Below are positions 1 to 37,663 of a DNA stretch of 37,663 bases, piece after piece. Positions within the stretch are counted from its first letter, which is position 1; each line of letters begins with the position of its first letter. The translations under genes and the position numbers were made by a program. The notes beneath the pieces were generated by a model. The model did not search any database. It was not told where the DNA came from and worked only from the letters and a program-made list of their open reading frames with translations. Source of the DNA: a virus. The stretch covers positions 1 to 37,663 of the IMG/VR virus record IMGVR_UViG_3300020470_000071, one strand, 5' to 3'.

Positions 1-42
1 GATACAGATACAGATACAGATACAGATACAGATACAGATACC
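1..42 (+). repeat. GATACA hexanucleotide tandem repeat
   Basis: Six perfect GATACA units followed by GATACC, running into the window edge, so the true copy number is unknown. In the coding frame it gives alternating Asp-Thr. A six-base unit keeps the frame when it expands or contracts, so slippage would change only the length of the linker before the first DUF4214 module. Confidence 0.95.
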
Positions 43-1170
43 AACAAATATGACGCCTTCATCAACCAAACCTACAACGAACTTCTAGGAAGAGATGCAG
101 GAGAAGAAGGACTTACTTACTGGTCAGGAGATTTAGAAAGTGGTCAAACTGAACAACAAGTTATAGATAACATAAAACGTAATCCTGAATATATAAATAG
201 AGAAATGGCTAAAGACTTAGCTATGTCAATGGAAGGTAAGAGTTATGGAAAAGATGATGCTACCTACACAAGTGGTTATACAGATGCAAGTGGAGATTTT
301 GAAAGTACTTTAGGTGAAGGAGAGGCTGCTGCGACAGTAATGGAAGATTACTATAATCCAACAACAGGACAATATACTCAAGCAACTGCTGGAATGGGAC
401 CAAAAGAAGGGACAGGTTGGGTAAGGAATGAAAGCCCTATATTTGATGCACAAGGTAATACAATAAGTGATTGGACATATGGTGATCCAAATAATCCTCA
501 AGGTACAGGTAAAATTAATGAAGCTTCGTTAGACGCTTGGATTGGACCAGGAGGAGCTTTAACTCAAAGTTCAGATGAAGCAGGTCCAGGATACTACGAA
601 GGTATTGATGCTACTGAAGCAGGTAACATAGCAGCTCCTACAGCAGGTTCAACTACATTAACGGATCGTGATCAAAAGATTTACGATTTATACACTGATG
701 TCTTTGGAAGAAATCCAGATGCAGAAGGTTTCCAATACTGGACAAGTGGTGATCAAGATAAAATGTCTCTAGCTGATATTGGGGCAAGCTTTAAAGGTAG
801 TGCTGAAGCAAAATTGAGAGACAATGTTGGTGGTACAAGTAATTATCAAAGTATTGATGACTATGTAGCTAATAAGCAAGCTAATACAACAAATATGTCT
901 TTAGCTAACGATCAAGACCCAGAAGTAATAAATACGGCTATGACTCAACTAGGTCTTAATAATGATGGGGGTGGAAACACAACTAATAATACAGCAAATA
1001 ATACAATTACAACTACATCACAAAATGTAGATGATTGGCTTCAACAAGCTTATACAGACGCAGGTCTAGGAACAGTTGATGCAGGTGGACGTGACTATTG
1101 GACTGGAGACTTAGATAGAGGTCAAACTAAAGAACAAGTAATAGCTAATATTATGCGACATAAAAAGTAA
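1..1170 (+). CDS. DUF4214 repeat protein, 5' partial
   Basis: The reading frame is open from base 1, so the gene begins outside the window; the first ATG at 205 is internal. The visible part starts with an Asp-Thr dipeptide run encoded by GATACA repeats. It then has three DUF4214-type modules: about 46-204 (ELLGRDAGEEGLTYWSGDL), about 660-830 (FGRNPDAEGFQYW) and about 1024-1167 (GGRDYWTGDLDRGQTKEQV). Low-complexity Asn/Thr-rich linkers separate them. DUF4214 is a short helical module found in secreted and surface proteins and in marine phage proteins; its molecular role is not established. The same module recurs at 1215-1430 and 30146-31297. A virion or surface-exposed structural role is likely but inferred. 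Confidence 0.85.
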   Translation, partial: DTDTDTDTDTDTDTNKYDAFINQTYNELLGRDAGEEGLTYWSGDLESGQTEQQVIDNIKRNPEYINREMAKDLAMSMEGKSYGKDDATYTSGYTDASGDFESTLGEGEAAATVMEDYYNPTTGQYTQATAGMGPKEGTGWVRNESPIFDAQGNTISDWTYGDPNNPQGTGKINEASLDAWIGPGGALTQSSDEAGPGYYEGIDATEAGNIAAPTAGSTTLTDRDQKIYDLYTDVFGRNPDAEGFQYWTSGDQDKMSLADIGASFKGSAEAKLRDNVGGTSNYQSIDDYVANKQANTTNMSLANDQDPEVINTAMTQLGLNNDGGGNTTNNTANNTITTTSQNVDDWLQQAYTDAGLGTVDAGGRDYWTGDLDRGQTKEQVIANIMRHKK

Positions 1171-1214
1171 AAGTTAAGAGTAGTTAATATACATACGTCG
1201 TCAAATTAAAGCTA

Positions 1215-1430
1215 ATGGTTACCGCTGAAGAGAAGAAGGTACTCTGTGATCCAGGGTCTGATGAAGAGTTCTTAGAAAGAGTTTATCAATCAGAACTAGG
1301 TAGAGAACCTGATGGAGAAGGTTTCAAATATTGGATAGACGATATGAATATTAGAGGGGAAACTAGGGAACAAGTACTAGCAAACATAAGAAGATCAGAA
1401 GAATATAAAGCAAAAACTTTATCTAAATAA
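1215..1430 (+). CDS. single-domain DUF4214 protein
   Basis: 71 residues that consist almost entirely of one DUF4214 module (ELGREPDGEGFKYWIDDM, then REQVLANIRRSEEY). It lies 44 bases after the larger DUF4214 gene on the same strand and looks like a detached copy of its repeat. The module pattern (Leu-Gly-Arg, Gly-Phe/Leu-x-Tyr-Trp, Gln-Val-x-x-Asn-Ile) is clear; the function is unknown. It may be a partner or accessory of the upstream protein. Confidence 0.75.
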   Translation: MVTAEEKKVLCDPGSDEEFLERVYQSELGREPDGEGFKYWIDDMNIRGETREQVLANIRRSEEYKAKTLSK

Positions 1431-1451
1431 AGTATAGGGAGGGTAAAGTCA

Positions 1452-1721
1452 ATGAACATTCATACCTATGTTCTCTCCACTTTGGACAAATCAAAAGTTA
1501 AACATTACGAAAAAATAGTTGAAACCGTTGACTCAATGTTGAGAGACATTGATTGGTTGATGGAAGATCCTCTTTTTATCGACAATATCCATGGTGAACA
1601 AGAGCTAAGTTTGGATCAAGCTGTTGAACTCTTTAATAACATAAGAGTACAATTTTTACCTTCTCCTAATATTGCTGAGTTTTCACCTGCCCATGAATCT
1701 GGTAGTATTGATGTGTCCTAA
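1452..1721 (+). CDS. hypothetical protein
   Basis: 89 residues, acidic and predicted mostly helical, with no recognised domain. The start is supported by a strong ribosome-binding site (GGGAGGG at 1437-1443) eight bases before ATG. It continues the + strand run after the DUF4214 genes. No signal peptide or membrane segment is seen. Confidence 0.7.
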   Translation: MNIHTYVLSTLDKSKVKHYEKIVETVDSMLRDIDWLMEDPLFIDNIHGEQELSLDQAVELFNNIRVQFLPSPNIAEFSPAHESGSIDVS

Positions 1722-1732
1722 AAAAGCACACC

Positions 1733-1912
1733 ATGGCACCATTCAATGATCCTTTAATTGATGCTCGTTTAGAGCATGAAGCTCGTACAGTTATAGCAAA
1801 TGGCTTTAGTTCCTCAACTACTGAGAGAATGCTTGCGTTAAAAATTGCTGATGATATTGGAAATCAAGATCAGATGCTAACAGGAGATGATTTCCTAGTA
1901 GAAGGATTTTAA
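1733..1912 (+). CDS. small hypothetical protein
   Basis: 59 residues (MAPFNDPLIDARLEHEAR...), starting 11 bases after the previous stop and ending 40 bases before a strong terminator. The composition looks like real protein (helical, charged, no low complexity). No family recognised. It is the last gene before the terminator at 1953. Confidence 0.6.
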   Translation: MAPFNDPLIDARLEHEARTVIANGFSSSTTERMLALKIADDIGNQDQMLTGDDFLVEGF

Positions 1913-1952
1913 TTATTAAATTTTAACTTTTTCTTAGTTCCCCAAAACCCTT

Positions 1953-2001
1953 ACCATTGCTAAGTTAGGTTTTCATGACCTAGTTATAGCAATGGTTTTT
2001 T
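1953..2001 (+). terminator. rho-independent terminator
   Basis: Ten-base perfect arms ACCATTGCTA (1953-1962) and TAGCAATGGT (1987-1996), with an inner AGGT/ACCT pairing, followed by six T residues. It closes the transcription unit that carries the DUF4214 genes. Confidence 0.85.
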
Positions 2002-2013
2002 ATTGGCAAGACC

Positions 2014-2028
2014 CTTGTACTGTACAAG
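2014..2028. promoter_or_regulatory. 15-base palindrome, possible operator
   Basis: CTTGTAC-T-GTACAAG is a perfect palindrome with seven-base arms, between the terminator and the next gene start at 2069. CTGTAC recurs inside that gene near 2190 and 2210. The position suits an operator for the downstream small-gene unit, but no matching regulator is identified. Confidence 0.4.
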
Positions 2029-2068
2029 TTTATTCCCCTCATAATTAAATACGCACAAGAATATAAGC

Positions 2069-2245
2069 ATGTCAGAAAGCAATCAAGAACATAAAGGAGC
2101 AAAGCTTGCGTGGGCTGTTCTATCCAAAAATTCTGAGACTAGTCGCTCTCAAGTAATCAAAATAACTGACTCAAATGATGCCGATAGGACTGTACAAAAT
2201 GATCCTGGGCTGTACTATAAATCTGGTCCTTTTTTATTGACATAA
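2069..2245 (+). CDS. small hypothetical protein
   Basis: 58 residues (MSESNQEHKGAKLAWAVLSK...), the first gene after the terminator and palindrome. Five bases separate its stop from the next ATG. No domain recognised. Being the first gene after a likely promoter makes it plausible, but it is short. Confidence 0.55.
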   Translation: MSESNQEHKGAKLAWAVLSKNSETSRSQVIKITDSNDADRTVQNDPGLYYKSGPFLLT

Positions 2246-2250
2246 TTTAG

Positions 2251-2451
2251 ATGAAATTTCCAGTAACAGGATATGTTGTATTTATCTTGTATATAGACAC
2301 AAATAAGACTCATAATCCTCAATTCCAAACACTAGATGAGGCTGAACTGTTTGCAAATGAAATGCGAATAGCAGCTAATCATTGTGTGATTAGTGAACCC
2401 TATCCAGTAGTTCTTACAGAAACAAAAGAACCTAAATTACTGGAAATATAG
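2251..2451 (+). CDS. small hypothetical protein
   Basis: 66 residues with a hydrophobic N-terminal strand region (YVVFILYID) and a helical middle (DEAELFANEMRIAANH). The strand-helix layout suggests a small alpha/beta fold. No family recognised. It sits in a tight run of small + strand genes. Confidence 0.6.
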   Translation: MKFPVTGYVVFILYIDTNKTHNPQFQTLDEAELFANEMRIAANHCVISEPYPVVLTETKEPKLLEI

Positions 2452-2496
2452 GTGTAGAAGAGCTATTCTCATAGACGAGTTTAACTCTTAATAAGA

Positions 2497-2748
2497 ATGG
2501 CTGTTGTTGTTAGCGTCTCAGTACCCGAAAGTCTCCATACCAAATGGAAAGAATCGGATTTAGACGTAAGCCCATCTGCATTATTTCAACAAGCTCTAGA
2601 AACAAAACTAGATAGAAAAAATGGAGCACTTGTCTACTGGAGTACAAGAGCCTTAGAAGCTGAGAAAAAATTAAAAATAATTCAGAATTTACTTTCCGCA
2701 AAAAGTAATGATGTCAAGAAATTCTTATTGTTTGAAAGCGAAAGGTAG
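2497..2748 (+). CDS. ribbon-helix-helix-like small protein
   Basis: 83 residues. The first 40 read as a ribbon-helix-helix pattern: a basic/valine strand (VVVSVSVPESLHTKW) followed by two helices (SPSALFQQALETKL). The remainder is a charged helix that could be a coiled coil. Such proteins bind DNA as dimers, often as repressors or antitoxins. No toxin partner is evident next to it. The family call rests on pattern only. Confidence 0.5.
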   Translation: MAVVVSVSVPESLHTKWKESDLDVSPSALFQQALETKLDRKNGALVYWSTRALEAEKKLKIIQNLLSAKSNDVKKFLLFESER

Positions 2749-2763
2749 AGGTAGAATAACTTC

Positions 2764-2961
2764 ATGAATGTTGTTATAACTCCAGACCTTTTTCCTATGA
2801 CAAATAACATGGCTGAAAGGAATGAAATTGTCTCAGTTTTAGAGGAGTTAAAAGAAGAGCATGTCGTTCCTAGAAATATGAGTACTGGTGAATTTATGTT
2901 GGAATGCATGTCCAGAGGACTTAATGACTTTAGAAAAGATCTTGTCATTTATGATTGTTAA
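2764..2961 (+). CDS. small hypothetical protein
   Basis: 65 residues, helical in the middle (NEIVSVLEELKEEHVV), 15 bases after the ribbon-helix-helix-like gene and likely co-transcribed. No recognised domain, signal peptide or membrane segment. Confidence 0.6.
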   Translation: MNVVITPDLFPMTNNMAERNEIVSVLEELKEEHVVPRNMSTGEFMLECMSRGLNDFRKDLVIYDC

Positions 2962-2978
2962 AGAACTAGGGATCTCTT

Positions 2979-3125
2979 ATGCCTCACAAAGTTGAAAAAG
3001 TAATGTCAGAGTATAAAAAAGGTACTCTTAAATCTAGTTCAGGTAAAAAAGTAACAAGTAAGAAGCAAGCTAAGGCTATTGGTCTCTCCATGGATAGCAA
3101 GGCTCATGGAAAAAAGAAAAAATAA
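2979..3125 (+). CDS. DUF6496-like small basic protein
   Basis: 48 residues, very lysine-rich: MPHKVEKVMSEYKKGTLKSS, then GKKVTSKKQAKAIGLSM and a Lys-rich tail. This layout matches DUF6496, a small family common in phages and environmental bacteria (start MPHK-V-KVM-E-K-GTLKS, then a K-QA-AI-LS block). Function unknown; the charge suggests nucleic-acid contact. Start chosen at the family's conserved Met-Pro. Confidence 0.75.
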   Translation: MPHKVEKVMSEYKKGTLKSSSGKKVTSKKQAKAIGLSMDSKAHGKKKK

Positions 3126-3246
3126 CGAATGTCAGTGTGAACACTGCCTAGAAATAATAAGACAACAAAATAGACTAGAAAAATTGCAGAAAAAAAGAGC
3201 CGAGGCACCACCCTCGACTCGATCTCTTGCACACGCACACGGTTAA
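3106..3246 (+). CDS. possible small Cys-rich protein
   Basis: 46-residue frame overlapping the end of the DUF6496 gene by 20 bases, with a CQCEHC cluster that could bind metal and a Lys/Arg-rich helix. Against it: the reverse-strand psbA terminator lies inside the frame, and its last 12 residues look unstructured. Kept as a weak candidate. Confidence 0.3.
   Translation: MEKRKNNECQCEHCLEIIRQQNRLEKLQKKRAEAPPSTRSLAHAHG
3190..3220 (-). terminator. psbA rho-independent terminator
   Basis: On the minus strand: GAGTCGAGG, six-base loop, CCTCGGCTC (one A-C mismatch), then seven T residues. It lies 77 bases beyond the psbA stop, so psbA has its own transcript end. The poly-T tract exists only on the minus strand. 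Confidence 0.85.
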
Positions 3247-3261
3247 AGATTCATAACCGTG
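3238..3261. repeat. inverted repeat, hairpin
   Basis: CACGGTTA (3238-3245) and TAACCGTG (3254-3261) form a perfect eight-base stem with an eight-base loop, between psbA and its terminator. No T-tract follows on either strand, so it may stabilise the psbA mRNA 3' end rather than terminate transcription. Confidence 0.6.
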
Positions 3262-3296
3262 GTCTTTAGTAATCTAGCGGTATTTACCTACAAAGG

Positions 3297-4382
3297 TCAA
3301 CCGACAGATGGTGCTAACAAAGCAACTTCTGTTGACTCAGCTGCTGCTAGGTCAAGTGGGAAGTTGTGAGCATTACGCTCGTGCATTACTTCCATACCAA
3401 GGTTTGCCCTATTAAGGATATCTCCCCATGTAGGTACCACCTTGCCATTAGCATCTACAACAGACTGGTTAAAGTTAAAACCATTCAAGTTGAAGGCCAT
3501 GGTGCATATGCCCATTGAGGTAAGCCATACACAGATAACAGGCCAAGAAGCAAGAAAGAAATGAAGACTACGAGAGTTGTTAAAGGAGGCGTATTGGAAG
3601 ATAAGACGTCCGAAGTAGCCATGGGCTGCGACGATGTTGTAAGTTTCTTCCTCTTGTCCGAATTTGTAGCCATAGTTCTGTGAATCAAGTCCTGTAGTTT
3701 CACGTATAAGTGAAGATGTAACCAGTGAGCCGTGCATAGCACTAAACAAAGCGCCGCCAAACATACCCGCCACACCTGCCATGTGGAATGGATGCATGAG
3801 GATATTATGTTCCGCCTGGAAGACAAACATAAAGTTGAACGTGCCTGAAATACCGAGAGGCATACCGTCACTGAATGATCCTTGTCCGAAAGGATAGACG
3901 AGGAATACAGCAAAAGCGGCTGAGACTGGTGCGGAGTAAGCAACACAGATCCAAGGACGCATTCCTAGTCGATAACTAAGTTCCCATTGGCGTCCCATGT
4001 AAGCTGAGATACCGATAAGGAAGTGGAAGATAACGAGTTGATAAGGTCCACCGTTGTAGAGCCATTCGTCAACTGTTGCTGCTTCCCAGATTGGGTAGAA
4101 ATGTAGTCCGATTGCGTTTGAGCTGGGAACAACAGCTCCTGAGATGATGTTGTTTCCATATAAAAAAGAACCTGCTACGGGTTCACGTATACCGTCGATA
4201 TCAACGGGTGGGGCTGCAATAAATGCAACGATAAAACAAGCTGCTGCTGTGAGTAGACAAGGAATCATAAGGACTCCGAACCAACCAACGTAAATACGAT
4301 TGTTAGTTGATGTAACCCATTCACATAACTCGTCCCATCCTTGCAAGTAACTACCACCCCTCTTTAAAGAAGATGATGTCAT
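3297..4382 (-). CDS. psbA: photosystem II D1 protein
   Basis: 361 residues, full length for D1. It replaces the photodamaged D1 subunit of the host photosystem II so that electron flow continues during infection. Conserved D1 signatures are present: [15 protein letters not shown], the [18 protein letters not shown] helix, [32 protein letters not shown], and the manganese-ligand and processing end [14 protein letters not shown] followed by a 15-residue tail. The residue after the GR of YMGRQWELS is Gln where plant D1 has Glu130. The gene lies on the strand opposite its neighbours, with its own terminator (3190-3220) and a structured leader. It is visibly more GC-rich than the flanking genes. 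Cyanophage psbA is well established, and there is no sign of an intron or frameshift. Confidence 0.98.
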
Positions 4383-4505
4383 TTTAAGTAAAAGTACGAT
4401 TTGAACTTGTATGATGAGAGACTTCTCCCCATGGTCTCGGTTAGGGGCATATAAAAGCCTTAGATGGCTTAATATAATTATACAGAGGTTGGATCGACGG
4501 ACCTC
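4383..4505 (-). promoter_or_regulatory. psbA leader and divergent promoter region
   Basis: Intergenic region between divergent genes. Read on the minus strand towards psbA it has a TATAAT at 4482-4477, then a hairpin AAGCC/GGCTT (4470-4466 with 4459-4455). Then come two interleaved pairings, CCCC (4447-4444) with GGGG (4430-4427) and GAGAC (4438-4434) with GTCTC (4422-4418), which together would make a pseudoknot. A + strand TATAAT at 4473-4478 overlaps and could serve the gene at 4506. No good -35 box is seen for either, and psbA has no clear Shine-Dalgarno, so initiation sites are uncertain. Confidence 0.45.
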
Positions 4506-4733
4506 ATGAAAATAAAGTTTTTATTGAGCGCAGCAATAGTCCTGACTAGTCTCTGTATAACAAGTATTAAAACTAAAGCCATGACCGATGTTAGTAGGCA
4601 AGAAATTATTAAACTTATCTATTGTGATGACTTTTTTAGCAAGCCTGAAAATAGACATCTAAGAGATAAATTTATTAAAAAAATTCACCAAAATCAATCT
4701 GTTGCAGCAGAATATTTGAATAGCTGTGCATAA
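4506..4733 (+). CDS. small secreted protein
   Basis: 75 residues. The first 25 form a standard signal peptide: MKIKF, a hydrophobic core ([13 protein letters not shown]), then a small-residue stretch ending near TKAMT. The mature part is about 50 residues, charged, with two cysteines (YCDD and NSCA) that could form a disulfide. It lies alone on the + strand between two reverse-strand genes, a moron-like setting. Function unknown; a periplasmic role is inferred from the signal. Confidence 0.7.
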
Positions 4734-4756
4734 AAAAACCCCCGCACTTGGCGGGG
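4732..4756 (-). terminator. rho-independent terminator
   Basis: On the minus strand GCCCCGC-CAAGT-GCGGGG, then a run of T residues (AAAAAAA at 4732-4738 on +). It ends transcription of the DUF4278 gene eight bases after that gene's stop. It abuts the stop of the + strand gene, which lacks a T-tract on its own side. Confidence 0.85.
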
Positions 4757-4763
4757 CTAAATA

Positions 4764-4925
4764 TTAAACAGATAACTCAGTATCTTCAGAAGTCTTATTC
4801 TTTGCTTCGTAATGATAGGACTTACCACGATATTTAAAACCTGAGACCCTATCTAGTGTTTGCTGGTGTGCTTTTTTTATTTTTGAAGGCTCGTAAGCTC
4901 TTCCACGATATACAAGAGAGGTCAT
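4764..4925 (-). CDS. DUF4278 family protein
   Basis: 53 residues with two copies of the tyrosine-arginine motif typical of DUF4278: LVYRGRAYE near the start and FKYRGKSYHYE at residues 30-40, joined by a basic helix. DUF4278 is a small, largely cyanobacterial family of unknown function, so this is probably host-derived. It is a single-gene unit: its own terminator follows immediately (4732-4756), and AT-rich DNA precedes it. Start at the only in-frame ATG. Confidence 0.75.
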   Translation of the reverse strand: MTSLVYRGRAYEPSKIKKAHQQTLDRVSGFKYRGKSYHYEAKNKTSEDTELSV

Positions 4926-5180
4926 GTGCGTGTCCTATATGTTGACTTAACTTAAGTATATATTTTTTGTAGCGAATTATACAGTTTATGCTGATACATT
5001 AATTGTTAAGAAATTATTAAGATTTATAAGAGAGGGGGAAGCCCCACCGTTGTTTCTCGGCAAGGCTTTCTTTGTATAGGCATAGGAAACAATAAAAACT
5101 ATGCCGCCCTCTGGGTCTGACACTGTTCTTCTACGACCCAAAGATATAATAAACTTAATTACTTTTAAAAGTGTTTAGTT
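4926..5180. other. 255-base gene-free region
   Basis: No convincing gene on either strand. 4926-5030 is very AT-rich, with a weak + strand promoter-like pair TTGTTA (5003-5008), 16 bases, TATAAG (5025-5030). 5031-5140 is richer in GC and contains four stems, described separately. Confidence 0.6.
5031..5140 (+). ncRNA. candidate three-way-junction structured RNA
   Basis: Three helices close on each other. P1: AGAGGG (5031-5036) with CCCTCT (5107-5112). P2: GGAAGCC (5037-5043) with GGCTTTC (5064-5070), extended by CCG/CGG (5047-5049 with 5058-5060) across a three-by-three internal loop. P3: GGCATAG (5079-5085) with CTATGCC (5099-5105). Junction linkers are 0, 8 and 1 bases. A further hairpin GGGTC/GACCC (5113-5117 with 5135-5139) follows directly. 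P2 has a G-U pair (5038 with 5069) that would be a C-A mismatch on the minus strand, favouring + orientation. It could be a leader RNA for the gene at 5181 or a free small RNA. I do not recognise the motif. Confidence 0.5.
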
Positions 5181-5468
5181 TTGGTTAAACCGACCCCATC
5201 AACTAAATATTTAGACCCACGCAGAGAGCCTACTAAATGGCTAGGAGCGATACTAATAGACTTATTAGAACAAGATACAGAAGAGTCAAAAGAAGCCCTT
5301 AAGTGGGCGTTTCCACGTATGGCTCAGTGGCTAGAGCCTGGGATAATAGACCAGCTATTTGTTCCATGGATAGATCAGTACATGGAACTTTTGGCTGAAG
5401 ACGAAAACAATCAAAATAGCGAGACCCAGAAATCTCAGCCAAAGGATCAGAAGGAACTAAAGGAATAA
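5181..5468 (+). CDS. hypothetical protein (TTG start)
   Basis: 95 residues. The frame opens just upstream, and TTG at 5181 is the only start codon that keeps the conserved-looking N-terminus (TKYLDPRREPTKWLGAILID). The middle is helical and Trp-rich; the last 25 residues are a polar Gln/Lys/Glu tail. Its last 170 bases overlap a convincing reverse-strand gene, so the two are antisense partners. No family recognised. It follows the structured RNA candidate by about 40 bases. Confidence 0.55.
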   Translation: MVKPTPSTKYLDPRREPTKWLGAILIDLLEQDTEESKEALKWAFPRMAQWLEPGIIDQLFVPWIDQYMELLAEDENNQNSETQKSQPKDQKELKE

Positions 5469-5922
5469 TTTTAAAATCTTTCCAAACAGCATCATGAGGT
5501 AAAGGTGGTCGATACCAGTAATAACTTTTAGCCTCATAATCTACCAAGATATCTGAATGTCTACTAAACCATCGCCAAAACGCATGGAATTGTGCATCTG
5601 GTTTACCAGAAGTACAAGCAATTAAAAGTGCGTCTCCAGGTTCAATTGTCCATCTCAATTTGAAAAATTCTTCATAAGCTTTTTTAAGTATTTTTAATCC
5701 TGACTTACCTACAATTTTTCCCTGTAATGACCTAGCTCTCTTGTTCTTTTTACCTTTATACCAATCATTTAATTGCCGATTTGATTTACCAACTGCAAAT
5801 CCTGTATTCCATAAATAAAATCCTTTTTCATATTCCTTTTTCGGATCTATAAAAAGTTTACATATTTGACCGTTGATGCAAAATTTAGAGCTTGTAAACT
5901 TGCGGCGTACTCGATACGACAT
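5299..5922 (-). CDS. hypothetical protein
   Basis: 207 residues from the second Met (MSYRVRRKFTSS); an ATG at 5946 would add eight residues. The sequence reads as a real basic globular protein rich in Trp and Tyr (WRWFSRHSDILVDYEAKSYY, YRPPLPHDAVW). 5469-5870 has no competing gene on the other strand, so at least that part is genuine. The C-terminal 57 codons run antisense to the gene ending at 5468. The 5' end lies next to or across the start of the next + strand gene. No recognised family. Confidence 0.65.
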   Translation of the reverse strand: MSYRVRRKFTSSKFCINGQICKLFIDPKKEYEKGFYLWNTGFAVGKSNRQLNDWYKGKKNKRARSLQGKIVGKSGLKILKKAYEEFFKLRWTIEPGDALLIACTSGKPDAQFHAFWRWFSRHSDILVDYEAKSYYWYRPPLPHDAVWKDFKIIPLVPSDPLAEISGSRYFDCFRLQPKVPCTDLSMEQIAGLLSQALATEPYVETPT

Positions 5923-6208
5923 TGTGGAAGAATTATTAAAACTCATCCAAGCGGATCAACAACTATGGGAAATAGTTGAACAGCTCAAAGGACAAGATGA
6001 AGAGCCTATGGACTTCTTTTTTAATGTAGCAAATATGCTATCAATTGAATTTGAAGAACTAGAAAAAACTGATCTAGAAGACAAATTAGTAGCTTTATTT
6101 GGTGGCTTACCAGAACCTGCTTTTAAAATGGTTCCTCATCTAGTTCATGTTGCCTTAGATATGTATTTAATGCGTCGTATCCCAGACCATAAATCTATTA
6201 AAGGGTAA
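5876..6208 (+). CDS. hypothetical protein
   Basis: 110 residues from ATG 5876; GTG 5924 is an alternative that would give 94 residues and remove the overlap with the divergent reverse-strand gene. Helical and acidic, no domain recognised. It begins the + strand run leading into the DNA polymerase and is followed three bases later by the next gene. No good Shine-Dalgarno supports either start. Confidence 0.6.
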   Translation: MQNLELVNLRRTRYDIVEELLKLIQADQQLWEIVEQLKGQDEEPMDFFFNVANMLSIEFEELEKTDLEDKLVALFGGLPEPAFKMVPHLVHVALDMYLMRRIPDHKSIKG

Positions 6209-6211
6209 ACA

Positions 6212-6445
6212 ATGCAAATTGGATACGTCCTGTATGAACCTGATACTCTGAAAGTTCTTTGCCTAACTAAAGGTAAACGAGCAGTAGAGCTATTAGAAAT
6301 AAAAGATACAGAAAACTTAAATAGAGCACTATGTCTTAAAGATCTTACGTCAATCAAAGATCTTAATGAGAGATTTAAAAAGAATGACTTAACTCAAAAT
6401 CTTGATATAGTGAACATCGCAAAGCTTTATAAGCATTGTAAATGA
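6212..6445 (+). CDS. small hypothetical protein before polymerase
   Basis: 77 residues, alpha/beta composition (MQIGYVLYEPDTLKVLCLTK...). Its stop overlaps the polymerase start (ATGA at 6442-6445), implying translational coupling, so a replication-linked role is plausible. No family recognised. Confidence 0.65.
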   Translation: MQIGYVLYEPDTLKVLCLTKGKRAVELLEIKDTENLNRALCLKDLTSIKDLNERFKKNDLTQNLDIVNIAKLYKHCK

Positions 6446-8277
6446 AAAGATATGTATTTGACCTTGAGACTAATGGTCTTGTCCATGAGTTGGACAGGGT
6501 TCATTGCTTAGTGCTTAGAGATGCAGATACAAATGAAGTCTATAGTTGTGCAGATCAACCTGGCTATGACTCCATACACACTGGACTCACTTTGCTATCT
6601 CAGGCAGATATGCTGATCGGACATAATATTATCAACTTTGATTTCAGAGCACTTTTTAAACTTTTTCCAAACTTATCTAAGAAGAAAGATTGCATAATTT
6701 ATGACACATTAGTTGTTAGTAGAGTCTTATGGCCTGAGTTAGAACCAATTGATGAAAAAAACTTTTCTCACATAGATAAAAAATATGTTGGTCGCCATTC
6801 TTTAGGTGCGTGGGGTGAAAGATTAGGTGTTAAAAAATTAGATTTCCAAGAGAAACAAGAAGCCGAAACTCTATGGGATGAGTGGTCAGAAGAGATGCAA
6901 ACTTATTGTGAAGGAGATACTTTAGTTTCTTTAGAACTTTATAAATACTTTAAAACTCAAGAACTTGACCCTAGATGTTTTCAATTAGAACATAACTTTG
7001 CGATTATTATGTCATTACAAGAGGACTTTGGTTTCCCCTTTAATGAAAAAGGAGCCTATGCCCTTGTAAATACTTTAAAAACTAGAAGAACAGAAATCGA
7101 TGACGAACTACAGAAAAAATTCCCTCCAATCACAGAAGAACGTATCTCGGAGAAAACTGGAAAGAGACTCAAGGATAAAGTTACTGTATTCAACCCCGCC
7201 TCTCGTAAGCAGACCGCAGAAAGGTTACAAAAAATTTATCCCGAAATTAAATTTGAAGCGACGGAAAAAGGTAATGTCAAATTGGATGACGACGTCTTGG
7301 AAAAGCTGGGTAAAAAGTATAAGGAAGCTGATCTCCTAGCAGAGTATCAATTACTAAACAAAAGACTGGGTCAAATATCTGAAGGAAAAGAAGCTTGGCT
7401 AAAACATAGTCAAAAATATAAAGATGGAAGGATACATGGATCAGTCATAACCAACGCTTGTGTCAGCGGGAGATGTAGCCATCGTGGTCCGAACATGGCT
7501 CAAATTCCTAGCGTGGGTCATAAGTATGGAGCAGAATGTCGTGCATTATTTTATGCACCTTATGGTTGGGTTCAAGTTGGTGCTGACGCCAGTGGCTTGG
7601 AACTTAGAGCATTAGGAGCACAACTAGCTTACTTTGATGGCGGTGAATATGCGAAGTTAGTTAGTAATGATGGATTTGATATTCATACTCATAATGCACA
7701 ATTATTTGGCATCTTTGATGGTAAAGGTGAAATAAAAAAAGCAACCAGAGACCTTGCAAAAACACTTATCTATGCAGTCCTTTATGGTGGGGGTGCAAGA
7801 CGTGTAGGTTCAATTATGGATATCACTTTAAGTGAACATGAACAACAAGAAATAGGTAAGGAAACTATCAATACTTTTTATAAAAATCTACCTGCAATTA
7901 AAAAATTAAAAGATAAAGTCGATGAAAAAGTAGTCAATAGAGGTTACTTAAAAGGAATAGATGGTAGACATCTACAGATCAGGTCGAGACATTCCGCATT
8001 AAATCAACTACTTCAATCAACAGGAGCAATTGCGGTTAAGAAAGCTACCTGCATTCTTTACAGTGATCTCTACAAGGCAGGAATGAAATGGGGGTGCCAT
8101 TATGGATTTGTAGCTCATGTCCATGATGAGATACAAGCCATCGTAAAGCCTCAATTCACCAGTATCTACAAAGACCTCGCAATTAACTCTTTTAAAAAGG
8201 CTGGAGAATTTTACAATCTAAAATGTCCTTTGACTGGAGAGGCAAAAGAAGGTAAAAACTGGATGGAGACTCATTAA
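6442..8277 (+). CDS. family A DNA polymerase (T7-like)
   Basis: 611 residues; replicates the phage genome. An N-terminal 3'-5' proofreading exonuclease is intact: Exo I FDLETNGL (Asp7, Glu9), Exo II GHNIINFD (Asp67) and Exo III YCEGD (Tyr155, Asp159). The polymerase domain has motif A GADASGLELR (Asp382), motif B RDLAKTLIYAVLYGGG (Arg436, Lys440, Tyr444) and motif C HVHDEIQ (Asp562, Glu563). Tyr444 occupies the position of E. coli Phe762, the T7-type state. There is no 5'-3' exonuclease domain, as in T7 gp5. Length and spacing fit podovirus-like polymerases. It overlaps the upstream gene by four bases and abuts the next gene (TAAATG), so it sits inside an operon. Confidence 0.97.
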   Translation: MKRYVFDLETNGLVHELDRVHCLVLRDADTNEVYSCADQPGYDSIHTGLTLLSQADMLIGHNIINFDFRALFKLFPNLSKKKDCIIYDTLVVSRVLWPELEPIDEKNFSHIDKKYVGRHSLGAWGERLGVKKLDFQEKQEAETLWDEWSEEMQTYCEGDTLVSLELYKYFKTQELDPRCFQLEHNFAIIMSLQEDFGFPFNEKGAYALVNTLKTRRTEIDDELQKKFPPITEERISEKTGKRLKDKVTVFNPASRKQTAERLQKIYPEIKFEATEKGNVKLDDDVLEKLGKKYKEADLLAEYQLLNKRLGQISEGKEAWLKHSQKYKDGRIHGSVITNACVSGRCSHRGPNMAQIPSVGHKYGAECRALFYAPYGWVQVGADASGLELRALGAQLAYFDGGEYAKLVSNDGFDIHTHNAQLFGIFDGKGEIKKATRDLAKTLIYAVLYGGGARRVGSIMDITLSEHEQQEIGKETINTFYKNLPAIKKLKDKVDEKVVNRGYLKGIDGRHLQIRSRHSALNQLLQSTGAIAVKKATCILYSDLYKAGMKWGCHYGFVAHVHDEIQAIVKPQFTSIYKDLAINSFKKAGEFYNLKCPLTGEAKEGKNWMETH

Positions 8278-8457
8278 ATGCAAAACAAAAGACACCAAAT
8301 CAAATCTTCTTGGTACTACATCTTCTGGGGCTTAATGTCAGCGTCTGTAGTTGCAGGACAAATTTATGTTGGTACTGGCTATAGAGAAATGTCAGAATCG
8401 TTTAAACAGATTGTTATACGTGTTGATTCTCTTTCAGTTTCTCCACGCATGCGTTGA
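8278..8457 (+). CDS. small single-pass membrane protein
   Basis: 59 residues with one membrane-spanning stretch (WYYIFWGLMSASVVAGQIYV, residues 12-31) after a basic N-terminus, which predicts an inside N-terminus. The ATG directly follows the polymerase stop, so it is co-transcribed. No family recognised; membrane anchoring is the only supported property. Confidence 0.6.
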   Translation: MQNKRHQIKSSWYYIFWGLMSASVVAGQIYVGTGYREMSESFKQIVIRVDSLSVSPRMR

Positions 8458-8460
8458 GAC

Positions 8461-8607
8461 ATGACTCCTCATCGTCATCTAAATAACAATAAGAAACGCA
8501 TTCAAAATACTTTTCGACTGGATCGTGTGTGTTCATTTCAAAACTTTAATATGTCTCCTACCAAAAACACCTTGAGTACAAATTCTCAAAAAGAAAATTA
8601 TGGATAA
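8461..8607 (+). CDS. possible small basic protein
   Basis: 48-residue frame (MTPHRHLNNNKKRIQNTFRL...) filling the space between two likely genes, three bases after one stop and overlapping the next start by eight. Basic and Asn-rich with no recognisable fold. Included because it tiles the operon neatly; it could be a chance frame. Confidence 0.35.
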   Translation: MTPHRHLNNNKKRIQNTFRLDRVCSFQNFNMSPTKNTLSTNSQKENYG

Positions 8608-8914
8608 ACATGACATACCCTTTTTGGGTGATTTTTATACTAAAACTGAAGTTGACGCCATGGTTGCAGCCGCTGTTGAAGAGGCAAGAGCAATTGATGA
8701 AGCTTCAATGGCAGAGCATAATTTCAAGGCAACAATTATTAGTATGATTCTTGGTTTTATTTGTTTAGCTTTATTCTTAGATGGCACACTTAGATTGTTA
8801 GGAATTATTCCTCCTTTCTTAGATATTGATATAAGTATTGTTGACAGAATTGCAGAGAAAGTAGAAACAGAAGTTCTACCTTTAATTAATCAAGCTAAAC
8901 AAAATCTTTTTTAA
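8600..8914 (+). CDS. membrane-anchored hypothetical protein
   Basis: 104 residues: an acidic helical N-terminus (FYTKTEVDAMVAAAVEEAR), a hydrophobic segment at about 45-70 (TIISMILGFICLALFLDGTL), and an amphipathic C-terminal helix. It resembles small phage membrane proteins, but no family is recognised. Its stop shares four bases with the convergent gene at 8911. Confidence 0.65.
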   Translation: MDKHDIPFLGDFYTKTEVDAMVAAAVEEARAIDEASMAEHNFKATIISMILGFICLALFLDGTLRLLGIIPPFLDIDISIVDRIAEKVETEVLPLINQAKQNLF

Positions 8915-9264
8915 GCTTTCATCCTCACGTTACCAAGACGTCCTGCTCCACTATTAAATAAAAATCCTCCAGAACCACTATTAGCATCTGGATAATATTT
9001 AATTGGGCTACTAGGTCCTTGATTTTGAGCAGTTAAAAAGTCATTTAAAAAAGGGATCGCACTAGCTTGTGGCCCTTGCTCTCTAAGCAGTTGGTACTCT
9101 TTTTCTTTTTGATGCTCTGGAAGACCTTGAAAACCTGGTCCTTGATAACCTGGATTTAAAGGTTTTACGTTACCGTCTTCATCTAGAGGATTTCCAAAAA
9201 TAAAATTACCAAGACCTTCGCCAAACTTTTTTAAAAAGCCTAATGCATTTCCTCCCCAATTCAT
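8911..9264 (-). CDS. hypothetical virion-like protein
   Basis: 117 residues, Gly/Pro/Asn-rich (LNPGYQGPGFQGLPEHQKEK), with a start (MNWGGNALGFLKKFGEGLGN) that resembles small marine phage structural proteins such as the one at 27060. It is a lone reverse-strand gene inside the + strand replication block and meets its neighbour stop-to-stop (TTAA 8911-8914). No domain recognised. Confidence 0.65.
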   Translation of the reverse strand: MNWGGNALGFLKKFGEGLGNFIFGNPLDEDGNVKPLNPGYQGPGFQGLPEHQKEKEYQLLREQGPQASAIPFLNDFLTAQNQGPSSPIKYYPDANSGSGGFLFNSGAGRLGNVRMKA

Positions 9265-9340
9265 AATTCCAATAACTCTTAATTAATTCCTCTTGCCATT
9301 TTAAACGAAGTAAGTACAGTTACAGTGCTGACTCAAATAA

Positions 9341-9502
9341 ATGATCACTACTACAAAAGAAACTGATTTAGAAATCATTTCAGACGAAGAACTGTTTGAA
9401 CTACAACAAGGTTTCATTAAACTGCATGATCATGCTAAAAAATCTCTCGAAGAAGTTCATGTAGAAATCCAACGTCGTCTAGAAAACAATTTTAAAAAGT
9501 AA
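9341..9502 (+). CDS. small helical protein
   Basis: 53 residues (MITTTKETDLEIISDEELFE...), acidic N-terminus and basic C-terminal helix, ending two bases before the SSB-like gene and probably co-transcribed with it. No family recognised. Confidence 0.55.
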   Translation: MITTTKETDLEIISDEELFELQQGFIKLHDHAKKSLEEVHVEIQRRLENNFKK

Positions 9503-9504
9503 TT

Positions 9505-10332
9505 ATGAACATCCTCACTGCAGCTGCTGTCTACAAAGGTGTTGTGCCTAATCCATTTAATAGTAATGGAGAACCTTTAATGCATTTTGAAATGCCAGCA
9601 AATCCTAAATCTAAAAAAGACATACCTATACCACTTCTTGTTTTATCAGGATATAAATGTCCTAAAACTATTCCAGGTTCTATTGAAAAAGGTACAAATG
9701 TTTTAATTAATGGAAGAATGTATCCCAATAAACAAACTGGAGATTTGTATGTTGTACCTATAGAAGATTTCCAAGAGTTACCAAAAGATACATACATTAA
9801 TCAAGTTTTTATTTCTGGTGGATGCGGTTATGTTTCTAATAAATATGTTCCAAAACTAGATAGTGAAGTTACTGAGTTTGGAATAATGACTAAATCAGCT
9901 AGTGAACCAAGAGTTTTTTATAGTAGAAAACATAATGATCTTGAGTTTCCATTGGAATCATATAGAAATGATGCAGTAAGACTAAAAGAATATTTATATA
10001 AAGGCAGATCCGTCTCAATTGGTGGTGCTCTTAAATTTGAAACTTATATAGACAAAGAAGAAAAAAGAGTTAATAAATACAAAGTTACTGTTAAACCTCA
10101 ACAGTATGCTCCTTTTGGAGATAATAAAGGAACTGTAAAAGTAAATATAACAAGATTAAGTGATGAAGATCGGAAAACTGTGATGGATTTAGTTAGTAAA
10201 CTTGCATCACAAAATAACTCCTCTCCTTCTTATACAAGACCACCTCGTCAAACAGTAGAGACTAAACCAAGAGTTTATGACTCACCTCATCAACAAGCAA
10301 TTGCAAATGCAGAAGATGATGTACCTTTCTAA
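9505..10332 (+). CDS. single-stranded DNA-binding protein
   Basis: 275 residues. Two beta-rich halves, about 1-85 and 90-205, look like tandem OB-folds (for example KGTNVLINGRMYPNKQTGDL and LYKGRSVSIGGALKFETYID). A flexible Ser/Pro/Gln linker follows, and the protein ends in the acidic tip AEDDVPF. That tip resembles the partner-binding tail of bacterial SSB (DDDIPF type) and is the strongest evidence. It would coat single-stranded DNA and recruit replication proteins through the tail. It lies between polymerase and nuclease genes, consistent with this. Assignment is by fold pattern and tail, not by a named family. Confidence 0.75.
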   Translation: MNILTAAAVYKGVVPNPFNSNGEPLMHFEMPANPKSKKDIPIPLLVLSGYKCPKTIPGSIEKGTNVLINGRMYPNKQTGDLYVVPIEDFQELPKDTYINQVFISGGCGYVSNKYVPKLDSEVTEFGIMTKSASEPRVFYSRKHNDLEFPLESYRNDAVRLKEYLYKGRSVSIGGALKFETYIDKEEKRVNKYKVTVKPQQYAPFGDNKGTVKVNITRLSDEDRKTVMDLVSKLASQNNSSPSYTRPPRQTVETKPRVYDSPHQQAIANAEDDVPF

Positions 10333-10375
10333 AAAGTAACTTCATCGCTATTATTTACACAAAACTCCTTTTATT

Positions 10376-11287
10376 ATGCCTTCCGTATTAGATCGGTTTA
10401 AAGACACAGAAAAATATCCACGCCAAATGCGTGAACTTGGGATGCTTATTTCACTGCGAGATGAAAAAGGTTTATTCCTCAAACAAAAAGATCAAGATCG
10501 CTGTGCTTGGCATGGTGACGTAGATGAATTTGATGATGCTGAAGAACTAGAACATACTTTTGGTGAAGGTACTGAAGAGAAAGGTATTCTATTTAGAACT
10601 CCACGTCTAATCATTCTCAGAGGTGCTTATAAAGATGACACTACTTTCATTGAAAATACAAAAGAACGTAATTCAATCGAAGGTACATATCATGAGATGA
10701 ATTATCTCTATGACGATTGGAAAGCAAAGCATGGTGCTGAACCTTCTCCTTATAGAAGAAGACGTCTAATTCTTTGCTACCTAGTAAATAAAAATGGTGA
10801 GAAGTTACATGGAAAACCTCTCTACATTTCATTACATGGTGGTGCCGCCAGATTGTTCGTAGAAAAATACGCTCAATTCCTAGAGCAACTTGAAGGTGTC
10901 TACGCTAAAGCTACAGGTGATGACCATGCCCAAGGCTTTGGTGAAAAAATGGCTGCCTCAGTTATTTGGACTCCTACCTTTGGAACTGAACTCTACGGTG
11001 GAGATAAGAAATCTAAAGTAATGGTTGCCAAATCTTGGAAAGAACCTACAGAAAAAACTATCTTGTCATTCTGGCCTAAGAGCGCTGAGACAATTGACAG
11101 CATAGAAAAAGTATGGGAGTCATGCCCAATAGAAGTCTATGCAGCTAAATTCTTTAAGCAATTAGAGAACGAAGTAGGTATCAACGCTTTGAAACCTGGA
11201 GTTGACTTAGCTTCTCCTGCATTGCCAGCTGCTACAAATCTTGGTGACAGAAATCCTGACACTGGTGAAATTAATCTTGCAGCTTAA
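10376..11287 (+). CDS. conserved replication-region protein
   Basis: 303 residues, cytosolic, mixed alpha/beta, with an acidic stretch near residue 50 and a Pro/Ala-rich end (LASPALPAATNLGDRNPDTG). It sits immediately after the SSB-like gene, as DNA-maintenance proteins do in related phages, and resembles a cyanobacterial family of unknown function (possibly DUF5895; I cannot confirm). The basic patch YRRRRLILCYL and repeated GG turns are visible, but no catalytic motif is. Role in DNA binding or recombination is inferred from position only. Confidence 0.65.
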   Translation: MPSVLDRFKDTEKYPRQMRELGMLISLRDEKGLFLKQKDQDRCAWHGDVDEFDDAEELEHTFGEGTEEKGILFRTPRLIILRGAYKDDTTFIENTKERNSIEGTYHEMNYLYDDWKAKHGAEPSPYRRRRLILCYLVNKNGEKLHGKPLYISLHGGAARLFVEKYAQFLEQLEGVYAKATGDDHAQGFGEKMAASVIWTPTFGTELYGGDKKSKVMVAKSWKEPTEKTILSFWPKSAETIDSIEKVWESCPIEVYAAKFFKQLENEVGINALKPGVDLASPALPAATNLGDRNPDTGEINLAA

Positions 11288-11409
11288 GTAAGTTTTAACT
11301 GAACCTTATCTGCTTTTTTCAGCAGCTTTTGCGCTTCTTTTCGAGAGGCGCATTTTTCTGCTTTGTTGACTAATTTAATTAATTTTTTGTGCTGTTTTTC
11401 CCGATTCAA
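11284..11409 (-). CDS. small basic helical protein (TTG start)
   Basis: 41 residues, almost one quarter lysine (NREKQHKKLIKLVNKAEKCA...), a single long amphipathic helix. TTG is the only plausible start and lies two bases after the stop of the upstream reverse-strand gene, so coupling would explain the weak start. Its stop shares TTAA with the convergent gene. No recognised family. Confidence 0.5.
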   Translation of the reverse strand: MNREKQHKKLIKLVNKAEKCASRKEAQKLLKKADKVQLKLT

Positions 11410-11410
11410 A

Positions 11411-11659
11411 TTAACCTTTGTGAGTAGTCTTCATTACACCATCTGTTTCAACTTTCGCTAATCGCTTGCACAATCCACGAATTATTGCCTGACGTTGCAT
11501 TGTTATCACTAATAAGTTTAATGCAGCCATCTTCAATTTCTCAGGATCTTTTATAGATTCAATCTCTCTAGTAACAGAAGTCATTGTAAATTCATCCTCC
11601 AATGTAGGCTTGATGTCCATCGGTTCAAACGGCACTTCAATTACATTGAATTTCGACAT
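11411..11659 (-). CDS. hypothetical protein
   Basis: 82 residues from the Met followed by SKFNVIEV. This start is chosen over one 21 bases upstream because GGAGGAG lies at the ideal distance before it. Helical, with a C-terminal segment (VITMQRQAIIRGLCKRLAKV) that could form an oligomerising helix. First gene of a two-gene reverse-strand unit, divergent from the operon at 11747. Confidence 0.65.
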   Translation of the reverse strand: MSKFNVIEVPFEPMDIKPTLEDEFTMTSVTREIESIKDPEKLKMAALNLLVITMQRQAIIRGLCKRLAKVETDGVMKTTHKG

Positions 11660-11695
11660 AAACTCCTCCATATATATCAAGTCTAACCGCTATTA

Positions 11696-11723
11696 TTGAC
11701 ACACACCGTACAAATACTACAAT
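11696..11723 (+). promoter_or_regulatory. sigma70-type promoter
   Basis: TTGACA (11696-11701), 16-base spacer, TACAAT (11718-11723), located 24 bases before the first ATG of the + strand operon at 11747. The -35 box is a consensus match and the -10 differs by one base. It would drive 11747-14651. Confidence 0.7.
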
Positions 11724-11746
11724 CAATCCGTGCGGATAACTAACTA

Positions 11747-11884
11747 ATGGCAAAGAGTTCTTGGAATGAAGGTAAGAGAAATACTGAAGCTATACCTAAA
11801 AAAACCTCTATTGGTAATGGAAGAAGGAAAACTGGATCTTACAAATGGAAGGGACAAAAAAAATATAGAGGTCAAGGTAGGTAA
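11747..11884 (+). CDS. small basic conserved phage protein
   Basis: 45 residues, Lys/Gly/Arg-rich: MAKSSWNEGKRNTEAIPKKT, then SIGNG and a tail ending KKYRGQGR. I associate the PKKTSIG and KKYRGQGR blocks with a small protein seen in several marine cyanophages; function unknown and nucleic-acid binding likely from charge. First gene after the promoter at 11696. Its stop overlaps the next start (TAATG). Confidence 0.65.
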   Translation: MAKSSWNEGKRNTEAIPKKTSIGNGRRKTGSYKWKGQKKYRGQGR

Positions 11885-12486
11885 TGGCTGATCCCGTATC
11901 TTTTTTAAATCTTCTCGAACAGAGCCAACAAATAGAATATCTGCTTAATCTTCCTGAAGTTGACGAGGATGAAAAAGCGGAATTAGAACATATCTATAGG
12001 TCTCTAAAAACTAGAGAAGAATCAAAATTTGATGCGATTATTGGAGTACTAAAAGAGTGCGATAAATATACAGATCAAATCATTGATGAGATCGCAGAGC
12101 TAAAAGGAAACCTAGAACACTGGAAAAATAAGAAATCTAATATTATTAACATCATTAAGTTGGCCTATGAAAATCAATTAATAAGCTCAAAACCTACTGG
12201 AAAGAAGTATCAAGCCACAATAAAAAAAGTAAAACCAAGATTGATTGACAATTTTGATCAGTGGACTGAGAAAGAAAAAAATGCCTTTGGACTCAAGAAA
12301 AAAACCGTAGTGAAAAGAATCGTGTCCGATGAAATAATTAAAGAAACCGAAGAGGATCTTCCTGATAAAGAACAGCTACGAGTAGCTATTGAACAAAATC
12401 CTGGTTCAGCTCCAGATAAAGCAAAATTGATGAGACGTGTTTCCCTGTCTTATCGAAGAAGAAAACGAATTAAAAAAGGTGTGTAA
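11884..12486 (+). CDS. Siphovirus Gp157-like protein
   Basis: 200 residues. A long helical coiled-coil region (DEIAELKGNLEHWKNKKSNI and flanks, about 60-100) is followed by a beta-rich part (KYQATIKKVKPRLI) and a very basic tail (SYRRRKRIKKGV). That order is typical of the Gp157 family of siphoviruses, found in replication modules next to SSB and nuclease genes; its exact function is unknown, though a DNA-associated role fits the basic end. Overlaps the preceding gene by one base. Confidence 0.75.
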   Translation: MADPVSFLNLLEQSQQIEYLLNLPEVDEDEKAELEHIYRSLKTREESKFDAIIGVLKECDKYTDQIIDEIAELKGNLEHWKNKKSNIINIIKLAYENQLISSKPTGKKYQATIKKVKPRLIDNFDQWTEKEKNAFGLKKKTVVKRIVSDEIIKETEEDLPDKEQLRVAIEQNPGSAPDKAKLMRRVSLSYRRRKRIKKGV

Positions 12487-12523
12487 AGCCACGTTAGGAT
12501 TAATCGCACACCAGAGAAAGTAA

Positions 12524-12640
12524 ATGGCTGAAAAAGAAAATTGTCCTATCTGTGACGGTGATCACTCAGAATCAGAACATAGTGATAGTGAGGAAAGTGA
12601 AAGTGAGGTATGGGTAGACCCAAATCTATTTGATCGTTAA
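12524..12640 (+). CDS. tiny acidic CPxC protein
   Basis: 38 residues: NCPICDGDH gives a CxxC plus His that could bind zinc, followed by an acidic Ser/Glu run and a conserved-looking end (VWVDPNLFDR). Lies in the gap between two operon genes, on the same strand. Too short to assign. Confidence 0.45.
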   Translation: MAEKENCPICDGDHSESEHSDSEESESEVWVDPNLFDR

Positions 12641-12693
12641 AGTTTGTTCTCGGATTAGGGGGGATAATCTAGTCATACTGTTGCCACAGGAGA

Positions 12694-12972
12694 ATGAAAA
12701 ATTTAAAGAAAATTAAGTACCAAGGAGGAGCAACTGAAGTGTTGGACTCTATCCATTTTTCTGATTATGAAATTAAATCAATAAAACATGGCAACACTGG
12801 TCACATCCTCTATCGATTCCCTAGCAAAGCTCATGACTGGGAAAATTGTTGGACTATGGATTTGCAAACAGCAAAAAGTGGAGTAATGAAGTATAAACAA
12901 CACCTTTCTAAAGGCGAAGATGTGTCCGATGATTCTAAAATTGAATCTGTAGTAACTGAGAGTGCCAAATAA
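12694..12972 (+). CDS. hypothetical protein
   Basis: 92 residues, small alpha/beta protein, acidic C-terminus. An AGGAG lies immediately before the ATG, closer than ideal. The stop overlaps the next start (TAATG), so it is coupled to the winged-helix gene. No family recognised. Confidence 0.65.
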   Translation: MKNLKKIKYQGGATEVLDSIHFSDYEIKSIKHGNTGHILYRFPSKAHDWENCWTMDLQTAKSGVMKYKQHLSKGEDVSDDSKIESVVTESAK

Positions 12973-13226
12973 TGGCAAGACCCGTAATGTCTACGTTGAT
13001 GGATGATCTAGCAATGGATATTCACAACTATCTCCTTGAAAAATCAACTCGATTTCAAGGTAAAAATCTTGTTTTAATTCCAATTACAGAAGTCGTTAAA
13101 AAATTTGGTCGCAATCATCGAACTATACAGAGACGTATTCACGCTCTAAAAGACGAAGGTCTACTTGATCCTGTCATCAAAAGAAATACTATATCTTTAT
13201 ATCACATTCACAATTTTACGGAGTAA
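12972..13226 (+). CDS. winged-helix DNA-binding protein
   Basis: 84 residues. The sequence VVKKFGRNHRTIQRRIHALK is a typical turn-plus-recognition helix, followed by DEGLLDPVIKRNTISLYHIH, which fits the strand-wing. Preceding helices complete a winged-helix fold that uses the whole protein. It could be a replication initiator accessory or transcription regulator of the operon it sits in. No effector domain. Confidence 0.65.
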   Translation: MARPVMSTLMDDLAMDIHNYLLEKSTRFQGKNLVLIPITEVVKKFGRNHRTIQRRIHALKDEGLLDPVIKRNTISLYHIHNFTE

Positions 13227-13228
13227 TT

Positions 13229-13549
13229 ATGGCTGAACAATCTGCCCCAGACCCTTATCTGGAACACCTAGATTTCCTTGTTTCATCTTTTACAGATAAC
13301 GGAAAATCTTTGAGAGGTTTTGTTACTAACCCTCAAGAACTCTCCATATCAATATTGACAGCAGGTTTATTAGCTAATTCAAAGCTAATGATTAGTCCTG
13401 ATGATGCAATTAAATCCGCATTTGATATTCATGCTCGAATACAAAACCATGTAAGTCAGTTCCAAAATATGCAATTTGCTCAAAGAATTGACAATTGTTT
13501 TACGAATAATAACCCTTCTGAAAGACCTCCTGAAATTGAACACGATTAG
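13229..13549 (+). CDS. hypothetical protein
   Basis: 106 residues, mainly helical, with Gln/Asn-rich C-terminus. Starts two bases after the winged-helix gene and is probably co-translated. No domain recognised. Confidence 0.65.
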   Translation: MAEQSAPDPYLEHLDFLVSSFTDNGKSLRGFVTNPQELSISILTAGLLANSKLMISPDDAIKSAFDIHARIQNHVSQFQNMQFAQRIDNCFTNNNPSERPPEIEHD

Positions 13550-13581
13550 GACTAAAATAAAATTAGTAAATTAAACCTTTA

Positions 13582-13764
13582 ATGGCTGAGAAACCAAAGC
13601 TCATATATACGTCAATTAATGGAGGTACTGTCCATACTTATCCAATAACTGGTGGTAAAACAACTTTTGAAAGATATTTAAGTTGCTACATAGGTAGCTG
13701 TAAATTCTGTAACGACTTAGAAGAAGCAAAAAAACACTTAACTACAGTAGAACCTAAAGATTAG
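13582..13764 (+). CDS. small Cys-containing protein
   Basis: 60 residues. Three Cys in CYIGSCKFC could coordinate metal, between a beta-rich N-terminal half and a short helix. Same-strand operon member before the nuclease gene. No family recognised. Confidence 0.6.
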   Translation: MAEKPKLIYTSINGGTVHTYPITGGKTTFERYLSCYIGSCKFCNDLEEAKKHLTTVEPKD

Positions 13765-13811
13765 GCAAGATTTAGTAAGGTTATTCTCCTTAGAGCCGAT
13801 ACACAAATCAT

Positions 13812-14651
13812 TTGGATTATCGCTCTGAAGGTGACACACGTCTCACTATTGATGGCTCTCGACATTACAAGACTCCATATGGCGCTCTACCTTCGGTAAC
13901 GACAATTCTTTCAGCTACATCAGGTAATAAAGCTGCCTTAGAAAGATGGGCTAAGAAAAATCCAGGTGGTAGAGAAGCTGCAGCTGCAAGAGGTACAAAA
14001 GTTCATGCCTTAATGGAAAATTTTCTATTAGGTAGGGATAAAGATCCTCAAATAGATGATCCTGAAATTGCAGAATTTTGGGATGGATTACCCAATAACT
14101 TAGAAAAATTATCAAATGTGATTTGGGCAGAAAATCCTGCTAATCCAGATGACTTTTCTTGGGTAGTTGGTGGAGATGGTGTTTCTCGTGTATGGCATCC
14201 TGGAGTCAATAAAAAAGAAAACTGGGGTTGGGCTGGTACTCCAGATATCGTTGCTGAGTACAAAGGAAAAGTTGTTTTAGGAGATTTAAAAACAAGTAAT
14301 GGACCATATTATGCCAAATGGCCTGGTCCTGATACTCCTAAAAAACTGTATGGAATGAAGCGAGCAGGTTTCATGAAATATTCAAAATGTCAGATGCAAA
14401 TGGCTGCTTATGCTTTAGCGCTAGAGCATACCGTCAATATAAAACCTGAACTAATTATGACCTTTGTAGCGACTAGGGATAGGACTCAAGTTTTTGCAAT
14501 TCAAAGCTCAACAATCGAGAAGTACAAAGAGAAGTGGCTGAATGCAGTTGAAAAATACTACTCTGAAATCCTACCTGCACAACAGGAAAAAGAAGTCGAA
14601 ATGGAAGCAGTTAATGATAGTGAAAGTACAAGTACATGCAACTTAAATTAG
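13812..14651 (+). CDS. PD-(D/E)XK exonuclease, Cas4/RecB-like
   Basis: 279 residues. The nuclease core is visible: helix with His65 and Glu69 (HALMENF), Asp145 in GTPDIVAEY, Asp158-Leu-Lys160 in VVLGDLKTS, and the QxxxY-type helix CQMQMAAYALAL (about 194-203). This order is the RecB/Cas4-like PD-(D/E)XK fold, which in phages processes DNA ends in recombination or replication, or degrades host DNA. TTG at 13812 is the only start that keeps the N-terminal region; no Shine-Dalgarno is seen. It is the last gene before the hairpin at 14698. Confidence 0.85.
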   Translation: MDYRSEGDTRLTIDGSRHYKTPYGALPSVTTILSATSGNKAALERWAKKNPGGREAAAARGTKVHALMENFLLGRDKDPQIDDPEIAEFWDGLPNNLEKLSNVIWAENPANPDDFSWVVGGDGVSRVWHPGVNKKENWGWAGTPDIVAEYKGKVVLGDLKTSNGPYYAKWPGPDTPKKLYGMKRAGFMKYSKCQMQMAAYALALEHTVNIKPELIMTFVATRDRTQVFAIQSSTIEKYKEKWLNAVEKYYSEILPAQQEKEVEMEAVNDSESTSTCNLN

Positions 14652-14697
14652 AGATACAGAATAATTCCCTATTTAGGGACTAGCGCATCTATAAAAA

Positions 14698-14730
14698 CCA
14701 GTTACCCTCGAACTGGCGTTAATTTTTTTT
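14698..14730. terminator. bidirectional rho-independent terminator
   Basis: CCAGTT (14698-14703), loop, AACTGG (14711-14716), then eight T residues at 14723-14730 on the + strand and a T-run from AAAAA at 14693-14697 on the minus strand. It separates the nuclease gene from the primase-helicase, so the latter probably has its own promoter or depends on read-through. Confidence 0.65.
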
Positions 14731-14750
14731 ACGATACCAAGACAAAGAAC

Positions 14751-17327
14751 GTGACAACAGCATCACCAGATAGACAACCAAACTTCAACTTAGTGGCTGG
14801 TGAGATAAACCTCGACCTAATCCCACCTGACTGGGCTTTAACACCACTTAGAGATAAAAAAGCTTATATAGCTGGATGGCCGTCACAACCATACACGATT
14901 GATCAGATCAGACGTGAGTTGGAAGATGGAAAAGCAACTGGCATAGGTTTAATAACGGGCCAATGGTCTAATGAAGGAGGCTTGATTTGGGTAGATATTG
15001 ATGGTCCAGAAGCCATTCCAGAACTAGAAAAATTGGGTGGTGGAAAACTGTCTGAAATCTTCCCTCCAACACTCACTATTTCGTCAGGGAAAAAAGATAG
15101 ACAGAGAATGCTTTTTAGCATTCCAACATCAAAAATTGGATTGCTCCCAGATAAAGCAACCATAAAAATTGGTATTTCTTCTTTCGAGATCTTATTTAGA
15201 TCAAGACAAGGAGCAATAATGGGAAGTCATCCTGAAACAGAAGGATATTTCACCACAGAGCACGGAAATTTTGAGTACGCAAAAAATCCACCAGAAATGC
15301 CTGAGTGGTTATATTCAGAAATTGAAAAAGCTTATCCCTCTAACAAATACAAAAAGAAACCTAAGACTGGGATACTAACTCAACAAATTAATCTCTCCTA
15401 TGAAGAAGGTTCTGAATTTCAAAGAAAAGAACTACTTAGCGAAGTAAAGGTATATCTAGAATTTTTAAATGAAGATAGAGCAATTGATTATGAAGAGTGG
15501 ATAACCATTGGTATGTCCCTCCATCAGATTGATGATTGTCTATTAGAAGAATGGATTAAATGGTCTGAGCAAGCACCTAACTTCCAAGAGGGTGTATGTG
15601 AAAGTAAATGGAATACATTTGAGCGCTTACCTGGTGGTCCTGCTCCAGAAGGAAGCTGTGGTCTTCATACAATAAAAGCTAAGGCCAAGGAAGATGGATA
15701 TGTAGATCTAAATGGCTTCGTCGTCGATTCAAAAGAGGTAATGGCAGAGAAAGCAAAAAAACTTTTTAAAAATGACAAGACAGAAATTAACGCCGATACA
15801 ATACAAGGTGCTTTGCAAGCAATTATGGGAGCACCAGAAAAAGAAATAAAAAAAGAAATAGCTCAGAAAATCGAAAAAAAAGGAAGACCAAAGACACCAC
15901 CAGCTTCAGAACTAGCAGAAGTTGTAACTCAATTAGTTATTGAATGCGGTTGGAGATATGATCCTAAATTCGATACTTTTATGTTCTATCAAAGAACTAA
16001 AGGTACATGGAGAAGGGAAGAATATAAACATGAATACCGACACTTCGTACAAGACCTCTTTTTAAGGGAAAATATTCCTACGCCAGGTGGTTTCACATCT
16101 CATTTGATTTCAGATGTTGTCAACCTAACTCAGGCTTACATCACTCACACCTACTGGGATGATGACCCTGATCGACTTGCTTTTAATAATGGAGTTTTAG
16201 AAATAAGTACAGGAGAATTTTTAGACCATGATCCCGAAAACTTTTTAACTTGGGGTCTTGATTTTGATTATGACTCTGAAGCTGATCCTGGACCAATTAT
16301 TAGATGGCTAACAAGAACACAATACGGCGATGAGCAGCGTGTACAAGTCCTCAGAGCATGGCTAAAAGCATGTTTGGTAGGACAAGGTCATGAGCTACAA
16401 AGATTCCTTGAGGTAATCGGTCCAGGGGGTCGTGGTAAGTCTACTTTTGCAAACCTATGCTGTGCTTTAGTTGGTCATGGAAACTATGCAAGTACAACAT
16501 TAAATCAACTAGAACAGAGTCGATTTGAAATTGCTTCTATTAAAGGAAAAAGACTTACCCTCATCAATGATTCAGAAAGATATGGTGGTTCAGCTCAGAT
16601 CTTTAAGGCACTTACTGGAGGAGATAACCTTCGCTTTGAAGAAAAAAATAAAAATGTAGGTGAACCATTTGTTTACACAGGAATGGTTATGGTCTGTGCT
16701 AATGAACCAATTCAAACTACTGACAACACCTCTGGACTCACAAGACGTCGTCTAACCGTGGAGTTTAACCGCCCATTATGGGATAAAAATTCCGAAGCAA
16801 AAGAGATGATAAAACTTGAGAACGGAATAGTAAAGGGCTTATGGAAGGATTATTTACCTGGCTTAGTTAACTGGGTATTGAAGATGACTACTCAAGAAAT
16901 GCGTGAATATCTATTAGATACATACGAAAAAGTACCTTCACTCAAAAAAGTTAGAAATGAAATCCTTCTTAATAGTAATAACTTAGTGGAATGGCTCCAG
17001 TCGGAAGTGGTTCATGAGCCTAACAGCGTTGCCTCTGTAGGTAAGAAAATTCCTGCGGCTAAAGATGCTAAGGAAAGATATTGCAATAGCAATTTTCACC
17101 TGTATGCCAGTTATTGTTCCTACTGTGAGGATACTGGGTCAAAACCAGTAGGTCAGAAACGTTTTATTGCACTTTTACTTGACTGTTGCAAAAACCAACT
17201 GGCACTAAAGGATATTTACCACTTCACTAAGCAAGGAAGACCCTATATTAAAGGTCTAGTTGTACGGAATTCCGATCAAAAACTAACAACATTACCAACA
17301 ATACTGCCAGAAAATAAATTGGCATAG
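14751..17327 (+). CDS. primase-polymerase/SF3 helicase
   Basis: 858 residues, a combined replicative primase and helicase. The N-terminal PrimPol-type domain has the metal motif VDIDG (Asp82, Asp84) and a basic SSGKKDRQR strand (about 111-119). Residues 228-300 look like PriCT-2 (IDYEEWITIGMSLHQID). A D5_N-like region leads to an SF3 helicase: Walker A GPGGRGKST (557-565), Walker B RLTLINDSE (601-609), sensor 1 MVMVCANEP (645-653) and an arginine cluster TRRR (665-668). It would prime synthesis and unwind DNA ahead of the polymerase, replacing the T7 gp4-type protein. GTG start at 14751, fixed by the terminator just upstream. No disruption seen. Confidence 0.93.
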   Translation: MTTASPDRQPNFNLVAGEINLDLIPPDWALTPLRDKKAYIAGWPSQPYTIDQIRRELEDGKATGIGLITGQWSNEGGLIWVDIDGPEAIPELEKLGGGKLSEIFPPTLTISSGKKDRQRMLFSIPTSKIGLLPDKATIKIGISSFEILFRSRQGAIMGSHPETEGYFTTEHGNFEYAKNPPEMPEWLYSEIEKAYPSNKYKKKPKTGILTQQINLSYEEGSEFQRKELLSEVKVYLEFLNEDRAIDYEEWITIGMSLHQIDDCLLEEWIKWSEQAPNFQEGVCESKWNTFERLPGGPAPEGSCGLHTIKAKAKEDGYVDLNGFVVDSKEVMAEKAKKLFKNDKTEINADTIQGALQAIMGAPEKEIKKEIAQKIEKKGRPKTPPASELAEVVTQLVIECGWRYDPKFDTFMFYQRTKGTWRREEYKHEYRHFVQDLFLRENIPTPGGFTSHLISDVVNLTQAYITHTYWDDDPDRLAFNNGVLEISTGEFLDHDPENFLTWGLDFDYDSEADPGPIIRWLTRTQYGDEQRVQVLRAWLKACLVGQGHELQRFLEVIGPGGRGKSTFANLCCALVGHGNYASTTLNQLEQSRFEIASIKGKRLTLINDSERYGGSAQIFKALTGGDNLRFEEKNKNVGEPFVYTGMVMVCANEPIQTTDNTSGLTRRRLTVEFNRPLWDKNSEAKEMIKLENGIVKGLWKDYLPGLVNWVLKMTTQEMREYLLDTYEKVPSLKKVRNEILLNSNNLVEWLQSEVVHEPNSVASVGKKIPAAKDAKERYCNSNFHLYASYCSYCEDTGSKPVGQKRFIALLLDCCKNQLALKDIYHFTKQGRPYIKGLVVRNSDQKLTTLPTILPENKLA

Positions 17328-17329
17328 GC

Positions 17330-17355
17330 AAAACCCTTGCAATATCTGGGTTTTT
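17330..17355 (+). terminator. probable rho-independent terminator
   Basis: AAAACCC (17330-17336), 11-base loop, GGGTTTT (17348-17354) with T residues at the end, starting two bases after the primase-helicase stop. AT-rich stem, moderate strength. Confidence 0.55.
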
Positions 17356-17407
17356 GAGTGTTAGCCTTACTAGGTAATTACTCTCATTCCTGAAATAAGG
17401 AAAACTA

Positions 17408-17770
17408 ATGATTAAAACTTTTATTGCTCTTGCAGCAACAACTGCCTCTGTAGCTGCTCCTGCTGCATTTGCTGGCACATATGTAAATGTTGAAGCTAAC
17501 TCTGGTTTCACAGGTACTGACTATGAAGGATCTGTAACTGATATCCATATTGGTTATGAAGGTGGTAACGAAACTTATGGTTTCTATGTACAAGGTGGTC
17601 CTGCAATCATCGCTCCTGAAGGTGGCGACGGTGAAACACGTTTATCTGGAAAGATTGGCGGTGACATTTCTGCAACTGAAAAACTTGGTGTTTATGGTGA
17701 ATTTTCACTATTGTCACAAGAAGATGACAACCTCTATGGAACAAAAATCGGAGCTAAATACAAGTTCTGA
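17408..17770 (+). CDS. secreted porin-like beta-barrel protein
   Basis: 120 residues with a clear signal peptide (MIKTFIALAATTASVAAPAA, cleavage likely at FAG-T). The mature part alternates hydrophobic and polar residues in strand pairs (TYVNVEANSGF, VTDIHIGYEGG, TYGFYVQGGPAI, KLGVYGEFSLL) and ends in Phe after KIGAKYK. Terminal Phe is the outer-membrane assembly signal of bacterial beta-barrels. Length gives about eight strands, a minimal barrel. Flanked by hairpins, so a single-gene unit with Shine-Dalgarno AAGGA. It may alter the host outer membrane; resemblance to picocyanobacterial porin-like proteins is from memory. Confidence 0.75.
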   Translation: MIKTFIALAATTASVAAPAAFAGTYVNVEANSGFTGTDYEGSVTDIHIGYEGGNETYGFYVQGGPAIIAPEGGDGETRLSGKIGGDISATEKLGVYGEFSLLSQEDDNLYGTKIGAKYKF

Positions 17771-17781
17771 TCTACGTTATT

Positions 17782-17812
17782 ACAATTGCTAATCGTTTGT
17801 ATTAGCTTTTGT
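17782..17812 (+). terminator. hairpin after porin-like gene
   Basis: GCTAAT (17788-17793), seven-base loop, ATTAGC (17801-17806), extended by ACAA/TTGT across a two-by-two internal loop, followed by T-rich DNA. An AT-rich terminator-like stem 11 bases after the stop. Confidence 0.5.
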
Positions 17813-17831
17813 AAAGTAGTGTTAAGTTCGG

Positions 17832-17844
17832 TTACAAAGTGTAA
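17832..17844. promoter_or_regulatory. short inverted repeat upstream of hli genes
   Basis: TTACA-AAG-TGTAA, perfect five-base arms, just before a TATAAAAT (17850-17857). Operator-like placement relative to a possible -10 box for the hli operon; no good -35 box is visible. Confidence 0.3.
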
Positions 17845-17870
17845 ATATGTATAAAATATGAAGAGACAAG

Positions 17871-17892
17871 CCTCACCTCGGTGGGGTTTCTT
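17871..17892 (+). terminator. leader hairpin or terminator before hli operon
   Basis: CCTCAC-CTCG-GTGGGG (one T-G pair) followed by TTTCTTC. It ends 19 bases before the first hli ATG. It may end the porin transcript or act as an attenuator in the hli leader, if transcription starts near 17860. Confidence 0.6.
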
Positions 17893-17910
17893 CATACCTT
17901 TTTCATACTT

Positions 17911-18051
17911 ATGACTACTAAAGAAACTGCTGTTAATCAGCAACTCTCTGAGAATGCAGAATTGACTAATGGTCGGTTGGCAATGATTGGAATCGTCGCT
18001 GCTTTAGGAGCTTATGTGACAACTGGAAACATCATCCCTGGTATTTTTTAA
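17911..18051 (+). CDS. hli: high-light-inducible protein 1
   Basis: 46 residues with the chlorophyll-binding helix signature of the Hli/ELIP family: ELTNGRLAMIGIVAALGAYV, then TTGNIIPGIF. Hli proteins are single-helix thylakoid proteins that bind chlorophyll and carotenoid and protect photosystems from excess light; cyanophage copies are common. The gene overlaps the next by one base (TAATG) in a four-gene chain. Confidence 0.95.
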   Translation: MTTKETAVNQQLSENAELTNGRLAMIGIVAALGAYVTTGNIIPGIF

Positions 18052-18248
18052 TGACATCCTCCCATATCATTACAGAATACGGTAAGCAAAATATTTTTGC
18101 TAAAGAAACAAAACCACAGCTGGTAGAAAATTATACTAGCCACCTAGAGGAAGCTGAAAAAGCTAACGGACGCTGGGCAATGATTGGTTTTGTCGCATTA
18201 TTAGGCGCATACACCACAACAGGTCAAATTATTCCAGGAGTTTTCTAA
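18051..18248 (+). CDS. hli: high-light-inducible protein 2
   Basis: 65 residues: a 35-residue stromal N-terminus followed by EKANGRWAMIGFVALLGAYT and the same GQIIPGVF ending as the first copy. The shared C-terminus suggests duplication or a common host donor. Start and stop both overlap neighbours by one base. Confidence 0.95.
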   Translation: MTSSHIITEYGKQNIFAKETKPQLVENYTSHLEEAEKANGRWAMIGFVALLGAYTTTGQIIPGVF

Positions 18249-18352
18249 TGTCTACTAATTCTTTAATCTGGCAAAAGGCTAATGGTCGTTTTGCTATGTT
18301 GGCTTTCTGGGCTATTATTGGAGTATATACACACTTTAAATACTTCGTATAA
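18248..18352 (+). CDS. hli: high-light-inducible protein 3 (minimal)
   Basis: 34 residues, one helix only: KANGRFAMLAFWAIIGVYTH. It keeps the Asn-Gly-Arg and Ala-Met of the pigment-binding motif but lacks the IIPG ending of the other two. Among the shortest possible Hli proteins; overlaps the neighbours by one base on each side. Confidence 0.9.
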   Translation: MSTNSLIWQKANGRFAMLAFWAIIGVYTHFKYFV

Positions 18353-18570
18353 TGCCTTTTGGTCTTATCAACTTTGTAGAGGCGTGGAATGCTATCAGCT
18401 GGTCTGATGCCATTCCATTTTGCCTCTTTCTTTATGGAGCATACTGGTTAAAAGTAAGAATTGACACTAATGCTGGTATAGGTAAAAAGAAACGAAATGA
18501 ATTAAAGAGAACAATAGTAGAAGCACTTCAAGAGCACTACGAATCTCGTACTTATGGTAAAAACGATTAG
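18352..18570 (+). CDS. small membrane protein in hli operon
   Basis: 72 residues with one membrane segment (DAIPFCLFLYGAYWLKV, about 19-35) and a basic cytosolic helix. It overlaps the third hli by one base, so it is co-expressed and may act at the thylakoid or cytoplasmic membrane. No Hli motif and no family recognised. Ends in a four-base overlap with the convergent gene. Confidence 0.65.
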   Translation: MPFGLINFVEAWNAISWSDAIPFCLFLYGAYWLKVRIDTNAGIGKKKRNELKRTIVEALQEHYESRTYGKND

Positions 18571-18749
18571 TCTTCTAATATCTTTTCAAAAATATCTGAT
18601 ACTTCAATTAAAGAATCAATACGTAATAACATATCAGCAATATGCTTACTAACATAAGGCTTTTCTGTTCTTGCAGCAAAGGCTAAGGCATTACGTAAAT
18701 CCTCTTGAGAATCTAATAATGCCTGTTCAACTTGTTTAGTTAAAGTCAC
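18567..18749 (-). CDS. small helical protein (GTG start)
   Basis: 60 residues, all helical and charged (VEQALLDSQEDLRNALAFAA), start codon GTG. Last gene of the reverse-strand tail block. Its stop overlaps the + strand operon by four bases (18567-18570). No family recognised. Confidence 0.6.
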   Translation of the reverse strand: MTLTKQVEQALLDSQEDLRNALAFAARTEKPYVSKHIADMLLRIDSLIEVSDIFEKILED

Positions 18750-18759
18750 GACTATTTAA

Positions 18760-18789
18760 TATCGACGTATACTTTATTTATAGTCGATA
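18760..18789. repeat. inverted repeat with TATAAATA
   Basis: TATCGAC (18760-18766) and GTCGATA (18783-18789), perfect seven-base arms with 16 bases between, in the only gap of this part of the tail block. The spacer on the minus strand includes TATAAATA (18782-18775), which matches the T4-type late promoter core, though no T4-type late sigma gene is seen here. It could be a promoter or operator for 18749. Confidence 0.4.
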
Positions 18790-18801
18790 ATTAACTAATT
18801 G

Positions 18802-19032
18802 TCATTTAACAGCATGTAATTGGGGTTTTAAATATTTGTTGATAATAGAGATTTGATCTTCATATCTAGCGATCTTATCTAACTCTTCCTGTATCGCTCC
18901 AGTGACATCGGAATGCTCGCCAATACCTGCAGGATTGTTTAAATAAACTTCGACATTTGCAAGATGTACTTGAATCTCTCCATTGGCATGAGCTAGGAGA
19001 GATTTGATAATTTTTTCTCTGAGGTTAACCAT
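18802..19032 (-). CDS. small tail-region protein
   Basis: 76 residues, helical (MVNLREKIIKSLLAHANGEI...), with a central acidic loop. It lies between a PsbN-like gene and the end of the tail block. Small helical proteins of this kind follow tail-fibre genes in several cyanophages, but the function is unknown. Confidence 0.65.
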   Translation of the reverse strand: MVNLREKIIKSLLAHANGEIQVHLANVEVYLNNPAGIGEHSDVTGAIQEELDKIARYEDQISIINKYLKPQLHAVK

Positions 19033-19035
19033 TTA

Positions 19036-19305
19036 CTATTTAAGCTTTCTTCCATTATGCCCATGTGCTATCCCTAATTCATGCATTTTTGCATGTTCAT
19101 CTATTGCATCTTTTAAATCTTCCTTACCAGCACCGAATGTTAAGTAGATTCCATAACCTACTAAGAACAATAATAAGCCTAAGATGATAGCTATCAGTTG
19201 TCCTTGAGGAGGTAGACCTCCGTAAGTACCATGGTGTATTAAAGGTTTTTCCCAAGTCTCAGGATGAAAATATAAAGAAGGGAAAGAAATAAATAAATCT
19301 ATCAT
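19036..19305 (-). CDS. PsbN-like membrane protein, possible holin
   Basis: 89 residues with one strong membrane helix (LIAIILGLLLFLVGYGIYLT, about 37-56) followed by FGAGKEDLKDAIDEHAKMHE. The GY-x-IY-x-x-FG, spaced Leu-x-Asp and Glu-His pattern is that of cyanobacterial PsbN, which helps assemble photosystem II; here the N-terminus is about 35 residues longer. Its four-base overlap with the tail fibre stop ties it to late genes, where a holin would be expected. Either role is possible from sequence alone. Confidence 0.55.
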   Translation of the reverse strand: MIDLFISFPSLYFHPETWEKPLIHHGTYGGLPPQGQLIAIILGLLLFLVGYGIYLTFGAGKEDLKDAIDEHAKMHELGIAHGHNGRKLK

Positions 19306-21980
19306 GCAGGTGTTATCAATAAGGAAGTACTTGTAAGTGCTTTCCCTGCTATAACATCAAATGTATCCTTAGAAGTACCTAATGTTGCATCATCTTGAAC
19401 ATAGTATTTTTCACCTGGAGTAAGACCTGACTGTGTTGTTGTATTTCCTACCACATTTATAGTAGCAGTTTGACCATTAGTATATCCTGCTGAACTAAAC
19501 CCAATAAAATTCTTTTGATTTAAATCAGTAGATGCCATTTGCCTTATTACTGTTTGGGCTTTACTAGAAGCACTTGTATTTTGATACATTATTGCAACTT
19601 TTCCACTTTCCATATAAGAAAAGAATATTTTGTTAGTGCCTCCAGTATTAAAGAAAGCTTCACTATCAAAAGTAAAGTTATCTTTTGCAGCATTATACGT
19701 GGCAGTTCTATACTTACCAGCATTTGCACTATCTTTATAACCCATAAGCAACTGTCCACCAGGTGAGAACGCTAAAGCGTGATACAGTGTATTATTAGTT
19801 GAAAATTGAATTGCACTTCCCCAACTAATAGTTGTACCAGTAATTGTACCTATTTTTAAATAGTTGCGGTAAGCAGCTACAAGCTGATCATTAAGTGAAT
19901 CATAAGCAATAGTGGGTTGTTCTCCGTGGGTACCAGTTACAACTGTAGATTTTGTACCAAACGATACAGAGGTTCCGCTTCTTGTCCCAACTATGGCGTA
20001 AACAGAGTTAGTAGTACCTGAAGACCAAAGAATTACAAATTTAGTACCACTTACCTTTACCAGGCGGAAGTTGTAAGGGTCATCAGCTGCACCTCCTGGT
20101 GTAAAGCTAGTCACTGATCCCATTGTGAAAGAAGTCGAAGTACCACTACCTCGTTGACAAATTCTACATTTTCCTTCATCGGGATTAGGCTGCTCGTCAT
20201 TATAAACAACTGCAAAATATGCACCGTCAAGATGAAGAACAGCAGGGACTTCACACTGAGAACTATTATCTTGAATTTGTGTTTCAGAACCAACTGTTTG
20301 AGAGGTTCCTTGAAATCTAATAATTCTTCCATGACATTGACTAGCTTTATATACCAACAACGCATAGCCGTTTCCATCAGAAGCTATAGTTGGATAATAT
20401 CGGCCACTACCATGACTTGCATCCGAACCCCAAGAAGTATCTGTACCTGAAACAGTTCCACCATAAGTATATACTGTTGAGCTATATCTTACGGATGCAA
20501 TTAAGAGATCTTGTGAAGCATCATAAGTAATAGGACTAGTACCCCCATAAAAATATGCATTACTAGCAGTACTAATGTCATCAACATTTCCTAAAGAAGC
20601 AGAAGTTTGAGTAATCCCTTTTACTTGACCACTACTATTTACTATGACAGGTGCATTTGCTGATATTGAACCTGATGCAGTAGCCGTTATGGTTGGAGCA
20701 GTAGATAAAGCTGCACCATTAACACTAATCGAACCCGTTACGTCAATACCCGTATTGGTGGTTTCTATCTTCTTTGAATTGTTAAAATAGAGTTCTACTT
20801 TGCTATTCTCTGCGAAATAGGCAAGAGTTTCATTACCAGCAGCATTTCTGAAAGTACAACTACCAGTGTCTACTATTAATCCTCCAGTTGAGTTTGTAAT
20901 TCTGGAATTTACTGAATCATGATATATAGATAAATCTTGTCCAGTACCTACTATTAACTTCTTGTTATCTCCTAAATGTATATGTTCAGAAGAAGTCCAC
21001 GCATCAGTTGAGTTAACCCAATTAAATGTTTTATCGGTGGCTCCTTTCAGAGTCCAACCTCCTCCGTCGGCAGTCGTATCTGATGGGCTAGAAACCTTGC
21101 CTATAACTATGTTTTTATCCTCTACATCTAACGTCTGAGTATTGATAGTCGTTGTTGTTCCACTGACTGTTAAATCGCCAGTAATGGTTGCGTTTGTAGA
21201 AACAGTTAACGCACCTGTTATAGATACACCAGCCGCACTCGTCTCAATTTTTTTGACATTATTGTGATATAACTCTACGGCTCCGTTACCAATAAATTTA
21301 GCTAAAGTTTCACTACCAGCCGAGTCCCATATTTCCGTAGTACCTTCAACGTAAAGAGTACCAGTTGAATTAGTTATTTTCGAGTTGGTTCCATTATGAA
21401 AAATTTCTAAGTCATTCCCAGTTCCCCAACGAGCCTTAACGTTATCGTTAAAATCAATTCCTGTTGCACCACCTATTGATACTGATGCCCAAGTTAAAAC
21501 TCCACTACCATTTGTCTGTAAATATTGGGAAGCACTTCCGTCAGCCGCAGGGAGAGTCCATACCTTATTAGTACTTACAGTTGATGGACTTGCAAAACCT
21601 ACATAATGTGAACCATCTGCATCCTTTAACCTAAGATCCCCTGAGAAAGCGAAATTAGTACCTGAAATTTTACTAGGAGTTACTGACGCATCTGGTATAG
21701 CAGCCTGATCAATTGTGTCACCCTGCATCATGATCCAACAGGAAAGACCAGCAGCTGGAGCAGTAGTAAAGGTTATCTGATTACCTGCAGTCGTAAAGTC
21801 TGTATTTGGCTTTTGCATCACACCGCCAAGACTCACAAAGAGTTGGTATGGCGTTGCAGTGGCAGTGGCTACCGATGAAACCGCTAAGGTAAAAGTTGTG
21901 GTACTTCCGTTAAAGCTACTAGATATATCATCGAAGAGTTTATTCTCTCCTCGTGCCAGCTGTCTTCCAATGTAAGCCAT
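19302..21980 (-). CDS. tail fibre protein, T7-like cyanophage type
   Basis: 892 residues. The N-terminus (MAYIGRQLARGENKLFDDIS, then a beta-rich 100 residues with VSLGGVMQKPNTDF) is the capsid-proximal fibre adaptor seen in marine phages. Next comes SHYVGFASPSTVSTNKVWTL and two copies of a fibre module, about 185-265 (ELYHNNVKKIETS) and 350-425 (ELYFNNSKKIETT), with triple-stranded-fibre-like beta content. The C-terminal 430 residues resemble a beta-propeller or receptor-binding head, ending in LTPGEKYYVQDD. It recognises the host surface. It shares modules and near-identical DNA with the gene at 24849. Overlaps the next gene by four bases. Confidence 0.9.
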   Translation of the reverse strand: MAYIGRQLARGENKLFDDISSSFNGSTTTFTLAVSSVATATATPYQLFVSLGGVMQKPNTDFTTAGNQITFTTAPAAGLSCWIMMQGDTIDQAAIPDASVTPSKISGTNFAFSGDLRLKDADGSHYVGFASPSTVSTNKVWTLPAADGSASQYLQTNGSGVLTWASVSIGGATGIDFNDNVKARWGTGNDLEIFHNGTNSKITNSTGTLYVEGTTEIWDSAGSETLAKFIGNGAVELYHNNVKKIETSAAGVSITGALTVSTNATITGDLTVSGTTTTINTQTLDVEDKNIVIGKVSSPSDTTADGGGWTLKGATDKTFNWVNSTDAWTSSEHIHLGDNKKLIVGTGQDLSIYHDSVNSRITNSTGGLIVDTGSCTFRNAAGNETLAYFAENSKVELYFNNSKKIETTNTGIDVTGSISVNGAALSTAPTITATASGSISANAPVIVNSSGQVKGITQTSASLGNVDDISTASNAYFYGGTSPITYDASQDLLIASVRYSSTVYTYGGTVSGTDTSWGSDASHGSGRYYPTIASDGNGYALLVYKASQCHGRIIRFQGTSQTVGSETQIQDNSSQCEVPAVLHLDGAYFAVVYNDEQPNPDEGKCRICQRGSGTSTSFTMGSVTSFTPGGAADDPYNFRLVKVSGTKFVILWSSGTTNSVYAIVGTRSGTSVSFGTKSTVVTGTHGEQPTIAYDSLNDQLVAAYRNYLKIGTITGTTISWGSAIQFSTNNTLYHALAFSPGGQLLMGYKDSANAGKYRTATYNAAKDNFTFDSEAFFNTGGTNKIFFSYMESGKVAIMYQNTSASSKAQTVIRQMASTDLNQKNFIGFSSAGYTNGQTATINVVGNTTTQSGLTPGEKYYVQDDATLGTSKDTFDVIAGKALTSTSLLITPA
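21241..21278. repeat. 38-base direct repeat, copy 1
   Basis: 36 of 38 bases match 26020-26057 in the other tail fibre gene, in the same orientation and same protein context (LYHNNVKK followed by phase-conserved residues). A candidate site for recombination between fibre genes. Confidence 0.85.
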
Positions 21981-22037
21981 TTAGTTATACAACTACTAAT
22001 TATTTTTTCTATTCTAAAGTGGCTAATCTATAGAGCT

Positions 22038-22496
22038 TTAACTTGGTGGTGTAGGCCAAGTATGTGTGTGAGGCCAACCACTCGAAGTAGGCATATCTCT
22101 AAGAGTCTGTCTATAAGTTTTCCACTCTGTTTTTTTAGAATCGGTAAGAGGTGAGTCAGTAAATTGAGTCCAATCACAGTTTTGTAATCGTAGATCTCTA
22201 TCAATTCTCCTATCACGCGCATAACTATTATCTAAAGCAGTTTTCTGTTCTTCTGTCATATCTGTTACCTTCCATTTCGTATGGTATTTACCATCTTTCA
22301 ACTCCACTCCATCACGATCAGTAAGTTGATACAATGTTGCTTCTGGTTTTTCTGTTATAACAACTCTGTCGTAACCTAATTCCTCTGCAGTTGAATCAGG
22401 AAGAGGTACTGTGAATTTCCTACCTGGGTATTGATGACGAATAGCTGCTTCACCATAAATAATGCTGCCATCTGATCTTTTTCTATATTCAGACAT
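22038..22496 (-). CDS. tail fibre assembly chaperone-like protein
   Basis: 152 residues. The C-terminal part (RDLRLQNCDWTQFTDSPLTD, then KKTEWKTYRQTLRDMP) matches the conserved block of phage tail assembly chaperone proteins, where a DWTQ-DS-L segment is followed by W-x-YRQ-LRD-P. The N-terminus is beta-rich. These proteins help fibre folding or attachment and are encoded next to fibre genes, as here. Confidence 0.75.
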   Translation of the reverse strand: MSEYRKRSDGSIIYGEAAIRHQYPGRKFTVPLPDSTAEELGYDRVVITEKPEATLYQLTDRDGVELKDGKYHTKWKVTDMTEEQKTALDNSYARDRRIDRDLRLQNCDWTQFTDSPLTDSKKTEWKTYRQTLRDMPTSSGWPHTHTWPTPPS

Positions 22497-22540
22497 AATT
22501 TAAAAAATACCTATAAAAAGTATAGCCTTAAAAATCTATT

Positions 22541-23134
22541 CTACGCTGGGCTAATTACTGAAATATTAAAAGCAACTACAATCCTGTCTTTATCTCCTTT
22601 ATATATAGACTGATGATGATTCAAAAATGAAGGAAATAAAACTAATAAACCATCTTCAGGCTGTACTCTTTTTTGATTAAATGCATCTAAAGATCTTGTA
22701 CCAAAATCTCGATAAGTCCTTACTGCAGGATTAAGAAAGACAGTATCTCCACTTCCTTTATCTCCCGCTTGTACAAAATAAATCCCACACCAACTACAAC
22801 TGTCATGTAGATGAGTCTCATGCACACTATATTTTGATCCAATATGAAACCAACTTTCATTAAATCTTATATTGTAATAACAAGACTCATCATGTAAATT
22901 ATTTAAAAATTTTCCCAAAGATTGAGAAATAAATCTCATAGTATCTTTAACTATTTTTTCATCGGTATAAAAAAAGTCAAATTTTGATTCTTTTAAATTA
23001 TTTTTAAGTCGTAAAGCACAATTAGATTCCACTTCCTCAACATTTTGAGAATATATGTAGGTTTTTAAATCAGGAATTAGATCTGTATTTTTAAAAAAAG
23101 CAAATGGAGAAGTAAAATTATGCTGAACTTCCAT
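22541..23134 (-). CDS. 2OG-Fe(II) oxygenase-like protein
   Basis: 197 residues. Iron-site pattern: His105, His108 and His110 in VHETHLHDS, distal His173/His174 in FPSFLNHH, and Arg184 in KDRIVVAFN for 2-oxoglutarate. The flanking WCGIYFV and GLLVLFPSFL strands fit the double-stranded beta-helix of the TIGR02466-type putative 2OG-Fe(II) oxygenases common in marine phages. It would hydroxylate a protein or nucleic-acid substrate; which one is unknown. Its place between two tail genes hints at a virion or host-surface substrate, by inference. Confidence 0.8.
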   Translation of the reverse strand: MEVQHNFTSPFAFFKNTDLIPDLKTYIYSQNVEEVESNCALRLKNNLKESKFDFFYTDEKIVKDTMRFISQSLGKFLNNLHDESCYYNIRFNESWFHIGSKYSVHETHLHDSCSWCGIYFVQAGDKGSGDTVFLNPAVRTYRDFGTRSLDAFNQKRVQPEDGLLVLFPSFLNHHQSIYKGDKDRIVVAFNISVISPA

Positions 23135-23160
23135 ACATAAATAAAAATTTACTAACTATA

Positions 23161-24807
23161 TTACATAGTTGTAGTGGTAACTGCCGAGGCCATAGTCCAA
23201 TTATTATCCTTGTTTTCACCATAATTACGATAATTGTAAAGATAGTTACTCTGATAATTACCTGCTGAGTTATTCATATCTGCCCAAGTATTACCAAAGT
23301 TACCTACACCAAATGAACTAGATGCATATGTATAGTTACCAACGGTACCAGTACCACTACCATCAGGAGCTACTTTCATAATCACACCTTGAGGTTGTTG
23401 AGCTTGTGTACCAGTACCAGGAGCAGCTTGCGTCTCATCAACCAAATAACCATAAAGTATCAAACTTCCTAGTTGATTTCTCTTTATCCCATAAAACCGA
23501 ACCACAGAGTTTGCATTATTACTTGTTTTATAAAATACGTTTTGCCAAGCAACTGTGCCATTGGCATTGAATTTCATAACAATTCCTTTTTCTCTAGTTG
23601 AAGTTGCCTTACTCCACCCGACAACATAAGTACAACCGTCATCATCAAGTTCTATTGCTTGAAGACGAAGCTGCTGATTTCCATCCTCTTCACCACTGTT
23701 ATCTGTGATAACTTTAGTCCATGAAACATTTCCGTCACCATCCCATTTCATTATCCAACCTTGTTCTTGCGTACCTGCATGATTATTTTGATAGCCGCAA
23801 ACATAATTGAAACTAGTATCAGCTTTAGTACCCCCACCCCACATACCTGAATTAGCACCATCAGCAAATGTATTTTTATTTTGTCTCCATCCGTCGTAAT
23901 TGCCTCCACCTTTTGCTGCTTGTCCAAAAGTTCCATATCCCCTATTTCTTTGCACATGAATCCTATAACCCATCTGGGGTGTTGAATTAGTTACATTGTT
24001 ATAACTACTAACTGAATAAATAAAGGGAGCAACATTATCCCATTCATTGTTACTAGGATCATAGGAATTAGAGTTTGGTTCGTAATCTATACCTCTAATA
24101 ATTGGAGATTGATAATAAGTTGAACCATAGAAACTAACCGTTATCAACCTTCTAGTAACAGGATTGTATTGACTACAAGCATTGTTTGAATTCCAAGCAC
24201 TAGATGGATCAGATGAAAATGCTACTTTTCCAATAGCTCTTCCACCAAAATAAAAACAACTAAGTGTTTCATTATTAACACCTCCACCAACACCTCCAGA
24301 CCACCTAAAGCCTCTTTTCGGTGCAGTCATAGAAACAGATGTACTTGGTGGACCTTCTGCTGCTCTTAATGAATCTACCCCTTGAATTACTAAGTTTGTA
24401 TTAGCCCTAGCAAAATGATGTGAATTATCTCTTCCACCTATTAAAACATATTTTTGTTCTGCGCCTGATTGATAATTTTGATCGGAATATTTCTGAACTA
24501 TACAACCAGTACCATCTGTATATGTATAGGAACCTGCTGTAGCATAATTCATCTGAGATTGTATAGCTCCTTCAGTGTCTAGTCTCAGAAAAATACCTTG
24601 GTATCTATAATTGGAACTATCTCGGTAGTAAGATCTATTACCAGCTACATAAACATCGTCATTATCATCATCACAACTACCAGTTATACACTTGTATTGT
24701 TGTAAGGCATAATTACCAGTTTGTGATCCATAATTTAACCTATTAAACCAATAAAAATCTCCTGCACTGCCACCCATTCCTAACAGAATTTGTTGTATAG
24801 CTGCCAT
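23161..24807 (-). CDS. tail adhesin or fibre protein with propeller-like repeats
   Basis: 548 residues, rich in Asn, Tyr, Gly and Ser. It has repeated strand blocks of the form VYVAGNRSYY, YVLIGGRDNS, YVCGYQNNHAG, CTYVVGWSKAT with a following GWIMKWDGDGNVSW or GIVMKFNANGTVAWQ, a beta-propeller-like pattern. The N-terminus (MAAIQQILLGMGG) is short and lacks a signal peptide. A strong Shine-Dalgarno AAGGAGG precedes the ATG. A receptor-binding role is likely from composition and neighbours. Confidence 0.75.
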   Translation of the reverse strand: MAAIQQILLGMGGSAGDFYWFNRLNYGSQTGNYALQQYKCITGSCDDDNDDVYVAGNRSYYRDSSNYRYQGIFLRLDTEGAIQSQMNYATAGSYTYTDGTGCIVQKYSDQNYQSGAEQKYVLIGGRDNSHHFARANTNLVIQGVDSLRAAEGPPSTSVSMTAPKRGFRWSGGVGGGVNNETLSCFYFGGRAIGKVAFSSDPSSAWNSNNACSQYNPVTRRLITVSFYGSTYYQSPIIRGIDYEPNSNSYDPSNNEWDNVAPFIYSVSSYNNVTNSTPQMGYRIHVQRNRGYGTFGQAAKGGGNYDGWRQNKNTFADGANSGMWGGGTKADTSFNYVCGYQNNHAGTQEQGWIMKWDGDGNVSWTKVITDNSGEEDGNQQLRLQAIELDDDGCTYVVGWSKATSTREKGIVMKFNANGTVAWQNVFYKTSNNANSVVRFYGIKRNQLGSLILYGYLVDETQAAPGTGTQAQQPQGVIMKVAPDGSGTGTVGNYTYASSSFGVGNFGNTWADMNNSAGNYQSNYLYNYRNYGENKDNNWTMASAVTTTTM

Positions 24808-24848
24808 TTAGATAACCTCCTTAGTTATAAAGTAGATGTAATGGCGCA

Positions 24849-26558
24849 TTATGACAACCCTGCACCTGAAATGTAAGCAACACTACTAGACGAGAACCAT
24901 ATAGTAGCCATACCTCTTGTAGCTAAAGTTCTATTCGCACTACTACCATCGGAAGCTAAATACATAGTGCTTATTCCTTTAGATATAGTTATATCACTAC
25001 CACTATTATTTATAATCGTCACAGCATCACCTGAACTAAAGACACCATTTGGAACAGTTACGGTACTTGTAGCTAAAATAGCTTTACCTACATCTGAAGC
25101 AGCTAATGTGACAGAACTAACTGATCTTTGAGGTATCTGACGTAATTCACCAATACTGTCTGATACCATTCCAGGGAACGTTGTATTTCCAGAACTATTT
25201 AAGATTATGTTTCCTCCAAGTCCTGAAAACTTCATTTCATTACTTGCATGGCTATATTCAATAAAACCTCTTCCAGTATCAGCAACATCGCCAAAGCGTA
25301 TTTGTTGAACAGCATCATTAGGACTTAAAAATTGTAAAGCTGTTGTTCCACTATTTTCTATAGTTACAGTGCTATTTGTACCAGCAGAAACACTCCCAGC
25401 AGAACCAGCATGAATATGTAGGCGACTATTTGTGTCTGGTGCTATACCTATTCCGACTCTTCCATTTCTATCGATTCTCATCGCTTCCGTTGATGTAGAT
25501 GCTCCGTCGTCTGTTGTACTGAAAGTCAGAGCACCAGGAGTATCATTTGAACCAGGAGTTCCGTCTATTTCTGCACCAATTTGCGCAACTTGTTCATAAT
25601 CACTACCATCAGATGCCCACCAGAAAATATTTCCAACTCCGTCATTATCATTAACTATTGTATGGCTGCCTTTAGTTGTATTTCTTGATTTAGTGAGATG
25701 TAGTGAAGGAGCACCAGCATCATTACTAAATCTACCAATTATTGTAGATGAACCATGAGCATCGGTACCCATAACTTGAAGGTTAGAGTTATAAGTACTT
25801 GTATCAACCGTTGCCGTATGTCCTACCAACAGTCTTTGTGAGCTATCTATTGTTATGGCTGTGCTACGGCTATTATTTGCACCAGTATTAAACTTTAATG
25901 TGTGAACAGCAATATGACCTATACCATTAGTATCTGCACCTAGACACATTTGAGTCCCAGTATCAGCCCAACTATCCGAAAGTCTTAGTGTATCTGGTAT
26001 ATCAACGCCCGTGCTCGTCGTCTCAAATTTTTTGACGTTATTGTGATATAACTCTACTGAACCGTTTGAATTTAAATTAAGAGCTGATTCATTAGTAGCT
26101 ACTTTAAAAGCTATATTTGCAACAGATTCAATAAAGAAATTACCTGACCCTTGAAGATGTTTAATGAAACTATGTTGACCATTATGATATACCTCTAAAT
26201 CTGCTCCAGTTCCTAAAGTAGCTTTAGCATTATCAGCAAATTCAAGAGCGTTATCTGACTTATCAAAAACAATATTTGCAGAATCGCCCGTAAATGTGAC
26301 ATCTCCTGTGAACGAGCCACCAGCAAGAGGCATTTTGGTACTATCAGTCGTACTATCAGCTACCCATCCAAGATTACCAGAACCATCAGTTTTAAGGAGA
26401 TAATTTGCAGTACCATCAGCTGCTGGCAGTGTCCAAACAAGACTACTAGAAACAGTAGCTGGAGCCTTAAAGCCTACGTAATGTGAGGAGTTAGCATCAC
26501 CTAGACGTATATCACCTTGATGCCGTGTTTGTAATAATTCAGCTTTAGTCTGTGTCAT
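24849..26558 (-). CDS. tail fibre protein
   Basis: 569 residues. It starts with a short adaptor, then SHYVGFKAPATVSSSLVWTL and LPAADGTANYLLKTDGSG, a module shared with the 892-residue fibre. Next is the fibre repeat ending ELYHNNVKKFETTSTG, and a long beta-rich stretch with MRIDRNGRVGIGIAPDT, typical of phage fibre tips that use a chaperone or intramolecular peptidase module. The C-terminal 90 residues (SVTLAASDVGKAILATSTV) match a common trimeric fibre end. Host-range determinant by inference. Confidence 0.88.
   Translation of the reverse strand: MTQTKAELLQTRHQGDIRLGDANSSHYVGFKAPATVSSSLVWTLPAADGTANYLLKTDGSGNLGWVADSTTDSTKMPLAGGSFTGDVTFTGDSANIVFDKSDNALEFADNAKATLGTGADLEVYHNGQHSFIKHLQGSGNFFIESVANIAFKVATNESALNLNSNGSVELYHNNVKKFETTSTGVDIPDTLRLSDSWADTGTQMCLGADTNGIGHIAVHTLKFNTGANNSRSTAITIDSSQRLLVGHTATVDTSTYNSNLQVMGTDAHGSSTIIGRFSNDAGAPSLHLTKSRNTTKGSHTIVNDNDGVGNIFWWASDGSDYEQVAQIGAEIDGTPGSNDTPGALTFSTTDDGASTSTEAMRIDRNGRVGIGIAPDTNSRLHIHAGSAGSVSAGTNSTVTIENSGTTALQFLSPNDAVQQIRFGDVADTGRGFIEYSHASNEMKFSGLGGNIILNSSGNTTFPGMVSDSIGELRQIPQRSVSSVTLAASDVGKAILATSTVTVPNGVFSSGDAVTIINNSGSDITISKGISTMYLASDGSSANRTLATRGMATIWFSSSSVAYISGAGLS
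26020..26057. repeat. 38-base direct repeat, copy 2
   Basis: Partner of 21241-21278; mismatches fall only at two positions. Located about 4.8 kb away within the 569-residue tail fibre gene. Confidence 0.85.
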
Positions 26559-26614
26559 CTACTCTTCTAAACTTAGCGCTTTATATATAATTTTACGCTC
26601 TAAAAACCTACTAC

Positions 26615-26830
26615 CTAAAAGACCTCTCTTCTTTCTGTATACCAAGGATCTTCTATAGAACTATCTCCTGCCTCATACTCCACATGCTCACCACTAGTAG
26701 GTATGCCTGTTCCACTTTGCATAAAAGAAGAACTACCACTACTACGAGATTGCCATTGATTAGCTAAATCCCTAGCATTTTTCCAATTACCTCCGTTTGC
26801 CATTACAGCTGGAAAATCAGTATCTCCCAT
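26615..26830 (-). CDS. small virion-like protein
   Basis: 71 residues, Ser/Gly/Asn-rich with three Trp (GGNWKNARDLANQWQSR, DPWYTERREVF). Starts one base into the previous gene's stop. Disordered, structural-looking composition; no family recognised. Confidence 0.6.
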   Translation of the reverse strand: MGDTDFPAVMANGGNWKNARDLANQWQSRSSGSSSFMQSGTGIPTSGEHVEYEAGDSSIEDPWYTERREVF

Positions 26831-27060
26831 TATGCACCTATACGACTCAAAAAGTCGTCAACACGTCCACTAACACCTGGCTCCTGTGAAGCAGCATTCA
26901 TGGGATTAGTTTTTTCAGCAGCTTTTATATTGGCTTCAGCATATGGAGCACTTACAGCTTGTCCTTGTGTTGCATATCCACCAGGTAACCCTTCTTGACG
27001 ACGAGGATCGCCAAGATCTGCCATATCTAAACCTGCTGGATCAAATCCTGGTCCACCCAT
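26830..27060 (-). CDS. small virion-like protein
   Basis: 76 residues, Gly/Pro/Ala-rich (MGGPGFDPAGLDMADLGDPR) with a helical end (VDDFLSRIGA). Overlaps both neighbours by one base, so all three small genes are one coupled unit. Unknown family. Confidence 0.6.
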   Translation of the reverse strand: MGGPGFDPAGLDMADLGDPRRQEGLPGGYATQGQAVSAPYAEANIKAAEKTNPMNAASQEPGVSGRVDDFLSRIGA

Positions 27061-27461
27061 TAGAAAAACCTCTCAAATTCTTTGTTGTAGTTACGACCTT
27101 GATCTCTCTTCCATTGCTCATGCTTTAATTTCTGCTGCCATAACTGATCATTAGTAAAAGCACCTGATTGCTGTGCTGGACTATTAGCTGTATCTGCTAT
27201 CCAATCTGATTGAACAGATTTTTCAGAAGGACCAAAAATAGCAGATCCTATATTAGAACCTAACTTAGCTAATCCAGGTATACCAGCAAGAAAACTAATT
27301 CCAGGATTCGTAGCAACAGCAGCAGCAGGAACCGCTGTCGAAAAAGCATTTAAAAAATCAAAACCTTTATTTTCCTCAGCTTTCTTTGCTTTTTCTCGCT
27401 CATTTAAAGCATACATAGCGAGGCCACCTGCCATTAGTGGCAAAACTGGTATCTTAGCCAT
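27060..27461 (-). CDS. virion-like protein with hydrophobic core
   Basis: 133 residues. A hydrophobic start (IPVLPLMAGGLAMYAL), then an Ala/Gly/Ile-rich helix region (FSTAVPAAAVATN, LAGIPGLAKLGSNI) and a basic helical C-terminus. Such sequences occur in internal virion or membrane-penetrating proteins, but the evidence is composition only. First gene of the reverse-strand tail block. Confidence 0.6.
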   Translation of the reverse strand: MAKIPVLPLMAGGLAMYALNEREKAKKAEENKGFDFLNAFSTAVPAAAVATNPGISFLAGIPGLAKLGSNIGSAIFGPSEKSVQSDWIADTANSPAQQSGAFTNDQLWQQKLKHEQWKRDQGRNYNKEFERFF

Positions 27462-27509
27462 TTTTATTACTGTTTTTATAATATTAACATCGACAAATTA
27501 GTTACTAAA

Positions 27510-27674
27510 GTGACAACTTTCCCACATGGGACAACGATTGAGACTCTAAATGACCGTGGTCATGTCTTTCATCGTGTTTGTGCTCCAGGAGGGGGTGTCT
27601 GTCGTTACGCCGATAACGAAGATATTGCTCAAGATTTTGCAAATATCTACGAAGAATATTTTAAGCACAAGTAG
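27510..27674 (+). CDS. small hypothetical protein (GTG start)
   Basis: 54 residues (MTTFPHGTTIETLNDRGHVF...) with HRVCAPGGGVCRYADNEDIA, which looks like real coding sequence. GTG at 27510 is the only good start; the frame has no ATG. It diverges from the tail block at 27461, and its stop codon is the first base of the repeat region. No family recognised. Confidence 0.5.
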   Translation: MTTFPHGTTIETLNDRGHVFHRVCAPGGGVCRYADNEDIAQDFANIYEEYFKHK

Positions 27675-28003
27675 GGTTAGGTACTTGGGTGTAACATTTT
27701 ATTTGACAGTCACATACCTACCCCTACAACCTAAATTTTAAAAAATTCTAGTAAAAATACTCAAAATCACCTTTAAAAATAGGTAGGGGTAACACCTTTT
27801 TAAACTATATTTTTCTTGAAACTCCTTTTGTAACAGTGGATTAAGAGTGAACACCCAAAACCTGAAAAAAAATGGCCTTTTTCTTTAGGTACGTATAGGC
27901 GAGGGTTAGGTACATGGGTGTAATATTACAGTCACATACCTAACCTCCAGTTCTCTAAAAGTAAATAAAAGAGGCAAAAAAAATCGGTATTTGGGTGTTG
28001 ACT
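27674..28003. repeat. iteron-like repeat region
   Basis: Two copies of a 43-50 base element at 27674-27723 and 27903-27945. Each starts GGGTTAGGTAC, then TTGGGTGTAA or ATGGGTGTAA, and ends CAGTCACATACCTA-C/A-CC. In copy 2 the ends form a perfect nine-base inverted repeat (GGTTAGGTA 27904-27912 with TACCTAACC 27937-27945); in copy 1 eight of nine match. The core GGGTGT appears four times (27687, 27916, 27993 on +; about 27852 on minus). GTAGGGGT (27783-27790) pairs with ACCCCTAC (27720-27727). A TTGACA (27703), 16 bases, TACAAC (27725-27730) promoter-like pair sits inside copy 1. No gene is seen from 27675 to 28067. Origin or operator cluster. Confidence 0.75.
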
Positions 28004-28067
28004 CATTGCCATTGCACCGCAAGAGGTTTAAGGTAATAGTCTCTGAACCCATACTGAAAAGACAAAT

Positions 28068-29174
28068 ATGGATACTTTTCTCTATGAAGAGCTAACGGCT
28101 ACAGATAAGGTTTTATTTGCTAAAGCTTTTCAAATAGCCATCCAGATATGGGGTAAAAACAACTGTTGGTGTATGAAAAAAGCCAGTAATAATATTTTTC
28201 AGGGTTTTACAACAAGTAAAAAGGTCAGGCTTTCTTATAGAGGAAGAGATGCACGTCCTTTATTACTTTCAATGGCTGGATATAATAGTGATTCAACTAA
28301 TAACGTTATTGTTCGACGTGCATGTTGTAATTCTCCATACTGTTTAAATCCTTCTCATTATTATTGGGGAAGCAGACAAGATGTCGCTTATGAAAATATA
28401 AAAAGGAACAAAATAACACTAAATAAAGACTTAATAACTAAGTTGAGAAAGGAAAATACAGCGGGTCTTAATAGTAATAAACTTTCAAAAAAATATAAAC
28501 TTCCCTATCACACAGTTAGAAGAATTTGTAATAACGAAATATATGAATCAGTCGAAAATGAAAAAGAAAACAATGAAATTTGGCAAAATATAGAGTCTAT
28601 TTGTGAAAGATTAATAATGGACTATCCTGAAGAAGCAAAGGATTTTAATTTAAAATATTACGTGACTAAAGAACTCGAATGCCCTTGGCATCAAAAAGGT
28701 ACAAAAACCCATAAAGGTAATTTCGGTTTAATGGGGGAATGTCTTGACTGTATGAAGGAAATAAAAAATGGAAGAGCTGCTGTAGATGTTAGAAATTTTG
28801 ATTTTCGTTGGTATTGGCAGGTAAAAAGCTTTTGGGACAAGGTTGATATAAAAGGTGATGATGAATGTTGGTCTTGGCTAGGACCTACAAAGAAGAACGG
28901 ATCAGAGTCTGTTGCATACTTTCCTTCCCCTTTCCACGCATCAAATACGCAATCAGCCCCAAGGGTGGCATTTTGGCTTAGTAGAGGCTATACAGGTAAA
29001 TACAGAGTCTTTACAAAGAAAACATGTAAACCCTTCTGTTGTAATCCTCTGCACCTTACAATTAAGGACTTAAAGGATTGCGATCCACCTACAAAGCTAC
29101 AATGCATCAAAGTAACTCATGACAACATCATCGAACATTACAAAAAGAGAGAAGGTAACACTCAAAAAGAGTGA
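28068..29174 (+). CDS. HNH-like/HTH/zinc-ribbon protein
   Basis: 368 residues, unusual layout. Residues 33-112 form an HNH-like zinc module (CWC start, then RRACCNSPYCLNPSHYYWGS). Residues 117-165 are a helix-turn-helix of the homing-endonuclease-associated type (KLSKKYKLPYHTVRRICN). Residues 205-228 are a zinc ribbon, CPWH then CLDC. Residues 267-340 are a second HNH-like module (CWSWLG, then TCKPFCCNPLHLTIKD). In both modules the His normally two residues before the first Cys of the C-x(3-4)-C-x-NP-x-H segment is replaced (Arg in VRRACC, Lys in KKTC). So DNA binding without cleavage is the likelier reading. It lies just after the repeat region, a plausible binding target. Confidence 0.7.
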   Translation: MDTFLYEELTATDKVLFAKAFQIAIQIWGKNNCWCMKKASNNIFQGFTTSKKVRLSYRGRDARPLLLSMAGYNSDSTNNVIVRRACCNSPYCLNPSHYYWGSRQDVAYENIKRNKITLNKDLITKLRKENTAGLNSNKLSKKYKLPYHTVRRICNNEIYESVENEKENNEIWQNIESICERLIMDYPEEAKDFNLKYYVTKELECPWHQKGTKTHKGNFGLMGECLDCMKEIKNGRAAVDVRNFDFRWYWQVKSFWDKVDIKGDDECWSWLGPTKKNGSESVAYFPSPFHASNTQSAPRVAFWLSRGYTGKYRVFTKKTCKPFCCNPLHLTIKDLKDCDPPTKLQCIKVTHDNIIEHYKKREGNTQKE

Positions 29175-29469
29175 AGTTATACCAAGTAATTTTCATTTAG
29201 AAGAAAAACAGTATGCCCCAATGGTAGTTATTGGCGGAGAATCAACATTTGGTGCATGGTGTGATACAAAAGAAGAAGCAGCTGCAAGATTAAATCATTT
29301 AGAAATTGCCACTGATTATCACAATTACTCCACAAAACAAGAAGAAGGTGTATATCCTGAACGGAGTAGAATAATGGAAGAACTATATAATAAATCAGGA
29401 AGAACTAATAGTATCTTTACTGGTTTAGCCGAGGAGTATGTCGAGGTTTCTAACAACAATTCCAAGTAA
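29119..29469 (+). CDS. hypothetical protein
   Basis: 116 residues, overlapping the preceding gene by 56 bases from the first ATG. A later start near MVVIGGESTFGAWCDTKEEA would remove that overlap. The core is alpha/beta. Overlaps the next gene by 32 bases. No family recognised; the overlaps suggest a coupled cassette 28068-30115. Confidence 0.6.
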   Translation: MTTSSNITKREKVTLKKSEVIPSNFHLEEKQYAPMVVIGGESTFGAWCDTKEEAAARLNHLEIATDYHNYSTKQEEGVYPERSRIMEELYNKSGRTNSIFTGLAEEYVEVSNNNSK

Positions 29470-30115
29470 TTCTGGTTTCTATAACTTAGGAACCGTTGAA
29501 TCATATCCAACAGGAGGTTCAGGACCAACAGCTTATGGTCCTACCTCCTATTTTGGTTCTGATCCACTACCAGAAACATCTGGAGATAGTATTTATAATC
29601 CAATCGATCTTGGAATATTATCTGATATTTTTAAAACAATTACAATTAGTAACTCTCATGGAGGTCTATCCCGTAGACAAACAACTTTCTATAGTTTTGA
29701 ATTAACGAAACGGAGATCAGTACAATTTACACAGAATTACAGTCAATTCTCTTATGAAAAGAATACAAATAAAAACACACTTTTAGCTTTTTATGAAATT
29801 TTTGAAAAAACTAGAAGAGAAGAGTTACCTATAAATGATCTTGGATATGTAGCAAAAGAATCAGGAATAGACTATTTAGATGCAGAAGGTGAACTACCAA
29901 ATATTGATTATCCAAACCTTGCACTAGAACCTGGAAAATATTTATTTTTAATTACAAATGATATTCGTTATTTAGAAACTACTTATTCAATTGATTTAAA
30001 TGTAAATAGCCTTGATTGGAGGTTTGTAAAAGAGGCTATCGATGAAACCGTTGACTTTAGTAAAGTAACTGAAGGCGTTTCAGGAAGTATAGATTTTGGT
30101 ACTATAGCTAGTTAA
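29438..30115 (+). CDS. beta-sandwich virion-like protein
   Basis: 225 residues. After a Gly/Ser/Pro-rich N-terminus, residues 75-205 have strands resembling a pre-peptidase C-terminal (PPC) type sandwich (TTFYSFELTKRRSVQFTQ, and ALEPGKYLFLITND). A GAGGAG lies right before the ATG. Probably a virion or secreted structural protein; the family call is tentative. Confidence 0.6.
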   Translation: MSRFLTTIPSNSGFYNLGTVESYPTGGSGPTAYGPTSYFGSDPLPETSGDSIYNPIDLGILSDIFKTITISNSHGGLSRRQTTFYSFELTKRRSVQFTQNYSQFSYEKNTNKNTLLAFYEIFEKTRREELPINDLGYVAKESGIDYLDAEGELPNIDYPNLALEPGKYLFLITNDIRYLETTYSIDLNVNSLDWRFVKEAIDETVDFSKVTEGVSGSIDFGTIAS

Positions 30116-30145
30116 TAAGGTTATAAATATTGGTTAATAAGGTTC

Positions 30146-31297
30146 TTAACGCTTACTTCCACGGCCTTGTCTACCTTGACCACTAGTTCCTCTACTAGAA
30201 TTTGAAGATGGTCCTGAACCAGAAGAAGAAGAAGAGGAGGAGGAACGACCTCCACTACCTCCTTTTCTACCACCTCCCCATTTTCTCTTCATACTCTTAT
30301 CTCCAAAGGCTTTAAGAAAGTCATTTCCTGTTGCTGTTCTTGACAAATACATAGCCTGTTCCAGTGTGGTACCTTCATCAATTGATCTTTGGAATAGTTT
30401 TGTATATTTGTCATATTCTGGCCCAATACCAAAGCTCCCTGGAGCAAAACCTCTTTTTTTGTCCCAATTAGGATCATCGGTTAATCCTGGGTTAGGAGGT
30501 GCTTCAGGAGTTTTAGTACTTCCTGTAGATGTCGTTGCACTCTTGTTACCATAACCTTCCATTAACCATTTACCTCCTGGACCTACTCTTGCATCTAACC
30601 AATCTTCAGCTGGATTAGTGCCATGCTTGGCTTTATAATCGGTAACAAGTTTTAGACGATTTTTATATTCATCACTCAGCATGATATTAGATCTAACTTC
30701 ATCTTTAGTTGCTCCCCTATTTAAATCCCCAGTCCAATAATTTAAACCTTCAAATCCAGCGTCTCTTCCTAGTAACTCCCTGTATTGTTGATTAATCCAA
30801 GCATCATGATTTCCACTAGGAGCAGTATCAGTTCTTGATTCAGGATAACGAATACTTGGTCCATAACCAAAATCTCCTTTTATTTCTGAAATTTGAGGAG
30901 CAGTAGATAATAAGTTTCTTCTTGCAGTAGCTTCTTCTAATACTTTTCGATAGCTATCAGCAGCATCATAAGCAGCCTCTCTAGCTCCTGAATAACGTCT
31001 CCCACCTGGTAAAGTTTCTCCATATGTCTCAGCTGCTTGTCTTCTAGCAGCAAGATTTGAAGGATTAATACCATATGTAAAACTACTTGGACGATTACCT
31101 CTTATTGCATTTATTTCATTAATAGCTCTATTTGCAACATCACGAGCTACTCCATATTGCTCTCTAGGAGTAACTTTTTGAAAAACACTAGCCTTTTTAT
31201 CTTTAGGCGTTAAAATTGTATAATCACCAACTCTGGTCGAGTCATAATTAGGTACTTCATTATTTTTTGGTTCAGAATTATTTTTCGTTTCGGACAT
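30146..31297 (-). CDS. DUF4214-containing virion-like protein
   Basis: 383 residues. The N-terminal 160 are charged and helical (EQYGVARDVANRAINEINAI). Then one DUF4214 module (about 171-215: ELLGRDAGFEGLNYWTGDL). A linker with LDARVGPGGKWL resembles LDAWIGPGGAL in the gene at 1-1170. The C-terminus is a low-complexity Ser/Gly/Arg stretch. Shared modules with 1-1170 suggest the two are components of one structure. It lies alone on the reverse strand between + strand genes. Confidence 0.75.
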   Translation of the reverse strand: MSETKNNSEPKNNEVPNYDSTRVGDYTILTPKDKKASVFQKVTPREQYGVARDVANRAINEINAIRGNRPSSFTYGINPSNLAARRQAAETYGETLPGGRRYSGAREAAYDAADSYRKVLEEATARRNLLSTAPQISEIKGDFGYGPSIRYPESRTDTAPSGNHDAWINQQYRELLGRDAGFEGLNYWTGDLNRGATKDEVRSNIMLSDEYKNRLKLVTDYKAKHGTNPAEDWLDARVGPGGKWLMEGYGNKSATTSTGSTKTPEAPPNPGLTDDPNWDKKRGFAPGSFGIGPEYDKYTKLFQRSIDEGTTLEQAMYLSRTATGNDFLKAFGDKSMKRKWGGGRKGGSGGRSSSSSSSSGSGPSSNSSRGTSGQGRQGRGSKR

Positions 31298-31346
31298 CTA
31301 CTTGTTTTAACTGTATTTCTATACTGATTCTATCTGTGACAAACTC

Positions 31347-31706
31347 ATGCAAATGCTTAATTCCAACATAACCAAAAGGGAGGAAGATAAGAATCAACAA
31401 CAACTCGGCATAAGTAATTGGTCTACGCATAAAACTAAATACCCTTTCGTTAAGGAGTTTAGCGAACTTATCTCTAACGTGTCCACTAAAATCTTAAAAA
31501 CAGTCTTATTGACACCAGAACAGGAAAATTTAGCACAATCCTTATGGGCAGCAAACAGAAGTAAACAGCAATCAGACAGTAGTTATAAACCAAAAATTAG
31601 CACTCTTAGAGAGTATTACGAAAGAGTTCTACTATTGGATCACAAAAAACAATGGGACGATCATGAAAAATCCGCTACTATCTATGAAGACAGCCATCTC
31701 GAATGA
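31347..31706 (+). CDS. hypothetical protein
   Basis: 119 residues, charged and helical (STLREYYERVLLLDHKKQWD). Divergent from the DUF4214 gene at 31297 with only 49 bases between, so promoters are shared or internal. Overlaps the next gene by four bases (ATGA). Start could be this ATG or the one six bases later. No family recognised. Confidence 0.6.
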   Translation: MQMLNSNITKREEDKNQQQLGISNWSTHKTKYPFVKEFSELISNVSTKILKTVLLTPEQENLAQSLWAANRSKQQSDSSYKPKISTLREYYERVLLLDHKKQWDDHEKSATIYEDSHLE

Positions 31707-32296
31707 CAATAATTAATAACGAGGATTGGCTCCAAGTCTTAGAAAATACCGATTACGAACCAATAGAAAATGAAAATAATACATATCAGAGCTACAGATT
31801 CGTAGACCTAGACATAGATTCTGTCACTACTGAAAATTATGCTGAAAAATTAATGCCTTCCTTAGTGGAGCAAATAGAAATGTTTATACCTCCGTCTGGT
31901 AGTTTTAGAAGTCCTGATTTACGACGATATTTAGAACTTATACGAGGTTATGAAACTAGTACAACTGATCTAATGCTAGGTTTATCTTTAGCAGATCAAA
32001 TTCGCCTTACATTTAGTGATATGAGAACAAGCACTATTTGTGATCGTTATCCTGAAATCAATTTAGCTGAAAAAAGAAGATACAGGTGTGTAGCAGAATA
32101 TTTAATTAGACAAGGTGAACTAACAAAATTAAGAGATGCAAATGGAAAATTGATTAAAAAGATTGGAAATATGCAAAAAGCTGTTGTTTTATATAAACCT
32201 TTACCGAAATTACTAGAAACTTTAAAGAAATCAGGATTAGGACATTTAGTTAAATCAGTACCAAAAGCTAATGCTGTAAAAACAGAGAAAACTTGA
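31703..32296 (+). CDS. hypothetical protein with possible winged helix
   Basis: 197 residues. The segment at about 100-165 (LTFSDMRTSTICDRYPEINL then RYRCVAEYLIRQGELTKLRD) resembles a winged-helix with helix-strand-turn, and the C-terminus is basic. The N-terminus is acidic. A DNA-binding regulator is possible. Coupled by ATGA to the preceding gene. Confidence 0.55.
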   Translation: MTIINNEDWLQVLENTDYEPIENENNTYQSYRFVDLDIDSVTTENYAEKLMPSLVEQIEMFIPPSGSFRSPDLRRYLELIRGYETSTTDLMLGLSLADQIRLTFSDMRTSTICDRYPEINLAEKRRYRCVAEYLIRQGELTKLRDANGKLIKKIGNMQKAVVLYKPLPKLLETLKKSGLGHLVKSVPKANAVKTEKT

Positions 32297-32321
32297 TACA
32301 CTAAATTAACTAGAGGATTCT

Positions 32322-32723
32322 ATGACTAGCAGAAGAAACAAATTACTCCTAAAAATGTTGGGAACAACTACAGGAGAAACAGAAGAAAAATTATTAAAGT
32401 TATCAATTGAAAGAATAATTGCTGATCAAGCCGAGTTTTATAAGAAATTTTATAAAAATGAAGGTCCAGGAGCAATGGTATTTATGCCACAGAAAAAAGA
32501 TGAAGATAGTATGTTCTATTTAACCGTTGATTTACTAATAAAAGCAGTAAATGATGCAAATAGTAGAGAATTAGGAGGAGTAGAGCATTTAAGAAAAGCA
32601 ATCTCATTAGCTGAATCTTTAGACCCTGAGAAAGAAGCTTTATTTATCCTTCAAGATAAGGATGATATACAACTATTTCACTTTAAAACAGACGAAGAAA
32701 ACCCTAGTCTTCTACAAATGTGA
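32322..32723 (+). CDS. hypothetical protein
   Basis: 133 residues with Shine-Dalgarno AGAGGA five bases before ATG. Helical N-terminal half, alpha/beta C-terminal half. Its stop overlaps the next GTG start. No family recognised. Confidence 0.65.
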   Translation: MTSRRNKLLLKMLGTTTGETEEKLLKLSIERIIADQAEFYKKFYKNEGPGAMVFMPQKKDEDSMFYLTVDLLIKAVNDANSRELGGVEHLRKAISLAESLDPEKEALFILQDKDDIQLFHFKTDEENPSLLQM

Positions 32724-33346
32724 AAAAGCGTAAGCTCACATGGGCTAATTACCGAGTTATTCTCGGAAGAATTGAACATATTGAATATGATTGGTTAACA
32801 CCAGCTGAATATATACCTTACATATCGGCGTTATTAGGAGATATTGATCTCGATCCGTGCTCCACACATAATGCTAATAGTCAATTTTTACGGGCTAGAA
32901 AAATTTATACATTAAAAGAAGACGGATTAAATATACAAGAACCTTGGACTGGAACAACTTATCTATTTCCACCTACTTATGGTAGATGTTCCTTTAGCAA
33001 AGAAAGAGGAACATGGAGATGGAGTAAAAAAGCTGGAGTAGCTGCAAAAGCTCCATCAGTTATATGGTTTCAACGCCTAATTCGAGAATGGAAATTAAGA
33101 AATATACCTGAAGCTCTCTGTTATACGATTTACCCAGAAATGATGAGAATCTTACCAGAAATGTGGGATTATCCAGTCTGCATACCAACAGATAGACCTA
33201 ATACTATTCATGGAAAAGGATTCTTTACTCTTAAATCTCCTATATATTGGGGCTATTTTATATATTTACCAAAGTTAGAACATGGGTTTCAACAGGCAGA
33301 TAGATTTAAAGAAATATTCTCACATATTGGAAAGGTAATTTGTTAA
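32720..33346 (+). CDS. phage Dam-like adenine methyltransferase, altered motif
   Basis: 208 residues, GTG start overlapping the previous stop. The phage Dam family signature is present: EYDWLTPAEYIPYISALLG, then DIDLDPCSTHNANSQFLRAR and YTLKEDGLNIQEPWTG. The catalytic loop, NPPY in active members, reads FPPTYG here (motif IV region of N6-adenine methyltransferases). The SAM-binding part looks kept. Active enzymes methylate adenine, often against restriction; this one may be inactive or changed in specificity. Ends in a four-base overlap with the convergent gene. Confidence 0.7.
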   Translation: MKKRKLTWANYRVILGRIEHIEYDWLTPAEYIPYISALLGDIDLDPCSTHNANSQFLRARKIYTLKEDGLNIQEPWTGTTYLFPPTYGRCSFSKERGTWRWSKKAGVAAKAPSVIWFQRLIREWKLRNIPEALCYTIYPEMMRILPEMWDYPVCIPTDRPNTIHGKGFFTLKSPIYWGYFIYLPKLEHGFQQADRFKEIFSHIGKVIC

Positions 33347-33501
33347 CCTTTGAAAGGACGAGGCCAGTCAGTAGCTCGTAAATTGTTAACATAACCACGT
33401 AAAAATCTTAAACCTTCAGTATTATCTACTGTGTGACGATGACCACGTAAGCCTTCGTAGCGTTCGTCAACGTTATAATCTTGGCTAAACTGGGGATTCA
33501 T
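33343..33501 (-). CDS. small hypothetical protein
   Basis: 52 residues from Met at 33501 (MNPQFSQDYNVDERYEGLRG...), rich in Arg, Asn and aromatic residues, ending DWPRPFKG. Single reverse-strand gene wedged between + strand genes, sharing TTAA with the stop at 33346. No family recognised. Confidence 0.55.
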   Translation of the reverse strand: MNPQFSQDYNVDERYEGLRGHRHTVDNTEGLRFLRGYVNNLRATDWPRPFKG

Positions 33502-33525
33502 ACTTATATTGTATTGGAACCGAAT

Positions 33526-33828
33526 ATGACGATGACAAAGACGCAAGAAGAAATTTCTGCAGTTTGTAATGACATAAAAGAACTTCTTCTATATAAAAAT
33601 AAACAATATGGTGATTCAGCATTAAACCCGTCAAGAATATTTAGTAAAGCAAGTGCTGTAGAACAACTTCTCGTAAGAATTGACGATAAATTAAACAGAA
33701 TTAAAAAAGGTGCTGGTTTAGTTGGAGAAGATGAAGATGTAATACAAGACTTGATCGGATATTTAGTTCTGCTTAAAATAGGTTTAAAGCACCAACAGGC
33801 TGAAACAAATGGATTACGAAGTAATTAA
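33526..33828 (+). CDS. DUF1599 / Nmad1-like protein
   Basis: 100 residues from ATG 33526. The sequence KELLLYKNKQYGDSALNPSR, then RIDDKLNRIKKG and DVIQDLIGYLVLLKIGL, follows the DUF1599 pattern: Lys-x-x-Tyr-Gly, a Lys-Leu-x-Arg-Ile helix, and Asp-x-x-x-Asp-Leu-Ile. This family (also called nucleotide modification associated domain 1) sits with DNA-base modification genes in several phages and belongs to the MazG-like helical fold group. An acidic metal site is implied by the Asp/Glu positions. Confidence 0.7.
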   Translation: MTMTKTQEEISAVCNDIKELLLYKNKQYGDSALNPSRIFSKASAVEQLLVRIDDKLNRIKKGAGLVGEDEDVIQDLIGYLVLLKIGLKHQQAETNGLRSN

Positions 33829-34189
33829 AGAAGCTTATAAAAATGAGCCAGAACTTCAGTTAGTTGATGCATTAGATCTTCTTAGTCGAGATCCTGTTGC
33901 CGCTTCGGAGATCCTAGACTACGTGGCTTCTCGTTCCAATAACGAAAAAACCGACGTACAACCTCTTGAGACGGGTCCCACTGAAGTAACTTTTTCTCAA
34001 GATATTCAATTGCTTTCAGCTGATTGGGTGCCCCAGTATAAGTCTCAGGGAGATTTAATAAACATCTCTTGGAGTGACACCGATGAGGAACAAACGTTGG
34101 AATTGTCTTGTCAGGGGCCAGATACATATCCAGTTCCGTTCGACGTTGAGCTACCATCAAATCTCCACCTGAACACCACAACCGATTGA
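33809..34189 (+). CDS. hypothetical protein, antisense overlap
   Basis: 126 residues; the start overlaps the preceding gene by 20 bases. The N-terminal 50 residues (MDYEVIKEAYKNEPELQLVD) look helical and real. From 33882 on, it runs antisense to the C-terminal part of the lysozyme-like gene for 308 bases. The frame is probably genuine at least at its N-terminal end; the C-terminal half is acidic and less convincing. Confidence 0.5.
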   Translation: MDYEVIKEAYKNEPELQLVDALDLLSRDPVAASEILDYVASRSNNEKTDVQPLETGPTEVTFSQDIQLLSADWVPQYKSQGDLINISWSDTDEEQTLELSCQGPDTYPVPFDVELPSNLHLNTTTD

Positions 34190-34628
34190 TAAAAGGACTC
34201 CACTCACGAATTATTGCTGTCTTAGTAGCGTGAGTATTGATTAACTCTAGAAGACGACAGGTTTTTAAAGAACTAATACCAATACTAAAAGCAAAACTAA
34301 GAATAGCTGCCTTTCTATTTCTATTTAGTGGGACAAATACATACTGAGAAACTAGATCCGAAAACTCTTTTAAATCCTCTTCTAATTGATTATTAACTTC
34401 CTCTTCAGTAGCTATATCATTAGGTCCTAAATAACTTTTACCTAATTTTTTACTTCCATAACCAATACGCCATATATCTTCTCCATAGTCCCTATACGCT
34501 GCATAACGACCCATACTGAGGTCAGTACGGGGTGCGTTATAACTTTTAATAAGATTAATTCCTTTTCTAGTTAAAAAAGGATGTTCTTTCCAACTTTCTT
34601 TTAACTTAGTTTTTTTATGGGACGTCAA
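33882..34628 (-). CDS. GH24 lysozyme-like protein, degenerate
   Basis: 248 residues, TTG start overlapping the previous gene's stop. Residues 18-172 follow the T4-type (GH24) lysozyme layout: GINLIKSY, YAAYRDYGEDIWRIGYGS, then FVPLNRNRKAAILSFAFSIG and VAQRRTELDMYL. The Asp of YRDYG is present. The position of the catalytic Glu reads Asn (SYNAP), and the Thr of the usual WTIGYG reads Arg, both by eye. Residues 173-248 (CLLNLPETYTGAPNQLKAIE) are an extra tail. It may be a structural relative rather than an active enzyme. A second, truncated GH24 is in the gene at 36527. Confidence 0.75.
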   Translation of the reverse strand: MTSHKKTKLKESWKEHPFLTRKGINLIKSYNAPRTDLSMGRYAAYRDYGEDIWRIGYGSKKLGKSYLGPNDIATEEEVNNQLEEDLKEFSDLVSQYVFVPLNRNRKAAILSFAFSIGISSLKTCRLLELINTHATKTAIIREWSPFINRLWCSGGDLMVAQRRTELDMYLAPDKTIPTFVPHRCHSKRCLLNLPETYTGAPNQLKAIEYLEKKLLQWDPSQEVVRRFFRYWNEKPRSLGSPKRQQDLD

Positions 34629-34998
34629 CGCTGCCGTTATAACTTACTTCAGAGTACCCATCTAAAGTAAGCAACACAACATAATCTTTAGCTGCGTTAG
34701 TTACCGCAACTCCAACAGCACCTTTACCTTTACCATCTTTAGCTATGTTTGTAGCAACTTTATAGCCAGTAGCAGCACTACTTCCTGTGTAAGCATCTTC
34801 TTGAAAGATTTCCATGGTATTTACACCACTGGTTTTATCAAGCTTTACAATGATGTTTCCAGTTCCTCCTGGATTAACACGAAAAGCTCTAATAGCTTCT
34901 CCTGGATTACCTGATGACGTCGCACCAAGATAAGTAACTTCAGAGCCTGTATTGACACTAAATGTGTCTAAAGTGCCTTCAATAGTGCGAGTAGCCAT
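34615..34998 (-). CDS. beta-rich virion-like protein
   Basis: 127 residues, a beta-sandwich-like protein (DTFSVNTGSEVTYLGATS, GNIIVKLDKTSG, YVVLLTLDGYSEVSYNG). The composition resembles PPC-type or head-decoration domains. Overlaps the lysozyme-like gene by 14 bases. A virion role is inferred. Confidence 0.65.
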   Translation of the reverse strand: MATRTIEGTLDTFSVNTGSEVTYLGATSSGNPGEAIRAFRVNPGGTGNIIVKLDKTSGVNTMEIFQEDAYTGSSAATGYKVATNIAKDGKGKGAVGVAVTNAAKDYVVLLTLDGYSEVSYNGSVDVP

Positions 34999-35003
34999 AG
35001 TAT

Positions 35004-35219
35004 TTAAGAAACCTGTCCCATCGTGGAGATGTTGAATTTAATATCGGCATCAATGCCGTGATCTTTAAGAACGCCAAAAAACATTTGACGATCCATAGCT
35101 CTTTGATGGAGCATTTCGATAAAAGCTTCCTCTAAGTCGTCACGATCTAAATTTTGAATCGCTAGAGCAGTGGCGTGAATCTGAAATTCAACGTCCATTG
35201 GAAGCTCGATTGCATCCAT
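35004..35219 (-). CDS. nblA: NblA-like phycobilisome degradation protein
   Basis: 71 residues. The pattern LPMDVEFQIHATALAIQNLD, then REDL-type helix, EAFIEMLHQRAMDRQMFF and LKDHGI matches NblA: a conserved acidic-aromatic start, a helix ending in EL-RQ-M-R-N-Y, and a final L-KH. NblA is a small helical adaptor that directs the phycobilisome antenna to the Clp protease, and phage copies are known. If correct it frees amino acids from the host antenna and changes light capture. Residues after position 58 are longer than in most NblA. Family call by pattern only. Confidence 0.65.
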   Translation of the reverse strand: MDAIELPMDVEFQIHATALAIQNLDRDDLEEAFIEMLHQRAMDRQMFFGVLKDHGIDADIKFNISTMGQVS

Positions 35220-35271
35220 AAATAGCTAAAACCTTATAGTTATCTTACCAAGACTGAATTAAAGAGCAATA

Positions 35272-35394
35272 TTAATCGATAATGCGACGTACAGTAGTTA
35301 TTTTATGAATTTGTTCATCCTTTTTCAAATACAGTGAACTAACACCGTAAGTGCCTCCAAACATTATGAGGAAAGAAAGAATGGCTGGTTCCAT
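35272..35394 (-). CDS. small membrane-anchored protein
   Basis: 40 residues with one hydrophobic segment (AILSFLIMFGGTYGVSSLYL) and a basic C-terminus. The perfect Shine-Dalgarno AAGGAGGT at 35409-35402 lies eight bases before ATG, unusually strong for this window. That, and clean membrane topology, support it. Unknown function. Confidence 0.65.
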   Translation of the reverse strand: MEPAILSFLIMFGGTYGVSSLYLKKDEQIHKITTVRRIID

Positions 35395-35430
35395 TAGAAG
35401 TACCTCCTTATAAGGCTATTCTAGGATCAG

Positions 35431-35622
35431 TTACACACGTATAACGCCGTTAATTACTTTACCCTTAATATCATTTCTTTCCTGCCCTCGGAGTGCAGCA
35501 TCGCCTGTAGCAGGTAAATCTTGTGCAATACGCTCTGGAATCCAACGCTCTGGATTCTTTGTATATCTATCTAAAAAGTCTTTTGCAGGATCAACTGGAG
35601 ACCCATCCGATGGAGACATCAT
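35431..35622 (-). CDS. small hypothetical protein
   Basis: 63 residues from ATG 35622 (MMSPSDGSPVDPAKDFLDRY...), Pro/Asp-rich. An ATG three bases later is an alternative. Overlaps the HNH gene end by 32 bases. No family recognised. Confidence 0.55.
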   Translation of the reverse strand: MMSPSDGSPVDPAKDFLDRYTKNPERWIPERIAQDLPATGDAALRGQERNDIKGKVINGVIRV

Positions 35623-36001
35623 TTGCAATACACGGAATTTTCTTGTCCGTAGATAATATTGGTAAAGGGTAGAACTGCTGTTCCATCCAAGACTTTAGTC
35701 TAACAAATCTTTTTTCACAGTATTTTTTATTTTTTTCTGTATACCAATCTTCTAATAAAGTCGAAGCTTTCTCTTTATTACATTGAGAACAGCAACAACA
35801 CATATTTGCTCGAATATTATGACCACCCTTAAATTTAGGAACTATGTGGTCAATAGTTGCAGTATTTTCATCTAATGGCTTAGAACAATAGGCACATTCC
35901 CAGTGCCAGTCTCTAAATATTCGTTGTCTAAATTCATGTCGAGCATTTTTTGGAGTGAGAGAGATGAGGTTAAGTAAAAGATCATTCTCACAATGAATCA
36001 T
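35591..36001 (-). CDS. HNH endonuclease
   Basis: 136 residues from ATG 36001. Intact HNH core: CAYC (zinc), IDHIVPKFKGGHNIRANMC with the catalytic His, then CSQCNKEKAS. This is the form found in free-standing phage HNH nucleases, including ones near packaging genes. It could be a homing or packaging-associated nuclease. Unlike the protein at 28068, the HNH motif keeps its catalytic His. The remaining tail (VSIGWVSS) is plain. Confidence 0.85.
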   Translation of the reverse strand: MIHCENDLLLNLISLTPKNARHEFRQRIFRDWHWECAYCSKPLDENTATIDHIVPKFKGGHNIRANMCCCCSQCNKEKASTLLEDWYTEKNKKYCEKRFVRLKSWMEQQFYPLPILSTDKKIPCIANDVSIGWVSS

Positions 36002-36048
36002 CAAGTATTATGCAGCCATGAGAAAACTTTAGACTGCACAAACTTGCC

Positions 36049-36276
36049 TTAAAGCTGGTCAACTAAACTAATAGGCTCTTCATCAGCGGGATCATAGTCA
36101 GCTTCTTCTAAAAGCTTAAGTAAATAATAATGAACTTTCTCTGTAACCCAACGTAAATCTTCATCACTAATGTCACTAATAATGGCATCTAGTGATAATT
36201 CACGAGAAGGCATTCGTACATGATCTGCTAATAATTCTAAAGCTCTATATCGATTTCTGTTTAGTTCACCCAACAT
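36049..36276 (-). CDS. small helical protein
   Basis: 75 residues (MLGELNRNRYRALELLADHV...), two or three helices and an acidic end. Four bases before the next gene upstream, in a reverse-strand run. No family recognised. Confidence 0.6.
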   Translation of the reverse strand: MLGELNRNRYRALELLADHVRMPSRELSLDAIISDISDEDLRWVTEKVHYYLLKLLEEADYDPADEEPISLVDQL

Positions 36277-36280
36277 GGCT

Positions 36281-36487
36281 TTAAGAGGTTACATCCTCAG
36301 AATCAGTGGAATCACCAGTACCTTCTGCTTCTTGTTTCTGAATTGCTGCAAATTCAAGTGCTCCAAGAACTTTTAAATACTGTTCTTTTAGTCTAGACAT
36401 CTGTGCTTCAGTCTGCCTAATATTTTCCTCTAAACTTTGTTTTTGATCTTGTAGTTGATCTTCTAGAGATTTCACTTCTTCAGACAT
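36281..36487 (-). CDS. coiled-coil protein
   Basis: 68 residues, a long coiled coil (SLEDQLQDQKQSLEENIRQT) and a Ser/Thr/Asp-rich tail. Possibly oligomerises. Adjacent to the helical gene at 36049 by four bases. Function unknown. Confidence 0.6.
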   Translation of the reverse strand: MSEEVKSLEDQLQDQKQSLEENIRQTEAQMSRLKEQYLKVLGALEFAAIQKQEAEGTGDSTDSEDVTS

Positions 36488-36526
36488 TGATAAAAATTAA
36501 AACGTCACATAGGAGAATAATATCCC

Positions 36527-37663
36527 TTAATCTTTAACCGTATCTATATATTCTCGAAAATTAGTCCAACACCAACCTGTAGCACCTCCAGCGAGGAAAA
36601 GTCGTCGATTAAAATGCTCATATTTGTATTTAACATTCTTACCAGCTACTGCACTTCTATCCTTCCAACCTCCATTAATTAAATCTAATTCCCCAAAGGG
36701 GTCTTGAACTAACCAATAATCATAACCATACCCAGTAATTACGACATAGTGCGCTCCACCTACAGGATTATCAATATGTTTTTTGGAAATAACACTAGCA
36801 ATAACTGGTAAACCTTTTTTTATGTTGTCCTTAATATCTTCAGAATCTACTGACTGATTAAAAGTAGCTGTATAACCTAAAGTCTTTATTGATTGGAGAT
36901 GTGCATCACGAGAACCATTGGAACCACGCTTATTAAGTAAGTTGATATAGTCATTAACACCATTAATACCCTTTGCATCAAGATATTTCAAGACCATAGA
37001 CATACAAAATGCTTGACTTCTTCTCCATCCTTTTATTTCTTCCTCATTAAAATATTCATAAGGAAATTCTCTCAAATAAGTTAGGTCAGCATCTGAAGCA
37101 TATGGTTGAACTGAAATCTCAGTTTTTAAACCTTTCCAATGATCGTCGTATACCCACCATTTACCTAAACCAAATCCAAGCTCTAAAAAAGTATGGTTAT
37201 CTTCACGCTCTAAAACGTAACAACGACGGATCGCTCTACCTCCATAAACTTTGGCTTTCTCATCTGATTCAAGACGAATAGCTGGTAGAGGTCTTTTCTT
37301 TAACCAAGTATTATTTTTAGACGTCATTGAGACCCAACCCCATTTATATTCTGGAGGTTTTTGACAAAATAGTTCTAATTCAGCTGCACGGCGTCTAGAA
37401 AGTCCCTGAAAGACTTGATTACCTTCTTTATTCCATTTATGCAGTTCTTCTTTAGCGACCTCTGAGGGGTCTTCTAGGTCGTTTATACGTTTTAGTAACT
37501 TTGAATTAGCAAGTTTCTCAACACCTATATTTGAAGCAAACGAAAATAAAGCATCAAATTGATTTTGATTTACAGGTGCTGTAATTAATTGACTAACTTC
37601 TTTTTCTAATGTCTTTATAGATTCTTGTGATAAAGGAGCACCTTCAAAAAGACGGATAGTATC
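36527..37663 (-). CDS. GH24-C39 fusion endolysin, 5' partial
   Basis: The frame is open to the window edge, so the N-terminus is missing; the Met at 37327 is internal. The first 112 visible codons (37663-37328) are the second half of a T4-type lysozyme: NQFDALFSFASNIGVEKLAN, then LSRRRAAELELF. An SH3-like linker follows (about 37290-37110). Then a C39-type cysteine peptidase: Cys in SQAFCMSMVLKYL (36 nt upstream of 36970), His in GGAHYVVITGYGYDYW (near 36751), Asp in VQDPFGE (near 36703). So a muramidase-like half is joined to a peptide-cleaving half, a two-activity endolysin for host lysis. Confidence 0.85.
   Translation of the reverse strand, partial: DTIRLFEGAPLSQESIKTLEKEVSQLITAPVNQNQFDALFSFASNIGVEKLANSKLLKRINDLEDPSEVAKEELHKWNKEGNQVFQGLSRRRAAELELFCQKPPEYKWGWVSMTSKNNTWLKKRPLPAIRLESDEKAKVYGGRAIRRCYVLEREDNHTFLELGFGLGKWWVYDDHWKGLKTEISVQPYASDADLTYLREFPYEYFNEEEIKGWRRSQAFCMSMVLKYLDAKGINGVNDYINLLNKRGSNGSRDAHLQSIKTLGYTATFNQSVDSEDIKDNIKKGLPVIASVISKKHIDNPVGGAHYVVITGYGYDYWLVQDPFGELDLINGGWKDRSAVAGKNVKYKYEHFNRRLFLAGGATGWCWTNFREYIDTVKD

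Follow-up and report, generated by a model that had tools for sequence, protein, structure and literature searches.

Marine cyanophages carry several described non-coding elements, including PhotoRC-II, wcaG, manA and CfrI, some of which lie near psbA (PMC2864571, PMC9602691), and CfrI has been characterized as an antisense RNA to the 3' end of psbA (PMC9602691). GOLLD and ROOL are likewise phage-encoded, structured and stabilized by kissing loops, and their function is unknown (PMC12286853), but they extend over hundreds of nucleotides. Compact junction RNAs also occur in cyanobacteria and marine samples, namely the glutamine riboswitch (glnA) and the Downstream-peptide RNA. CyVA-1 (RF02965) is a stand-alone, intergenic cyanobacterial RNA, which shares a U-rich type of kissing loop with the RNA described below. 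In halite cyanobacteria it was detected as a transcript of low abundance (PMC7002113), which means that at least these organisms express the family.

The RNA considered here is located in the 37.7-kb record of an uncultured virus, which was analysed over its whole length of 37,663 nucleotides and is called the window below. In addition to the genes listed in Table 1, the window encodes an exonuclease, a primase, a tail-fibre protein and an endolysin, and the record starts with tandem GATACA repeats (positions 1 to 42). The fold had not been recognised in the original prediction. No Rfam family reaches its threshold anywhere in the window; the window also contains no tRNA. PhotoRC-II, wcaG and manA match neither at threshold in the window nor among the relaxed listings near the RNA, and GOLLD and ROOL have no Rfam match here. 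Matches to glnA and to the Downstream-peptide RNA are also absent, and the phage RNA differs from both by its stand-alone context and by its location on the strand opposite to the one originally proposed. Apart from CyVA-1, weak Rfam listings were not repeated at the RNA in its homologues.

The RNA comprises approx. 112 nucleotides on the minus strand, with its 5' end at approx. position 5140 and the 3' end of P1 at position 5031. In transcript order, the P4 hairpin is followed by the 5' strand of P1, the P3 hairpin, a linker of about 8 to 10 nucleotides, the P2 hairpin and the closing strand of P1. The P4 loop contains a conserved AGAAGA.C and a conserved CA, and the P3 loop a conserved UUUUUA. 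Both loops are predicted to pair with each other via the 6 bp kissing helix K4:K3, in which the window carries one G.U pair.

Table 1. Positions of the phage RNA, its elements and neighbouring features in the window
Feature	Position	Strand	Basis or remark
Whole conserved RNA	5029..5140	minus	match of the covariance model R1 in the window (model built from the window) and covariation in homologues
P4 hairpin, GGGTC/GACCC (5113-5117/5135-5139), 17-nt loop GUAGAAGAACAGUGUCA	5113..5139	minus	proposed counterpart of CyVA-1 hairpin B
K4 kissing strand AACAGU in P4 loop	5122..5127	minus	98.4% of cells pair with K3
K3 kissing strand AUUGUU in P3 loop	5088..5093	minus	pairs with K4
P1, 3' strand	5031..5036	minus	pairs with 5107-5112
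P1, 5' strand	5107..5112	minus	pairs with 5031-5036
P3 hairpin, GGCAUAG/CUAUGCC (5079-5085/5099-5105), 13-nt loop UUUUUAUUGUUUC	5079..5105	minus	covariation
P2 hairpin, approx. 11 bp with U.G wobbles (5039-5049 with 5058-5068), window loop AGAAACAA	5039..5068	minus	covariation, minus-strand folds
-10-like hexamer TATTAT	5146..5151	minus	5 nt upstream of the RNA 5' end; TANNAT in relatives
Tandem CTTAATAA-TTT-CTTAACAA, 11-bp period	5003..5021	minus	directly behind the RNA, in the region ahead of the following minus-strand gene
DUF4278-like 53-aa protein, next minus-strand gene	4764..4925	minus	Pfam DUF4278, E 8.8e-5, just under the cut-off
psbA	3297-4382	minus	window gene
T7-type DNA polymerase	6442-8277	plus	window gene

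Homologues were collected by a protein search with the gene at position 5181, by three DNA patterns and by a DNA polymerase search, and false pattern matches were dropped by eye at L007, L011, L013, L014, L019, L025, L027-L030, L032-L038 and L040-L046. The RNA was found in 25 further IMG/VR contigs, and 21 distinct sequences are available when the window is included. All 15 relatives of the DNA polymerase with at least 65% identity and a flank reaching the site (L047, L048, L050-L061 and L064) carry it 1.3 to 1.6 kb upstream of the polymerase, and the core RNA motifs have no match in three polymerase loci at 37% identity. Close copies are absent from the annotated phage genomes of the searched collection, and cellular genomes contain no match to the phage form when searched with a strict pattern written in the plus orientation of the phage RNA.

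A covariance model, R1, was built from the window RNA and used to re-align 24 members, of which 21 are distinct. In this alignment, which is fitted to the structure and hence somewhat favourable, although the counts for P3 and the kissing helix were already visible before fitting, 93.7% of the cells of the 31 tested pairs in P1, P2, P3 and the kissing helix are standard pairs, compared with 77.1% in shuffles and at most 51.4% with slid partners. The number of double-change cells is 122 versus 35.6 in shuffles (0/500 as high), both sides have changed in 25 of the 31 pairs, and the covariation score reaches 0.598 versus 0.252 in shuffles and at most 0.19 with slid partners. Double changes affect 8/8 pairs of P3, which is 8 bp long in most relatives and paired in 99.4% of cells, and 11/11 pairs of P2 (94.8% paired). 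In the kissing helix, 3/6 pairs are double-changed, and the variants include AACAGU/ACUGUU, AACAAU/AUUGUU, AACGAU/AUCGUU and AGCGAU/AUCGCU. P1 is the weakest helix, with 79% of cells paired and 3/6 pairs double-changed, and its border towards P2 shifts from member to member. P4 was excluded from the 31 pairs due to its poorly aligned 3' strand, and 63 of its 65 cells pair in a hand-made table. The earlier suggestion that this is a new cyanophage RNA built around a three-way junction is thus strongly supported: compensatory changes affect all helices tested in the 21 distinct homologues, and the covariation check proposed together with the suggestion is passed. Protein coding as the origin of the conservation is hard to reconcile with double changes in all of these helices, and the ORFs overlapping the RNA (51 amino acids on the minus strand, 25 on the plus strand) are short; the coding reading appears disfavoured on these grounds.

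The 110-nt stretch folds well on both strands. The plus strand folds with -38.9 kcal/mol (z -3.8, 0/200 dinucleotide shuffles as good) and the minus strand with -39.9 kcal/mol (z -3.2), which also beats all 200 shuffles. The homologues, by comparison, separate the two strands: 18 of 19 members reach a lower folding energy as minus strand, with a mean gain of 6.6 kcal/mol (Wilcoxon p ~1e-5 for members that are not independent by descent), and the same fold recurs on this strand in nearly all members. In plus orientation, the alignment contains A.C or C.A cells in P3 and P4 and no G.U cells. A.C mismatches of the plus strand correspond to G.U pairs of the minus strand, and the hand-segmented alignment, read as minus strand, shows 15 G.U and 0 A.C cells over P3, P4 and the kissing helix; the P1 and P2 counts of this table were kept out of the strand claim because the borders of both helices were mis-set in some members. 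The comparison therefore points to the minus strand, and not the plus strand, as the RNA. The plus orientation had been derived from a single G-U pair in P2, and this is outweighed by the homologues. P1, P2, P3 and the hairpin that follows them were correctly seen in the sequence, and their fold beats shuffles, but they were placed on the wrong strand and the kissing contact was missed. The letters of P2 as 7 bp with a 3 bp extension are also present, but on the minus strand the internal loop between them closes, giving one continuous helix of approx. 11 bp with U.G wobbles, and what appeared as a fourth hairpin behind the junction does exist but is P4, i.e. the first element of the RNA.

The strand also bears on the idea of a riboswitch-like leader on the plus strand, 40 nucleotides ahead of the ORF at 5181. 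Such an arrangement would match this spacing and the good folding of the plus strand, but it is contradicted by the mismatches it would create in P3, P4 and the kissing helix and by the better minus-strand energies. The region is gene-free as described, but the RNA adjoins the divergent 5181 gene rather than preceding it, and it is read away from this gene on the opposite strand. The same flank carries the divergent plus-strand gene in the window and in L001-L003, whereas minus-strand genes replace it in several relatives (L047, L048, L050 and L058-L061). A plus-strand leader is thus hardly tenable. Nearly all relatives keep a minus-strand gene for a phrog_38455 protein (5299-5946 in the window) between the RNA and the operon of the polymerase; the window copy overlaps the plus-strand gene at 5181-5468 at the 3' end of the latter.

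The conserved site could alternatively be a DNA element, such as a single-stranded fold for replication start or packaging or a transcription factor site, with an incidental RNA-like pattern. Its fixed position beside replication genes in all close relatives would be in line with this; however, strand-specific G.U wobbles are not favoured by a DNA fold on one strand, and a family of chromosomal RNAs, located at scattered sites in cyanobacteria, has the same kissing loops, as described below. We consider a DNA element very improbable.

On the minus strand, a TANNAT hexamer is present at -17 to -5 upstream of P4 in 18 of 21 members but only in 1 of 84 control windows. This box is an independent indication of the minus strand, and its placement suggests that transcription starts at about the first base of P4 and that the RNA apparently has its own promoter. 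On its 3' side, a DUF4278-like ORF follows after approx. 84 to 109 nucleotides in 14 of the 20 members examined; the encoded 53-aa protein of the window contains two YRG..Y motifs. The tandem repeat between the RNA and this gene is probably not part of the RNA. Its consensus CTTAAYAW-TTT-CTTAACAW and an accompanying TATA(A/G)T-like box are conserved across 13 aligned relatives, and CTTAACA repeated with an 11-bp period resembles a cyanobacterial Pho box; by this resemblance, the tandem and the TATA(A/G)T-like box ahead of the DUF4278-like gene look like a Pho-regulated phage promoter.

This gene order raises the question of whether the RNA is a 5' leader in cis of the DUF4278-like mRNA, perhaps including psbA, which would switch in response to, e.g., a ligand or the phosphate status. 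The frequent downstream ORF, the -10 box ahead of the RNA and the compact junction with kissing loops, a common riboswitch plan, are compatible with a leader. The same-strand downstream gene nevertheless has its own conserved promoter-like region between the RNA and the ORF. In addition, the DUF4278-like gene is missing beside the RNA in L003, which has another gene on this side, and in L010, L017 and L057, where plus-strand genes follow, while in L056 an insert of approx. 170 nucleotides separates the RNA from the unit of box and DUF4278-like gene. The cyanobacterial relatives are also found beside many different genes. Because the DUF4278-like gene has a promoter-like region and is absent beside the RNA in these four loci, a minus-strand leader role, although possible, is less likely, and overall we regard it as improbable. 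The variety of neighbouring genes around both the phage and the cyanobacterial copies rather favours a separate, stand-alone transcription unit that acts in trans over a riboswitch leader, with independence from the neighbours deduced from this variety.

The relation to CyVA-1 was assessed at relaxed thresholds, and none of the phage RNAs exceeds the Rfam cut-off (best score 26.1 versus 41.4 bits). On the minus strand, the CyVA-1 model matches the P4 hairpin with 17.7 bits in the window (5146-5110), 26.1 bits in L009 (E 5e-4 in 201 nt) and 24.5 bits in L010, and the P3/P1 region of L017 with 20.9 bits. In the window, the P4 loop, (A)AGAAGARCRRUGUCA, falls on model positions 33-69, and the same hairpin is matched in L009; P4 corresponds to hairpin B of CyVA-1 with its loop GAAGGAGARCGACGUCA. 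Hairpin A (loop GUUUUACCGUU) and the enclosing P1 are absent 5' of P4 in the flanks that were read, and the phage -10 box stands directly 5' of P4. In the reverse direction, CyVA-1 was detected in 44 of 242 cyanobacterial genomes (37 above the cut-off) and R1 in 23 of 242; 16 of these R1 genomes belong to the 44 CyVA-1 genomes, compared with about 4 expected. In the cases compared, the R1 matches overlap CyVA-1 or sit just 3' of it, as in G128 (R1 at 30016-30143, CyVA-1 at 29978-30054 and 30075-30168). The best R1 score in cyanobacteria is 31.7 bits and many single E-values are weak; it is the agreement of both search directions, and not the single E-values, that provides evidence for a relation. 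Pattern searches retrieved no full CyVA-1 form from viral contigs. Taken together, the comparison indicates that the phage RNA is a trimmed relative of the CyVA-1 kind, outside the family as Rfam defines it. A weak R1 match with a UUUUUACCGUUUC loop (L112, G047:C35:22015-22118), located in a genome without CyVA-1 match, is possibly a further variant. Another R1 match (L105 in G101) looks protein-coding, fits poorly and was judged to be a chance hit.

The Rfam model of CyVA-1 covers 77 nucleotides, which represent only a first domain (D1), whereas the phage RNA corresponds to hairpin B of D1 plus a second domain (D2) outside the model. In Fischerella, a Leptolyngbyaceae MAG, Westiellopsis and cyanobacterium PCC 7702, genuine CyVA-1 loci continue on their 3' side with another three-way junction, which is arranged as in the phage RNA. 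In the Fischerella locus L067 (approx. 1704-1910), D2 consists of P1 (CUAGAUA/UAUCUAG) enclosing P3 (GUGGAG-UUUUUGUCGCUUC-CUCCAC) and then P2. A D2 P3 hairpin with the phage-type, U-rich 13-nt loop is present within 290 nucleotides downstream of CyVA-1 in 30 of 31 loci, compared with 0 of 31 upstream controls, and all phage members contain the junction.

The loops of both domains are complementary in a specific combination. Pairing of the hairpin-B loop with the D2 P3 loop is possible at 218 of 222 positions in 37 loci, versus 197 after permutation (0/10,000 as high), and it is maintained by different pair types (AGCGAC/GUCGCU, AGCGAU/AUCGCU, AGCGGC/GCCGCU, AACGGU/ACCGUU and GGCGAC/GUCGCC). 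The K4:K3 contact is thus kept with different bases in cyanobacteria. A second contact, KA:KB, between the hairpin-A loop and the D2 P2 loop (after CAG) is paired throughout, with 126 of 126 positions over 21 loci, versus 119 after permutation (0/10,000 as high). In permutations of the cyanobacterial loci, the two D1 loops give no pairing signal with each other and the other cross-combination gives only a weak one (76/10,000). As the loops were picked by pattern and the loci are related, the argument relies on the comparison with permuted loops and on how varied the pair types are, and not on the raw counts. These comparisons suggest that full CyVA-1 is built from two homologous three-way junctions that are docked crosswise by two kissing loops, and that it is about twice as long as its database entry, of which Rfam models only the first domain (L067, L072-L102). 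The extended RNA and the phage RNA share the D2 junction, the 13-nt P3 loop and the geometry of K4:K3, but D1 P1, hairpin A and KA:KB are found only in the former. The cyanobacterial copies have one recurrent upstream neighbour, which is found in 10 loci (cluster c1; L073-L102, upstream side) and encodes a protein of 230 to 250 amino acids that appears hydrophobic by eye.

Covariation is blind to whether a contact is formed within one molecule or between molecules, and phage RNAs that assemble via kissing loops are known (PMC12286853). K4:K3 could thus connect dimers or larger rings, comparable to phi29 pRNA or the GOLLD and ROOL cages, which would be compatible with a trans-acting RNA. However, the two non-interchangeable loop pairs of cyanobacteria join the halves of a single transcript and hence indicate contacts within one molecule, so that assembly between molecules appears rather doubtful.

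With a probability of about two in three, we favour the interpretation that the window encodes a stand-alone cyanophage non-coding RNA on the minus strand, with a P4-docked junction, that represents a reduced form of CyVA-1 and probably acts in trans. A sigma-70-type promoter of its own would drive transcription from P4 onwards, and the product would comprise the 5' hairpin P4 and the three-way junction P1/P3/P2, the kissing helix holding the loops of P4 and P3 together. The strand, the fold, the kissing contact and the kinship with CyVA-1 are shown by the sequences, and the promoter and the independence from neighbouring genes are deduced from them. The phage form would have retained hairpin B of D1, the whole D2 and one of the two kissing contacts. 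In the most likely scenario, it is a stable folded RNA that during infection would offer its conserved loop bases, AGAAGA.C in P4 and UUUUUA in P3, to some protein or complex. The presumed hosts are the small-genome family around G101 (1.3-3 Mb among the sizes listed), presumably marine picocyanobacteria, and CyVA-1 exceeds its cut-off in none of 151 genomes of this family. Replacement or mimicry of a host's own copy is therefore not supported, and action on a conserved partner would be the more likely mode.

Judged from these comparisons, the phage RNA is real and new, and the wider gain is a corrected anatomy of CyVA-1, which has so far been a catalogue entry without known function. We are reasonably confident that the CyVA-1 of the database is half of a two-junction, two-lock RNA, of which marine cyanophages carry a stripped-down, independently transcribed one-lock copy. 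The phage RNA would then expose that the database model misses half of CyVA-1, and it would reveal which parts are kept when the RNA is pared down, namely hairpin B, the second domain and one kissing contact. The two loop-loop contacts make the fold directly testable by compensatory mutants and structure determination. If this interpretation is correct, the phage employs a minimal version of an RNA device taken from the cellular repertoire, and its carriage by phages suggests that this RNA touches something that is worth controlling during infection.
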